This document shows positions 1 through 64,000 of a DNA stretch of 64,000 nucleotides, piece by piece. Made by a program: the position numbers and the translations under genes. Below the pieces are notes generated by a model. That model was not told the DNA's origin. It searched no databases and saw nothing but the letters and a program-made list of their open reading frames with translations. Positions within the stretch are counted from its first letter, which is position 1. Each line of letters begins with the position of its first letter. Origin of the DNA: Herbinix sp. (GTDB lineage Bacteria; Bacillota; Clostridia; Lachnospirales; Lachnospiraceae); the NCBI GenBank assembly GCA_028691795.1, contig JAQUYQ010000002.1, positions 16,456-80,455 of the forward strand, in the 5' to 3' direction.

Positions 1-382
1 TCCCCTTTTTAGTAACCCACCTGCTAGTACAACGAATATAAATTAACGAGCCATTATGCTGGTCTAAATCTCCGATAACACCAGTCACCAAGCCCCGGCG
101 TAGCACCACTACACCTGCGTTTGTGAATAGGAGCTCTTGAAGATATATCCTCAGCCTAATAGCCAGTTATTTATTATTCATTGTACTATTGATGGCAGGT
201 ATTTTTTTATGTTCAAATTTTTTATGAATAGATAGAAATGATTCGATAGTCCTTTTTATTGACAAGCGTTTTATGGTGTCATATTATAAATTTATATGAA
301 TTTAAATCAGAAAAATAAATTATCTTGTGTTAAGCACCTATAGTATACATAATTTAAAAAGATTAAGGGAAGGAGGAGCAGC

Positions 383-3300
383 ATGAATTTTACACATTTG
401 CATGTGCATACGGAATATAGTCTGTTGGACGGGTCAAGTAAGATTAAGGAATTGGTTCACCGTGCCAAGGAGCTGGGCATGGATAGTCTTGCGATTACTG
501 ACCACGGCGTTATGTATGGAGTAATCGATTTTTATAAAGCCTGCTTAGCAGAAGGAATTAAGCCAATAATAGGCTGCGAGGTTTATGTCGCTCCAAATTC
601 TAGATTTGACCGGGAAATTGGTACATCGGATGGGCGTTATCACCACCTTGTCCTATTGGCTGAGAGTAATACTGGATATCAGAATTTGATGAAGATCGTT
701 TCTAAAGGTTTTCTCGAAGGCTTTTATTATAAACCAAGGGTTGATTATGAGGTCCTTACGAAGTACAGCGAGGGTATCACAGCACTAAGTGCGTGTCTTG
801 CAGGAGAGGTTGCAGGTAATCTGTTAAAAGGCTTTTATGCAGAAGCGAAGAATGCAGCGATAAAGCTTCAAAGTATTTACGGTGAGGGACATTTTTTCCT
901 GGAACTCCAGGATCATGGCATGCAGGAACAGAAGACTGCAAATCAGGGGATATTAAGACTTGCGAGTGAAACCGGAATTAAGCTGGTTGCGACGAATGAT
1001 GTTCATTATACTTTTGCTGAGGATGTAGATCCACATGATATCCTTCTCTGTATTCAGACTCAGAAAAAGGTAGCCGATGAGAACCGAATGCGTTATGAGG
1101 GTGGGCAGTATTTTCTAAAATCACCCGAAGAGATGCTTACTGTTTTTCCTTATGCAAAGGAAGCCTTAGAAAATACATATGAAATAGCACAGCGTTGTAA
1201 TGTAACGATCACCTTTGGTGAGTATAAATTACCGTTATATCCGGTACCGGTGCAGTTTACAGCGTTTGAATATCTGAATAAATTATGCAGGGATGGCTTG
1301 CAAGAGCGATATCATCCAATCGATAAGGATTTGTGGGAGCGGCTGGATTATGAGCTTGATACGATTCGAAGTATGGGATTTGTTGATTATTTTTTAATCG
1401 TTTGGGATTTTATTAAGTATGCAAGAGATAATAACATTATAGTTGGACCGGGAAGAGGAAGTGCTGCAGGCTCTATCGTTTCTTATTCCCTTGGAATCAC
1501 CGATATTGATCCGATTAAATATAATCTGTTATTTGAACGATTTTTAAACCCACAACGTCTGACAATGCCCGATATTGATATCGACTTCTGTTTCGAGAGA
1601 AGGCAGGAGGTTATTGATTATGTTGCCTTAAAATACGGTAAAGATAAGGTGGTTCAGATTGTTACCTTCGGAACGATGGCAGCAAGGGGAGTAATCCGTG
1701 ATGTTGGAAGGGCTCTTGATTTATCCTACGCACAGGTGGATACGATAGCGAAAATGATACCGACTGAGCCTGGAATAACAATAGAAAAGGCAATGCTGGC
1801 TAACAAAGAACTAAACCAGCTGTATGAAAGCAATTCGGAGGTTAAGTATCTGATTGATATGTCCAAAAGACTGGAGGGTCTGCCAAGGCATACTTCGATG
1901 CATGCTGCCGGGGTTGTAATTGGTAAGACAAGTATCGATGAATATGTCCCACTATCTCGATCCTCCGATGAATCAATCACAACTCAGTTTACAATGACAA
2001 CGCTTGAGGAATTAGGGCTTCTGAAAATGGACTTTCTTGGACTTCGGACCCTTACCGTTATTCAGAATGCAGAAGCGTTGGTGAATAAAAGAAAAGATGC
2101 ATTGAATAAGTTTGATATTAAAAAGATAGATTATAATGATGGAAAAGTATATGATCTGGTTTCATCAGGCAAAACAGAAGGCATATTCCAGTTGGAAAGT
2201 GCTGGTATGAAGAGCTTTATGAAGGAATTAAAACCACGTACCCTGGAGGATATCATTGCAGGAATTGCACTGTACCGCCCGGGACCAATGGATTTCATAC
2301 CCAAGTACATTAAGGGAAAGAATGAAACAGACAAGATTGTATATGAATGTCCGCAGTTAGAACCAATTTTATCTCCAACCTATGGCTGTATTGTTTATCA
2401 GGAACAGGTTATGCAGATCGTTCGTGATCTTGCAGGTTACAGTTTTGGCCGTAGTGATCTTGTACGCCGTGCCATGTCAAAGAAAAAAGAATCGGTTATG
2501 ATAAAGGAACGTCAAACCTTTGTTTATGGTAACGCAGAAGAAGGGGTTGTCGGCTGTATCGGCAATGGTATACCGGAGGTAGTAGCAAACCATATCTTTG
2601 ATGAAATGATGGATTTTGCGAAGTACGCCTTCAATAAGTCCCATGCAGCAGCTTATGCGGTCGTTTCCTATGAAACAGCTTATTTAAAATGCTATTATCC
2701 GGTAGAATTTATGGCAGCTCTAATGACCTCCGTAATCGATAATCCCGGAAAAGTATCCGAATATATTTATACCTGCAGACAGATGAATATAGAAATTCTG
2801 CCCCCGGATATTAATGAGGGTGATGCAGTATTTACGGTATCTCATGGCGCAATCCGGTACGCTCTTTCTGCAATCAAAGGTATTGGAAAACCGGTAATTG
2901 AGGCAGTAGTAGCAGAGCGTGAGGAAAATGGACCCTTTCTAAGCCTTAAGGATTTTGCAACAAGATTATCCGGTAAGGAAGTGAATAAGCGAACGATAGA
3001 AAGCTTTGTTAAAGCTGGTGTATTCAGTAATCTCCATTCCAACCGCAGACAGCTGATGATGAGCTATGTTCAAATTCTTGACAATATAGCAGCGGATAAG
3101 AAGAAGTCTCTGACAGGGCAAATGACCTTATTTGATTTTGCCAGTGAAGAGGAAAAACAGGAGTATGAGCCTAATTTACCGGAGGTAAGTGAATACAGCA
3201 AGGAACAACTCTTAGCTTTTGAGAAAGAGGTGCTTGGCATCTATGTCAGCGGTCATCCACTGGAGGCATATGAGAATCGGATTAATAAAAATGTAACAGC

Positions 3301-3871
3301 GAACTCCAACGACTTTGCATTGGAGGAAGAAACAAATAAACCTAAGGTGATTGATGGAAATTCCGAGATCATTGGTGGAATGATAACTGCAAAGACGATT
3401 AAAACTACAAGAAATAACAGTATGATGGCTTTTATCACCTTAGAGGATTTATTTGGGGTTGTTGAGGTTATAATATTCCCAAAGGATTATGAGAAATTTA
3501 AAACAATGCTTGAACCAGATCAAAAGATTTTTATTCGGGGCAAGGTATCCGTAGAGGAAGAAAAGCCGGCGAAACTCATTTGTCAGGACTTGATACCCTT
3601 TGAGCAGGTACCGCGGGAGGTATGGATTAAATATCAAAACCTGGAGACATTTCTTAAAGATGAGCAGTCCTTATATGCATTATTAGATGAATATGATGGA
3701 ATTGACATGGTAGTCGTCTTTTGCGAGGAAGAGAAGTGCATGAAGAAACTTCCAAAAAGTAGAAGCGTGAAGGCGGATAAAGACTTGATTCAACGGCTTA
3801 CGACAATTTATTCAAAAGAAAATGTGCGAATTACTGAAAAGAGTATTGAAAAACTACGTAAAATAGATTAG
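383..3871 (+). CDS. dnaE: DNA polymerase III alpha subunit (DnaE type)
   Basis: 1162-aa ORF with PHP start 'FTHLHVHTEYSLLDG', 'GPGRGSAAGSIVSYSLGITDIDPI', 'PDIDIDFCFERR'; SD ggaggag upstream. Confidence 0.97.
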   Translation: MNFTHLHVHTEYSLLDGSSKIKELVHRAKELGMDSLAITDHGVMYGVIDFYKACLAEGIKPIIGCEVYVAPNSRFDREIGTSDGRYHHLVLLAESNTGYQNLMKIVSKGFLEGFYYKPRVDYEVLTKYSEGITALSACLAGEVAGNLLKGFYAEAKNAAIKLQSIYGEGHFFLELQDHGMQEQKTANQGILRLASETGIKLVATNDVHYTFAEDVDPHDILLCIQTQKKVADENRMRYEGGQYFLKSPEEMLTVFPYAKEALENTYEIAQRCNVTITFGEYKLPLYPVPVQFTAFEYLNKLCRDGLQERYHPIDKDLWERLDYELDTIRSMGFVDYFLIVWDFIKYARDNNIIVGPGRGSAAGSIVSYSLGITDIDPIKYNLLFERFLNPQRLTMPDIDIDFCFERRQEVIDYVALKYGKDKVVQIVTFGTMAARGVIRDVGRALDLSYAQVDTIAKMIPTEPGITIEKAMLANKELNQLYESNSEVKYLIDMSKRLEGLPRHTSMHAAGVVIGKTSIDEYVPLSRSSDESITTQFTMTTLEELGLLKMDFLGLRTLTVIQNAEALVNKRKDALNKFDIKKIDYNDGKVYDLVSSGKTEGIFQLESAGMKSFMKELKPRTLEDIIAGIALYRPGPMDFIPKYIKGKNETDKIVYECPQLEPILSPTYGCIVYQEQVMQIVRDLAGYSFGRSDLVRRAMSKKKESVMIKERQTFVYGNAEEGVVGCIGNGIPEVVANHIFDEMMDFAKYAFNKSHAAAYAVVSYETAYLKCYYPVEFMAALMTSVIDNPGKVSEYIYTCRQMNIEILPPDINEGDAVFTVSHGAIRYALSAIKGIGKPVIEAVVAEREENGPFLSLKDFATRLSGKEVNKRTIESFVKAGVFSNLHSNRRQLMMSYVQILDNIAADKKKSLTGQMTLFDFASEEEKQEYEPNLPEVSEYSKEQLLAFEKEVLGIYVSGHPLEAYENRINKNVTANSNDFALEEETNKPKVIDGNSEIIGGMITAKTIKTTRNNSMMAFITLEDLFGVVEVIIFPKDYEKFKTMLEPDQKIFIRGKVSVEEEKPAKLICQDLIPFEQVPREVWIKYQNLETFLKDEQSLYALLDEYDGIDMVVVFCEEEKCMKKLPKSRSVKADKDLIQRLTTIYSKENVRITEKSIEKLRKID

Positions 3872-3916
3872 AATACAGTCATTGTTTAGTTGTTATATTA
3901 AGCGGAGGTTATTATA

Positions 3917-4888
3917 ATGGGAAATGTAAAGACAATCGGTGTGTTAACAAGTGGTGGTGATGCGCCTGGAATGAATGCAGCAATAAGAGCAATCGTTAGG
4001 ACCGCATTAGCAGCAGGACTTAAAGTAAAAGGTATCAGAAGAGGATTTAATGGCTTATTAGAGGAAGACATTATAGAAATGGATTCTAAAAGTGTATCTG
4101 ATATTATCCAAAGAGGCGGTACCATTCTATATACCGCTAGATGTCTTGAAATGCTTAAGCCAGAAGTACAGGACAGAGCTGCTGATATTTGCAGAAAGCA
4201 TGAAATCGATGGCTTAGTAGTTATCGGTGGAGACGGATCCTTTAAGGGAGCTCAGGTGTTAGCAAGAAGAGGAATTAATGCGGTAGGTATTCCGGGAACA
4301 ATTGACCTGGATATTTCCTGCACGGATTATACCATTGGTTTTGATACAGCATTAAATACTGCTATGGAAACCATAGATAGAGTAAGAGATACCTCAACCT
4401 CTCATGAAAGATGCAGTATTATCGAAGTTATGGGTAGAAAAGCTGGATATATCGCATTATGGTGCGGTATTGCGAATGGCGCAGAGGAAATCCTTATTTC
4501 TGAGCGTTATGATTATGATGAGCAGAAGATTATTAACAACATCATTGAAAAACGTAAAACCGGTAAAAAGCATTACATTATTGTAAATGCAGAAGGTATT
4601 GGCGATTCCAACGGTATGGCAAAGAGAATTGAAGCTGCAACCGGTATGGAAACAAGAGCGACAATCATCGGTCATGCACAAAGAGGCGGCAGCCCTACAA
4701 CAAGAGATCGTGTATATGCTTCCATGATGGGTGCAAAGGCTGTCGATTTATTGGTGGCTGGAAGTTCAAAGAGAATTGTTGGTTACAGAGACGGTCAATT
4801 TGTAGATTACGATATTGAAGAAGGATTGGCTATGACAAAGGATATTGATCAATATATGTATGACCTATCGATCAGACTTTCCAGATAA
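3917..4888 (+). CDS. pfkA: ATP-dependent 6-phosphofructokinase
   Basis: 'GVLTSGGDAPGMNAAIRA', 'GGDGSFKGAQ', 'GIPGTIDLDI' motifs; 323 aa. Confidence 0.97.
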   Translation: MGNVKTIGVLTSGGDAPGMNAAIRAIVRTALAAGLKVKGIRRGFNGLLEEDIIEMDSKSVSDIIQRGGTILYTARCLEMLKPEVQDRAADICRKHEIDGLVVIGGDGSFKGAQVLARRGINAVGIPGTIDLDISCTDYTIGFDTALNTAMETIDRVRDTSTSHERCSIIEVMGRKAGYIALWCGIANGAEEILISERYDYDEQKIINNIIEKRKTGKKHYIIVNAEGIGDSNGMAKRIEAATGMETRATIIGHAQRGGSPTTRDRVYASMMGAKAVDLLVAGSSKRIVGYRDGQFVDYDIEEGLAMTKDIDQYMYDLSIRLSR

Positions 4889-4945
4889 TCGACATAGCAT
4901 ATATAATAATTCGTACTGATAAGTTACAATATACTTCATATTAAG

Positions 4946-4995
4946 CCGGGTATGATCGAAAAATTAAGACTTTCCGATCCTACCCGGACTTTTTA
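4946..4995 (+). terminator. Rho-independent terminator after pfkA
   Basis: CCGGGTA-GATCG...CGATC-TACCCGG followed by T-run. Confidence 0.85.
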
Positions 4996-5020
4996 TAAAG
5001 CTGATATTTTAAAGGATTAT

Positions 5021-5066
5021 AATAAACAAGATAATTAACAAGCTGATTTTCTTGTCATGAATAATA
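5021..5066 (+). repeat. repeat family C, copy 1
   Basis: AATAAACAAGATAATT...CTTGTCATGAATAA. Confidence 0.45.
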
Positions 5067-5252
5067 ACTTTATAATATCAGCTCTTTTTATGGAACAGTT
5101 TTGTGTTTGAAAGCGTCTAATGAATAACAAGGGAAGATGTTATACATGCTCATTTTGTCATTTACATCATTTGTCTGTCCATGTATACTATACTGTAGTT
5201 ATGTAATAAAACAGGATGGTATATAAAAGGTATAGTATAGGGGGAGAACAGG

Positions 5253-5801
5253 ATGCAGAAGGATGATCAAAATGACCTCTTGGAAAATTTGCCTGCTTAC
5301 AATATAGAAACCCTAATTCGGCAATATGGCAATGATGTTCTTAGGACGGCATATATGTATGTCAGGGATGTTAACTTAGCTGAGGATATTTTTCAAGATG
5401 TATTTATTAAGGTAAATCAAAAAATTTCTACCTTTGAAGGAAATTCCAGTATTAAGACATGGATTATTCGTATTACAATTAATACCTGTAAGGACTATTT
5501 AAAAAGTGCCTGGAATAAACGTGTCGTACCAATGATGGAATACCAGGAAGACATGGTTGTCAGTGAAACTGACTATGACGATGTAGAAAAGAAGGATACG
5601 AGAGAATTGATACGGAAAACGGTTCTCTCACTTCCGGCAAAATATAAGGACGTTGTACTCTGTGTTTACTTTCAGGAGATGACGATTACCGAAGCGGCTA
5701 ACGCGCTGAACATAGCGGAAGGAACCGCAAAGAGCAGGCTCTCAAGGGCTAGACAAAAGTTAAAATCAGTTCTGGAAGGGAGGATTTCAGATGAGCTTTA
5801 A
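5253..5801 (+). CDS. ECF-type RNA polymerase sigma factor
   Basis: Sigma-70 region 2 'AYMYVRDVNLAEDIFQDVFIKVNQ', region 4 'TEAANALNIAEGTAKSRLSRARQKLK'. Confidence 0.93.
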   Translation: MQKDDQNDLLENLPAYNIETLIRQYGNDVLRTAYMYVRDVNLAEDIFQDVFIKVNQKISTFEGNSSIKTWIIRITINTCKDYLKSAWNKRVVPMMEYQEDMVVSETDYDDVEKKDTRELIRKTVLSLPAKYKDVVLCVYFQEMTITEAANALNIAEGTAKSRLSRARQKLKSVLEGRISDEL

Positions 5802-7011
5802 TAAAAATAACAAGAATGCTAAGATTAATAACCCTGAGGATATAAAAAACGGACTGGAGCTTGATATAGATGGCAGAAGCATTAAATCACATCTGGATAC
5901 TTCTTTTGATTTAAATGGAATTCATGTTTCTGAGGATTTGATTAATAGAACGCTTAATGCAATAAAACAGCAGGAAGTAGAACAGCAGGAGACAGCACAA
6001 CAGGATAGTAAGGAAGGTAATGAGAAAGAAATAGTGAAAATTATCCCCTGGAGCAGATATATCAGGCGTATCGTCGGAGTTGCAGCGGCTGTATTAGTTG
6101 TAACGGCAGGTGTGAATTTCATAAGTGGTATGAATAGTAAGAAAGACAGCAGTGAGAATACAGCATTATCCTTATCAGAGGACATCAGCCAAAAGGATGT
6201 AGTAACTTCTGGTACAGAATCAGCCGAATCGTACAAAATGGACAATGGAACGACTGCTGGTATAGAATCGGAAGTACCACAGGCTAAGGCAGAAATATCG
6301 CAAGCCTCCGAGTATGCTTTGTCGCAAGATACATCTGGTACCGATGGGGTAGAAGAGAAAAAACAGACAGAGGAAACAGAGACTTCGAAGGTCACCGCAG
6401 CCGATTCTTCAGTAGATGATATTGCTGCAGCAGAAGGTATAGCACAAACCCCAAATGTAGCTGTTACCGATGCGGCTGGCAAGAATTCTGCGAGCAGGGG
6501 AATGCTGGCAGGAATAGATAATGATGCAGGGTCTACAGAAGCTTCGGATACCACTGAGGATGCGGATTCTGTCAACGCTTCTGCTGCTATTGACAACGAT
6601 AATACCGTACAAGGAATTACTGCAACCTTAGACGGCGAAGACGATGTAAGTTATATAACCTTTCGGGATATTTTGTTATCTGATCCGGAGCAGGTGCAGA
6701 TTTTAAGTATTACCGATGAGATTAACAAAACAGAGATTACATTAACGGACCAGGAGGACATAAAGGATTTCTATTTAATCATGGATCAGCAGCAGTATAC
6801 CAATACAACAATAACTTCGGTTATAAAGAATTATACAGTAGAGGTTGCTACAGCGCAGTCATTGGATGTGTCTTATACCATTGTTATTGGTGATAGTATA
6901 ACAGTAAGTAATCATTCAGGAGAGACAGTTAACCAGAATATCTATAGTGCAGAGAATGAAACATTGCTGATTGGGAATTTAAATGAATTTTATCAAAAAT
7001 ATATTCCTTAA
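5791..7011 (+). CDS. putative sigma-factor partner/anti-sigma-like membrane protein with Ser/Thr/Ala/Glu-rich extracytoplasmic region
   Basis: Overlaps the sigma gene by 11 nt; single TM 'RRIVGVAAAVLVVTAGVNFISGM' then low-complexity linker; anti-sigma role inferred from position. Confidence 0.6.
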   Translation: MSFNKNNKNAKINNPEDIKNGLELDIDGRSIKSHLDTSFDLNGIHVSEDLINRTLNAIKQQEVEQQETAQQDSKEGNEKEIVKIIPWSRYIRRIVGVAAAVLVVTAGVNFISGMNSKKDSSENTALSLSEDISQKDVVTSGTESAESYKMDNGTTAGIESEVPQAKAEISQASEYALSQDTSGTDGVEEKKQTEETETSKVTAADSSVDDIAAAEGIAQTPNVAVTDAAGKNSASRGMLAGIDNDAGSTEASDTTEDADSVNASAAIDNDNTVQGITATLDGEDDVSYITFRDILLSDPEQVQILSITDEINKTEITLTDQEDIKDFYLIMDQQQYTNTTITSVIKNYTVEVATAQSLDVSYTIVIGDSITVSNHSGETVNQNIYSAENETLLIGNLNEFYQKYIP

Positions 7012-7069
7012 ATTAGAATCTACTGAAATATAAGCGGAATAAGTTAGAAAATTCACTTGTCAGGAATAA

Positions 7070-7120
7070 AAAAGGTTCTTGCAAAGTCTCATAAAAAGGA
7101 GAAAATTGCAAGAACCTTTT
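7070..7120. terminator. bidirectional hairpin terminator between convergent genes
   Basis: AAAAGGTTCTTGCAA...TTGCAAGAACCTTTT, 15-bp perfect stem. Confidence 0.8.
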
Positions 7121-7156
7121 GCCTTTGAAAATGAATTACCAGTCAAGAATTTCATC

Positions 7157-7226
7157 TTTATTCATGACAAGTGAATTTATGACAATTTAATTTTAATTTA
7201 AATGTAGGTCAATTCATCTTGTTTTA
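7157..7226 (-). repeat. repeat family C, copy 2
   Basis: TTTATTCATGACAAGTGAATTTATGACAATTTA...TAGGTCAATTCATCTTGTTTTATT. Confidence 0.6.
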
Positions 7227-7243
7227 TTATTTTTCGGAATTAA

Positions 7244-7549
7244 TTAAAGTTCATCCTCAGGAAGTGTTTCGTTATCTTCATTCTCGGAAACTTTATCTGC
7301 TTCATTCTCGGAAGCTTTATCAGCTTCTTTGGAGGAGTTATCTTCTTCATCAATCACTTTTATCGATACATATTCCCTTGAATTATTATCCGCATCATCT
7401 TCCGCATCAAATTCCTCGAAATCGTCTTCAAAATCATCAAAATCATCAGAGGTATCCTTTTTTATGAACTTCTTATAAAAATAATAGGCACCTGCTCCCA
7501 ACGATGCCAGAGCAACAGTACCAAATATTAACTTGCCAAATTTTTTCAT
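7244..7549 (-). CDS. small membrane-anchored protein with highly acidic tail
   Basis: 101 aa: N-terminal TM 'FGKLIFGTVALASLGAGAYYFYKKF' followed by D/E-rich tail. Confidence 0.7.
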   Translation of the reverse strand: MKKFGKLIFGTVALASLGAGAYYFYKKFIKKDTSDDFDDFEDDFEEFDAEDDADNNSREYVSIKVIDEEDNSSKEADKASENEADKVSENEDNETLPEDEL

Positions 7550-7750
7550 TTACTTCAACTTCCTTTCCGTTTTTAATTATAATTATATGCTATTATTCCA
7601 TTATAATTCCGAATTGGAAAAAAATAAAGTAAAAGTTCTATAAACTTGAAAAAATTGGTACGGGATAAAACCCGTAAGTTAGGGGTTAATGTAATTGTTT
7701 TAAGCAATAGAAAAATAGAAAGAAACAATTTTATACAAGGAGGTAATAGA

Positions 7751-8722
7751 ATGGTAAGTATAACAAAGGCGAAGATTTTCAATGAAGAAATCATAAAAAT
7801 GACAAAGCGTGCATTTGGGGAAGCTGTAGAACTTCAAGAGATAACAGAGTTAACAGGGGGGTTTTATAATACTGCATATATGATAAGTTTTAAAGATGGA
7901 CAAAAAGCTGTTCTTAAGGTTTCACCTTTGAAAGCCCTGAAAGTGATGAGATATGAAAAGAACCTTATGGAAACTGAGGTATTTGTTTTAGATAAAATGC
8001 ATTCAATGAAAGGTGTTCCGGTACCGAGAGTTTTGTATTATGACCGGAGTGGAGAAATTACCGACAATGAGTTTTTATTTATGGAGTTTTTATATGGAGT
8101 ACCACTTAATAAGGTACGTGAAGAACTTACAGAGGATCAGTATAATATGATATCATCAAATTTGGCGGAAATTACAAAAAAGATTAACGGAGTAGAAGGG
8201 GAGTATTTTGGATATATTTCTCAAGAAAATAAGAGATTTACTACTTGGTTTGAAGCTTTTTTCTGTATGATAAAAGAGCTCTTAGATGATGCACAAGATG
8301 CTGGGGTTTTACTTCCATTTGAAAATAATAAATTATATAGTATGATCAATAAACAGAGAGAGGTATTAAATCAAGTAAAAAAACCATTACTTGTTCATAA
8401 GGATTTATGGGAAGGAAATATTCTTATAAACCCTAAAACTTTAGAAATTACTGGGATTTTAGATTGTGAACGTGCCATATTTGGAGATGCTTTACTTGAA
8501 CCAATATGTGGTTTCCTATGGGAAAATAAAAGTTTTATGAATACCTATATTGGGAGAGAAATGCTTAATAGAGACGAAAACATTAGATTTGTCCTATATA
8601 AAATATATATAGATCTTATTTCGGTAATTGAATGTACTTTTAGGCAATATCCTGATGAAAATGCAGATAAATGGTCAAGGTTACAGCTTGATGAAGCACT
8701 TCAAAAATTAGTAACACTATAA
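7751..8722 (+). CDS. aminoglycoside phosphotransferase (APH/choline kinase-like) family protein
   Basis: 'LLVHKDLWEGNILINPKTLEITGILDCERAIFGD' APH catalytic motif; start trimmed to ATG after aaggaggtaatag. Confidence 0.82.
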   Translation: MVSITKAKIFNEEIIKMTKRAFGEAVELQEITELTGGFYNTAYMISFKDGQKAVLKVSPLKALKVMRYEKNLMETEVFVLDKMHSMKGVPVPRVLYYDRSGEITDNEFLFMEFLYGVPLNKVREELTEDQYNMISSNLAEITKKINGVEGEYFGYISQENKRFTTWFEAFFCMIKELLDDAQDAGVLLPFENNKLYSMINKQREVLNQVKKPLLVHKDLWEGNILINPKTLEITGILDCERAIFGDALLEPICGFLWENKSFMNTYIGREMLNRDENIRFVLYKIYIDLISVIECTFRQYPDENADKWSRLQLDEALQKLVTL

Positions 8723-8773
8723 GAGAGTATGATATATGTAAATTTGCAGAAGGTGCTTGATTACTGGTAGCAG

Positions 8774-8811
8774 GAGCATTTCAAACAATATTGATTAAGT
8801 TTGTAATGCTC
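8774..8811 (+). terminator. hairpin terminator after APH-like gene
   Basis: GAGCATT-CAAAC...GTTTG-AATGCTC. Confidence 0.5.
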
Positions 8812-9138
8812 TTGTTACGTTAATTATATTGAAATTGCATAGAAAACAATGATATCGAGATAATTAATATTGTGATCTATCAGGAGTTATGCTTGGGTAT
8901 CACATCCTTGAAAAAAATCGTAGACAACTGGGTAATTATAGTGTGCATCCTACCAAAGGTGTAATTATGGATGTATTCATAATTATAAAGAATTGCTAGA
9001 TATGTATGTATAATAAGTTGGTAGAATGTCCAAATTTATATTAATTTACGAATATTACCTTTACTTTTGTTCCTAAATATTTTATGATGAAATTAACTGT
9101 GAGAATTACGTAAATAAGGGAAAGGCAGGAAGTTTATT

Positions 9139-10341
9139 ATGAATATAGGTTTATTTTCGGAGACCTATTATCCCGAAATCAATGGAGTTGCAACCTCTGT
9201 CTATATGTTGAAAAATGAGCTTGAAAAAAGAGGACATAATGTCTATGTCTTTACTACGAAAACGCCGGGTGAGCCAGAGCATGAGCATAATGTATTTCGC
9301 GTTCCGAGTTTGCCTTTTATATTTATTACAGAGCGTCGGGTAGGTATGTTTTATCAGCCTAGACTGGCACATATTATAAAGAAATTGAATTTAGATATTA
9401 TTCATACGCATACGGAATTTTCCTTGGGGATTTTTGGACGTATTATGGCGAAGGAATTAAGACTTCCAATTGTCCATACCTACCATACTATTTATGAGGA
9501 TTACACCCATTATCTGACTCGCTTTGAAATTGTTGACCGCAGAGCCAAGGCATTTGCCAGAACCTATTCCAAGGTTTGCTGTAATACCGTTGAGCAGGTT
9601 ATCGTTCCGACTGAGAAGACCAAGGATTTACTAATGACTTATAGTGTCCATAAGGACATATCCGTAGTTCCAACAGGAATTGACTTGAGTAAATTCGATT
9701 ATAGAAATTATTCGAAAGAAGATGTAAACTCACTAAAACAGAAATATAATCTTAGCGGGCAGGATAAGGTTATGATCTACATCGGCAGAGTATCTCAAGA
9801 GAAGAATATTGAAGAAATCATTCAAGCAATGCCGGAATATATGAAAACGAGAGAGGCAGTTCGGTTTGTAATTGTCGGAAGCGGACCAACACTTGAGAAA
9901 CTTGAAAATCTGGTAAAACAGATGGGTATTGAAGAGAGGTTTGTATTTACCGGATCTCAGCCTTGGGATACCATTGGTTTGTTTTATCAGCTAGGGGATG
10001 TATTTGTCAGTGCTTCACGAAGTGAGACCCAGGGCCTAACCTATATTGAGGCAATGGCATCCGGACTTCCGGTAGTAGCAAGACAGGATAAATGTCTGGA
10101 GGATATTCTGGAACAGGGCAAAAATGGTTATGCTTTTACGAATAAAGAAGAGCTTTACTATGGACTGGATCAAATTTTGTTTCAAGACAAACAGACGAAT
10201 TACGGTGAGAATGCGATAAAAAAAGTTGAAAAATATTCTACTCAGGAATTCGCTTATCAGGTTGAAAAGGTATATAATCAAGTTATTTCCAGAGACAGGG
10301 TATTCTGCAAACGGGTTATATACGATACGAAGAAAATATAA
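9139..10341 (+). CDS. GT4 family glycosyltransferase (1,2-diacylglycerol glucosyltransferase-like)
   Basis: 'NIGLFSETYYPEINGVATSV', 'HTHTEFSLG', 'SRSETQGLTYIEAMASGLPVVA'. Confidence 0.9.
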   Translation: MNIGLFSETYYPEINGVATSVYMLKNELEKRGHNVYVFTTKTPGEPEHEHNVFRVPSLPFIFITERRVGMFYQPRLAHIIKKLNLDIIHTHTEFSLGIFGRIMAKELRLPIVHTYHTIYEDYTHYLTRFEIVDRRAKAFARTYSKVCCNTVEQVIVPTEKTKDLLMTYSVHKDISVVPTGIDLSKFDYRNYSKEDVNSLKQKYNLSGQDKVMIYIGRVSQEKNIEEIIQAMPEYMKTREAVRFVIVGSGPTLEKLENLVKQMGIEERFVFTGSQPWDTIGLFYQLGDVFVSASRSETQGLTYIEAMASGLPVVARQDKCLEDILEQGKNGYAFTNKEELYYGLDQILFQDKQTNYGENAIKKVEKYSTQEFAYQVEKVYNQVISRDRVFCKRVIYDTKKI

Positions 10342-10428
10342 ATTCTTTCTTAATAAATCATCGGACAATTCGTATAAAAGCCAAAAAATTTTAAGAAGAT
10401 ACTGATTGTTAGATGATTGGAAGTACTT

Positions 10429-10566
10429 ATGATAAATAATTTGGAAGTGGTATCATTGGTGAGAATTAGGTTAAAAACAAGAACGCAGATAGCAGATATC
10501 GGCTCAGACTATGTAACGGATGATTACATTATGGTAAGTGATACTGTAATTGTAATAAATAATTAA
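10429..10566 (+). CDS. possible 45-aa small ORF
   Basis: ATG...TAA open frame (MINNLEVVSLVRIRLKTRTQIADIGSDYVTDDYIMVSDTVIVINN); no strong SD seen. Confidence 0.2.
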   Translation: MINNLEVVSLVRIRLKTRTQIADIGSDYVTDDYIMVSDTVIVINN

Positions 10567-10694
10567 GTAATTAGACAAGATTTTGACAATAATTTTGCTA
10601 TAATATGGTATATGGAATAGCAATAATAGTTACAGTATCCACAGAGGCTAAGGCTACATATTAAGTAGCTGGGGAAAATTAGGAGGTAAGCAGA

Positions 10695-13241
10695 ATGAAG
10701 ATATGTTTGAAGAAAAAGTTAACTCTGTTTCTGGTAGTGGCACTTCTTGTACCTGTATTTTGGAATCAGAATGTGACTGTGGCAAGTGCAGCAACTCCTG
10801 CTTTGACACAGACAAAGGTCGAAATAAGCGGAATAGGTGAAACTTATGATTTAAATATTAAAAATAAAGTAAAAGGCAGTACATATAAGTGGACCACATC
10901 CAATAAGACGGTTGCAACAGTAACCAAGAGTGGATTGATTACCTCCGTTAAGAAAGGCACCGCAACAATTCGGTGTAATGTTACTTACCCATCAAAGAAA
11001 ACAAAAACTCTATCCTGTAAAGTTACCGTTATAATACCGGCAACCGAGATCAGCATTTCCAATGCTCCATTAGTGAACGGGGCATATCAGCTGGCACTTA
11101 ATAGCAGCGTTGATTTTGAAACTGTACTTGCTCCGGAGAATTCCACGGATGCAAACTATTGGTACATCGATAGCGGTGATACGGATTGTATACGAATTGA
11201 TGATGCCAGTAAAGGAACGATAACAGGTATCAAAGCCGGAAAAGTTGTTTTAAGAGTAAAAGCTGTAAAAACTTCAACAAAGGAAGCAGCGGCTCTGAGT
11301 GATATTGATGCTGCCGTAATTATTGAAGTTGTTGCACCTACAGCGGGAGTAAAAAGTGCGGATATTGTAAGCTCAAACCAAATCTCAGTAGTTTTTGACA
11401 GCCCGGTTCAGCAAAGTACGGTAATCAATACAAATAATACTTTATCCTCTAATATCACAGTGTCAATGTGCAAGAATACAAAGAATGTTCTGGCAGATGA
11501 TCCTGGAACGCTTACAGCGAGCTTATCCACTGATATGAAGACATTAACCATCACTTCAGCAAATGCTTTTGATGGTATCTATGGAATAAACTTTACAAAT
11601 AGTATTATGTCAACAAGCGGTATTGCATTAGCCGAGTATTATAAGCAAATGACTTATACGGACACGATAGCACCTTATATTTCAGCTGTTACTATGGATG
11701 ATACCGGTTTGATTGCTACAATTAACTTTAGCGAGGCTCTTGATTTTTCTACCTTTAAGGTTTCAGGCGCAACGTTGGTAACGACAGGTGTTACAGCGGA
11801 TGCTACAACGATCAGTAAATTGAATAATGCCAACAATTATGTTATCAGTACGGATAAAAAATCCGTAACAATTAATCTATCTAATATTGTTGTCAGTGAT
11901 TACGGTAAGATATTTACTGTAGTGATTTCCGGAATTAAAGATTTATCAGGCAATTCTCCTTCCAGTGCATATCTGATGGCTACTTTGCGGACGGATACAT
12001 CACCGAGACCTCAGGCAAAATATTTATACATGACGCGTACTTCATATAATACGATCACAGCAACCTTTGACCGTGCAATCAAAACCGGTGGATGGATCCA
12101 AATCAGCGGAGGTACTACAATTAATGGTGTGGTAGACGTGGCAAACAACAAGAAGGTTAATTATACGATTTCTGATGCAGAAGCTCAGTATACAGGAGTA
12201 AAGCAAGTATCCATCTGCAATTGGAACAGCTATAATGTAATATCAACAGACACCTCAGCGAGTAGTATGTATACCTATAGTCTTGATTTTACTACAGAAA
12301 AAGTAAATCCTTACTGTACCTATGCTTTTGATGCATCAACCGGAATTCTCACCCTAACTTATAATGAGAGTGTTAATATAACTACGGTAGGGGGGACGTT
12401 CAGCTCCATATTTACATCAACATCGGATGATATCAGACCGGGAACTAACATAACCTACACTAATGTGTCGCATACAGATGGCAATAATATAATTAAGCTG
12501 AAACTTTCCAATATGTCTCTAATCGGTAATTATACCTTTACCCTGGAGGCCGGCTTTGTAAAAGACTACTTTAAAAATTTCAGTTTAAGTTATACAATTA
12601 CCATAGGTAATTCGTCAGGAACCTCAGCCGAACTTCCTGCACCTTATATGATTACACAATCAACCACTGATTTAAATGAAATCGATTTATATTTTGCAAA
12701 TAAATTGGATACGGTGTCAGCACAGACAGCAAGCAATTATACGATTACAGGCGTAACCATTTTGAAAGCAGAACTGGTAAGCAATTCTTCTGATGGAGCA
12801 ATTGTTAAGTTGACGGTTGCAGATAATTCGATCGAAGTAACCGTAGGTCGTCCGATTACTGTCACAGGAGTAAAGGGTTATAATAATAGCTATACAGCGA
12901 TTACCTCCTACCAGACAACCATAGAACTTAAGGAAAATAAGAAACCATATTACATTAGTACAACATTTGATACAACTACAAAAAACGGTATAAAATTATT
13001 ATTCAGTGAACAAGTTACAGGTTCCTTAGTTGTTAAGGTAACTCAGACGATATACGGTATTACAACAGATTGCACAAATGTAGTAACAATAAACAGCAAT
13101 TATGCATATATAAGCCTGGTTCCCGTGCCGACGAATGGTGCTTATTTAAAAGTTGAGATTATTAGTAATGGTATCAAGGACTTAAGCGGTAATGCCGTAG
13201 TTCCGATGTCAACGATACTGGGAACAACGGCTTCTTACTAA
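10695..13241 (+). CDS. secreted surface protein with BIG2 Ig-like and SbsA-type Ig-like domains
   Basis: Signal peptide; 'YKWTTSNKTVATVTKSGLITSVKKGTATIRC' (BIG2); repeated 'SGIKDLSGN' signatures; SD aggagg. Confidence 0.82.
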   Translation: MKICLKKKLTLFLVVALLVPVFWNQNVTVASAATPALTQTKVEISGIGETYDLNIKNKVKGSTYKWTTSNKTVATVTKSGLITSVKKGTATIRCNVTYPSKKTKTLSCKVTVIIPATEISISNAPLVNGAYQLALNSSVDFETVLAPENSTDANYWYIDSGDTDCIRIDDASKGTITGIKAGKVVLRVKAVKTSTKEAAALSDIDAAVIIEVVAPTAGVKSADIVSSNQISVVFDSPVQQSTVINTNNTLSSNITVSMCKNTKNVLADDPGTLTASLSTDMKTLTITSANAFDGIYGINFTNSIMSTSGIALAEYYKQMTYTDTIAPYISAVTMDDTGLIATINFSEALDFSTFKVSGATLVTTGVTADATTISKLNNANNYVISTDKKSVTINLSNIVVSDYGKIFTVVISGIKDLSGNSPSSAYLMATLRTDTSPRPQAKYLYMTRTSYNTITATFDRAIKTGGWIQISGGTTINGVVDVANNKKVNYTISDAEAQYTGVKQVSICNWNSYNVISTDTSASSMYTYSLDFTTEKVNPYCTYAFDASTGILTLTYNESVNITTVGGTFSSIFTSTSDDIRPGTNITYTNVSHTDGNNIIKLKLSNMSLIGNYTFTLEAGFVKDYFKNFSLSYTITIGNSSGTSAELPAPYMITQSTTDLNEIDLYFANKLDTVSAQTASNYTITGVTILKAELVSNSSDGAIVKLTVADNSIEVTVGRPITVTGVKGYNNSYTAITSYQTTIELKENKKPYYISTTFDTTTKNGIKLLFSEQVTGSLVVKVTQTIYGITTDCTNVVTINSNYAYISLVPVPTNGAYLKVEIISNGIKDLSGNAVVPMSTILGTTASY

Positions 13242-13302
13242 ACACAAAAAGCGATGCAAAAATATTAAGCTTTAGATAAAAATTGATATTGATATGGGAG
13301 AA

Positions 13303-13350
13303 AGTGCTCTCGAAATTCCATACCATATGGTGTTTTGGGGGCATTTTAAA
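13303..13350 (+). terminator. GU-rich hairpin, probable terminator
   Basis: AGTGCTCTCGAAA pairs with TTTTGGGGGCATT (with G-U pairs), then TTT. Confidence 0.45.
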
Positions 13351-13383
13351 TAACAAAAGAAAACTTAATGATGAGAACGAAGT

Positions 13384-13436
13384 GAGCATATTAAAGATTG
13401 CTTGCGATATGCGATCGGAGTGAAGAGATTATGGAC
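13384..13436 (+). repeat. repeat family B, copy 1 (hairpin leader repeat)
   Basis: GAGCATAT...TTGCTTGCGATATGCGATCGGAGTGAAGAGATTATGGA; second copy at 16251-16302. Confidence 0.7.
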
Positions 13437-13452
13437 GAAGTCCATAATATGA

Positions 13453-13854
13453 ATGGAGGTAAACGACATGTATGAATTTAAGAACGAATTTCGCACCGGT
13501 ATTGAAAGTATTGACCAGGAACATGCAAAGCTGTTCGAAATAGCGGACAGAGCTTATACGACACTGATGGATGAATTTATACCGGATAAATATGATTATA
13601 TTGTAGATATCCTGAATGAACTCAAGGATTATGCAGCTACTCATTTTAAACATGAAGAAGAGTATATGATTAGCATTAACTATAGGAAATTATTTTCTCA
13701 AAAAGCAATGCATGATGAATTCATCGAGAAAATCTCGGGATATGATTTGGACAAGCTGGATGAGAATCAGAAGGACGCAATTGTTGAAATACTAGACTTT
13801 TTAAATGAGTGGCTAGTGGATCACATTCTAAAAAGTGATAAATTAATCGGATAA
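13453..13854 (+). CDS. bacteriohemerythrin
   Basis: 133 aa; 'GIESIDQEHAKLFEIAD', 'HFKHEEEYM', 'WLVDHILKSDK'; SD ggaggt. Confidence 0.93.
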   Translation: MEVNDMYEFKNEFRTGIESIDQEHAKLFEIADRAYTTLMDEFIPDKYDYIVDILNELKDYAATHFKHEEEYMISINYRKLFSQKAMHDEFIEKISGYDLDKLDENQKDAIVEILDFLNEWLVDHILKSDKLIG

Positions 13855-13869
13855 TTAAAATCAGTTATT

Positions 13870-13928
13870 TTCATCATTTAATAAACAATGGTGTAGTCTT
13901 TGTACTGCGAATCTTCAGTTTTTAAAAT
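13870..13928 (+). repeat. palindromic repeat family A, partial copy 1
   Basis: AACAATGGTGTAGTCTTTGTACTGCGAATCTTCAG matches right end of the copy at 44599-44790. Confidence 0.5.
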
Positions 13929-13936
13929 AATAAATT

Positions 13937-13980
13937 AAGGTTGTTGTAGTTGGGGGAGAATTCCTGAATACAACAACCTT
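13937..13980. terminator. bidirectional hairpin terminator
   Basis: AAGGTTGTTGTA...TACAACAACCTT between convergent genes. Confidence 0.8.
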
Positions 13981-13989
13981 ATTATTCAT

Positions 13990-14138
13990 CTGAAACTTCG
14001 CAACACAAAGAGTAGAACATTACTTATAAAATCAGCATGTAATGCGTATATGAAGCCAGAATGAAAATATCATAACTTATGGTTTCTTCACATAACGTAA
14101 ATGCTGATTTTATTAAGCGTTTAATAACTTTTCTAAGG
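13990..14138. repeat. palindromic repeat family A, copy 2
   Basis: CTGAAACTTCGC...CTTATAAAATCAGCATGTAATGC...TGCTGATTTTATTAAGC; inverted relative to the 44599 copy. Confidence 0.75.
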
Positions 14139-14152
14139 AGCAGATAATTATC

Positions 14153-15436
14153 TTATTCTCCGGATATTCGGATACTGGTATGTGAGGCTTCACTAAAATT
14201 ACGTGTAAAGATATCGCTTTTCTCAAGCAGACCTTCAATCGTATCCAAGCCTAATCGATGCAGTAGTTCTACCACATAAGGATTATCTATCGGTGTTTGA
14301 TAAGGAGCATTATTACCGTATTCTTCCACATGAATACGACCGATTTCATGTGGTATTAAAACTCTTGGTCCGCCGACGCAGCCGCCGACACAGCCCATTC
14401 CCTCAAAGAAGTTAGCCGTTGTATTACCGGACAATAAATCATTAATCATCGTCTTGCAGGCAGGAACACCGTCTGCTTTTTGTGTATGGATAGTTATTTT
14501 ACGGTTTGGATTGATTCGTTTTAAAGTAGCTTCAACCGCTTCGCTGACTCCACCGGCATGAGCATATATTCTGCCTGCGCGGGAGGAGTGGTCTTTCTCG
14601 CTTTCTTCCATTTCTGCTGGATCGATTTCCATTACATTAAAGATATCCTGCACTTCCTGGAAGGTTAATACGTAGTCAACAGCATCGGCTATATCCTTTT
14701 CTCTGGCTTCCGCCTTCTTTGCCAGGCAAGGCCCGATAAAGACAGTCAGGGCATCCGGATGTAATACCTTAACAGCTCGCCCACTTGCAATCATTGGCGA
14801 TACGGCTGGCGGAACATGCGGAATCAAATCCTTATATATTTTTCTAATCATCGCAATCCACATAGGACAGCAGCTGCTGGTTAACTGATAATCTTGTTCC
14901 GTTAAAATGTTTTTATCAAATTCAAGAGCTTCCTTTAAGGTCAGAATATCAGCAAATAATGATACTTCTATCATTCCGTCGAAACCCACCTTCTTCAAAG
15001 CACTTCTCAGCTTTCCAGGGGTCACATCACTGCTGAACTGACCTAAGAAAGCGGGTGCAACCAATGCATATACCAGACCCTTATGAGAGCGGATTGCCTG
15101 TAATGCTGGAATTACGTCCTTACTGCTGGTAAGGTTTTTAGCTCGGCACTCCTGAATACAGATGGAACATCCAGCACACTGATCTTCATCAATTATGATT
15201 TCACCGGTTTTACCGGGATGTATTGCATGGTAGGGACATACTTTTATACAATTGGGATCATCTTCACATTTGCAATCACCGGTATGCCATACAATTGGAT
15301 GCTTTTCAGGATGAAGCAGGCAATCAAGCTGATGAGTATCATAAAGCTCCAACTTTTCTAAAAAACTTGTATCCTTTTCCTTCAATGTTCTAACCAAAAC
15401 CTCATAGTACAGCTCTTCAAATGTCTTCATTCGCAT
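14153..15436 (-). CDS. [FeFe]-hydrogenase large-subunit-like protein with N-terminal 2x[4Fe-4S] ferredoxin domain
   Basis: 'CIKVCPYHAI', 'CAGCSICIQEC', H-cluster-type motifs 'TSCCPMW', 'GPCLAKKAEA', 'EGMGCVGGCVGGP'. Confidence 0.88.
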   Translation of the reverse strand: MRMKTFEELYYEVLVRTLKEKDTSFLEKLELYDTHQLDCLLHPEKHPIVWHTGDCKCEDDPNCIKVCPYHAIHPGKTGEIIIDEDQCAGCSICIQECRAKNLTSSKDVIPALQAIRSHKGLVYALVAPAFLGQFSSDVTPGKLRSALKKVGFDGMIEVSLFADILTLKEALEFDKNILTEQDYQLTSSCCPMWIAMIRKIYKDLIPHVPPAVSPMIASGRAVKVLHPDALTVFIGPCLAKKAEAREKDIADAVDYVLTFQEVQDIFNVMEIDPAEMEESEKDHSSRAGRIYAHAGGVSEAVEATLKRINPNRKITIHTQKADGVPACKTMINDLLSGNTTANFFEGMGCVGGCVGGPRVLIPHEIGRIHVEEYGNNAPYQTPIDNPYVVELLHRLGLDTIEGLLEKSDIFTRNFSEASHTSIRISGE

Positions 15437-15475
15437 TATCCTAATCCTTTCCTGATTCGAAATTTATATTAATTC

Positions 15476-15573
15476 TAGCTTCAATTTTAAGTTGGTCTTC
15501 ACTAATGGTTTCATATAGGCATTACATGCTGATTTTATAAGCAGCGTTCCAGTATTTGTACTGCGAAGTTCCA
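15476..15573 (+). repeat. palindromic repeat family A, copy 3 (right half)
   Basis: TAGCTTCAATTTTAAGTTGG...GGCATTACATGCTGATTTTATAAGC...CTGCGAAGTT as in the 44599 copy. Confidence 0.75.
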
Positions 15574-15969
15574 TTCTATGATTTAAAATAGAAATTGTAG
15601 TAAATACTTATGCAAGAAAATTAAAAAGAATAGATGGTAATAATTCTTTTAAAGGCTAATAATGTTTAACAAGGTGTTAATAGATATTATCAAGTTAATG
15701 GATAAAATTAAATAGGTATAAACATTAAGGATATTATATGTAATTTGACTAATTTTAAATCCAATATTAATAAAGTAATAATTAAACTGAGGGAAAGCGA
15801 TAGAACAATTAATGTCAGGGATACGGTGAAAATCAAATAAAACGATAATAAGCAATTTAGATGAATAATAAGTGAACAAAAATCATTTTGTAAAATATAT
15901 TTTACCACTAATGTATTAATAAAGCAAATAAGCTAATCCGTAAATATTCTAACAAGAATAAGATAATAG

Positions 15970-16130
15970 CTGAAACTCGGTGCACAATGACTTAAGAATT
16001 GCTTATAAAATCTGCAGGTAACACTTAACTTAAGCTTTTAGTGAATTCTGACTTAAAATTTTAAGCCAGAATTAAAAAATAATAACGAATGGGGTTTTTC
16101 ACATAGCATAATAGCAGATTTAATAAGGTG
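15970..16130 (-). repeat. palindromic repeat family A, copy 4 (diverged)
   Basis: TGAAACTCGG...GCTTATAAAATCTGCAGG...TTAGTGAATTCTGACTTAAAATT...AGCAGATTTAATAAGG. Confidence 0.65.
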
Positions 16131-16250
16131 AGATTCACTTAGTTATTTTTCACATTTATACCTATATATGCTTTACTAGGATTTGCATTTGCTTTATAAT
16201 AAATATGCATACTTAAAGGTTTAAGGAAGCGTTTTTAAATAATAACGTAA

Positions 16251-16302
16251 TGAGCATATGCAAGCTTGCTTGCGATATGCGATCGGAGTGAAGAGAATAT
16301 GG
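16251..16302 (+). repeat. repeat family B, copy 2, overlapping the putative start of the VanZ ORF
   Basis: GAGCATATGCAAGCTTGCTTGCGATATGCGATCGGAGTGAAGAGAATATGGA. Confidence 0.7.
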
Positions 16303-16821
16303 AGAAGAAACTTGAAGCGACAGAATAAAAAGAGATTAACTAAGGCCGGATGGCTTTTGTTTTATTTATATATTATTATATTATCCTATTTTTTGTTTTT
16401 TAGTGAGCATTATGGGAGAGAAAATGTAATGAAAGAATATCATTATAACCTCGAATTTTTTAAAGAAATCAAACGTTTTATAAAATATCGTGAGTTACTT
16501 GGCTTTGAGAGTTTTGTCGTGAATATTTTAGGAAACATATTGGCATTTGCGCCGTTTGGATTTCTGCTTCCATTATTAAAAATAAAATATAGAAAATTTT
16601 TTTATACCACCTTCTTATGCTTACTCTTTAGTGTATCGGTCGAATTAGTACAATTATTACTTAAGGTTGGTATATTTGATGTTGATGATATAATGATGAA
16701 TACGACCGGTGGGATTATAGGATACGTATCATTTATGATTTTTAATTTACTGTTACGGATTTTTAAACCGAGAAGTAATATAAAAAGTTTTGAAAGTACC
16801 AAAACTCGTGGGGGGAATTAA
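16258..16821 (+). CDS. VanZ-like family membrane protein (true start uncertain, possibly ~16312)
   Basis: 'NILGNILAFAPFGFLLPLL', 'VELVQLLLKVGIFDVDDIMMNTTGGIIGY' VanZ motif. Confidence 0.88.
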   Translation: MQACLRYAIGVKRIWRRNLKRQNKKRLTKAGWLLFYLYIIILSYFLFFSEHYGRENVMKEYHYNLEFFKEIKRFIKYRELLGFESFVVNILGNILAFAPFGFLLPLLKIKYRKFFYTTFLCLLFSVSVELVQLLLKVGIFDVDDIMMNTTGGIIGYVSFMIFNLLLRIFKPRSNIKSFESTKTRGGN

Positions 16822-17147
16822 TGATGTTGTTTAGACGCAATAAGGAAATGATACATTTTTCTGGTAGAAGACATACAAAAATGGGAATTAGTTCGGTAAT
16901 TATTGGAGTGTTTGTTATATTGGTTTTTTTGACAATCAGTGTGATATCCGGTCTGGCAAAAGGTAAGGGAGGCTTCCTGCTGGGGGTCATCGGACTTCTC
17001 TTATTTTTCCTATCTGTATTTGGCTTCGTGTTAGCCTATAAATCATTTAAGAAAAAGGATATCTTTTACCGATTTCCTGTGATTGGGATAATTCTGAATG
17101 GGTTGATGACCCTATTATTTATAGTTATCTATCTGCTTGGTATTTAA
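16821..17147 (+). CDS. small membrane protein (DUF6142-like)
   Basis: 108 aa, three predicted TM segments; adjacent to vanZ; family call from memory. Confidence 0.65.
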   Translation: MMLFRRNKEMIHFSGRRHTKMGISSVIIGVFVILVFLTISVISGLAKGKGGFLLGVIGLLLFFLSVFGFVLAYKSFKKKDIFYRFPVIGIILNGLMTLLFIVIYLLGI

Positions 17148-17164
17148 TTGATAAATGGGCGTAA

Positions 17165-17225
17165 GTGTGAAAAATCAAAGATTTTTCACACATAACTTTG
17201 TGCCTGCGGCCCAAAGTTTGCAGGC
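17165..17225. repeat. tandem hairpins upstream of the aminopeptidase gene
   Basis: GTGTGAAAAATC AAA GATTTTTCACAC, then GCCTGC...GCAGGC / ACTTTG...CAAAGT alternatives. Confidence 0.7.
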
Positions 17226-17250
17226 TTTGATGAAAGGTATGGTTATTTAT

Positions 17251-19326
17251 ATGAAGTATAAGCTTTTTTATAAGGAAGAGAACGAATTAATCAGGGAAAG
17301 ATATGAGCTTGCGATGGAACGTATCACCCTAATGGAACAAGAAAATACGGTTAGGGAGTGCTACATCCCATATTTTCATAAAATAGCAGCTTTTGTCAGG
17401 ATAGTTAATAATGTTGCCGAGGTAGTACAGGAAAATCGTCTGACTGAATTAACGCTGAAAGAATTAGAAGCACTGAATATGGCCTTGTACGAGGATATTG
17501 CAGGAGACAATTATGAAACAAGTTATGCAAATCCTGCTTATGCGTGTGTAATGTTAGGTGAAAAATCGGGAAAGCTGCTTTGTTTCTTAGCCACAGAACT
17601 TCGGAGCATCATCATTTATGCATATGAGAGCAGATTATATGAATTGACTATTTATCTGGAGCTTCTAATCGAAATCTATAATTACTTTGAAGAAGAGGAC
17701 GATTTTACGTATAATGATGTAAAACGAGCTGTCTATGATTTCATGAGTGATAACTGCGATGTTTTTATGAATGCGAATATAAGAGAAATGCTTGATCCAG
17801 GCCTGTCCTTTGCAGGGGACATCATCCTGGAATCAGATTTGTCCGATCTTCGATATCTATATCAATTCGGTGAATATATTACGGAAAATGAGATTAAAAC
17901 AGCACAATTTTTAAATACTCTTCCAGAGGAGCAGCTGAAAGCTATGGCTGATACCTATACGGAAGGCTATCGACTCGGTTTTTTGGCGAACCGATTAGAT
18001 TTGAGTAAAAAGGGAATTGTGAATATACGATATCAGCTCGGATTTGAAAGAATGGTTTATTATGCAATACAAAATTTTAAAGAGATGGGTCTGAAACCTA
18101 CCATCTACCGGGCAGCATATACTGCAATAAATAAACGCCAGCATTTAAAAATAGGATATCATGCTACAAGTCCGAATAGACAATACGATTATGACCATCG
18201 TTATGACATTGCATTATTTCTGGATAAAGCCTTTAAGGAACGAAAGCTGGATTGCTTAAAGAATGCGTTGGAGGAATACAAGCATACGGGATCGCTTTAT
18301 GCAGGTCCGGCATTAATCGAAGTATTCGGCGAGGAACTCTTTGCTCCTGAGGAAAAGAAAGAAGCGGCTAAGCTTGATAAACGTCAACAGAAACTGTATG
18401 TGGATTATTACAAGCAGGACAATATGATCAAGTATAATTATCTCAAGCTTGAGGAAACTTCTTTCACGATAATATCCTATCCCGTTCCGGAGATTGGAAA
18501 GGATTTTGAAAAAATATTTGCAGAGACTGTAAAAGTCAATACACTTGACAGCGGATTATACCAAGACATCCAGCAGAAAATAATCGATGCACTGGATCAG
18601 GGAGATTATGTACGGATTTTGGGTGCTGGCAATAATCACACAGATATGACGGTAAAACTATACCCTCTTGTCGACGCTTCGAAGGAAACCATCTTTGAAA
18701 ACTGCGTAGCGGATGTAAATATTCCGGTTGGAGAAGTATTTACCACCCCTGTATTAAAGGGTACGAAGGGTATCCTTCATATTCCGAAAATCTACCTTCA
18801 TGATTTGGAATATAGAGAACTCGAACTTAATTTTGAAGATGGCAGGATAATCTCCTATCACTGTGCAAATTTTTCAGAGGAAGAAAGAAATAAGAGCTAT
18901 ATCAAGGATAACTTGTTTTTTAACCAAGATAACCTACCGCTTGGAGAATTTGCAATTGGTACCAATACCACAGCTTATAGCATGGCGAAGAAGTTTGATA
19001 TTGCCTCACGCCTTCCGATATTAATTGCCGAAAAAACCGGCCCGCATTTTGCAATCGGTGATACCTGTTATAAAATGAGTGAAGATATTAAAGTATATAA
19101 TCCGGACCAAAAAGAAATCATTGCAAGGGATAATGAGATCTCGATTCTTAGAAAGACAGAACCGGAGAAGGCTTATTTTAACTGCCATACCGATATCACA
19201 CTTCCCTATGATGAAATAAAAGAAATAGTTGTTTACAAAAAGGATGGAACCAGCATTCCTATCATACAAAATGCAAGGTTTGTCCTTGATGGAACCACTA
19301 TATTGAATGAGGCATTTGGTGAATAG
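17251..19326 (+). CDS. M29-type aminopeptidase with ~350-aa N-terminal extension
   Basis: C-terminal motifs 'NIPVGEVFTTP', 'LPLGEFAIGTNT', 'EKTGPHFAIGD', 'HTDI'; start trimmed to MKYKLFYKEENE. Confidence 0.75.
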   Translation: MKYKLFYKEENELIRERYELAMERITLMEQENTVRECYIPYFHKIAAFVRIVNNVAEVVQENRLTELTLKELEALNMALYEDIAGDNYETSYANPAYACVMLGEKSGKLLCFLATELRSIIIYAYESRLYELTIYLELLIEIYNYFEEEDDFTYNDVKRAVYDFMSDNCDVFMNANIREMLDPGLSFAGDIILESDLSDLRYLYQFGEYITENEIKTAQFLNTLPEEQLKAMADTYTEGYRLGFLANRLDLSKKGIVNIRYQLGFERMVYYAIQNFKEMGLKPTIYRAAYTAINKRQHLKIGYHATSPNRQYDYDHRYDIALFLDKAFKERKLDCLKNALEEYKHTGSLYAGPALIEVFGEELFAPEEKKEAAKLDKRQQKLYVDYYKQDNMIKYNYLKLEETSFTIISYPVPEIGKDFEKIFAETVKVNTLDSGLYQDIQQKIIDALDQGDYVRILGAGNNHTDMTVKLYPLVDASKETIFENCVADVNIPVGEVFTTPVLKGTKGILHIPKIYLHDLEYRELELNFEDGRIISYHCANFSEEERNKSYIKDNLFFNQDNLPLGEFAIGTNTTAYSMAKKFDIASRLPILIAEKTGPHFAIGDTCYKMSEDIKVYNPDQKEIIARDNEISILRKTEPEKAYFNCHTDITLPYDEIKEIVVYKKDGTSIPIIQNARFVLDGTTILNEAFGE

Positions 19327-19353
19327 TATACGAAATAGAAGTTAGTGTAAATA

Positions 19354-19375
19354 GGCTCGCAAAAGAATGCGAGCC
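19354..19375 (+). terminator. hairpin after aminopeptidase gene
   Basis: GGCTCGCA AAAGAA TGCGAGCC; weak T-tract. Confidence 0.5.
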
Positions 19376-19495
19376 ATAAGAAAATTAGCAGAGGTAGCTA
19401 TTCTTTAGGATTTATGTTAGAACAGCATGGATGTTATAGTGAAAGGAAAATCATTACAGTAATTGTTGCCATAGAGCGACGGATGGGAGGAAATT

Positions 19496-20206
19496 ATGTT
19501 AAAAATAACGAATTTCTCAAAGAGCTACAAAAGTGATAAAAAAGCAGTTGACCAGTTGAATTTGGAGGTTAACAGCGGCGATATCTTCGGCTTTATCGGA
19601 CATAACGGGGCAGGAAAAACGACTACAATTCGCTCTGTCGCAGGAGTATTGGACTTTGAAGAGGGAGATATTATGATTGATGGAATCTCGATCAAGAAGG
19701 ATGCAGTTGCCTGTAAGCAGAAGATGGCGTATATCCCGGATAATCCTGACCTCTATGAACATTTGACTGGTATTGCGTATCTCAACTTTATCGGGGATAT
19801 CTTTCAGATTAATAAAATGGACAGGGAAACCCTGATTAAAAAGTATGCGGATGAATTTGAACTGACACAGAATTTGGGGGATACCATATCCTCTTATTCG
19901 CATGGAATGAAGCAGAAGCTGGCTATCATTTCCGCACTGATACATAGGCCAAAGCTCCTTATTCTGGATGAACCCTTTGTTGGACTTGACCCGAAGGCTG
20001 CGCATACTTTAAAGACCATAATGGCGGGATTGTGTAAGGAGGGAAGTGCTATTTTCTTCTCTACCCATGTGCTTGAGGTGGCAGAAAAGATCTGCAATAA
20101 AATTGCAATCATTAAAGGAGGTAAGCTAGTCTCCTGTGGAACCACAGAGGAAGTCAGGGGTAACAGTAGTTTGGAAGACGTATTTATGGAATTGATTGAG
20201 GAATAG
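19496..20206 (+). CDS. ABC transporter ATP-binding protein
   Basis: Walker A 'GHNGAGKTTT', signature 'YSHGMKQKLAI', Walker B 'LLILDEPFVGLD'. Confidence 0.95.
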   Translation: MLKITNFSKSYKSDKKAVDQLNLEVNSGDIFGFIGHNGAGKTTTIRSVAGVLDFEEGDIMIDGISIKKDAVACKQKMAYIPDNPDLYEHLTGIAYLNFIGDIFQINKMDRETLIKKYADEFELTQNLGDTISSYSHGMKQKLAIISALIHRPKLLILDEPFVGLDPKAAHTLKTIMAGLCKEGSAIFFSTHVLEVAEKICNKIAIIKGGKLVSCGTTEEVRGNSSLEDVFMELIEE

Positions 20207-20207
20207 A

Positions 20208-21791
20208 ATGGAGATTACTATGAAAAAAGTAATGCGCTTGGTAAGTGTACAGCTATGGGCAGTTATGGGTGATATGCTGTCAATAGGAAATAACCGTAAG
20301 AAAAAACCGAAGATGCTTTACGCAGGAGTACTCTTTTTTACTTTACTTATGAGTGGAGTATCATTTTTCTATAGTTTAATGATTGGAAGCGGACTGAAGA
20401 TGTATGGAAGTCTGGAGTTGCTGCCGGCTATGATTATGGCTGTTACTTGTATGATTATATTAATGACGACGATATTTAAGGTTAAGGGAACGATATTTGG
20501 CTTTCGCGATTATGATATGGTTATGTCCTTGCCGGTAAGTACAGGTGTCATTGCAGCAAGCCGTCTGATTATACTGTATGCGCTCAATTTTATGTTTGTT
20601 ATTATTGTGATGATACCAATGATGATAGCTTATGGCATACTTGCAAAACCGGATATCCTATTCTATATCATAAGTATAGTTTCTCTGTTTTTTATACCCT
20701 TGCTGCCGATTGTAATAGCCTCTTTTTTGGGAACTCTGATTGCATATGCAGCATCAAAATTCAGACATAGCAATATCTTTAGTATACTGTTTTCACTCGG
20801 TTTTTTAGTTGTTATTGTTGTAAGTTCCTTCTTTGTTGGAGATAACGGAAAGGAACTGGTGGATATGAGCAAAGCCTTAACAAGACAGACGAACCGGCTT
20901 TATCCGCTTGCCAGAATGTATACCAATGCAGTAGTAAATTATGATATATTAGAATTTCTAAAGTTCCTTGGGGTTTCGTTTGTGGCATTTTTACTATATA
21001 CGATATTGGTTAAAAGAGTATTTAAAAAAATGAATACCCTGATGATGACCGGAAGCTATCATGTGAATTATCAATTAGGGCAGTTGAAGACTTCTTCTCC
21101 GTTCAAGGCACTATATTTTAAAGAATTAAAACGTTATTTTTCATCAACGCTCTATGTGATTAATACGGGGTTTGGTATTTTAATGCTTACTATCGGCTCA
21201 TTTGCAATAATTTTTGTTGATCTGGATAAAATATTTGGAAGTACACAAGCAACCGATGCTCTTGTGAAAGGTATTCCAATGTATCTATCCTTCTGTATCA
21301 TTATGACCTGCTCAACGATGGCCTCAATATCCTTGGAGGGTAAGAATATATGGATTATTAAGTCAATGCCGGTAACGCCAAAGACGGTTTATTTATCAAA
21401 GATAGCGGTTAATCTAACCATTATTTCACCAGCGGTAATTGATACAATCATAATCGGCGTTGTTTTGAAGCTGGACTTTTGGAAGACGATTATCCTACTG
21501 TTGTTAACGATTACTTGTGCATTTTTTATTTCCTTCTATGGACTGCTTATGAACCTGTTGCTGCCTAATCTCAAATGGACTTCTGAAGTTGTTGTTATAA
21601 AACAAAGCGCAGCATCCATGATAACAATATTTTCAGCAATAGGCTATATCGGAATACAATTTATCTTTAATATCCTTATCCCCTCGGCTGTCTTGGCTAC
21701 TTTAGGTTATGTCCTACTGACAGTTGTGATTGATATTATTTTATACGTAATATTAATGAATTATGGAAGTAAACGTTATTATGCTTTATAA
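20208..21791 (+). CDS. ABC-2 type transporter permease
   Basis: Multi-TM protein directly downstream of the ATPase. Confidence 0.82.
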   Translation: MEITMKKVMRLVSVQLWAVMGDMLSIGNNRKKKPKMLYAGVLFFTLLMSGVSFFYSLMIGSGLKMYGSLELLPAMIMAVTCMIILMTTIFKVKGTIFGFRDYDMVMSLPVSTGVIAASRLIILYALNFMFVIIVMIPMMIAYGILAKPDILFYIISIVSLFFIPLLPIVIASFLGTLIAYAASKFRHSNIFSILFSLGFLVVIVVSSFFVGDNGKELVDMSKALTRQTNRLYPLARMYTNAVVNYDILEFLKFLGVSFVAFLLYTILVKRVFKKMNTLMMTGSYHVNYQLGQLKTSSPFKALYFKELKRYFSSTLYVINTGFGILMLTIGSFAIIFVDLDKIFGSTQATDALVKGIPMYLSFCIIMTCSTMASISLEGKNIWIIKSMPVTPKTVYLSKIAVNLTIISPAVIDTIIIGVVLKLDFWKTIILLLLTITCAFFISFYGLLMNLLLPNLKWTSEVVVIKQSAASMITIFSAIGYIGIQFIFNILIPSAVLATLGYVLLTVVIDIILYVILMNYGSKRYYAL

Positions 21792-22023
21792 CACCGAACC
21801 ATAACTGAAACTTCGCAGTTAATAATAAGAAAATCATTTAACAATAATTGATACTTATATATAACCTGGTGTATATTAGATTGACTAATAAATTACATAA
21901 GAAATTATTCGTCGAAATATAACGACAAACCTTATGGAGTATGCTAAAATGTGAGCATAAAGTTAAAGCATTTTAAATGAAATAAAATAAATAGAGACAG
22001 ATCCAAATTGGGAGGTATATCGA

Positions 22024-23049
22024 ATGGACTATAAAAAGGCAGGAGTAGATATTGAAGCCGGATATAAAGCAGTTGACCTGATGAAAGAACACATTAAGGG
22101 AACCATGCGTTCGGAAGTTTTAACTGATATCGGTGGATTTTCAGGAGCATTTTCCTTAGAGAGCTTTAAAAACATGGAGAAGCCTACCTTAGTATCAGGC
22201 ACGGACGGTGTAGGAACAAAACTTAAAATAGCATTTATTTTGGATAAGCATGATACAATAGGTATTGACTGTGTAGCTATGTGTGTAAATGATATCGCGT
22301 GTGCCGGAGGAGAACCATTATTCTTCCTAGATTACATTGCATGTGGTAAGAATGAGCCTGAAAAAATAGCAACAATCGTTAAGGGTGTTGCGGAAGGCTG
22401 TAAGCAGTCAAATGCAGCTTTAATTGGTGGAGAGACAGCTGAGATGCCGGGATTTTATCCGGTGGATGAATATGATCTCGCTGGTTTTGCAGTAGGTATC
22501 GTAGATCAGAAGCAATTAATTACCGGAGCTAATTTAAAGGCTGGTGATACCTTGATTGGTATTGCGTCCTCCGGAATTCACAGCAATGGATATTCCTTAG
22601 TACGTAAGGTATTCCGTATGCAGAGAGAGACTTTGGATACGTATTACGAATCCTTAGGTTCAACCTTAGGAGAGACCCTATTAACACCTACTAAAATCTA
22701 TGTAAAAACCTTGCAGGGATTAAAGAAGGGTAATGTAACGGTTAAGGCCTGCAGCCATATTACTGGCGGTGGTTTCTACGAAAATATACCAAGAATGCTT
22801 CCGGAAGGCATTCATGCAATGGTAAAACAAAATAGCTATGAAGTTCCTCCGATCTTTAAGATGCTTTCAAAGGATGGAGATATCGCGGAACAGATTATGT
22901 ATAATACCTATAATATGGGTCTTGGCATGATAATCGGTGTAAACAGTGAAGATGCAGACAAAGCGATCAAACTGATTGAAGAAGCAGGTGAGAAAGCTTA
23001 TATTATAGGAGAAGCTGTTAGTGGTACGAAGGGAGTAAGCTTATGTTAA
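22024..23049 (+). CDS. purM: phosphoribosylformylglycinamidine cyclo-ligase
   Basis: '[15 protein letters not shown]', '[12 protein letters not shown]', '[11 protein letters not shown]'. Confidence 0.97.
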
Positions 23050-23669
23050 AGCTGGCTGTCATGGTATCGGGGGGAGGGACAAACCTTCAAGCCCTGATCG
23101 ATCAGATAGAACAGAATAAGCTGCTTGATGTTAAAATAGAGGTTGTAATCAGTAACAATAAGAATGCCTATGCAATAGAAAGAGCAAAACTACATGGAAT
23201 TGCTGCTGAAACAATTTCAAAAAAGGACTATGAGACTTTTGATAAATTCTCTGAGGCATTTTTAAAAATGGTGGACAGCTATAAGGTGGATTTAATTGTC
23301 CTCGCTGGCTGCTTAATGATTATCCCTGAGAATATCGTCGTTAATTATAAAAACCGAATTATAAATATTCACCCCTCCCTTATTCCGTCCTTTTGCGGAG
23401 ATGGTTTCTATGGACTTAAGGTTCATGAGGCAGCTCTTGCACGCGGGGTGAAGATAACTGGGGCAACCGTACATTTTGTAGATGAGGGTACCGATACCGG
23501 TCCGATTATCCTGCAGAAGTCCGTGGCAATTGAAGAAGGCGACACTGCTGAAATTTTACAGAGAAGAGTTATGGAGCAGGCAGAGTGGGAAATACTGCCG
23601 GAGGCTGTACAACTTATTGCGGAGAATAGAGTAGTGGTTGAGAATAACCTTGTTCATATAAAAAAATAG
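23043..23669 (+). CDS. purN: phosphoribosylglycinamide formyltransferase
   Basis: '[15 protein letters not shown]', '[11 protein letters not shown]', '[17 protein letters not shown]'. Confidence 0.97.
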
Positions 23670-23675
23670 AAATTC

Positions 23676-23724
23676 GAAAAACAGACGGCTTAATTTCATA
23701 ATAATTGGCTTTCTGTTTTTTCGG
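23676..23724 (+). terminator. hairpin after purN
   Basis: CGAAAAACAGA...TCTGTTTTTTCG. Confidence 0.45.
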
Positions 23725-23763
23725 TTGAAAAGTAATATGAATAAACACTTGGAGGTAGTAAAG

Positions 23764-25035
23764 ATGAGAGTTTTAATTATAGGCGGCGGCGGAAGAGAAC
23801 ATGCAATTGCAAGAAAGGTATCACAAAGTAAGAAAGTAGATAAGCTTTATTGTGCTCCTGGAAATGCGGGGATTGCGGGGTGTGCTGAGTGTGTGGATAT
23901 CGCAGTTAGCGATTTTACAGGACTTGCCGACTTTGCAGTAAAAGAAAGAATAGACCTGACTGTAGTAGGGCCGGATGATCCGTTGGTTGGCGGAGTTGTG
24001 GACGTATTTGAACAGAGGGGACTGCGTGTGTTTGGACCAAGGAAGAATGCCGCGATTATCGAAGGTTCAAAAGCATTTTCCAAGGATCTGATGAAAAAAT
24101 ATAATATTCCTTCCGCAGCTTATGAGACCTTTGAAAGTTCAAAGGATGCGATTGAATACCTGAAAAGTAGTAAATACCCGATTGTTTTGAAGGCGGATGG
24201 CCTTGCACTTGGCAAGGGTGTATTAATCTGCAATAGTTATGAGGAAGCCGTAAACGGTGTAAAACAAATCATGGAGGACAAGCAGTTTGGCTCAGCAGGC
24301 GATCGTCTGGTTATAGAAGAATTTATGACCGGCCGTGAGGTATCTGTACTTGCTTTCTGCGATGGAACCCGTGTACTTCCTATGACCAGTGCACAGGATC
24401 ACAAAAGGGCTAAGGATAATGATCAGGGCTTAAATACGGGTGGTATGGGTACGTTTTCACCTAGCCCCTTCTATACAAAAGAAGTTGATGAATTCTGTAG
24501 GAAGATGGTATACCAGCCGACCATGGATGCAATGAAGGCGGAAGGCAGGGATTTTATTGGTATTCTGTTTGTTGGATTGATGTTAACAAAGGATGGCCCC
24601 AAGGTTTTAGAATATAATGCCCGTTTTGGAGATCCGGAGACGCAGGTCGTGTTACCTAGAATGAAGAATGATATCGTTGATGTATTTGAAGCCTGCATTG
24701 ACGGAAAGTTAAATTCGATTAAGCTGGAATTTGAAGATAATGCGGCAGTATGTGTGGTCCTTGCTTCGGAAGGTTATCCGGAGCATTATGAAAAAGGTTT
24801 TGCAATCAAAGGGTTAGAAGCATTTGATGGAAAAGAAGATTATTTTGTCTTCCATGCCGGAACAAAGCAATCAGGAAATGAGATTCTAACGAACGGTGGA
24901 CGTGTTCTTGGAATAACTGCAACAGGTAAAGATTTAAAGGAAGCAAGAAAAAAAGCATATGAAGCCACCGGCTGGATTGATTTTGCCAATAAGTATATGA
25001 GAAATGATATTGGCAAGGCAATTGATGAGGCTTAA
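23764..25035 (+). CDS. purD: phosphoribosylamine--glycine ligase
   Basis: 'MRVLIIGGGGREHAIARK', 'NTGGMGTFSPSPF', 'EYNARFGDPETQ'; SD ggaggt before ATG. Confidence 0.97.
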   Translation: MRVLIIGGGGREHAIARKVSQSKKVDKLYCAPGNAGIAGCAECVDIAVSDFTGLADFAVKERIDLTVVGPDDPLVGGVVDVFEQRGLRVFGPRKNAAIIEGSKAFSKDLMKKYNIPSAAYETFESSKDAIEYLKSSKYPIVLKADGLALGKGVLICNSYEEAVNGVKQIMEDKQFGSAGDRLVIEEFMTGREVSVLAFCDGTRVLPMTSAQDHKRAKDNDQGLNTGGMGTFSPSPFYTKEVDEFCRKMVYQPTMDAMKAEGRDFIGILFVGLMLTKDGPKVLEYNARFGDPETQVVLPRMKNDIVDVFEACIDGKLNSIKLEFEDNAAVCVVLASEGYPEHYEKGFAIKGLEAFDGKEDYFVFHAGTKQSGNEILTNGGRVLGITATGKDLKEARKKAYEATGWIDFANKYMRNDIGKAIDEA

Positions 25036-25197
25036 CAGGCGTTAATGTTCACACCCCAGCCAAAGCTGATGATGTGATTACAACAAATGTTTTCGAAGCG
25101 GAGTCGTTCCCGCTTAGTTGCATTACGTAACGGTTATTATATAATAATATAAAAGCGCGAATTGACATAGAAGTGCCATAGTTATTTTGTAGAATAA

Positions 25198-25265
25198 AGC
25201 AATAATTGTAGGATAATGTAAAATTTGTAAGGTTTTACACATGATCCTAAATTATTGCTTTTATT
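25198..25265 (+). promoter_or_regulatory. terminator-like hairpin in the leader of the wall-hydrolase gene (candidate attenuator)
   Basis: AGCAATAATT-TAGGAT...ATCCTA-AATTATTGCT followed by TTTTATT, 30 nt before the start codon. Confidence 0.5.
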
Positions 25266-25294
25266 CATTTCATAAAAAGGAGTCATGTGTACAA

Positions 25295-28096
25295 ATGGGG
25301 GTTTTTATAAAAACACGGTTTTATTATAAATGGCTGATATATTTATTAATCATGACGATCGTAATTTCGAATAGCTTCTACGGATTTACAAACCGAGTAT
25401 TGGCAGCACAGACAGGTACGGTTACTGCAACCACCCTGAATGTAAGGATGAAACCTTCTACAACTGCTGATAAGGTACAGCTGAATGGTACCAATGTTTA
25501 TCTGAACAAAGGAGAAACCGTTAATATCCTGGATGAAGATCGAGATTTTTATTATATCTCACTGAAATTTAATGGGAAAACGGTAAAAGGTTATGTACAT
25601 AAAGATTATGTTAAAGTTACGGCTAACAGCCCAACACCTACTGTAACTCCAAAACCAACCGTAACTCCGAAGCCAACCGTAACACCAAAACCAACTGCAA
25701 CTCCAACGCCAAAACCAGGAAGCTCTGTTTCAATCACGAAGAAAGTAGCAATAAAGGCATCCGTTACAGCTACAACCTTGAATGTACGCAGCGGACCGGG
25801 GACAAGCTATTCTAAGGTGGGTAGATTAATTAAGGGTAATTCGGTAACCGTACTTAGTGAAGTAAGGAAAGATGGAATCTGGTGGTATGGTATTTCTTTT
25901 AAGCAAAGCGGAAAGACGATACAGGGATATGCATCCAGTGACTATATTAAACTTACCTTGAGTAGTTCGGTTAAGGCTGAAATATATCCATCTAAATTAA
26001 AAATAAAAGCAAAGGCAGGAAGTAATGCTGCCTATTTAAAATATAAGGGTGGTACGGTAGTAACTCTAAAGAAGGGTAAGAATGTTACTGTCATTGGTGA
26101 GACAACGGTATCCGGAACAAAATGGTTTAAAATATCATTTACAGTGTATGGTGCAAAATTTACCGGATATGCCGAGGCGAATCAGATTAATTTTCGTACT
26201 ACCATAGCGCAGCCAACTGCAACTCCTACTGCAACACCCAAGGCAACGGTAACGCCAAAGCCAACCGTAACACTGACACCCAAGGCAACGGCAACGCCTA
26301 AACCAACCGTAACACCAACACCCAAGGCAACGCCAAAACCAACCGTAGCGCCGACACCCAAGCCGACGGCGACACCTAAACCAACCGTTGCACTAACACC
26401 CAAGCCTACAGTTACTGTCGCACCTACTCCGACTGTAATTCCATTTACACCAACATTATCTGACTCGGGAATATTTGAGGTAAGCAATGTAGTATATGAT
26501 AATATTACGGCTGCTTCAACCGGGTATGTCTGCAATACCACTAACTTAAATGTTTTTGATAATATACAGACATCAATAACCTATTTATTTAACGATTTTT
26601 TCCAGCCGATCTTGTTACAGACAGCACAATCAGTTACGGTGACTCAGGCGTTAACGGTTAGCGGCACTTCGTTTTATAAAATAAATTTTTTGTATTATGG
26701 AGTACAAAAGACAGGTTATGTTATTGCTCAAAATATTTATATCCCTACCCTAAATGCAAATGTAACACAGGCTCCTACATCGACTCCTACACCCACCCCA
26801 GCCAGTAGTACAGATTTTGAGACACAGCTGACACAGGAAGGTTTTCCGGAAAGCTATAAGGTGGCATTAAGAAAATTGCATGCCATTTATCCGAACTGGG
26901 TATTTAAAGCATATAATACCGGTTTGGACTGGAATACAGTAATTGCTGCTGAAAGTAAAGCGGGCAAAAACCTGCTTCCGAACACTAGAGGTGTCGAATG
27001 GAAATCGCTGGATACCGGGGCATATAAGTGGGAAACGGATACCTTTACGGTATATGACGGTACTTATTGGGTAACTGCATCAAAGGCTGCTGTGGAATAC
27101 TATATGGATCCCCGTAACTTTTTGACAGCGAGTGGTATATTCCAGTTTGAATTATTAAAATATCAAAGTGCTTATCAAACAATTACCGGGGTAGAAAATA
27201 TCCTGAAAGGAACTGCTTTATATAATACCTCTTATACCTTTACGGATGATGATGGAAATAAAAAGACCTATACATACGCGGAAACTTTTATTAAAGCGGC
27301 ACACTATTCCGGAGTAAGTCCTTACCATCTGGCCTCCCGTGTGAAACAGGAGGTTGTAACCGGGACCACGACATTAAGCGGCAGTGTATCAGGAACTTAT
27401 ACCGGATACGAAGGTTACTATAACTTTTTTAATATTGGTGCCAGTGACAGTGCCGGTGGGGGTGCAATCGCCAATGGTCTTAAATATGCTAAGAATGGCA
27501 GTGGCAATTTGGCAACTGATTTACAGTATTTATTACCTTGGACAAATCCATACTGTTCCATTGTCGGAGGATCCAGTTTTATCGGTAAAAGTTATATCAA
27601 CCGCGGACAGGATACAATTTACCTTCAGAAATTTAATGTAACTCCGACTACAACCTATTACCATCAATATATGTCCAATGTTGAAGCACCGTTTGCAGAA
27701 GGTAAGAAAGTTATAACAGCATACGGTAGTATGATGGATACACCAATTGTATTTTCCATACCGATTTATCAAAATATGCCGGCTAACGCTGCAGCAACTC
27801 CGAGTAAGATGTACAACCCGAATAATCGGATGAAGAGTCTTAAGGTACTCACGGTGGATGGAAAAGAATTAACGATTACACCTACGTTCAGTCAGACAGT
27901 GATGAATTATGACCTGATTGTTGACAATAGTATTGCATCTGTTAATATTGTAGCAAAAGCAGTTAGTACGAAAGCAACGTTAAGTGGTTGCGGTATTTCA
28001 GCACTCAAGGTTGGTACGAATAAGATTATTATACCTGTTACAGCTGAAAATGGAGATGTAGCAAATTATACAGTTACTATCGTAAGATCAGAATAA
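25295..28096 (+). CDS. secreted cell-wall protein: three SH3b domains, TP-rich linkers, glucosaminidase-like domain, C-terminal cadherin-like beta-sandwich domain
   Basis: 'TATTLNVRSGPGTSYSKVGRL' SH3b; 'TPKPTVTPKPT' linkers; 'YYMDPRNFLTASGIFQFE', 'HYSGVSPYHLASRVKQEV' glucosaminidase-like; C-term 'YTVTIVR'. Confidence 0.82.
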   Translation: MGVFIKTRFYYKWLIYLLIMTIVISNSFYGFTNRVLAAQTGTVTATTLNVRMKPSTTADKVQLNGTNVYLNKGETVNILDEDRDFYYISLKFNGKTVKGYVHKDYVKVTANSPTPTVTPKPTVTPKPTVTPKPTATPTPKPGSSVSITKKVAIKASVTATTLNVRSGPGTSYSKVGRLIKGNSVTVLSEVRKDGIWWYGISFKQSGKTIQGYASSDYIKLTLSSSVKAEIYPSKLKIKAKAGSNAAYLKYKGGTVVTLKKGKNVTVIGETTVSGTKWFKISFTVYGAKFTGYAEANQINFRTTIAQPTATPTATPKATVTPKPTVTLTPKATATPKPTVTPTPKATPKPTVAPTPKPTATPKPTVALTPKPTVTVAPTPTVIPFTPTLSDSGIFEVSNVVYDNITAASTGYVCNTTNLNVFDNIQTSITYLFNDFFQPILLQTAQSVTVTQALTVSGTSFYKINFLYYGVQKTGYVIAQNIYIPTLNANVTQAPTSTPTPTPASSTDFETQLTQEGFPESYKVALRKLHAIYPNWVFKAYNTGLDWNTVIAAESKAGKNLLPNTRGVEWKSLDTGAYKWETDTFTVYDGTYWVTASKAAVEYYMDPRNFLTASGIFQFELLKYQSAYQTITGVENILKGTALYNTSYTFTDDDGNKKTYTYAETFIKAAHYSGVSPYHLASRVKQEVVTGTTTLSGSVSGTYTGYEGYYNFFNIGASDSAGGGAIANGLKYAKNGSGNLATDLQYLLPWTNPYCSIVGGSSFIGKSYINRGQDTIYLQKFNVTPTTTYYHQYMSNVEAPFAEGKKVITAYGSMMDTPIVFSIPIYQNMPANAAATPSKMYNPNNRMKSLKVLTVDGKELTITPTFSQTVMNYDLIVDNSIASVNIVAKAVSTKATLSGCGISALKVGTNKIIIPVTAENGDVANYTVTIVRSE

Positions 28097-28170
28097 ACTC
28101 AGCAATAATTATTTGCTGTTACCGTACCGTGATAAAATAGTAAATTTAATGCATAAAGCTTATACTTTAA

Positions 28171-28213
28171 AGTAACCGGCCGCGGGTTTACAACCTGTCG
28201 GCCGGATATTACT
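28171..28213 (+). promoter_or_regulatory. GC-rich hairpin in the intergenic leader
   Basis: AGTAACCGGCCG...CGGCCGGATATTACT. Confidence 0.6.
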
Positions 28214-28215
28214 AT

Positions 28216-28296
28216 AGGAGGAGAAATCCTCCGAAAACAGGGAGGTTAAATCCTCCTTACAAACCAAGGAGGAGAAATCCTCCAAAAACAGGAGGA
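28216..28296 (+). promoter_or_regulatory. tandem SD/anti-SD hairpin leader of the cohesin-like gene
   Basis: GGAGGAGAAATCCTCC, GGGAGGTTAAATCCTCC, GGAGGAGAAATCCTCC, then CAGGAGGATTGGAATATG. Confidence 0.65.
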
Positions 28297-28303
28297 TTGG
28301 AAT

Positions 28304-29518
28304 ATGATAAATAGAATAAAAAAATATCTGGGTGTATTCTTATTGCTGCTTATAGCTGGAAGCCTGATTACGGCAAAACCTTGTCTGGCAGCCAGTGCAA
28401 AAGTAGATTTAACCTCTGACAATACTGAAGTTACAGTGGGTGATACGATACATGCTTATATAAAAATTAATTCTGGGACTACGTTTGGAGCTTTTGAAGC
28501 AAACTTAACCTATGATGATAGTATTTTAGAATATGAAGGTGGAGCAGCAGTCATAACCGGAGGCAATGGGTTCCTAAAAATATCGGATATGGACATTGCT
28601 GAGGTCACCACTTCCAGAAAATATGCTTTAGAATTTAAGACACTTAAGGTGGGAGAATGTAAATTATCCTTCAGTGATCTCATGGTATATGACGAGTCAG
28701 GGAATGAAATGCCGGTTTCAAGCGATGAATTGGCAATAAAGGTGAATGCGAAAGAAACAGCTTCAGCTGATGCGAATTTAAAATCCTTAATCACGAGTCC
28801 TACAGATATTACACCAACATTTGACAAAAACATTCTGGAATATAGTGTAAATGTTGGTAATGAGACAGAAAAACTAATCATTACTGCAATACCGGAAGAT
28901 AATAAGGCGAATGTTTCAATTTTAGGTAATGATTTTCTGAAAGAAGGAGAAAATAAAATTATCATTACTGTATTAGCTGAATCAGGAGATGTCATAGAAT
29001 ATACTATAAATGTATTTCGTGAATATTCACCAGAGAATGTATCCGGTTCGGACAATGTCACAGTAACACCTGCAGCAGCTCAGGGTTCATTTGAAATAGT
29101 ACAGAGCAATGGTGTAAAATATGCCGTATTTAGTGGTAATTATAAATTAATCGAACCAGGCAATGAGGTTGTAATACCCGAGGGTTATAATAAAACCGTA
29201 GTAACGATAACCGGCATTTCCATAACAGCATTTGTTCCAAATAATGATACGGAAAGCGAATTTATTCTGATTTATGCTGCGAATTCCTCAGGAGAAGAAG
29301 GATTTTATCAATATGACCGAATTGAAAAAACCCTACAGCGTTATGTGGCTGGTTCCGGCAATTCAAATGTTAATAATCAATCAAATGATTATCGTTCAAA
29401 ACTCAATAAAGCAGCTGTTGTAATAGCAGCCTTAAGTGCGCTGAGTATATTATTGATTTCCATTGTAATTTGGATATTTATTAAATTAAAAGGGGATAAG
29501 AAGGATGATTTAGAATAA
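28304..29518 (+). CDS. secreted cohesin-like domain protein with cadherin-like domain and C-terminal TM anchor
   Basis: 'GDTIHAYIKINSGTTFGAFEANLTYDDSILEYEGG' cohesin-like; 'YSVNVGNETEKLIITA...YTINVFRE'; C-terminal TM. Confidence 0.75.
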   Translation: MINRIKKYLGVFLLLLIAGSLITAKPCLAASAKVDLTSDNTEVTVGDTIHAYIKINSGTTFGAFEANLTYDDSILEYEGGAAVITGGNGFLKISDMDIAEVTTSRKYALEFKTLKVGECKLSFSDLMVYDESGNEMPVSSDELAIKVNAKETASADANLKSLITSPTDITPTFDKNILEYSVNVGNETEKLIITAIPEDNKANVSILGNDFLKEGENKIIITVLAESGDVIEYTINVFREYSPENVSGSDNVTVTPAAAQGSFEIVQSNGVKYAVFSGNYKLIEPGNEVVIPEGYNKTVVTITGISITAFVPNNDTESEFILIYAANSSGEEGFYQYDRIEKTLQRYVAGSGNSNVNNQSNDYRSKLNKAAVVIAALSALSILLISIVIWIFIKLKGDKKDDLE

Positions 29519-29549
29519 TACTTCCGGTATTACCTTAAAGCAATAATAC

Positions 29550-29592
29550 TTGACAAAATACCGCAACTTGTTATACTAATAGTATAACAAGT
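29550..29592 (+). promoter_or_regulatory. promoter overlapped by 12-bp palindromic operator
   Basis: TTGACA-16 nt-TATACT; ACTTGTTATACT AAT AGTATAACAAGT perfect inverted repeat over the -10. Confidence 0.75.
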
Positions 29593-29685
29593 ATAACGGT
29601 GATAAAGTACCAGGAAGTAGTATATTTTTATTTTTACTGCATTTAAATAATACCAAATAACTAGTACTATAACGAGGTGATCCTT

Positions 29686-30060
29686 ATGTATTTACAAATT
29701 GATTTTAATAGTGATGAAGCAATCTATATCCAGCTAAGGAATCAAATCATCTATGGTATTGCTACCTCACAATTGCAGGTGGGAGAGAATTTACCTTCGG
29801 TGAGGGATTTGGCAGAAGATGTTGGTATCAATATGCACACTGTTAATAAAGCATATACTATTTTAAAACAAGAGGGTTATTTAAAACTCGACAGGAGAAA
29901 AGGTGCAGTAATTGCAATCGATATCGACAAATTACAAGCGATAAAAGAGATGAGAGAGGACTTACGAGTAGTATTGGCAAAGGCGTTTTGCAAGAATATC
30001 AGTTGTGTGGAGGCGCATGAAATTGTAAATGATATATTTGGCGAATTTGAAAGGGGGTAA
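29686..30060 (+). CDS. GntR family transcriptional regulator, YtrA-like
   Basis: 'AIYIQLRNQIIYGIATSQLQVGENLPSVRDLAEDVGINMHTVNKAY'; short C-terminal tail, no effector domain. Confidence 0.92.
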   Translation: MYLQIDFNSDEAIYIQLRNQIIYGIATSQLQVGENLPSVRDLAEDVGINMHTVNKAYTILKQEGYLKLDRRKGAVIAIDIDKLQAIKEMREDLRVVLAKAFCKNISCVEAHEIVNDIFGEFERG

Positions 30061-30065
30061 TCACT

Positions 30066-30614
30066 ATGTTATGTGATAGATGCCAAAAGAGAGATGCAAA
30101 GATATTATACACGGAGATTATTAACGGAGTTAAGAAGGAACAACATCTTTGTGAAGAATGTGCTACTGATTATACATCCTTTCAAATGGAAAAGCCGTTA
30201 CTTAACAGCGATTTAACACTAGGAGATCTACTTTCAACTTTACTGGATAATTACACAGTCGTAGATAAGAAACAATCCGGAGAAGCTAATTCAACAGTCG
30301 TTTGTAGTAATTGCGGCACCTCATATGAAGAATTCATTCAAAAAGGCCGATTTGGCTGTTCTAAGTGTTATAACAGCTTCAGCAGCCATTTAGGTAAGAC
30401 TTTTAAAGGGATTCAGGGTGCACAATTTCATACTGGAAAACGTCCAAAAGGTTATATAACTGCCGGTTCGGAACGGACTATGAAAGATTTTACCGAGATA
30501 GAGAAACTTTCACTAAAGCTGCAAGAAGCAATTGAGAAGGAGGAATTTGAGGAAGCAGCAAGGCTTCGTGATTTTATAAAACAGATGAAGAAGGAGGAGA
30601 CGAACAATGCTTAA
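30066..30614 (+). CDS. mcsA: McsA-like protein (UvrB/UvrC motif, zinc-binding CxxC pairs)
   Basis: 'CDRCQKRDAKI', 'CEECA', 'CSNCGTSYEEF', C-term 'LQEAIEKEEFEEAARLRDFI'. Confidence 0.92.
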   Translation: MLCDRCQKRDAKILYTEIINGVKKEQHLCEECATDYTSFQMEKPLLNSDLTLGDLLSTLLDNYTVVDKKQSGEANSTVVCSNCGTSYEEFIQKGRFGCSKCYNSFSSHLGKTFKGIQGAQFHTGKRPKGYITAGSERTMKDFTEIEKLSLKLQEAIEKEEFEEAARLRDFIKQMKKEETNNA

Positions 30615-31650
30615 ATGGTACGAACAGATGGTTCCTGACAGTGATGTTGTGATCTCCAGTCGAATAAGGCTTGCAAGGAATCTGGATAACTATCCGTTCT
30701 CATCAAAAATCACAGAGGAACAGGCAACAGCCTTGGTAAATGAGGTAAAGGGTGTTGCAGCTTCTTTAACGGAACAGGAAAAAAGAAAATTTTATACCTG
30801 CAATATAAGCACCTTAAGTGATATTGATAAGACAGCTATGGTGGAACGCCATATTGTTAGCCCATTGTTGGCAGAAAAGGAGCAAACGACCGGATTGATC
30901 CTCTCTGAGGATGAGACGATCAGCATCATGATTAATGAAGAGGATCATGTAAGGATTCAAGCAATTGTCGGCGGTTTAAATTTAGAGCAGGCTTATCAAG
31001 AGGCAGATCATGTTGATGATTTAGCTTATCATAAATTGCATTTTGCCTATGATGAAAAATATGGTTATCTAACGGCGTGCCCAACTAATGCCGGAACAGG
31101 GATGCGTGCTTCCTGTATGGTATTTTTGCCGGCACTCAGTTCAGCAAGAATGATACAGAAGCTGATAGAAGAGGTTGGTAAATACGGAGTTACCGTCCGT
31201 GGGATCTACGGAGAAGGAACAAAGAGCCTTGGCAATATTTATCAGATATCAAACCAAAAAACAATGGGAATTTCAGAAAATGAAATTATAGAGAATCTGA
31301 AAAGAATTGTATCTCAGGTAGTAAAGCAAGAGAGAAAAAGACGAGAATATATGTTGTCCGTCGGTGCAGATGAAATACAGGATCAGGTATATCGATCCTA
31401 TGGAGTACTAAAATATGCAAGACAGATATCTTCGGATGATGCAATGACTTTACTTTCACAATTAAAATTTGGTGCGGATTGCGGACTTATAGAATTTGAC
31501 AGGGAATTCAACATCCATAAATTAATGATGGGAGTACAACCCGGCAGCCTTCAATGGACACTTGGTAAAAATGTAGGAAGTGTAACCAGAGATCAATCAA
31601 GGGCGGAATATATCAGAAAAGAATTACCTGCCATTATAAATAATCTATAA
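30607..31650 (+). CDS. mcsB: protein arginine kinase McsB
   Basis: 'VVISSRIRLARNLDNYPF', 'CPTNAGTGMRAS', phosphagen-kinase fold. Confidence 0.95.
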   Translation: MLKWYEQMVPDSDVVISSRIRLARNLDNYPFSSKITEEQATALVNEVKGVAASLTEQEKRKFYTCNISTLSDIDKTAMVERHIVSPLLAEKEQTTGLILSEDETISIMINEEDHVRIQAIVGGLNLEQAYQEADHVDDLAYHKLHFAYDEKYGYLTACPTNAGTGMRASCMVFLPALSSARMIQKLIEEVGKYGVTVRGIYGEGTKSLGNIYQISNQKTMGISENEIIENLKRIVSQVVKQERKRREYMLSVGADEIQDQVYRSYGVLKYARQISSDDAMTLLSQLKFGADCGLIEFDREFNIHKLMMGVQPGSLQWTLGKNVGSVTRDQSRAEYIRKELPAIINNL

Positions 31651-31727
31651 AGCAGTTTAAAAAATCATAAAATGGAATAATACAGATAGAACAATAGAGT
31701 ACTCTCAGTTGGAATGGAGGACATAAA

Positions 31728-34184
31728 ATGTACGATAAATTTACTGAAAATGCAAAAAATGCTATAAATTTAGCAAAGGATATCGCATACCGATTGTCAC
31801 ATAACTACATTGGTACAGAGCATCTGCTCATCGGCTTGATGGAGGTAGAAGGTGTTGCGTCGAAAATATTGGAAGAGAACGGTGTAACAGTAGATAAGGT
31901 GTTGGAGCTTGTGAATCAATTGATTGCTCCAAACAACGGCGTGGAAATGATGGATGGAGGAAGCTTTACTCCAAGATCAAAACGCATTATTGATCAAAGT
32001 TACAAGGAAGCTGCCAAATTAAAGGCCTCTTTAGTAGGGACGGAGCATATCCTTATAGCTCTGATTAAGGAATCGGATTGTATTGCAGTTCGACTTTTAA
32101 ATACTTTAGGCGTAAATGTTCAAAAGGTTTATATTGATATTTTAACAGCATCGGGAATTGATGTCAGCGCAGCGAAAACCGAATATTCCGCTGGGAAAGG
32201 CGGTAAAGCAAAGGGAAAGACTTCTACTACTCCTACGCTTGATCAATACAGCCGTGATTTAACGGAATATGCAAGAGAAGGAAAATTAGACCCTGTAATA
32301 GGAAGGGAAAGTGAAATTCAAAGAGTGGTTCAAATATTAAGCCGTAGAACCAAGAATAACCCTTGCCTGGTAGGTGAGCCAGGCGTTGGTAAGACAGCAG
32401 TTGCGGAAGGTCTTGCCTTGAAAATAATAGAAGGAAACATTCCGGATACGATCAAAGAAAAGAGAGTTGTTACACTCGATTTATCAGGAATGGTAGCAGG
32501 GTCAAAATACCGCGGTGAGTTTGAGGAAAGAATTAAGAAAGTAATCAGTGAAGTAATTGCTGATGGCAATGTACTACTGTTTATCGATGAAATTCATACG
32601 ATAATTGGGGCAGGTGGAGCAGAAGGCGCCATTGATGCCTCTAATATACTAAAACCATCCTTGGCACGAGGGGAGCTTCAGATTATCGGTGCTACCACTA
32701 GAGAAGAATACCGCAAGTATATTGAGAAGGATGCTGCACTGGAGAGAAGATTTCAACCGGTGGTTGTAGAGGAGCCCTCTGAAGAGGAAACAGTTAAAAT
32801 ACTATTCGGATTACGTGATAAATATGAGGCGCACCATCAGGTTCGCATTACCGATGGGGCTTTAGAAGCAGCTGTAAAATTATCAAGCCGTTATATTAAC
32901 GACAGATATCTACCGGATAAAGCAATTGATTTAATGGATGAAGCAGCATCAAAGGTACGATTAAGTACGTATACTTCATCTCCAGAGATAAAGAATTTAG
33001 AACTCGATATTAAACGCCTGGAAGATGAAAAGGAAAAGGCGATCAAAGCCGAAGCCTATGAAAGAGCCGGTGAGATAAAAAAACAGCAGGAGGAAATGAG
33101 CGAGGAACTGGAAAAGCAAAAGGTCCTGGATGAAAAACAGAAATTAGAGAAGCAATTAGTTGTAAGCGAGAATGAAATTGCAGAAATTGTAGCGAGCTGG
33201 ACAAAAATACCTGTAAAGAAGCTGGCTGAAGAAGAAACAGAGCGTCTGCAGAATCTTGAAACGATCCTTCATAAAAGAGTAGTTGGTCAGGAGGAGGCGG
33301 TTGGTGCTGTAGCGAAAGCAATTCGACGTGGCAGAGTGGGTCTGAAGGATCCGAACCGTCCAATTGGTTCCTTCTTATTCCTGGGACCTACTGGTGTTGG
33401 TAAGACAGAGTTGTCGAAAGCATTAGCAGAAGCGATGTTTGGCAGTGAAAATTCAATTATACGCGTCGATATGTCCGAATATATGGAAAAACACAGCGTA
33501 AGTAAGCTGATTGGTTCCCCTCCGGGATATGTAGGATATGATGAAGGCGGTCAGCTAAGCGAGAAAGTCAGACAAAATCCATATTCGGTTATATTGTTTG
33601 ATGAGATTGAAAAAGCACATCCGGATGTATTTAATATACTGCTACAGGTGTTGGACGATGGCCATATTACCGATGCCCAAGGTAGAAAAGTAAGTTTTAA
33701 GAATACAATCATTATAATGACCTCAAATGCTGGAGCTCAAAATATTATTGCTCCAAAGCGCCTTGGCTTTGCTTCTGTCATTGACGAGAAAGAAGATTAT
33801 AAGCGTATGAAGGAAGGCGTAATGGATGAGGTTAAAAAGATATTTAAGCCGGAATTCATTAACCGAATTGATGAGATTATCGTATTCCATTCGCTGACGA
33901 AGGAAGACATCAATAGTATTGTTGTAATTATGATTGCATCCATTGCTAAGAGAAGCAAAACACAGATGAACATTGCATTGGAGACAAGTGACGAAGTGGT
34001 TACTCATATAGCGGAGGTAGGATTTGACGCAAAATATGGTGCAAGACCGCTAAGAAGGGCAATCCAAACGAATATTGAAGATAAGCTGGCAGAAGCAATT
34101 TTAGCAGCCACAATTAAAGAAGGGGATACAGTTCGGATTGAATACCTTGACAATGAAATGGTAGTCCAGGTAAAAAATAAATAA
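31728..34184 (+). CDS. clpC: ATP-dependent Clp protease ATP-binding subunit ClpC
   Basis: Clp_N repeats, 'GEPGVGKTAVAEGLA', UVR motif, 'GPTGVGKTELSKALAEAMFG'. Confidence 0.97.
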   Translation: MYDKFTENAKNAINLAKDIAYRLSHNYIGTEHLLIGLMEVEGVASKILEENGVTVDKVLELVNQLIAPNNGVEMMDGGSFTPRSKRIIDQSYKEAAKLKASLVGTEHILIALIKESDCIAVRLLNTLGVNVQKVYIDILTASGIDVSAAKTEYSAGKGGKAKGKTSTTPTLDQYSRDLTEYAREGKLDPVIGRESEIQRVVQILSRRTKNNPCLVGEPGVGKTAVAEGLALKIIEGNIPDTIKEKRVVTLDLSGMVAGSKYRGEFEERIKKVISEVIADGNVLLFIDEIHTIIGAGGAEGAIDASNILKPSLARGELQIIGATTREEYRKYIEKDAALERRFQPVVVEEPSEEETVKILFGLRDKYEAHHQVRITDGALEAAVKLSSRYINDRYLPDKAIDLMDEAASKVRLSTYTSSPEIKNLELDIKRLEDEKEKAIKAEAYERAGEIKKQQEEMSEELEKQKVLDEKQKLEKQLVVSENEIAEIVASWTKIPVKKLAEEETERLQNLETILHKRVVGQEEAVGAVAKAIRRGRVGLKDPNRPIGSFLFLGPTGVGKTELSKALAEAMFGSENSIIRVDMSEYMEKHSVSKLIGSPPGYVGYDEGGQLSEKVRQNPYSVILFDEIEKAHPDVFNILLQVLDDGHITDAQGRKVSFKNTIIIMTSNAGAQNIIAPKRLGFASVIDEKEDYKRMKEGVMDEVKKIFKPEFINRIDEIIVFHSLTKEDINSIVVIMIASIAKRSKTQMNIALETSDEVVTHIAEVGFDAKYGARPLRRAIQTNIEDKLAEAILAATIKEGDTVRIEYLDNEMVVQVKNK

Positions 34185-34292
34185 TATAAATAGTAGAAAT
34201 TGCTCGATATATCGTATATAATGAAAGAAAGTATTTCGTTAGAATTATATATTACTTTTTCGATATATAAATACTATTAGGAGGATTATACA

Positions 34293-34706
34293 ATGGCAGT
34301 TATAGAAGAGTTAATACGCAAGGAAAGCGATGGGACAATTAGCTTTGGGAATTACACGTTAAAAGTAAAATCAAAAGTTTCTGATTTCGAGCATCAGGGA
34401 GATTTGTATAAAGTAAAGACCTTTAATGAAATAACCAAGCTAGAGAAAAATGGGATGTTTGTCTACGAATCGGTGCCTGGTACTGCCGTGTTCCACTTAG
34501 ATACAAAGGGAAACAATTTATGCTTCGAGGTTAATGGCAATGATACAGCTCAAATAACCTTAGAACTGGAAGCTGAGAAAGAATACGAAATATTTAAGAA
34601 TGATTTAAATTTGGGAAGAATGAAAACAAATTTAGGTGGAAAGCTTGTATTAAGTCTGGATCTTGCTGAAGAAGAAAAGGATGTTATAAAGGTGGTTAAA
34701 CTTTAA
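34293..34706 (+). CDS. conserved hypothetical protein between clpC and radA
   Basis: 137-aa ORF, good SD (aggagg), 2 nt before radA. Confidence 0.75.
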   Translation: MAVIEELIRKESDGTISFGNYTLKVKSKVSDFEHQGDLYKVKTFNEITKLEKNGMFVYESVPGTAVFHLDTKGNNLCFEVNGNDTAQITLELEAEKEYEIFKNDLNLGRMKTNLGGKLVLSLDLAEEEKDVIKVVKL

Positions 34707-34707
34707 T

Positions 34708-36063
34708 ATGGCTAAGAACAAAACCGTGTTTTTCTGTAAATTATGTGGCTTCGAATCAGCAAAATGGGTGGGCCAATGTCCGGGTTGCAAGGAGTGGGAT
34801 ACATTTGCAGAAGAACCGGTTTTGAAAAAAAGTTCAAAACCGGCCGGCATAAAGAATACTAGAGAGCCAGAGTTATTATCTAATATTAAGACGGAATCGG
34901 AGCTTCGAATTCACTCCGGTATTGAAGAACTTGACCGTGTTCTTGGCGGAGGAATCGTTACAGGAAGCCTTGTATTGGTCGGCGGTGACCCCGGAATAGG
35001 TAAATCCACTCTACTACTGCAGATGTGCAGGGAGATTGTCGGCAAGTCGAAAAAAGTACTATATATATCAGGTGAAGAATCTCTAAGCCAAATTAAAATG
35101 AGAGCAGAACGTCTAGGCGTATTTAACGGCGAACTTCTGCTCCTTTGTGAAACTAATTTGGAATTGATTGAAGAAACCATACATAAATATAATCCGGATA
35201 TCGTTGTCATAGATTCCATCCAGACAATGTCAAGGGATGAGATCAGTGCAGCTCCGGGAAGTGTAAGCCAGGTAAGAGAAGTAACGAGTGCACTGATGCA
35301 GATTGCAAAAGGCTTTGGTATCACAGTGTTCATCATAGGACATGTAACAAAGGAAGGTGTTGTTGCAGGCCCTAGGGTTCTTGAGCATATGGTAGATACC
35401 GTGCTATATTTTGAAGGAGACAATTATGCAGCTTACAGGGTACTTCGTGCAGTAAAAAACCGTTTTGGATCTACCAATGAAATAGGTGTATTTGAGATGC
35501 AGGGCACCGGACTTGTAGAAGTAAAAAATCCTTCTGAATTTATGTTAAAAGGAAGACCGGAAGGTGAACCGGGTTCTGTCGTTGCAGCATCGATAGAAGG
35601 AACGAGACCTATTCTAATTGAACTTCAGGCTTTGGTATGTCGAACTAATTTCAATATGCCACGAAGGACCGCAGCGGGAACGGATTATAACCGTGTTAAT
35701 TTATTAATGGCTGTGTTGGAGAAGAGAGCAGGAATTCAATTATCTGACTATGATGCTTATGTTAATGTAGCGGGAGGAATGCGTATTACTGAACCTGCAC
35801 TTGATTTGGCCGTAATTACAGCGATACTTTCCAGCTATAAGAATGTTGCGTTGGATAATAAGACAGTTTTATTTGGTGAGGTTGGTCTTACTGGTGAAAT
35901 CAGGGCTGTAAATATGGCAGAGCAAAGAGTAGCAGAGGCTTCAAAGATGGGATTTGAAGTATGTATTTTGCCACAGGCGAATAAAGAACATATAAAAGTA
36001 CCAGGAATTAAATTAATCGGAGTAAAAAACATACAGGAAGTAATGGGAATGCTAAAGAGATAG
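34708..36063 (+). CDS. radA: DNA repair protein RadA/Sms
   Basis: Zinc finger 'CKLCGFESAKWVGQCPGCKEWDTF', 'GGDPGIGKSTLLLQ', KNRFG motif. Confidence 0.97.
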   Translation: MAKNKTVFFCKLCGFESAKWVGQCPGCKEWDTFAEEPVLKKSSKPAGIKNTREPELLSNIKTESELRIHSGIEELDRVLGGGIVTGSLVLVGGDPGIGKSTLLLQMCREIVGKSKKVLYISGEESLSQIKMRAERLGVFNGELLLLCETNLELIEETIHKYNPDIVVIDSIQTMSRDEISAAPGSVSQVREVTSALMQIAKGFGITVFIIGHVTKEGVVAGPRVLEHMVDTVLYFEGDNYAAYRVLRAVKNRFGSTNEIGVFEMQGTGLVEVKNPSEFMLKGRPEGEPGSVVAASIEGTRPILIELQALVCRTNFNMPRRTAAGTDYNRVNLLMAVLEKRAGIQLSDYDAYVNVAGGMRITEPALDLAVITAILSSYKNVALDNKTVLFGEVGLTGEIRAVNMAEQRVAEASKMGFEVCILPQANKEHIKVPGIKLIGVKNIQEVMGMLKR

Positions 36064-36099
36064 GCTACAAAGGGTTTGCAATAATCGGGGGGGATACAA

Positions 36100-36552
36100 A
36101 TGAAGAAAACTATTAATGATAGATTAATACTTCTTGCAACAGCCCAGGAATGCATGGCGGACGTGGCAGATAAAATGGTTCAATGGGATAAGTCGCAATT
36201 AATTATGGAAAAAAGTGCATTTGATTCAATGAATGTTTCAGACGAGGTACTAAGGTTATCCAAAGAGGGCAGCGTACTTGTAGACAGGCTTATAGAAAGC
36301 TGTCAAGCAATGCTTGAAAATCCGAATGCTGTTGAACATCAGAAAATGTCAGTGGTATTGGAAGAGATTTATAAAGTTTTCTATAATATTTCAGTAGCGT
36401 CTACTAATGTAAGTATGATATCCCACAAAATTGAAAAAGAAGCAGCAGCCCAAAAGGATATTGAAGAAGAGTTAAAAGAAGTACTGGTGGGTGTCAGTGA
36501 GAGCATAGATTCTGCTGTAGCATGTGCTGAACTAATATTGGCTGAAATATAA
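36100..36552 (+). CDS. hypothetical helical protein
   Basis: 150-aa ORF downstream of radA; no recognised family. Confidence 0.65.
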   Translation: MKKTINDRLILLATAQECMADVADKMVQWDKSQLIMEKSAFDSMNVSDEVLRLSKEGSVLVDRLIESCQAMLENPNAVEHQKMSVVLEEIYKVFYNISVASTNVSMISHKIEKEAAAQKDIEEELKEVLVGVSESIDSAVACAELILAEI

Positions 36553-36658
36553 GAAATTGATGATGTAGAGATAAGGTTTAATCGAGGATAGAATGATTAA
36601 AGAAACTGGTTGAATTAAAAAATGGAATCAAAAAAGTAGTTTAATCATCGAAATATTC

Positions 36659-36687
36659 TTGACAATTGATACAATTCATTGTAAGAT
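36659..36687 (+). promoter_or_regulatory. promoter of tRNA-Trp
   Basis: TTGACA-17 nt-TAAGAT upstream of the tRNA. Confidence 0.75.
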
Positions 36688-36718
36688 AGAAAAGTGCCAA
36701 ATGCACAATCGTAAAAAT

Positions 36719-36789
36719 AGGGGATTGGTCAAATGGTATGACAAGGGTCTCCAAAACCTTTAGCGGGAGTTCGATTCTCTCATCCCCTG
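36719..36789 (+). tRNA. tRNA-Trp (anticodon CCA)
   Basis: Acceptor AGGGGAT/ATCCCCT, D-arm GTCA/TGAC, anticodon loop CTCCAAA, T-arm GGGAG TTCGATT CTCTC, discriminator G. Confidence 0.95.
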
Positions 36790-36792
36790 TAG

Positions 36793-36827
36793 GGCATTAT
36801 CAATAAATGATAATGCCTTATTTTTTT
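36793..36827 (+). terminator. terminator after tRNA-Trp
   Basis: GGCATTATCA ATAAA TGATAATGCC TTATTTTTTT. Confidence 0.9.
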
Positions 36828-36927
36828 GCTTTTGGTGACAAATTAGTGGCAACCGTTTTGAAATTGCCACCATCATAGGATCGCCTTTTCAAATATATCT
36901 ATCGTTTGTTTTCTCATTTTGGACAAT

Positions 36928-36957
36928 AAAAAAGATCACTTTAAAAGTGATCTTTTT
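36928..36957 (-). terminator. terminator of the cold-shock gene
   Basis: AAAAAGATCACTTTAAAAGTGATCTTTTT. Confidence 0.85.
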
Positions 36958-36969
36958 AAATAGTGTTAC

Positions 36970-37170
36970 TTAAGCAATGTTAACGTTGACTGCTTGCATT
37001 CCACGCGCACCTTTTGTTACATCAAACGTTACAGCCTGACCTTCATCAATGGATTTAAATCCATCCATAGCAAGTCCGGAGTAATGCACGAATACGTCAT
37101 TGCCCTGTTCATCAGAAATAAAACCAAACCCCTTTTGTGAGTTAAACCATTTTACAGTACCTTTATTCAT
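36970..37170 (-). CDS. cold-shock protein (CspA family)
   Basis: 66 aa '[32 protein letters not shown]'; SD aaggaggta; ORF track over-extended the N-terminus. Confidence 0.96.
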
Positions 37171-37210
37171 GAAAGATACCTCCTTAAATTTATTATACTC
37201 CAATAAAAAA

Positions 37211-37311
37211 CACATATCTCAGCAAATCAAAAATGATTTACGAAAATATGTGAAATCAAATCTTTATTTAAAATACTTTATCAGTATAACACGGTAAGAG
37301 ATATACGTCAA
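37211..37311 (-). promoter_or_regulatory. csp promoter plus structured 5' leader
   Basis: Minus strand TTGACG-17 nt-TATACT (37283-37311) and hairpin CACATAT...ATATGTG (37211-37252) in the ~105-nt leader. Confidence 0.65.
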
Positions 37312-37608
37312 GAAGAAAATTACAAATTTATCCGACAAGTCTGGTATATCTGATAAGGAGGCAGAGACCGGATATGATTTTTCAAAAGCCCCATTTTTAT
37401 AGCTATCTTAAGGTTTTTGGCAAACATGGTGAAATCTCTTATAAAAAAATATAAATTTTTGAAGATTTTATCATTTTATATTCGTTTATATGAGAAGGTA
37501 TCAAAATGGTAATAAAATGAAGAAATAGTAAATTTTAATAGTATTTTAATGACCAAATAAAAAAAGACTGTTAAAATGAAATGAATTATTAATTTAGGAG
37601 GGCTTATT

Positions 37609-40224
37609 GTGCATAAAAAGAAGTACTTTTTTAAATTTATTTTAGGTAGTTTGTTTATACTCTTGCTGATTTTCGGATTATCAAGGAAGGAAGCAAAGGC
37701 AGAAACGACGAGTAATATTAGTGTGATTTTAGATTTAACTGGAATCATGAGGGATAGTTCGGGTAACGCTATCATAGACGGTAAATATGCAACAAGAGAA
37801 GAATTTGCTCAGATGCTGGTTCAGGCTTCGCTCTATGCCGGAGAAGTAAAGAGCAGCAATAAACTTAAATTATTTAAAGATGTACCAAAAAACAACAGTA
37901 AGGGTGCTTATATTCAGATTGCTGTATCGAAAGGGTATATGAGTGGCTACCTTGGAGGTATGTTTAAACCGACGAAAGCAGTTACATTAAAAGAAGCAAT
38001 CTATGCTACTCTTGGAATCTTAGGGTATACCAAAAATGATTTTACAGGCAAATTATCCGATGCCAGATATGATACATTTAAAGAGCTAGGGCTTGATAAG
38101 AATCTTACCTTAAGTGCAGAGGATAAGCTGACGAAGAAAAACTGCGAAACTTTATTTTATAATCTTCTGAATGCAAAGCAAAAAACAGGAGAAATCTATG
38201 GCACAGTTCTTGGATATTCTTTGAATGACGATAATGAAGTCGACTACCAGTCATTGCTTGATAAGAAAATGAAAGGACCGGTTGTGACGAAAAAAGGCTG
38301 GGAGAATAATCTTAAAAATAAGCTTTCTTCCTACACTATTGTACGTAATGATAAAATAATAACCTCTGATAATATTGAGGATAACAGCATAGTTTATTAC
38401 GCAGAGCAGGCAAAAAGAATATGGGTATACAATGAGAAAGAATATGGAATGTTGGAAAAAATAACATATAACCAAGGTGAACCGCAGGAATTTACTGTAT
38501 CGGGATCTACTTATACGGTTGAGAAACCGGAAAGCATGAAGAAGATCATTAAGGATGCTGATATTGCGAAGGGAATGATTGTGGCTATCCTTCTCGGCAG
38601 GGATGAAAAGGTATCCTGTGTACTGCCGATAAAATCCACTCTGGCGGACAGTAACTGGGAGAAACAGCTATCCTTTGATTTAAAAGAAGGAACGATCTAT
38701 AAAAATGATGCGAAGACAACTTCAGCAGAAATACATAGCGGTGATGTGGTTTATTATTCGGAGCAATTAGAAACAATATGGGCATTTGATAAAAAAGTAT
38801 ATGGTCCACTGGACAATATAACCCTTAGTCAGGGAGAACCGCAGGAGCTTACGATTTCGAGTACCAGTTATACGGTAGAAGATTCAAAAGAAATGAAAAA
38901 TAAGTTTAAGAGCAATTCAATTCAAAAAGGTGTATCAGTCGTTCTTATGCTTGGATGGGATGATAAAGTTTCAAAAGTACTAAAACTTTCCAGTATGGTA
39001 GCTGAGGGCAGCTGGCAGCAGGAATTATCGTTTGATCTCAGTCAGGGTAAGATTTATAAAGATGGATTGAAGGTAACCTCTGCAAAGATTGAAAGTGAAG
39101 ATGTAATCTACTATTCAAATCAATTAAAAACTCTATGGGTATATGGAAAGAAGATATATGGTGTACTGGATTCGGTAAGCCCAAATATATCCTCTCCTGA
39201 AACAATTGTTGTTGCAGGAAAAACATATAATTTAAAATTAATGCCTCTAGCTTCATCTGAAGAACATGACGGTAATGCTGACAATATGATTGGAAATGCG
39301 TGGGGTGAAAGATTACGGGAGAATGGGATTGATGAAGGAGACAATGTTGTATTATTATTTGGCTACAACGGAAATGTAGTAGATATCCTAACGGTAGATA
39401 AAATGCCGGTTACTATAATCGGGTATGTACTAAGTATTGATAACAAGGTAGTAAAGGATGAGAATCAGAACAGCACAGTAAAACGGGTAATCCGTATGGT
39501 TGATACAGAGGGAACAATCCGGGAATTTCCGTGCAGTGATATCGCAATTAGTAAAAGCGCTGTTGTCGAGGTTAATTTTAAGTTCAGTAATCCGGTGATA
39601 ACGATATTGAACTCTTCCGTGGGTGCTGTCCCAACGGACATAACCACGAAAAAGTTAGCGCAGGATATCAGAATTGTTGAAGTAAAGGAAGCTAATTATT
39701 CGAAATTAACATCAGCGGAGCTTACACAATCATCCTGGAATACTGGAAATGTCCTTTATTCAAAGCTAAACAGTGCAAATGAAATAACAGATTTAATTGT
39801 TACGAATGTAACAGATTCTTTTTATCAGTATGCAGTTCTTGAGAAGGTAACATTACCAGGTGCAAATGGAGGCAGTAATTACATACAAATGACCTTTGAC
39901 ATGGGACAGAAGGAAACAACAATAGCAATGGATAATGTAAAGTGGGATTTCAATCTTGGACCGAAAGCAATCCAAATTGAAGATAATGAGTTAAAAGATA
40001 TGCAAAGTCTGAACCAAGTACGGATTGCATATATCAGTGGCAAGCAGGCAAATACCAGTCAAGCGGTTTACCGGATTGCAGATGATGTGCTGGTGTACTT
40101 TTATAAAAATGGAGAGTATTATACAGGTAGTCTGGAGGACATTACTAATTTTGACAGCCGTAATGTGTACGGTTATATGAAACAATTACAGGGGCCAATT
40201 CGGGTTATTATAGTGACTGATTAA
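37609..40224 (+). CDS. S-layer homology domain protein with three tandem ~119-aa repeats
   Basis: GTG start after aggaggg; SLH-type 'ATREEFAQMLVQASLYAGE', 'GYMSGYLGGMFKPTKAVTLKEAIYATLGILGY'; repeated 'YY.(E/N)Q...(I/L)W...KK.YG.L..I'. Confidence 0.8.
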   Translation: MHKKKYFFKFILGSLFILLLIFGLSRKEAKAETTSNISVILDLTGIMRDSSGNAIIDGKYATREEFAQMLVQASLYAGEVKSSNKLKLFKDVPKNNSKGAYIQIAVSKGYMSGYLGGMFKPTKAVTLKEAIYATLGILGYTKNDFTGKLSDARYDTFKELGLDKNLTLSAEDKLTKKNCETLFYNLLNAKQKTGEIYGTVLGYSLNDDNEVDYQSLLDKKMKGPVVTKKGWENNLKNKLSSYTIVRNDKIITSDNIEDNSIVYYAEQAKRIWVYNEKEYGMLEKITYNQGEPQEFTVSGSTYTVEKPESMKKIIKDADIAKGMIVAILLGRDEKVSCVLPIKSTLADSNWEKQLSFDLKEGTIYKNDAKTTSAEIHSGDVVYYSEQLETIWAFDKKVYGPLDNITLSQGEPQELTISSTSYTVEDSKEMKNKFKSNSIQKGVSVVLMLGWDDKVSKVLKLSSMVAEGSWQQELSFDLSQGKIYKDGLKVTSAKIESEDVIYYSNQLKTLWVYGKKIYGVLDSVSPNISSPETIVVAGKTYNLKLMPLASSEEHDGNADNMIGNAWGERLRENGIDEGDNVVLLFGYNGNVVDILTVDKMPVTIIGYVLSIDNKVVKDENQNSTVKRVIRMVDTEGTIREFPCSDIAISKSAVVEVNFKFSNPVITILNSSVGAVPTDITTKKLAQDIRIVEVKEANYSKLTSAELTQSSWNTGNVLYSKLNSANEITDLIVTNVTDSFYQYAVLEKVTLPGANGGSNYIQMTFDMGQKETTIAMDNVKWDFNLGPKAIQIEDNELKDMQSLNQVRIAYISGKQANTSQAVYRIADDVLVYFYKNGEYYTGSLEDITNFDSRNVYGYMKQLQGPIRVIIVTD

Positions 40225-40239
40225 GGAAAGGAAACAATA

Positions 40240-41814
40240 TTGATGAAAAAGATTAATTTTAATAAATTAAAAGTCAGAAAAATAATAACAAGGGTATTAA
40301 TTCTTGCTGTTATCGTAATTGCAGGCTTTAGCTTTTTTAAGAGGTCAACCCCGGCACAGGAGACCATGGATATTATGACTTCATCAGCTATCATCGGAAA
40401 AGTTGAATCGGTTATCTCTGGTACAGGAACACTTAGTCCGGCAAACCAGTATGAAGTAAAATCCTTAGTGAAGGGAGAAGTATTAAAAGCACCTTTTGAA
40501 GAAGGAAACACCGTAGAAAAAGGAGAATTATTATACCAAATTAGTACAAGTGAAATAGAAAACAGTATTAAATCTGCTGAAATAGGTGTGGAAAAAGCCG
40601 AACTTAATTATCAGGATTACCTTGATAAAAAAGATGGACTTCAGATAACCGCTGCGGAAAGCGGCTACATAAAGAAGCTTTATATAAAGGTTGGGGATAC
40701 GCTGCAGGCAGGTAAAACGATAGCGGATATTTATAACGAAGATGTTATGTATATAGAATTGCTGTTTCCATCTTATGAAGCAAAGAAATCATGGGTTGGC
40801 AAGACGGCCTCGGTGATTATGGATGCAACACAAGAGGTTGTTAAAGGTGAGGTCACAGAAGTTAGCAGTATGGAAGAAACGATGGATGGAGGTATCCTTG
40901 CAAAAAAAGTTACGATACGTGTGAAGAACATAGGCGGTATCAAAGCAGGAGATACTGCAGAGGTTTCTATAGGTGATATTTCCGGTTATAATATCGGAAC
41001 ATTTCGAGCAGAGACAGAAACTTCAATCGTAGCCCAAACGGAAGGAAAGATAGAAAGCTTATCCGTTAAGGAGGGGCAATGGATAACAAAGGGAGATAAG
41101 ATTCTTTCTATATCTTCCAAGGACTTAGATAGTCAGATAGAAAGCGCAGAGTTAGGAATTACAGAGGCAGAGCTTTCTCTGGAGACACAGAAAGACCAGA
41201 TGAAGCGCTATACGATTGAATCTCCGATTTCAGGTCAGATAATCACAAAGAATAAGAAGCAGGGAGATACGATTGATCCGACTTCTGATACGCAGTCAGG
41301 ACCTATGGCTATTGTTTATGATATGTCTTATCTTACCTTTCAGATGAACATCGATGAACTTCAGATCAGCAGTATTAAAGAGGGTCAAAAGGTTAGTATA
41401 ACAACAGAATCCTTTCCGGAGGATACCTTTGTTGGTGTAATTGATAGAATCAGCTTAAAAGGAGATACCAATAATGGTGTAACCAACTATCCTGTTATTG
41501 TTAAAGTTGAGAAATTCGGTAATCTTCTGCCGGGCATGAATGTTACAGGAAAAATTATTATTGATGAAGCAGATGATGTCCTTATTATTCCAAGCAGTGC
41601 ATTGCAAAGGGATAATATAGTTTATGTAAAATCAAGCGAAGTGGTTCAAAATGATGATCCAACTATTCCGGAAGGATTTGTTCCGGTTACTGTGAAGATA
41701 GGGATTAATGATGGCTCCAATGTAGAGATAAAGGAAGGACTAAAAGAAGGCGATGTAGTTTATGTTCCATTTGATACTACGGTAGAAATGACTGAAAATT
41801 ATTATGGATATTAA
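40240..41814 (+). CDS. HlyD/MacA-like efflux periplasmic adaptor subunit
   Basis: N-terminal TM, two biotinyl-lipoyl-like segments, 'GMNVTGKIIIDEADDVLIIPSSALQ'. Confidence 0.9.
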   Translation: MMKKINFNKLKVRKIITRVLILAVIVIAGFSFFKRSTPAQETMDIMTSSAIIGKVESVISGTGTLSPANQYEVKSLVKGEVLKAPFEEGNTVEKGELLYQISTSEIENSIKSAEIGVEKAELNYQDYLDKKDGLQITAAESGYIKKLYIKVGDTLQAGKTIADIYNEDVMYIELLFPSYEAKKSWVGKTASVIMDATQEVVKGEVTEVSSMEETMDGGILAKKVTIRVKNIGGIKAGDTAEVSIGDISGYNIGTFRAETETSIVAQTEGKIESLSVKEGQWITKGDKILSISSKDLDSQIESAELGITEAELSLETQKDQMKRYTIESPISGQIITKNKKQGDTIDPTSDTQSGPMAIVYDMSYLTFQMNIDELQISSIKEGQKVSITTESFPEDTFVGVIDRISLKGDTNNGVTNYPVIVKVEKFGNLLPGMNVTGKIIIDEADDVLIIPSSALQRDNIVYVKSSEVVQNDDPTIPEGFVPVTVKIGINDGSNVEIKEGLKEGDVVYVPFDTTVEMTENYYGY

Positions 41815-41842
41815 TTTCGAAGCAGGAAGGAGCCATAGTAAT

Positions 41843-42580
41843 ATGGAAAGAGAAAAACTAATTGAATTAATAGATGTCAGTAAAATCTATCATGTTGGAG
41901 ATTCGGAGATTGCTGCAAATAATGAAATTGATATAACAATATATAAAGGTGAAATGGTTGCAATTGTTGGAAAATCCGGAAGCGGAAAATCTACTGTTAT
42001 GAATATTATCGGTGCTTTGGATACACCAACCAGCGGGCAGTATTTTCTGGAAGGCAGAGATGTCAGCAAGCTGAAAGGGGATGACCTGGCCGAGATAAGA
42101 AATAAATTGATAGGTTTTATTTTTCAGCAATATAATCTTCTGCCGAAACAGAATATTTTAGATAATGTGGGATTACCGTTAATGTATGCAAGAGTGGGAG
42201 AAAGGGAACGGAAGAAGCGTTCTATGGAGGTACTAAAAAAGGTGGGACTGGATAAAAAGTACCTAAATCTTCCGACGCAATTATCCGGAGGTCAGCAGCA
42301 AAGAGTATCTATTGCCAGAGCTTTGGTGGGAAGACCATCTTTGATCCTGGCGGATGAGCCGACAGGAGCCTTGGATTCCAAAACCAGCAGAGAAGTTCTA
42401 GATTTACTGCATCAATTACATAAGGAAGGTAATACGATTATTTTAATTACCCATGATTCTTCAATTGCCTCAGAGGCAGAAAGGATTATAAAAATAGCAG
42501 ATGGAACAGTTATATCTGACACAGATGTAAAGGAGTTTAAAAATGAGATTAAGACAAACACTGAAAGTAGTATGGGCTAA
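41843..42580 (+). CDS. MacB-type ABC transporter ATP-binding protein
   Basis: 'GKSGSGKSTVMNIIGALDTPTSG', 'LSGGQQQRVSIARAL', 'LADEPTGALD'. Confidence 0.95.
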   Translation: MEREKLIELIDVSKIYHVGDSEIAANNEIDITIYKGEMVAIVGKSGSGKSTVMNIIGALDTPTSGQYFLEGRDVSKLKGDDLAEIRNKLIGFIFQQYNLLPKQNILDNVGLPLMYARVGERERKKRSMEVLKKVGLDKKYLNLPTQLSGGQQQRVSIARALVGRPSLILADEPTGALDSKTSREVLDLLHQLHKEGNTIILITHDSSIASEAERIIKIADGTVISDTDVKEFKNEIKTNTESSMG

Positions 42581-43721
42581 CATTATAGGAAATCGTATGA
42601 GATCCTTTTTAACCATGCTTGGAATGATAATTGGAGTTGCTTCCGTTATTATTCTGGTTAGTCTCATGCAAAGTTTTTATGATAGTATCATCTCTTCTTA
42701 TGCTGATATGGGAATTAATAATATTGATGTCAATTTAATGGGAAGAAACGGCAATTTGATTATTACAGAATCGGATATGTACAAGTATGCCAGGGAGCAT
42801 TCGGATGCAATAAAAGGCGTTGCTCCTAATGTGGCTGTTTCTGGAACCTTAAGTAAGAACGGAGAAATAGAAGAGTATTCTTCAATAAAGGGTATTGATG
42901 AGAACTATATAAAATTATATAACAAAGAGATACAGGAGGGACATAACATTACCTACTCGGATATCCTGGTCCGGCAGAAGGTATGCATCATTGGCAGTTA
43001 TATTAATCAGAAGTTTTTTGAAGGAAATGCCAAGATAGGAGATTCCGTTCGTTTAAATGGTGAGGAATTCATTATAGCTGGAATTCTGACACAGATTTCC
43101 GATTCATCGCAGTGGTCTTCGGACAATTGCTTTTATCTCCCATATACTACAGCAATGAGGTTATCCGGTATGGGTAGTGTCAGTTCATACAGCCTCTATG
43201 TCGTGAATAGTGAGCTGGTATCATCAGAGACAACTGCATTACAGAAGTATTTGTTTAATACCTATCATGATTCAGATGCATATAAGGTAACAAATTTGAT
43301 GCAAATGTTAAAAGAAAGCAATGCACAAATGTCCATACTTACTTCTGTTATTGCCGGAATTGCAGGAATATCTCTGGTGGTTGCAGGTATAGGTATTATG
43401 AATATCATGTTGGTATCTGTATCAGAAAGAACTAGGGAAATTGGTATTCGCAAATCGCTTGGAGCAAAACATAAGGATATTATGCGTCAATTTGTGCTAG
43501 AGGCAGGAGTCACCAGTACCATGGGAGGGTTGCTTGGTATTCTGCTGGGAAGTATCGTTACAATCAAAGCAGGGGATTTGTTAAAACTGAAGGCAATGCC
43601 TAATTTGAATACAGTATTGGTAGCATTTTGTATATCAGTAGGAATAGGAATCTTATTTGGCTATCTTCCGGCTAGAAAAGCCGCTAAGCTCAATCCGATT
43701 GATGCATTAAGGAGTGAATAA
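42543..43721 (+). CDS. MacB-type ABC transporter permease
   Basis: 'MRSFLTMLGMIIGVASVIILVSL', 'GIMNIMLVSVSERTREIGIRKSLGA'. Confidence 0.95.
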   Translation: MRLRQTLKVVWANIIGNRMRSFLTMLGMIIGVASVIILVSLMQSFYDSIISSYADMGINNIDVNLMGRNGNLIITESDMYKYAREHSDAIKGVAPNVAVSGTLSKNGEIEEYSSIKGIDENYIKLYNKEIQEGHNITYSDILVRQKVCIIGSYINQKFFEGNAKIGDSVRLNGEEFIIAGILTQISDSSQWSSDNCFYLPYTTAMRLSGMGSVSSYSLYVVNSELVSSETTALQKYLFNTYHDSDAYKVTNLMQMLKESNAQMSILTSVIAGIAGISLVVAGIGIMNIMLVSVSERTREIGIRKSLGAKHKDIMRQFVLEAGVTSTMGGLLGILLGSIVTIKAGDLLKLKAMPNLNTVLVAFCISVGIGILFGYLPARKAAKLNPIDALRSE

Positions 43722-43731
43722 GAACTTGTGA

Positions 43732-43923
43732 AGGATGAGACAGGAGGCAGTGCATAGGGGGTGCTGGCATGTATTCCGAATGAATGACATCGGATTGTAA
43801 TGTTTGTATCAGAAATGACATGAAAATACATCATGTCTTTCTGCTTCAAACATTACAGCCCGCTGTCAGTCATTACGGAACACATTTGCCGGCACCCCCT
43901 ATGCATGCCTCCTGCCTCATCCT
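43732..43923. repeat. ~192-nt imperfect long hairpin / palindromic element
   Basis: AGGATGAG-CAGGAGGC-TGCATAGGGGGTGC-GGCA-TTCCG-TGACA-TGTAATGTTTG-CAGAAA-GACATG complementary in order to the right arm ending CTCATCCT. Confidence 0.9.
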
Positions 43924-43936
43924 GCTATAATTTTTG

Positions 43937-43976
43937 ACGGAGCCAACTTCCAGTAATGAAGTGACGGCTCCGTTTT
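43937..43976 (+). terminator. terminator downstream of the MacB permease
   Basis: ACGGAGCC..ACTTC...GAAGT..GGCTCCGTTTT. Confidence 0.8.
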
Positions 43977-43979
43977 GCG

Positions 43980-44029
43980 TTAATAAGGATATCTTCAAGT
44001 TTGTGTATTCTTGAAGATATCCTTATTAA
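43980..44029. terminator. perfect 20-bp hairpin between convergent genes
   Basis: TTAATAAGGATATCTTCAAG-tttgtgtatt-CTTGAAGATATCCTTATTAA. Confidence 0.7.
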
Positions 44030-44054
44030 TCACTTGATTTGTCTGCTAATCTAA

Positions 44055-44555
44055 TTATCTGCAGGTACTAAACAATGTGCTAAACATTGTTGCATGCCCT
44101 AATTCATCAACCATTACCATATAAAAGGTATCTATAATCACCTGGTCCATAGTGGATAGTTGAACATTGCGATAAAATTCCACAGTTTCTAATTCACCGG
44201 TTAATGCCAGCAGCAACCCCTCCTTGTAACAAGGGAAACGAATAGGAGTAATACAGTAGTCCGGTACTTTATCGGTATAATAACAATAAAGCTTGGTGAA
44301 TATCTCTATATGTTCCAATTCATCTCGGTAAGCATGTTGTATAAAATCTGCATGAAGTTTGTTAGGAGCTTCTTTTAATAAGTGACAGTAGAAATCAGCC
44401 GTATTTGCCTCGTCTTCAATTGCCCGATGAATAAAGTGAATTATTTCATCAAAGGTCTTAGGACCTTTCAGTGGAAGGCTCGGTATTTGAACATTATTAC
44501 AGAATTTGTTACCAAAATATTTTGAACATTTATCACAATTATGATTTTGATACAT
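44055..44555 (-). CDS. ferritin-like/rubrerythrin-fold protein with N-terminal Cys-rich segment
   Basis: 'AIEDEANTADFYCHLLKEAP', 'HAYRDELEHIEIFTKLY', 'TGELETVEFYRNV', 'VDELGHATMF'; SD aaaggaggttg. Confidence 0.8.
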   Translation of the reverse strand: MYQNHNCDKCSKYFGNKFCNNVQIPSLPLKGPKTFDEIIHFIHRAIEDEANTADFYCHLLKEAPNKLHADFIQHAYRDELEHIEIFTKLYCYYTDKVPDYCITPIRFPCYKEGLLLALTGELETVEFYRNVQLSTMDQVIIDTFYMVMVDELGHATMFSTLFSTCR

Positions 44556-44598
44556 AAAAACAACCTCCTTTTTCCAACCAATCATTTTATTAATTAAT

Positions 44599-44790
44599 TG
44601 AAACTTCACAGTAGATTGTTATTGAAATGCTTAATAAAATCAGCAGTTAAGTTAAGTTAAGTGAAGAACCCATCAGTTATGATATTTTCATTCTGCTTCA
44701 ATTTTAAGTTGGAATTCACTAATGGTTTCATTTTGGCATTACATGCTGATTTTATAAGCAATGTTCTAGCCTTTGTGCCGCGAAGTTTCA
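44599..44790. repeat. palindromic repeat family A, full-length copy 5 (MITE-like)
   Basis: TGAAACTTCAC...GCTTAATAAAATCAGCA ... TGCTGATTTTATAAGC...GCGAAGTTTCA. Confidence 0.8.
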
Positions 44791-45327
44791 GTGATTAACG
44801 TGTTCTAATATATCTTATGGAAGATGCTGTAGTTTTGTTCTGGATTTTATAGTTTTTTAAATTATTATGTCTAAAAATATTTTTATTGATCAGAAAGTAA
44901 TTCGTGTAGTAAGCCTTACTTAAATATATTTCAGCTAATTTTATCTAAACTAAAATAAATAATTTTTAGTTAATTTAAACTCTTTATGTAATCTTTTAAT
45001 TTATGAATATTATCAAATATTTGTATAAACGATGGGAATGTAATCGATAATATAACTAATAAAATTTATTATTTATTATAAAAACTTTCAGCTAAATCAT
45101 TTTGATTTTAGTGTGTAAATATGTTTATATAAATGTTTATATGAAGGTACATATGGAAGATGCTAAAAGATAGAAAAATCAAGAATAAAATGGAAATTAT
45201 ATAGTGTAAAATGCATAAAAATATGGATTTGAAACAGTATAAAGTAACAAAATGTAAACTTTTAATAAAAACACAATATAAAATAACACAAAAAAGTTTT
45301 ATGATAATTTAAGAAGGAGTGTAATAA

Positions 45328-46350
45328 ATGAAACCAAATATAAGGATGATCAGTAAGCTTACTGGGTACTCTCCCGCAACCGTATCAAATGCTTTGAACC
45401 GTAAAAAAGGTGTTAATAAAGAGACTTCAGATGAAATATTTAAAGTTGCTAATGAAATTGGGTATTCCAATGAAACAAAAATTTCAAGGATTAGATTTGT
45501 AATATATAAGCGAAATGGATCAATTATTGATAATTCACCATTTTTTAGCAATCTGCTTGAAGGAGTAGAAACAGAATGCAGAGAGTTTGGTTATGAATTA
45601 ATTATATCTAATCTGGATCGAAGAAGTGATTTTTATGGACAGCGACTTGATGAAATTCTTAATGATAGAACAACAGCCGTTATCATGTTGGGAACTGAAG
45701 CTATGGATGAAGATTTTGAAAGCTTTTTGAATGCAAAATGTCCGATGGTTATTCTAGACAGTTGGAGCACCTCAATGAATTTTAACGGAATTTTGATAAA
45801 TAATTCGGACTCAGCGAAAAACGCTGTAGAATATTTAATAAAAAAAGGACACAAAGAAATTGGTTATCTCAAAGGAAAATTTAGAATAAAAGCTTTTAAT
45901 GCAAGAGCAACTGGATATTCAAGAGCTTTATATAAACATGGAATAAGTATGAACGATCAGTACATCGTTTCACTTAATACAACGATGGATGGAGCATACA
46001 AAGATATGCTTCTCTTCCTTAATCAAAGACCTAAACTGCCAACTGCATTTTTTGCAGATAATGATATGATTGCACTGGGTGCAATGAAAGCGTTAATTGA
46101 AAAGGGCTATCGAATTCCGGAGGATATATCTTTAATCGGATTTGATGATTTGGACTCTTGTGAAATATCAACACCAAGACTAACAACAATTAGGGTATTT
46201 AAACAAGAGATGGGGCAGTTAGCTGTAAGAAGATTAAAGGATGTAATCAGAGATGGTAATGGAATTAAGAGTAAGATCCAGATTTGTACAGAATTTATGG
46301 AGCGGGACAGTGTAAAGGACTTGACAAAGAAAACATATGGAGGTAAATGA
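45328..46350 (+). CDS. LacI family transcriptional regulator
   Basis: HTH 'IRMISKLTGYSPATVSNALNRKKGVNKET', C-terminal 'FFADNDMIALGAMKALIEKGYRIPEDISLIGFDD'. Confidence 0.95.
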   Translation: MKPNIRMISKLTGYSPATVSNALNRKKGVNKETSDEIFKVANEIGYSNETKISRIRFVIYKRNGSIIDNSPFFSNLLEGVETECREFGYELIISNLDRRSDFYGQRLDEILNDRTTAVIMLGTEAMDEDFESFLNAKCPMVILDSWSTSMNFNGILINNSDSAKNAVEYLIKKGHKEIGYLKGKFRIKAFNARATGYSRALYKHGISMNDQYIVSLNTTMDGAYKDMLLFLNQRPKLPTAFFADNDMIALGAMKALIEKGYRIPEDISLIGFDDLDSCEISTPRLTTIRVFKQEMGQLAVRRLKDVIRDGNGIKSKIQICTEFMERDSVKDLTKKTYGGK

Positions 46351-46351
46351 A

Positions 46352-47752
46352 ATGGACAAAATTAAAATTGGATTTGCACCAACGAGAAGAAGTATCTTTA
46401 GTGCACCCGATGCAATCAAATTTGGTAATTTAACTAGAGATAGATTGAATGAATTAGGTATTGAATTTGTTGATATTACTGATATCAATGAAGAAGGCCT
46501 TCTCTATAATGATGAAGATATGAAGAAGATTGCCGAGAAATTCAAGGCAGAAAAAGTTGACGGTTTATTTATTCCTCATTGCAACTTCGGAACCGAATAC
46601 ATCTGTGCAAGACTGGCAAAGGAGTTAAATATTCCCGTATTATTATGGGGACCGAGGGATGAACGTCCTGACGAGAATGGTATCCGTTTAAGAGACAGTC
46701 AGTGTGGTTTGTTTGCAACGGGCAAGGTTTTAAGAAGATATCAGGTGCCGTTCACCTACATTACAAATTGCAGATTGACTGATCCGGAATTTGAACGTGG
46801 TATTATGAATTTCCTTGCGGTATGTAATGTAGTAAAAACGTTCCGTAATACAAGAATTTTACAAATTTCAACCAGACCGTTTGATTTCCTTACAACAATG
46901 TGTAATGAAGGTGAATTACTTGAGAAGTTCAATGTTCAGTTAGCACCGATACCGATGCCGGAGCTTACACAGGCTTTAAGAGCTGCAAAGGAAGAAAAGA
47001 ATGAAGTAGCAAAGGTTGTAGAATTTATAAAAGAAAACATGAATGTCCGCATTAAGGAGAATGAACTTGAAAGTGTTGCGGCATTAAAGGTTGCTATGCA
47101 TGGCTTAGCTAAAAAATATGATTGTAATGCCATTGCAATTCAATGTTGGAATGCTCTTCAAAGTGAAATTGGAGTTATGCCTTGTGCAGCCAACTCCATA
47201 ATGAACGATCTTGGAATTCCGGTTGTTTGTGAAACCGATATTCACGGAGCTATTACTTCATTATTAGTAGAAGCAGCAGGAATGGGCAAGACCAGATCCT
47301 TCTTTGCAGATTGGACAGTACGTCATCCTGACAATGAGAACGGTGAATTATTACAGCATTGTGGACCATGGCCAATCTCAGTTGCAAGAAGCAAACCAAC
47401 CCTTGGATATCCATTAGCATTTGAACATCCGGGTGCTGTTGAGGCAGAAGCAAAGCATGGTGATATTTCCTTGGTCAGATTTGATGGAGATAACGGAGAA
47501 TATTCGTTGTTATTAGGTAATGCAAAAGCGATTGAGGGACCTTACACAAAGGGAACTTACCTTTGGGTTGAAGTTCAGAATTGGAAAAGGTTAGAAGATA
47601 AATTGGTGTGTGGACCATATATTCATCACTGTGTAGGTATCCATTCTAATGTCGTACCTGTATTATATGAAGCTTGTAAGTACATTAAAGTTACACCTGA
47701 TTTATATGATCCAGTGGAAGAAGAAGTGAGAGCATTTATAAGAGGTGAATAA
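46352..47752 (+). CDS. L-fucose/L-arabinose isomerase family protein
   Basis: 'IGFAPTRRSIFSAPDA', 'GLFIPHCNFGTEYICARLAKEL', 'CETDIHGAITSLLVEAA', 'HCVGIHSN'. Confidence 0.85.
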   Translation: MDKIKIGFAPTRRSIFSAPDAIKFGNLTRDRLNELGIEFVDITDINEEGLLYNDEDMKKIAEKFKAEKVDGLFIPHCNFGTEYICARLAKELNIPVLLWGPRDERPDENGIRLRDSQCGLFATGKVLRRYQVPFTYITNCRLTDPEFERGIMNFLAVCNVVKTFRNTRILQISTRPFDFLTTMCNEGELLEKFNVQLAPIPMPELTQALRAAKEEKNEVAKVVEFIKENMNVRIKENELESVAALKVAMHGLAKKYDCNAIAIQCWNALQSEIGVMPCAANSIMNDLGIPVVCETDIHGAITSLLVEAAGMGKTRSFFADWTVRHPDNENGELLQHCGPWPISVARSKPTLGYPLAFEHPGAVEAEAKHGDISLVRFDGDNGEYSLLLGNAKAIEGPYTKGTYLWVEVQNWKRLEDKLVCGPYIHHCVGIHSNVVPVLYEACKYIKVTPDLYDPVEEEVRAFIRGE

Positions 47753-47807
47753 TTAATTTTTTGGATATTTAATATGCGCAGAAACATGCGCAGGAATGGA
47801 GTAAAAT

Positions 47808-48632
47808 ATGGAAAATTTAAAGGCACTATCATTTGAACTTCGCAAAGACATCATTGATATGATTTACAAAGCAAAAACAGGTCATATAGGCGGAGACTTT
47901 AGTGTACTTGATATTCTTATTACGCTTTATTATAAGCATTTGAATATCAGTCCTGAAACAGCAGAAGATCCAAACAGAGACAGGTTCATCCTTAGTAAAG
48001 GTCATTCGGTTGAAGCATTATACAGTGTCCTTGCTAAAAAAGGGTTCTTTCCAAAATCCGATTTGGAGACTTATTCACAGTTTAAGTCAAAATATATCGG
48101 ACATCCCAATAATAAGATTAACGGTATTGAGATGAACTCGGGTTCCCTCGGGCATGGCTTATCCGTATGCGTCGGAATGGCACTTGCAGCAAAAATGAAT
48201 GGGGCTACCTACCGTGTTTATACTGTTATGGGAGATGGAGAGCTTGCAGAGGGTTCTGTTTGGGAAGGAGCTATGGCAGGTGGTCATTATAAACTGGATA
48301 ACCTGACAGCTATTGTAGACCGAAACCGCTTACAGATCTCCGGTACAACTGAAGAGGTAATGACACAGGATAATCTAGATGAACGTTTCCAAAGCTTTGG
48401 CTGGAATGTAATCCATGCAAATGGGAATAATATAGATGCTTTGGATGAGGCATTTCAGATTGCAAAAGCTACCAAAGAAAAACCAACTGTAATTATTGCA
48501 GATACAACAAAGGGATATGGAGTTTCCTTTATTGAAAACTCTGCTCCATGGCATCATAAGATACCAAGCCAGGAGGAATATCAAAAAGCAATCACTGAAC
48601 TGGAGCAAAGGAGGCTGGCAGCAAATGAATAA
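47808..48632 (+). CDS. transketolase N-terminal (TPP-binding) subunit
   Basis: 'KTGHIGGDFSVLDILITLYY', 'LSKGHSVEALYSVLA', 'GSLGHGLSVCVGMALAAK', 'VMGDGELAEGSVWEGAMAGGHYKLDNL'. Confidence 0.94.
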   Translation: MENLKALSFELRKDIIDMIYKAKTGHIGGDFSVLDILITLYYKHLNISPETAEDPNRDRFILSKGHSVEALYSVLAKKGFFPKSDLETYSQFKSKYIGHPNNKINGIEMNSGSLGHGLSVCVGMALAAKMNGATYRVYTVMGDGELAEGSVWEGAMAGGHYKLDNLTAIVDRNRLQISGTTEEVMTQDNLDERFQSFGWNVIHANGNNIDALDEAFQIAKATKEKPTVIIADTTKGYGVSFIENSAPWHHKIPSQEEYQKAITELEQRRLAANE

Positions 48633-49566
48633 GATATCAAACCGACAAGTTATAAATGATGTTTTAATGGAAAATGCAAAGGAAGATAGCGATATCACCG
48701 TTCTATGCAGCGATTCAAGAGGTTCTGCCTCCCTATCAAGCTTTGCATCTTCTTTTCCTAAGCAATTTGTAGAGACTGGTATCGCGGAGCAAAATATCAT
48801 ATCAATTGCTGCAGGGCTTGCAAGCTGTGGTAAGAAGTCCTATGTTGCTTCACCGGCATGTTTTTTGTCTACAAGAAGTATGGAGCAGGCTAAGGTAGAT
48901 GTTGCATATTCTAATACCAATGTAAAATTAATCGGAATCAGCGGTGGTGTTAGTTATGGAGCACTTGGCATGACACATCATTCCGCAAATGATATCGCAA
49001 CGATGAGCTCTATCCCCAATATGAGAGTGTATATTCCGAGTGATCGTTTTCAGACAAGATATCTATTTGAAGGATTATTAAAGGATAATCAACCGGCATA
49101 TATCAGAGTGGGACGTAATCCGGTAGAGGATGTATATACGGAAGGAAATGTTCCCTTTGAATTTGATAAAGCAACCGTAGTTCATGAAGGAACGGATCTT
49201 GCCATCATCGCTTGCGGCGAGATGGTAAAACCGGCGAAGGATGCAGCAGAAAAACTTGAGGAACAGGGAATTAAAGCAAGAGTTCTGGATATGTATTGCG
49301 TAAAACCGATTGATAAGGCAGCAATAGAGGCAGCAGCAAAGGATACGAAAGCCATAATTACGATTGAGGAACATACTTATATTGGCGGCTTAGGTGCTAT
49401 GGTAAGCCAAATCGTATCTGCTACAGAACCGAAAAAGGTAATTAATATGGCATTACCGGATTCACCTGTTGTAACAGGTAATTCGCAGGAAGTATTTGAT
49501 TATTATGAATTGAATGCTAATGGAATAATAAAAGTGGCATTGGAGCTGATGAAGCATGTCAAATAA
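48625..49566 (+). CDS. transketolase C-terminal subunit
   Basis: 'FVETGIAEQNIISIAAGLASCGKK', 'ITIEEHTYIGGLGAMVSQI'; ATG at 48625 with SD aaggagg. Confidence 0.94.
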   Translation: MNKISNRQVINDVLMENAKEDSDITVLCSDSRGSASLSSFASSFPKQFVETGIAEQNIISIAAGLASCGKKSYVASPACFLSTRSMEQAKVDVAYSNTNVKLIGISGGVSYGALGMTHHSANDIATMSSIPNMRVYIPSDRFQTRYLFEGLLKDNQPAYIRVGRNPVEDVYTEGNVPFEFDKATVVHEGTDLAIIACGEMVKPAKDAAEKLEEQGIKARVLDMYCVKPIDKAAIEAAAKDTKAIITIEEHTYIGGLGAMVSQIVSATEPKKVINMALPDSPVVTGNSQEVFDYYELNANGIIKVALELMKHVK

Positions 49567-51043
49567 ATATATTTTAGCAATCGATCAGAGTACTTCCGGT
49601 ACAAAAGCAATGCTATTTGATCAGGAAGGCATACTAATTGCAAGAAGTGATTTGCCCCATGACCAACTGATATCAGATAAAGGATGGGTAGAGCATAATC
49701 CAAATCAGATCTATCAAAATACCATAGAAGTAGTGAAAGCAGTAGTAATGCAGGCGAAGGTAGACAAGGATACTATCATCGGTGTAGGAATTAGTAATCA
49801 GCGTGAAACTGCTGTGGTATGGGATAAGACAACAGGAATGCCGGTATATAATGCGATTGTCTGGCAATGTGCCAGAGGAGCTGAAATATGTAACAATATT
49901 GCAGCAGCAGGTCACAGTGAAATGATAAAAAGCCATACCGGTTTACACCTATCCCCTTATTTTTCAGCAGCTAAGATCAGCTGGGTTTTACAGAATGTAG
50001 AGGGATTAACAGATAAGCTTGAGAATAATGAAATATGCGGTGGAACCATGGACAGTTATCTGGTCTTCCGGTTAACAAAAGGGAAATATTTTAAGACGGA
50101 TTATTCCAATGCCTCAAGAACTCAAATGTTTGGTATCAGCACCTTACAGTGGGATGAGGAAGTTTGTAAACTGTTTGGCATTCCAACTAAGATGTTAGCT
50201 GAGGTCAGCTACTCAGATGCTTTTTATGGAGAAACGGATTTTGAAGGCTTCTTCAATAAGAAGTTACCAATACATGCTGTTTTAGGAGATTCCCACGGTG
50301 CACTTTTTGGACAAGGGTGTTTGGAAGAAGGAATGATTAAGTCTACTTATGGTACAGGATCTTCCATTATGATGAATATTGGACAAAAACCGGTTCTTAG
50401 TAAAAAAGGTGTTGTAACATCGTTAGCTTGGGGAATTAATGGCGAAGTAAATTATGTATTGGAAGGTAATATTAATTATTCCGGAGCAGTACTTAAGTGG
50501 CTGGTTGAAGATGTAGGTTTAATTAACTCAGCGAAAGAGAGTGAGACCTTATCAAAAAGCGCAAATAAAGAAGACAAAACCTATTTAGTACCGGCATTTT
50601 CCGGACTTGGTGCACCTTATTGGGATAGCAGTGCAAAAGCAGCGTTGTGTGGAATGACACGTACAACAGGCAAAGCAGAGATTGTAAAAGCTGCTTTGGA
50701 ATGCATCGCATATCAAATTACAGACATTGTAAAGGTAATGAGTGAAGAAGCAGGTGTTGCAATCGGAGAACTAAGAGTGGATGGCGGACCGACAAAGAAC
50801 AGTTATCTTATGCAGTTTCAAAGTGATATGCTTGACATCCCAGTACAAGTACCCAATATGGAAGAATTATCAGGCATAGGAGCAGGATATCTTGCGGGAA
50901 TAGTATTAGGCCTTTATGAAAAAAATGCGATATTTGACAGCATCAAACGCAGTAAATATGAACCATCTATGATAGATACAAGGAGAGATGAATTGTATCA
51001 AGGATGGAAGGAAGCTGTAAAATCAGTAATTCATGATAAGTAA
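49556..51043 (+). CDS. FGGY-family carbohydrate kinase
   Basis: 'ILAIDQSTSGTKAMLFDQEG', 'YGTGSSIMMNIG', 'RVDGGPTKNSYLMQFQSDML'. Confidence 0.94.
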   Translation: MSNKYILAIDQSTSGTKAMLFDQEGILIARSDLPHDQLISDKGWVEHNPNQIYQNTIEVVKAVVMQAKVDKDTIIGVGISNQRETAVVWDKTTGMPVYNAIVWQCARGAEICNNIAAAGHSEMIKSHTGLHLSPYFSAAKISWVLQNVEGLTDKLENNEICGGTMDSYLVFRLTKGKYFKTDYSNASRTQMFGISTLQWDEEVCKLFGIPTKMLAEVSYSDAFYGETDFEGFFNKKLPIHAVLGDSHGALFGQGCLEEGMIKSTYGTGSSIMMNIGQKPVLSKKGVVTSLAWGINGEVNYVLEGNINYSGAVLKWLVEDVGLINSAKESETLSKSANKEDKTYLVPAFSGLGAPYWDSSAKAALCGMTRTTGKAEIVKAALECIAYQITDIVKVMSEEAGVAIGELRVDGGPTKNSYLMQFQSDMLDIPVQVPNMEELSGIGAGYLAGIVLGLYEKNAIFDSIKRSKYEPSMIDTRRDELYQGWKEAVKSVIHDK

Positions 51044-51062
51044 TGAGAAGGAATAAGGGTTT

Positions 51063-51126
51063 AGTTCATGACAAGTGATTTAGTTTACAAATTATTTATA
51101 GGCTGATTCATCTTGTAAATTCATGA
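51063..51126 (-). repeat. repeat family C, copy 3
   Basis: AGTTCATGACAAGTGATTTAGTTTACAAATTA...TAGGCTGATTCATCTTGTAAATTCATG. Confidence 0.6.
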
Positions 51127-51171
51127 GATTTAGCGAAGGAAACTTCGTTGTATCTATAGAAACTATTATAA

Positions 51172-52242
<1,071 letters not shown>

Positions 52243-52285
52243 TAATTTCATAAATAACATGCGGGCTAAACAGTGTCAAAACCAG

Positions 52286-52318
52286 GGTGCTGCGAATGAA
52301 AAACTCTTTCGCAGCACC
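52286..52318 (+). terminator. stem-loop after the binding-protein gene (attenuating/mRNA-stabilising)
   Basis: GGTGCTGCGA...TCGCAGCACC, no long T-tract. Confidence 0.6.
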
Positions 52319-52454
52319 TAATTAAAGAAAATGTATTTAAAAAAGCGCTCAGATACAAAATTATAAAAAGCATAATTCATACAGGATAAAGCCACTTAGG
52401 TGTCTTTTCCCTTAGTACTTGTGCCGACGTAAGGCGGCGGGAATGGAGGCGATT

Positions 52455-53096
52455 ATGAAAAAACGGTTTTTAGTATTACTTATGGCAACAGCACTATTGG
52501 TATCATCAATGACTGGATGTATGAAAATAATTAAAATAGGTGAAGAAGGAAAATACACCGGTGAAGTAGAATTTAATGCAGGGGATGATGTTGCTGGTAT
52601 ATGGGACTCAGCTGCTTTACCTGAATTGACTGAAAAAGCAGTAGATTTAACTACATTATTAACAGAAGCAAATGGCGAACTTAAGTCAGTTGCCGATAAA
52701 TACGGAAAATATTCCATGGGAACATCGGGTGAATTGAATTATACAGTAAAGGGAACAGCGACGGTAAAAGAAGTAAATACAGAGAAAAAGGCTGGTTACA
52801 TGGTTGTTACTCTGGATGGATATACAGGTCCAATTATTATTGAACTCCAAATTGGAACGGTATTTAAAGGATCAGCAGTTAGAGATTCATTAAAGATAAT
52901 TAAATTTGAAGATTATAAGAATCAAGTGGATTATGCAGCGGTATCACAAAGTATTCATCAAATAATCCAAACATCAATTATTGATAAGATAGATCTAGCG
53001 AGCATTACAGGAAAACAAATAGAATTTACCGGATGCTTTACAGTAGATAAAGAGGATATGATTTTAATTACACCGGTTGTTTTAACTGTTAAGTAA
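52455..53096 (+). CDS. DUF2291-like lipoprotein
   Basis: Lipobox 'LLVSSMTGCMKI'; 'AGDDVAGIWDSAALPELTEKAVDL'; embedded in sugar ABC operon. Confidence 0.8.
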   Translation: MKKRFLVLLMATALLVSSMTGCMKIIKIGEEGKYTGEVEFNAGDDVAGIWDSAALPELTEKAVDLTTLLTEANGELKSVADKYGKYSMGTSGELNYTVKGTATVKEVNTEKKAGYMVVTLDGYTGPIIIELQIGTVFKGSAVRDSLKIIKFEDYKNQVDYAAVSQSIHQIIQTSIIDKIDLASITGKQIEFTGCFTVDKEDMILITPVVLTVK

Positions 53097-53113
53097 AAGA
53101 GGGGAGCATAAAC

Positions 53114-54658
53114 ATGGATAACAACGTGAAAACAAAGAATGATGTTTGCCTTCATGCGGAAAAAGTAAGTAAGATTTATCCTGGTACAAAGGCATTAGAT
53201 GATGTGTCTTTCGATGTGCTCACAGGAAAAGTAAATGTACTTATAGGTGAAAACGGTGCGGGTAAATCAACATTGATGAAAATCATTGCCGGTATTGAAC
53301 AGCCTTCCTCTGGTAAAATATTTATGGGAGATGAAGAAGTTACTTTTAAAGATCCCAAGGATGCAAGAAAGTATGGAATAGGTATTATTCATCAGGAATT
53401 AAGCTTATTTCCTAACTTGAACGTATTTCAGAATATTTTTATGGCAAAAGAGAAAACAAAGGGTAAATTTAGTCTGGATAATCAGGCTCATATGGAAGCA
53501 GCAAACAGAATTCTGGAGAAACTGGAGCATCCGATTGATGTAAATACATTGATAGGAGACTTAAGAGTTGGCCAACAGCAAATGATAGAAATTGCTCGAA
53601 ATTTAATTCAGGATGATCTTAAAATCTTAATAATGGATGAGCCCACCTCTTCCCTTAGCCAGCAAGAAGTTGATGTATTATTTAAATTAATGAGAGAATT
53701 GACAGCGGAAGGAATCTCCATTGTTTATATCTCACATCGTTTGGAAGAAATCATGAGAATCGGAGATCATGTTACGATTTTTAGAGATGGTAAATTTGTA
53801 GCTGATGATGATGTTAAGAATATTGACATACCTTGGATTGTTCATCAAATGGTTGGTGAAGGTAAATCCTATCCTAAAAAAGAAAGAAATATTGACTGGA
53901 AAAAACGTGATTCTGTACTTCAAGTGAAAGAATTAACATTACCAAAGAGCGGTGGTGGTTATCTGCTAGATAAGGTAAGCTTTGATCTAAAAAAGGGTGA
54001 GATTTTAGGAATCTATGGCCTTATGGGTGCTGGACGAACAGAAGTGTTTGAATGCATTATGGGACTTCGACCAGAACATACCGGAACCGTAATTTTAGAA
54101 GATAAAGTACTGAATGTTAAAAATATATCAGAACAGATTGAAAGAGGTTTTGCGATTGTACCGGAGGATAGACAGCGAGAAGGTATGGTCCAGACTATGG
54201 ATATAGGAAAGAATATCTCCTTGTCCAGCTTAAAGAATTACTTAAAGGGTATCTTTTTAGATAATAAAAAAGAAAATGAAAATGTTGATGAGCAAATAAA
54301 GGATATTCATATAAAGGTAGCAGACAAAAGATTACCGATATTATCATTGTCCGGTGGAAATCAGCAGAAAGTCGTAATTGGAAAGGGTATGCTAACGAAC
54401 CCGAAAATCCTGTTGATGGACGAACCTAGCCGAGGAATTGATATCGGAGCAAAGACAGAAGTTTTTGATATTATACATCAATATGCGGAACGAGGCTTAT
54501 CCATCATAGTAGTTTCCTCAGAGTTAAAAGAAATTGTAGCAATAGCTGATAGGGTTGTTGTTTTATCCAATGGCAAGAAAACAGGTGAGTTTATGGGTGA
54601 TGAAATTAAGGAAGACAGCCTGGTATTAGCTTCTTATCATGGGCACCATGCACACTAA
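53114..54658 (+). CDS. sugar ABC transporter ATP-binding protein (RbsA/MglA-like, two NBDs)
   Basis: 'GENGAGKSTLMKIIAGIEQPSSG', second NBD 'LSLSGGNQQKVVIGKGMLTNPKILLMDEPSRGIDIGAK'. Confidence 0.96.
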   Translation: MDNNVKTKNDVCLHAEKVSKIYPGTKALDDVSFDVLTGKVNVLIGENGAGKSTLMKIIAGIEQPSSGKIFMGDEEVTFKDPKDARKYGIGIIHQELSLFPNLNVFQNIFMAKEKTKGKFSLDNQAHMEAANRILEKLEHPIDVNTLIGDLRVGQQQMIEIARNLIQDDLKILIMDEPTSSLSQQEVDVLFKLMRELTAEGISIVYISHRLEEIMRIGDHVTIFRDGKFVADDDVKNIDIPWIVHQMVGEGKSYPKKERNIDWKKRDSVLQVKELTLPKSGGGYLLDKVSFDLKKGEILGIYGLMGAGRTEVFECIMGLRPEHTGTVILEDKVLNVKNISEQIERGFAIVPEDRQREGMVQTMDIGKNISLSSLKNYLKGIFLDNKKENENVDEQIKDIHIKVADKRLPILSLSGGNQQKVVIGKGMLTNPKILLMDEPSRGIDIGAKTEVFDIIHQYAERGLSIIVVSSELKEIVAIADRVVVLSNGKKTGEFMGDEIKEDSLVLASYHGHHAH

Positions 54659-54682
54659 GGGAAGGTAAAGGAGAATATAGAT

Positions 54683-55732
54683 ATGAGCCAATCACAAACA
54701 GAAAAGAAGCGAAGCAAAAATGCTCTCATAATGACCTTATTAAAAGGTAGAACATTGATTGTATTAGTAATTTTAATAATATACTTTGGCTTAGCAAGCC
54801 CAACATTTTTAACAGCAGGTAGTTTGCTTTTAATTGCAAAGCATGTTGCTTTATACGGAATACTTGGTATTGGTATGACTTATGTTATTATAACGGGAGG
54901 TATTGACCTTTCCGTTGGATCTATTGTAGGTCTTTCTGGTATCGTAGCTGGCGGACTCATTAATGAAGGTTTAACACTTAACATGTTTGGGGTTACAATA
55001 TATTTCAGCATTCCTACGATTGTTCTTATTGCAATGTTATGTGGTGCATTAATCGGGTTCATTAATGGATGGATTATAACAAAATTTAATGTAGCTCCTT
55101 TTATTGCAACTTTAGGTATGATGTATATGGCTCGTGGATTTGCTATGCTTCGATCCAAGGGTGCTACCTTTTCCAGTATTACCGGTAAACCGGGACTTGG
55201 AAATACGGGTATTGAATTCTTTGGTAGAAATGTTGGAGGAATACCAGTTGGTGCTATTATACTTTTAATTATTGCTTTAATAGCAGGCATCATATTAAAG
55301 AAAACACCTTTTGGATGGCATATCTTAGCAATCGGTGGCAATCAGAAGGCTGCAAAATTATCCGGTGTTAAAGTAGATAAAGCAAAGCTTTTAGTATACA
55401 TGTTTTCAGGTGTATGTGCAGCAATTGTTGGTATTATTACTGCCTCCCAATTAGTAGCAGCTCATCCGGCTTCCGGTGAAACCTGGGAAATGAATGCAAT
55501 CGCGGCAACCGTACTTGGCGGAACATCCATGTCAGGTGGTGTTGGTACAATTGGCGGAACCATTATCGGTGCATTTGTAATTGGTGTAATTAATGATGGT
55601 CTGGTTATGTTAGGCGTATCAGAGTTTTGGCAGATGGTTATCAAAGGTGTTGTAATTATTTTAGCCGTAATTATTGACCAATTCCAACGTAATCTTCAAG
55701 CAAAAATTGCATTACAGGCACGTGAAAGCTAG
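54683..55732 (+). CDS. sugar ABC transporter permease (RbsC-like)
   Basis: 'YGILGIGMTYVIITGGIDLSVGSIVGLSG', 'NAIAATVLGGTSMSGGVGTIGGTIIGA'. Confidence 0.96.
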   Translation: MSQSQTEKKRSKNALIMTLLKGRTLIVLVILIIYFGLASPTFLTAGSLLLIAKHVALYGILGIGMTYVIITGGIDLSVGSIVGLSGIVAGGLINEGLTLNMFGVTIYFSIPTIVLIAMLCGALIGFINGWIITKFNVAPFIATLGMMYMARGFAMLRSKGATFSSITGKPGLGNTGIEFFGRNVGGIPVGAIILLIIALIAGIILKKTPFGWHILAIGGNQKAAKLSGVKVDKAKLLVYMFSGVCAAIVGIITASQLVAAHPASGETWEMNAIAATVLGGTSMSGGVGTIGGTIIGAFVIGVINDGLVMLGVSEFWQMVIKGVVIILAVIIDQFQRNLQAKIALQARES

Positions 55733-55772
55733 AAGGAGACATTAGAGCAGTTACAAAATATAACGATAAATC

Positions 55773-55831
55773 AATTTTTGAGAGTATCACCCCTACCATA
55801 AGATAAGGTAGGGGCAATACTCTTGAGAAAT
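55773..55831. terminator. strong hairpin between rbsC-like and rbsD
   Basis: AATTTTTGAGAGTATcaCCCCTACC...GGTAGGGGcaATACTCTTGAGAAATT. Confidence 0.6.
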
Positions 55832-55976
55832 TATTTGATGTTGTGGCATACTAATGTAAAAGGAGAGAAGTATGAAGGAGAAGCATCTTCATACAGGAAG
55901 AACTTCAAAATGAAATTCAGTGGAATTTCATTTTGCACTTCTTCTTAATATTATTTGAGATGTGGAAGGTGGTAAA

Positions 55977-56378
55977 ATGAAAAAACGAGGTATTATTAAT
56001 GCACAACTGGCTGGCTATATCGCAGCACTTGGTCATAAAGATTTATTTTTAATTGGGGATGCGGGATTACCCATTCCGGCTGGAGTTCCGATTGTTGACC
56101 TGGCATTATGTGGTGGAGTACCAACCTTTGAACAGGTTTTAGATGCTGTAATGGATGAAACGGTAGTAGAATATTATTACCTTGCAGAAGAAATTGTAGA
56201 AAAGAATGATCGGTTATTAAAATACATTAAAGAGACATTAACGGATACCGAATATAAGATGATACCGCATAATGATTTCAAAGATATGACGAAGAATGTT
56301 AAATTTGCAATTCGTACAGGTGAATTCACACCCTATCCCAATATCATTTTAAGAGCTGGAGTAGCATTTCTGGCATAG
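55977..56378 (+). CDS. rbsD: D-ribose pyranase
   Basis: 'MKKRGIINAQLAGYIAALGHKDLFLIGDAGLPIP', 'YPNIILRAGVAF'. Confidence 0.95.
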   Translation: MKKRGIINAQLAGYIAALGHKDLFLIGDAGLPIPAGVPIVDLALCGGVPTFEQVLDAVMDETVVEYYYLAEEIVEKNDRLLKYIKETLTDTEYKMIPHNDFKDMTKNVKFAIRTGEFTPYPNIILRAGVAFLA

Positions 56379-56436
56379 GTTGGGGGAGGTCTATTACGGT
56401 TCGGTTATTTATACTAGTAGAAGGGTTTGGTACAAA

Positions 56437-57333
56437 ATGAAGATACTTAATATGGGTTCTTTAAATTATGATTATGTTTATTCTGTAAATCATATCGTAA
56501 AACCGGGAGAGACCATTTTGTCAAAAAAGATGGAAATCTTCTGCGGAGGTAAGGGACTAAATCAGTCTGTTGCCTTGGCAAGAGCCGGTGAGAAAGTGTA
56601 TCATGCTGGCATGATTGGTATGGATGGAGATTTTCTTCTAAAGACCTGCAGTGATAATAAAATTGATATCAGCTTTATTAAAACCATTGAGGGTAAAAGT
56701 GGGCATACCATAATTCAGGTGGATGATGATGGGCAAAACTGTATCCTGCTTTATGGTGGAAGTAATCAAAGTTTTACGACGGATTTTATTGATGGTGTTC
56801 TGGACTCTTTTGATAAGGGTGATTGGATTTTGTTACAGAATGAAGTAAATCATTTAAATTACATTATTGATCTCGCATATGATAAAGGCATTAAAATAGC
56901 ATTAAATCCATCCCCTTTTAACCAATCAATTAAAGAATGTGATTTAACCAAAGTTTCTCTTTTCTTGTTAAATGAGATTGAAGGAGAGCAAATCACCGGA
57001 AAATCTGATACAAAAGAGATTCTGAAGGTAATGGCAGAACAATATAAAGAAGCGCAGATCGTGTTGACACTAGGATCCGAAGGAGTAATCTACAAGGATA
57101 AGACAACACAGTGTACCCATGGAGTCTATAAAGTGAATGTAGTTGATACTACAGCAGCAGGTGATACCTTTACCGGTTACTTTATCTGTGCAATGCTACA
57201 CGGACGGCCGATAATGGAAGTACTTGAATTATCCTCGAAGGCGTCTGCAATCGCTGTTTCAAGAGCTGGCGCAACTACTTCCATTCCTTATTGGAATGAA
57301 GTTGAAAATGCAGAGCTGGAATTAAGGAATTAA
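56437..57333 (+). CDS. rbsK: ribokinase-family (PfkB) sugar kinase
   Basis: 'MKILNMGSLNYDYVYSVNHIVKPGETI', 'GGKGLNQSVALARAG', 'VDTTAAGDTFTGYF'. Confidence 0.92.
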   Translation: MKILNMGSLNYDYVYSVNHIVKPGETILSKKMEIFCGGKGLNQSVALARAGEKVYHAGMIGMDGDFLLKTCSDNKIDISFIKTIEGKSGHTIIQVDDDGQNCILLYGGSNQSFTTDFIDGVLDSFDKGDWILLQNEVNHLNYIIDLAYDKGIKIALNPSPFNQSIKECDLTKVSLFLLNEIEGEQITGKSDTKEILKVMAEQYKEAQIVLTLGSEGVIYKDKTTQCTHGVYKVNVVDTTAAGDTFTGYFICAMLHGRPIMEVLELSSKASAIAVSRAGATTSIPYWNEVENAELELRN

Positions 57334-57340
57334 AAATTAT

Positions 57341-57394
57341 AAAAGCCAAAACATTGAATGGGGTCACATCAGTCATTCAAGAGTTTTGGCTTTT
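57341..57394. terminator. bidirectional terminator
   Basis: AAAAGCCAAAAC-TTGAATG...CATTCAA-GTTTTGGCTTTT. Confidence 0.85.
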
Positions 57395-57415
57395 ATCAGT
57401 TTTTATAATTTATAA

Positions 57416-57841
57416 TTAATAATTGTTATAAGGTGGTTGTTGATATTGACCGCCGTAGAATTGCTGATTATAACGATCAGCTAAAACATTCATATTTTTA
57501 ACAAGTATGTATTGAGCATAGTAAAAACCAAACCCACAAAGTAGACTACCAAAAAGCATCCATAATAAAACAGTAGTACCGTTTTCAGTGAAATTGATAC
57601 CGTAGCGGGGTGCATTTTCCTGTAAACGGTTACCAAGACCATAATACCATACCCAGCCATAAATTCCACAGGTAACTATGGATAATAAAATTACAATTAT
57701 GTAGTTTTGTGTAATCTTTCCGTCACCATTACATACCGTGTTCATATCGTCAGAGTAGTTATACCAGAAGATAATTCCATATATTCCACAGGTGACAATG
57801 GATAACAATAACATTGTTATAAAACTTCGTTGCTTGATCAT
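57416..57841 (-). CDS. DUF4234-like small membrane protein
   Basis: Duplicated 'LLSIVTCGIYG' segments, C-terminal YGGQYQQPP tail. Confidence 0.78.
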   Translation of the reverse strand: MIKQRSFITMLLLSIVTCGIYGIIFWYNYSDDMNTVCNGDGKITQNYIIVILLSIVTCGIYGWVWYYGLGNRLQENAPRYGINFTENGTTVLLWMLFGSLLCGFGFYYAQYILVKNMNVLADRYNQQFYGGQYQQPPYNNY

Positions 57842-58314
57842 TTAAAACCTCCCACACTAATTTGATGTAATAATTTTAGCACTATTCCTTCGTGAATGTC
57901 AATCTCTACCACATTGTTCTGTGTAAAAAATAGTCGAATAACATAAGCAATTAGAAACACCAAAATGATTATAAACCAGGCAGGTTTATAAAAACTAGGC
58001 TTCATGAAAGGCTCAAATAAAAATAAAAATAACATAATAGGAGACAGGAAAAATAGAGGATGAAAATAAAAAGCATCATCAAAATTCAATCGCAGTACAG
58101 AAAAAACTGCTCTTGTCATACCACAGCCTGGGCAGGAGATTCCGGTTATAAATTTGATAGGACAGCCTATATGTAATAAGGAAAGTAGCAGATAAATAAT
58201 AAATAGATAGAAGCATAATTTTAAACGGTCTTTTAAGATGAAATAACGTCTATCGTTACTGTAGCCGGCACGTAGTTTATAAAACGGTATTTTATTCCTT
58301 AAGTTAATGCTCAT
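57838..58314 (-). CDS. DUF2752-like membrane protein
   Basis: 'ISCPGCGMTRAVFSVLRLNFDDAFYFHPL' signature; overlaps the DUF4234 ORF. Confidence 0.88.
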   Translation of the reverse strand: MSINLRNKIPFYKLRAGYSNDRRYFILKDRLKLCFYLFIIYLLLSLLHIGCPIKFITGISCPGCGMTRAVFSVLRLNFDDAFYFHPLFFLSPIMLFLFLFEPFMKPSFYKPAWFIIILVFLIAYVIRLFFTQNNVVEIDIHEGIVLKLLHQISVGGFK

Positions 58315-58480
58315 AGAGATCCTCTGTTATAATTATATTTATAAATATCATACAATATGAAAAGTTATAAAACAATATATAATTGCTTCAATCCGATGAT
58401 TCTATTATAAGTATAATTACAAAGAAGTCATATTTATTAACAAAAAAGGACGAATTTAGGCAATAAACTACATGAAATTC

Positions 58481-58509
58481 TTGACACTTTTTAATCGATA
58501 CCGTATCAT
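58481..58509 (+). promoter_or_regulatory. sigma-A-type promoter upstream of the HD-GYP gene
   Basis: TTGACA-17 nt-TATCAT. Confidence 0.65.
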
Positions 58510-58550
58510 AAAGGTAGTTGTTATAATGACTTGATTGATAGGAGAGTATA

Positions 58551-59627
58551 ATGAGGCTGGTTTCGTTGTCAATGCTTAAGCCGGATATGATATTGGCAAA
58601 ATCAATATATTATAGAGAATGTTTGTTGCTTAAGGAAGGTCAAACTGAGTTGGGACGGTTTGTCGGCAGCTTGAAAAATTTGGGTATTGATTGTGTGTAT
58701 GTAGAGGATTCTAAAAGTGATGGTATTGAAATACCTGATGCAATTACAGAAGAGACAAGAGTATCCTGTAAACGGATTCTTCGTAAAACCATAGATGACT
58801 TCGAAAATAGAACGGTAATAGATTTGACAGATATGTCGGAGACTATTCACAGTATCATTGATGATATTTTTGCTAATGAAGATATGCAGGTAAGTTTAAA
58901 TGATATCAGTGCATCTGATGAATATACATTTTCACATTGCGTCAGCTCTACTGTTTATTCTCTTTTAATAGCAAAACAGTTAGGATATAGTAGACCTATG
59001 ATGGAGAAATTGGCGGCAGGGGCATTATTCCATGACATTGGTAAAATTCTCTTAGATAAAAAGATTTTAAATAAAGAAGGCAAATTAGATATAGATGAAT
59101 TTGAGCACATAAGGCTTCATACTACCTTAGGATATGAAACTCTTAAGAAATGTGTAAGCCTGACAGAGCTTTCACGAATTGTTGCCTTGTATCACCATGA
59201 AAGAATGGATGGTTCGGGTTACCCCACGGGAGTCAAGGCAGGTGAGCTTCATGAATTTACCAGAATAGTTGCAGTTGCAGATACGTATGATGCATTAGTA
59301 TCTGACCGGTGCTATCGAAGGAAGTGGAGTTCAAATCAAACAGTAAACTATTTGATAGAGCATGCAGGAACTAAATTTGATACAAAGATTGTATCTGTTT
59401 TTATTAAACAGATTGCTATTTTCCCAAATGGTTCTCTGGTCCGTCTTTCGGATAATAGTACGGGTATTGTAAAGGAACAGAATAAAAACTTCCCATTGAG
59501 ACCTATTATTCGTATCATAACGGATCCAAACGGGCAAGATGTTACGCCTCATGAAGTTGATCTAATGAAAATACTATCTATGACAATTATTGAATCAGAA
59601 ATTGAGATGAATGGTGATTTACCATAA
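58551..59627 (+). CDS. HD-GYP domain protein (putative c-di-GMP phosphodiesterase)
   Basis: 'LAAGALFHDIGKILLDKKIL', 'HHERMDGSGYPTGVKAGELHEFTRIVAVADTYDAL'. Confidence 0.94.
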   Translation: MRLVSLSMLKPDMILAKSIYYRECLLLKEGQTELGRFVGSLKNLGIDCVYVEDSKSDGIEIPDAITEETRVSCKRILRKTIDDFENRTVIDLTDMSETIHSIIDDIFANEDMQVSLNDISASDEYTFSHCVSSTVYSLLIAKQLGYSRPMMEKLAAGALFHDIGKILLDKKILNKEGKLDIDEFEHIRLHTTLGYETLKKCVSLTELSRIVALYHHERMDGSGYPTGVKAGELHEFTRIVAVADTYDALVSDRCYRRKWSSNQTVNYLIEHAGTKFDTKIVSVFIKQIAIFPNGSLVRLSDNSTGIVKEQNKNFPLRPIIRIITDPNGQDVTPHEVDLMKILSMTIIESEIEMNGDLP

Positions 59628-59640
59628 ATGATACGGCTTA

Positions 59641-59668
59641 ACGGATTCTTAGGAATCCGTATTTTTTT
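59641..59668 (+). terminator. terminator of the HD-GYP gene
   Basis: ACGGATTC TTAG GAATCCGT ATTTTTTT. Confidence 0.88.
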
Positions 59669-59696
59669 ATTCTTAGGAAATTACGTCCTATGAAAT

Positions 59697-59746
59697 AAAA
59701 AGCTGTTGCTACATTAACGTATCAGTTAATGTAGCAACAGCTTTTT
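59697..59746 (-). terminator. terminator of the ECF S-component gene
   Basis: AAAAAGCTGTTGCTACATTAAC...GTTAATGTAGCAACAGCTTTTT perfect stem. Confidence 0.88.
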
Positions 59747-59764
59747 AATTACCGTATATTAGAA

Positions 59765-60325
59765 CTATCTTGCTTTAACTCTAATCTTTGCATTCGCAGG
59801 TATACTGATGACATGCTGTATTGGTTTCCATACTAATACTGCAATAGCAAAATCACATAAGCTGTGAATGAATGTTCCCAAACCAACAAGGCCAACAACA
59901 GATATCAGATAACTGGTGGTTACGGTTCCTGTAAAATAAAAGAGACTGGATACGAAAACCTCAGCTATAGCATGAACTACTGAAATTAGAATAGCAAAGG
60001 GGATCATAGTTTTTAAGGAAAGCAGGATATTTGGGTTTTTCTTTAATATTAATGCACCAAGCGTTACAAAAATAACATGGGTTAAAGCCCTTAGAACTAC
60101 GACAGGCGGAAAAGGACCTAGTAAAAAGCCGAAACTTGTTACCAAAGCTACAGAGATACCTACCACCGGTGAGATAAACATTGCAATCATAACGGCTACA
60201 TGGCTGGCTAAGGTAAAGGATGCCGGTTCTATAATGATTTTAAACGGAGAGTACATGGGAATAATGATTCCGATTGAACTGAGCATTGCGGCAGTGATCA
60301 TTGTTTTTACTTTGTTTGAAGTCAT
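59765..60325 (-). CDS. ECF transporter S component-like membrane protein (niacin suspected)
   Basis: 186 aa, 5-6 TM; 'PASFTLASHVAVMIAMFISPVVGISVALVTSFGFLLGPFPPVVVLRALTHVIFV'; substrate inferred only from the operator. Confidence 0.7.
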   Translation of the reverse strand: MTSNKVKTMITAAMLSSIGIIIPMYSPFKIIIEPASFTLASHVAVMIAMFISPVVGISVALVTSFGFLLGPFPPVVVLRALTHVIFVTLGALILKKNPNILLSLKTMIPFAILISVVHAIAEVFVSSLFYFTGTVTTSYLISVVGLVGLGTFIHSLCDFAIAVLVWKPIQHVISIPANAKIRVKAR

Positions 60326-60373
60326 ATATTATTTCCCTTCCCTTTTTGTTAGATTTGTTGTATAAGACATGAT

Positions 60374-60421
60374 AACTGTCTTGACAGCTGTAATTATATC
60401 TGACCATACAACAGATGTCAA
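60374..60421 (-). promoter_or_regulatory. promoter with palindromic operator of the ECF S-component gene
   Basis: Minus strand TTGACA-17 nt-TATAAT (60393-60421), then ACAGCTGTCAAGACAGTT palindrome at ~+1. Confidence 0.72.
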
Positions 60422-60792
60422 CAGGCGAAATGAGTAAAAATTACTTTCAGTAATAACAGAACAATCAAATCTAGCAAAGGAAGAATTTTTTGCTATAAAA
60501 TGCTTTTGACTATAAGCGATCCAATAAAGATAATAATGGAAAAGAACGAAATAATTTATATTTAAATAAGTAATAATTGAATAAAATTTTTAAAAGCTAT
60601 ATAATTAATTAAGAATATTTATTTAGGAAAAATTAAAAAATTATCAGTTGATTTCGTTATGGGATAGGGGATACCATTACAAAATAAAGGATAATTTTTA
60701 TTTAAGAATGACTATAATGTATGTTGAAAATTTGGAAGTACATATCTTCAATATTAGATAGGAAGCAACATAATTAGGTGGGAGGACATTAT

Positions 60793-62244
60793 ATGATATG
60801 TAAAGGTTGCGGAAAAGAAATATCAGAAAATCAATTTTTTTGTCCGAGTTGCGGACATAAAAATGAAGTATCGAATGGAGTAAAGAACACGAAACGGTGT
60901 ATAAAATGTGCCAAAGAGTTTCCGGAGGAACGATTTTATTGTGATGTATGTGGAGGCGATTTAGCGCCAATTATGCCGGCACAAGAACCGGTCCCTAATC
61001 AAGGAGTACCAACTCAGGGGTATAATACACCATATTCAGCACAAACAAATCAAGTACCTCCTTACCAGACGCCTCCTAGACAAGTGCCGCCTTATCAAGT
61101 GCCTCCGAATCAGGTGCCTCCAAATCGCATGCCTCAGAATATGGTACCTCCAATGGCTCCTTATCAGTCCAATGCTCAACAGAAAAATAAGGCACTGTTA
61201 CCAATACTTTTAGGAGTTGCAGGACTATTTGTAATTATTGTTGGATTTTTTATTGTTTCCAAAGTTTTAGTTGAATTAAATTCTTCTGGGGATTTGGGAT
61301 CTTACCAAACAACCGATAATAGTGATAATGATTCAAATACAGAAGAGGATACCAGTACCTACTCTGCTAATGATGGAACCTACGATAGTACTACCGATGC
61401 AACCACTGATGATACGTCGGGAGATTATATTTATACGGATCTATACTCCTATACGGAACTGCCGGATGTATATAGTTTAGATTCAGATACCCGCTTTTCC
61501 TATTATAATAATTCCTCCTATGATGGTATTTCGACCTATGTATTTCAACTAAATGATACATCGTTATCAGAATCAGATTTTTATACAGCAGTAGATGATT
61601 ACTGTACCTTATTAGTTAATAATAATAGTTTTTACTATGAGGAAGAATTTACGAATGAGCAATACAATGAAACAGGAGATTTGACGGAATATCTATCCAG
61701 AGATAATGTTTGCGTTAGTGTTACAGCATCAGTTGAAGATACCGGATATTATGCATATGTATCAATTTTTCCCTTAAATGATTCTACAGAGAGCATAACC
61801 TTTAAAAATTATACTACTTACATTGATGGAAGGGATAACCAGTACTTTGACGAAGGAACAGAAGTTATCATGGATAATGGTATGGCATTTTACCTAAATG
61901 ATGTTGTTGTAACGGATATGGGTGACGGTAGTGCAGTACTTGATGCATATGTAGATTTGGCAACTATCAATTCAGAAAGGTATTTTTATCCAGACGATTT
62001 AATTGTATTGCCAAAGGATAGTTATGGTAATATACTTTCCGATGCCTGCCTGGTAGAATATATTACAGATGGTGATGGATATAGCGTAACTACACCGTTT
62101 TTATTAGATACTGAGTATTATAACAGCTATAAAGTATCCTTTGTTGTTCCATCAGGTACGACCACCTTCTCTATCTATGGCACTAATATAACAGAAGATT
62201 CTTATGCCGGACCAATATATTATATCGATATGCAACTTGAATAA
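60793..62244 (+). CDS. double zinc-ribbon membrane protein with Pro/Gln-rich linker
   Basis: 'CKGCGKEISENQFFCPSCGHKN', 'CIKCAKEFPEERFYCDVCG', QVPPYQ repeats, TM 'ALLPILLGVAGLFVIIVGFFIV'. Confidence 0.82.
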   Translation: MICKGCGKEISENQFFCPSCGHKNEVSNGVKNTKRCIKCAKEFPEERFYCDVCGGDLAPIMPAQEPVPNQGVPTQGYNTPYSAQTNQVPPYQTPPRQVPPYQVPPNQVPPNRMPQNMVPPMAPYQSNAQQKNKALLPILLGVAGLFVIIVGFFIVSKVLVELNSSGDLGSYQTTDNSDNDSNTEEDTSTYSANDGTYDSTTDATTDDTSGDYIYTDLYSYTELPDVYSLDSDTRFSYYNNSSYDGISTYVFQLNDTSLSESDFYTAVDDYCTLLVNNNSFYYEEEFTNEQYNETGDLTEYLSRDNVCVSVTASVEDTGYYAYVSIFPLNDSTESITFKNYTTYIDGRDNQYFDEGTEVIMDNGMAFYLNDVVVTDMGDGSAVLDAYVDLATINSERYFYPDDLIVLPKDSYGNILSDACLVEYITDGDGYSVTTPFLLDTEYYNSYKVSFVVPSGTTTFSIYGTNITEDSYAGPIYYIDMQLE

Positions 62245-62328
62245 ATAAAAGAGGGGCTGCTTAAGTGAGTGCAAATGTTTGATAAAAGAAATATTATAAT
62301 TAATATAATCGCATGAAAAGGAAATACT

Positions 62329-63168
62329 ATGATAATACATAATCAAAATTTTGATATTATGCAGATTGCCGATTCCGGACAATGCTTTCGCATGAATTAT
62401 ATAGAGAATAAGGATAAAAAGGTAAAGTATGGACTAGTGGCTTACGGCAGATATCTGGAGCTGACGCAGCTTGACCCTGATACAGTGGAATTTAGCTGCT
62501 CCGAAGAGGAATTTTATCAGATTTGGGAGGAGTACTTCGATTTAAAATACGATTATGGTAAAATAGTAAATGGATTGATAAATGGAGAAGATCCCTTCCT
62601 TAAGGAGGCAGCCCTTTACGGAAAGGGAATAAGAATTTTAAAGCAGGAACCTTTCGAGGCAGCAATCAGCTTCATTATCTCGCAGAATAAAAATATACCG
62701 GCAATAAAAAATTGCATAGAAGGAATTTGCAGACGCTATGGAGAACAAAAGGAGAACAAAGAATGTGGCAGAATAGACTATGTAACTTTTCCTACGGCCG
62801 AAGTTCTGGGACAGGCTGTTAAGGAAGATCTGAGAGCATTAAAAACCGGATATCGGGATGAGTATATATTAAAGGCAGCTCAAGCGGTTAAAACCGGAGA
62901 ACTAGACTTAGAAAACCTGAAGCAGTGTAGTTTTGAAGAGGCAGTAAAAACCTTGAAAGGAATACATGGGATCGGGGAGAAAGTAGCAAATTGCATCTCA
63001 CTATACGGACTTCATCATATTGAAGGATTCCCGGTGGATGTATGGATACAGAAAGTTTTAAAGGAAATTTATAATAATCAGTTTGACAAGGATAAATACA
63101 AAGGATATTCGGGAATTGTACAACAGTATATGTTTTATTATATGAGACATTTGAAGAGTGCCTCTTAA
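62329..63168 (+). CDS. 8-oxoguanine DNA glycosylase-like (OGG/HhH-GPD)
   Basis: 'FDIMQIADSGQCFRMNYI', 'EAAISFIISQNKNIPAIKNCIEGICRRYG', 'LKGIHGIGEKVANCISLYGLHHIEGFPVDVWI'. Confidence 0.93.
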   Translation: MIIHNQNFDIMQIADSGQCFRMNYIENKDKKVKYGLVAYGRYLELTQLDPDTVEFSCSEEEFYQIWEEYFDLKYDYGKIVNGLINGEDPFLKEAALYGKGIRILKQEPFEAAISFIISQNKNIPAIKNCIEGICRRYGEQKENKECGRIDYVTFPTAEVLGQAVKEDLRALKTGYRDEYILKAAQAVKTGELDLENLKQCSFEEAVKTLKGIHGIGEKVANCISLYGLHHIEGFPVDVWIQKVLKEIYNNQFDKDKYKGYSGIVQQYMFYYMRHLKSAS

Positions 63169-63296
63169 AAACAAAAAATTAAAAATGGTAAGCTTTTCTA
63201 ATAAGAAAAAGAGCATAACGAACGGTTGCTTCGGAGAAAATAATTTAGAGAAACATTTCTCTCAATTTATTTTTTTATTACGAAAGGCGGACAAAT

Positions 63297-63665
63297 ATGA
63301 GTATAAATAGAGATAATGAAGAATTTAAAAGAGAGCGCAGAGTGGATCATTTGGTAAACTTAGTGGAAAAGCAGACACGTACGGAGCGCCATCTGGAAGA
63401 ACATTCCGACATTTCATCTTCACCCGACAATATTGAACATGCAAAACAGGTCAATGAGGAACGCCAATCAGAAATAAATAATTTGAAAAACATTCTTGCT
63501 CATGGAGAAAATTACAATAATAATTATAAGGAAAATACAGAAAAGCGTCTTCTTTTTACAGAAGGGTATTTAAATCACAACGCCGAGCATATGGATAACC
63601 AGTCATTTAAAAATGCAAAAGAAAAACAGGAACACAGAAAAGATCAGTTGGACCAAATGAAATAA
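63297..63665 (+). CDS. hypothetical hydrophilic coiled-coil-like protein
   Basis: 122-aa ORF with upstream SD aaaggcgg and downstream terminator. Confidence 0.7.
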   Translation: MSINRDNEEFKRERRVDHLVNLVEKQTRTERHLEEHSDISSSPDNIEHAKQVNEERQSEINNLKNILAHGENYNNNYKENTEKRLLFTEGYLNHNAEHMDNQSFKNAKEKQEHRKDQLDQMK

Positions 63666-63681
63666 ATCAATACCATATAAC

Positions 63682-63722
63682 AATGAGGCTGCTGCAATAT
63701 CTAAATAGCAACAGCCTCATTG
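63682..63722. terminator. bidirectional terminator
   Basis: AATGAGGCTGctGC...GC-aaCAGCCTCATT. Confidence 0.85.
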
Positions 63723-63803
63723 CTTTATATATTCACTTTCATTTATGATTTAACGAATCTATTTCTAGCCTATTACATCGCAAAAACGGTCATAATCTAA
63801 AGA

Positions 63804-64000
63804 TTAATAACCTTCCGTTCGTCGTTCACAACGTAGTGTATGACGTCTTTTTCCTGCTTCCCATTCTGCCTGCTCGGATTCTGTTTCCAGAATTAACTCA
63901 GGAATTTGGGTGGGCAGTCCATTTTCATCGAGGGCAACCATTACAAGATACGCTCGATTCACAACTTTCCGAATGCCCATTAAATCCTCAACGTAAGTGT
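63804..64000 (-). CDS. acyl-CoA thioesterase (hot-dog fold), truncated by the window edge
   Basis: Reverse-strand translation TYVEDLMGIRKVVNRAYLVMVALDENGLPTQIPELILETESEQAEWEAGKRRHTLRCERRTEGY*. Confidence 0.82.
   Translation of the reverse strand, partial: TYVEDLMGIRKVVNRAYLVMVALDENGLPTQIPELILETESEQAEWEAGKRRHTLRCERRTEGY

Follow-up and report, generated by a model that had tools for sequence, protein, structure and literature searches.

We consider it likely that the leader examined here, from a stretch of 64,000 nucleotides of Herbinix sp. DNA (the window), is one of a dispersed and expandable family of cis-acting arrays that switch translation and are specific to this lineage. To judge from its sequence, the array can probably cover or free the Shine-Dalgarno sequence (SD) of the gene behind it and would thereby set the amount of protein. 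The entire array, comprising three units, the true SD, and the spacer to the start codon, occupies positions 28217–28303 on the + strand, as defined by sequence, repeat finding, and folding. Three GGAGG/CCTCC hairpins at 28217–28283 share the layout GGAGG-NNNNNN-CCTCC (GGAGGAGAAATCCTCC at 28217–28232, GGAGGTTAAATCCTCC at 28241–28256, and GGAGGAGAAATCCTCC at 28268–28283) and lead to the true SD; 8 nt separate its GGAGG core (28291–28295) from the start codon ATG at 28304. The preliminary description of this leader as a stem, three hairpins, and a true SD before the ATG is exact in sequence. The upstream GGAGG of the first unit (28217–28221, +), a putative decoy SD or anti-anti-SD that would serve as the ON arm of the unit, recurs at 28241–28245 (+) and 28268–28272 (+), and the starts of successive GGAGG motifs are 24, 27, and 23 nt apart. 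Each unit carries the anti-SD AATCCTCC, located at 28225–28232, 28249–28256, and 28276–28283 (all +), the third being closest to the true SD. Its partner in the putative OFF helix is the true SD with the three following bases, GGAGGATT at 28291–28298 (+), which it complements over 8 nt; sequence and covariation across 143 gene families support the anti-SDs, and alignment further supports the partner. Between the third anti-SD and the true SD lies a 7-nt A-rich loop, AAAAACA, that is, a short spacer of type I (see below). The array was also detected independently by Tandem Repeats Finder. The pattern GGAGGN{3,9}CCTCC has three matches in the 64-kb window, all in this leader, compared with 0.06 expected from shuffles, and the predicted folding energy of the leader is -60.7 kcal/mol versus -33.2 kcal/mol in shuffles (z -7.3).

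The gene behind the array (28304–29518, +; open reading frame and domain search) encodes a protein of 404 aa that has a hydrophobic segment at its N-terminus and a Cadherin-like beta-sandwich domain (PF12733). It had been called cohesin-like, but the Pfam Cohesin match is weak (22.5 bits, below the cut-off of 24.1), and the supported domain is the Cadherin-like one. The GC-rich CCGGCC...GGCCGG stem at 28171–28213 (+), which had been taken as a component of the array, lies outside it on comparison with relatives. The stem follows the upstream SH3/Cadherin-like gene and keeps this place in most relatives, including those without hairpins; in one of these (G016), the stem and its surroundings are nearly identical to those in the window, yet the leader runs directly into a plain SD. 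A U run follows the stem in some species and is absent in the window. Its position suggests that the stem is likely the 3'-end or terminator hairpin of the upstream gene. No terminator-like site was found on the + strand of the array, and an intrinsic terminator or transcription attenuator was rejected as its identity because a GC-rich hairpin with a U run is lacking on that strand.

In the Herbinix/Mobilitalea group of Lachnospiraceae, 217 arrays of 1–6 units each were read in 143 gene families. A unit consists of an upstream GGAGG, 1–5 nt, an 8-nt anti-SD (NNNCCTCC), and a spacer. Spacer length between anti-SD and SD has a bimodal distribution, either 7–13 nt and A-rich (type I) or 31–34 nt with a mode of 32 (type II), with few lengths in between. 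The anti-SD is complementary to the SD of the gene that it precedes over 8 nt, namely GGAGG and the next three bases. Because the GGAGG and CCTCC cores served to find the arrays, the three extension pairs are the sole independent evidence for this fit, and they were analyzed in 143 gene families, each represented by a single array, with 10,000 shuffles of the SDs among families. Pairing past the GGAGG core extends over a mean of 2.66 bp, compared with 1.34 +/- 0.09 bp after shuffling (maximum 1.69 in 10,000). The paired fractions at +1, +2, and +3 are 0.92, 0.92, and 0.85 (shuffled, 0.57, 0.70, and 0.77), and the fraction at +4 is at the level of chance (0.21 versus 0.22). Since pairing is gone at the fourth base, the helix is 8 bp long with a sharp edge. 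Full complementarity from +1 to +3 is absent in 40 of 187 arrays. In families whose upstream arm and true SD differ at the sixth base, the anti-SD fits the true SD in 22 and the adjacent upstream arm in six.

The same helix emerges when 35 type II families are aligned without gaps: 98.2% of the cells pair and 12 double changes occur versus 2.2 in shuffled alignments (0/500); sliding the partner by one base abolishes the pairing. RNAalifold, with this alignment as its sole input, returned exactly the 8-bp helix between the anti-SD and the true SD. In seven gene families, the stems of orthologs differ and are nevertheless fully compensated. For example, the anti-SD and SD of pheS in three species are AATCCTCC/GGAGGATT, AAACCTCC/GGAGGTTT, and AAGCCTCC/GGAGGCTT, so that the first extension pair is T-A, A-T, and G-C, respectively. 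As the extension positions covary, favor the true SD over the upstream arm, and change together in orthologs, the OFF state corresponds to a conserved helix that would hide the SD, as in translational switches with exclusive SD and anti-SD helices. The preliminary description had proposed that a CCTCC could pair with the true SD or with an upstream GGAGG, which the covariation bears out; it had named repeats devoid of covariation or conservation in relatives as the outcome that would speak against a switch, and this outcome was not obtained. It missed that the anti-SD is fitted over 8 nt to the SD of its gene, and that such arrays are dispersed through the genus. The fit to the true SD also bears on a different reading, in which the array is a ribosome standby or decoy site, or a stabilizer of the mRNA 5' end, whose GGAGG motifs gather 30S subunits or block nucleases and whose anti-SD is incidental. 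The exact GGAGG core in every unit and the regular spacing would suit such a function. However, it needs no anti-SD, the first three bases of the anti-SD fit the true SD and not the decoy, and the internal GGAGG motifs are hidden within hairpins; we regard this reading as improbable.

The anti-SD also has a conserved competing partner. An upstream GGAGG is retained adjoining nearly every anti-SD, and the sixth pair of this ON arm covaries across the 143 families (0.80 versus 0.50), although the covariation of the ON helix is not significant in the type II alignment of 35 sequences alone. The predicted energies of the ON and OFF helices are -8.5 and -9.5 kcal/mol for type I and -7.8 and -9.1 kcal/mol for type II, and the two predicted stabilities are within 2 kcal/mol of each other in 73% of the arrays. 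In partition functions, P(ON) and P(OFF) were 0.37 and 0.63 for type I; the corresponding type II values were 0.62 and 0.36. When the upstream GGAGG was mutated in silico, the SD was predicted to be hidden (unpaired probability 0.00–0.02), and mutation of the anti-SD was predicted to expose it (0.51–0.55). For the true SD in the window, pairing is predicted with the third anti-SD at 0.61 and with the first at 0.26, with 0.10 remaining free. These folding and energy calculations are consistent with the multi-state leader that had been suggested from the sequence.

We propose that the array acts as a register switch. Pairing of the anti-SD with the upstream GGAGG would give the ON state, in which the true SD is free, and pairing with the true SD would give the OFF state, in which the 8-bp helix hides it. 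The two helices would be mutually exclusive and nearly isoenergetic. Because n anti-SDs face n+1 GGAGG motifs, one GGAGG is always left unpaired, and translation would occur only while this vacant GGAGG is the true SD. The ON hairpins would form earlier in transcription, and the OFF helix would be slightly more stable at equilibrium. The register may be shifted by 30S subunits, by transcription speed and co-transcriptional folding, by an upstream ribosome in operons, or by a protein. Each tandem duplication adds OFF configurations, so the number of units should tune the translation rate. In the window array, the predicted accessibility of the SD at 37 C is 0.93, 0.18, 0.14, and 0.10 for zero to three units. 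Idealized arrays did not give a clean fall of accessibility with unit number and showed an even/odd alternation; because of this alternation, the direction of the copy-number effect is still an inference.

A short helix over an SD also raises the idea of an RNA thermometer, in which warming melts the OFF helix. Consistent with it are the 8-bp SD-hiding helices, the increase in predicted accessibility of a one-unit leader, which is 0.13 at 25 C and 0.39 at 60 C, and the fact that one genome with no arrays (G007) is that of H. luporum SD1D, which originates from a thermophilic biogas plant (PMC4956452). In a thermometer, however, the competing ON hairpin would be superfluous; the genes are not those of heat shock or virulence, and the predicted shift is modest and not steady for two or three units. 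We regard a thermometer as very improbable.

The number of units turns over rapidly. One unit is present in 117 arrays, two in 68, three in 22, four in eight, and five or six in two. The suggestion that the leader is an expandable tandem repeat has held up, as within the genus the ilvC leaders range from one to five units and those of gyrB from one to six. Spacer identity is 0.79 within an array and 0.52 between arrays, which indicates growth by local duplication. The upstream flank is duplicated in 22% of the single-unit type II arrays, compared with 1% between arrays, and the style of loop and spacer differs genome by genome. These features, together with counts that swing between close species (36 in G015 and 4 in G020), would also be expected of a neutral or selfish tandem repeat with little regulatory effect, whose units spread and multiply through slippage and through recombination at GGAGG; its arms could be kept matched by template switching, which is able to mend imperfect palindromes in the absence of selection. 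Three observations argue against such pure drift. Repair by template switching should copy longer tracts, whereas the matching ends sharply at +3. The type II spacer length stays fixed at 31–34 nt despite varying sequence. Finally, ilvC, gyrB, carB, pheS, ileS, and serC retain their arrays across species while the spacers diverge and the stems change jointly. A repeat of this kind is unlikely in our view, but it is the rival to be taken most seriously.

The possibility that a trans-acting factor sets the register was considered in relation to the spacers. In most genomes, the start of type II spacers reads GTTRTANGT, with up to 1.6 bits at the first positions in G045, G014, and others, and an RNA-binding protein or small RNA reading this motif or the hairpin could hold the leaders of a large regulon in the ON or the OFF state; the broad set of genes would fit a global regulator. 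In contrast, the motif is absent from type I spacers, and type II spacers in the genome of the window begin otherwise. There is no covarying helix inside the type II loop (the best three-pair stack has a z of 3.1, compared with a null 95% level of 4.75), and GTTRTANGT may stem from common descent. We find a platform for such a factor rather unlikely. A conserved aptamer or ligand pocket was likewise not found: the spacers hold no internal helix, the type I loop is 7–13 A-rich nucleotides, and no Rfam match was obtained. We tentatively entertain a ligand-free, genome-wide control of dozens to ~100 genes per genome, in which the vacant GGAGG would move along the array, copy number would serve as a rheostat open to evolution, and the input would come from 30S availability or from folding during transcription.

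Arrays are widespread in the genus. The number of places with anti-SD, SD, and ATG ranges from 0 in H. luporum to about 90 per genome. The genome of the window has 31 hairpin places in about 20 loci, nearly all preceding a gene, and these genes include minD, ilvC, ileS, tig, trxB, and gyrB (named from N-terminal sequence). Genome-wide counts, which are pattern searches, gave 0 (G007, G011, and G022) to 99 (G014) and 150 (G045) matches of GGAGG..CCTCC..GGAGG. The mirrored control matched three times each in G014 and G045, and it matched 0–3 times in the four species with counts of 83–150. The three species of the same genus with no arrays count against the switch reading. G014 groups with the genus of the window by taxonomy, and its public title (SHOH01, Anaerolineaceae bacterium MAG4) looks wrong. 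A scan of 392 genomes of the order gave nothing comparable outside the genus except in G148 and G333, which were rejected as high-GC noise: the mirrored control gave high counts in both as well, and the matches listed for G333 are mostly GC-rich and coding-like. When 85,000 named genomes were scanned, the matches were mostly from Herbinix, Mobilitalea, and Clostridiales/Lachnospiraceae. A virus-borne element was rejected, as 2.9 million viral contigs contained only three matches; the contigs in that collection that bear arrays (L296–L298) are possibly prophage or host flanks. The DUF2000 gene (PF09391) is the sole gene repeatedly seen to carry the array outside the genus, with one to three units in roughly a dozen further Lachnospiraceae, largely from the gut (loci L092:266-685, L101, L111, L118, L133, L135, L140, L142, L166, L176, L191, and L193).

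When loci were sampled without bias, by a pattern lacking any start codon (nine loci in G006, 11 in G004, and 12 in G013), an SD and a start codon stood at the end of the array, on one strand only, in 31 of the 32. This result led to the rejection of a REP/BIME-type repeat with no tie to start codon or strand. The array starts <=30 nt from the stop of a co-directional open reading frame in 42 of 204 cases; since many arrays lie inside apparent operons, they would act on translation and cannot be promoter elements. Array genes checked with curated models are pyrF, serC, araA, gcvH, pheS, purM, murD, guaA, lgt, murI, glgA, pflB, ispF, gpsA, fliE, aroQ, and a gene for a KH-domain RNA-binding protein. 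They have unrelated housekeeping and metabolic functions, and no common function or signal unites them, which speaks either for general translation control instead of one regulon or for a spread with no specific signal behind it. The link once drawn between the repeat and a surface protein or cohesin gene is not supported, as arrays occur genome-wide and mostly at housekeeping genes.

The array was compared with known systems. In riboswitches and translational-attenuation platforms, an anti-SD has two exclusive partners, one of which is the SD, and one state hides the SD. The array shares these two exclusive partners, but neither an aptamer nor a leader peptide is present, Rfam gave no match, its anti-anti-SD is a copy of GGAGG, and its units are repeated up to six times and dispersed over many unrelated genes. 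Like the fourU and ROSE thermometers, it has a short helix over the SD in the 5' leader; it differs from them in its dedicated competing hairpin and tandem copies, in the lack of heat-related genes, and in the lack of an Rfam match. REP/BIME, BOX, and RUP elements are likewise short dispersed palindromes with variable tandem number and lineage-specific style, whereas the array has a single orientation, ends at the SD of a gene, and has its palindrome tuned to that SD. Standby sites and upstream SD-like decoys also place additional SD-like sequences upstream of the real SD; in the array, each of these faces an anti-SD that matches the real SD over 8 nt. No match above threshold to the 4227 models of Rfam 15 was found in or around the leader (best, ~22 bits versus cut-offs of 46–60), and a search of mostly open-access journal literature, which covered arrays of SD and anti-SD, alternative hairpins and decoys as well as this genus, found no such array described. 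SD hiding and the anti-anti-SD are thus familiar from riboswitches, attenuators, and thermometers, and the tandem, dispersed, and gene-fitted form was not found in Rfam or this literature.

SD/anti-SD switches are known gene by gene. In this genus, a standard switch that can be repeated in tandem seems to have been spread across much of the genome, each gene having an anti-SD made to fit it. The arrays prompt one to ask by what route such an RNA element could arise and multiply when no transposase is evident, and their compact design is on offer for synthetic biology. Orthologous genes with one to six units form a natural series for relating SD accessibility to expression, and Mobilitalea sibirica DSM 26468 (G013) is a cultured carrier in which the array is testable now.

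Two other leaders came up in the searches. Matches in G277 and G332 (f17) were rejected as members of the array family because they belong to a different dispersed GGAGG/CCTCC double-hairpin repeat with no tuning to the SD; this repeat (L299–L308), a G/C-rich hairpin with GGAGGTTTGGAGGCAGAGCCTCCAAGGT, lies just upstream of SDs in another family of the order. A near-identical GGAGGTCAAGRCCTCC leader, perhaps on a mobile element, occurs in three genomes of two families (L279, L309, and L310), where it precedes a gene whose product begins with MELQ(I/V)Y(K/R)N(A/V)EFGSVR.
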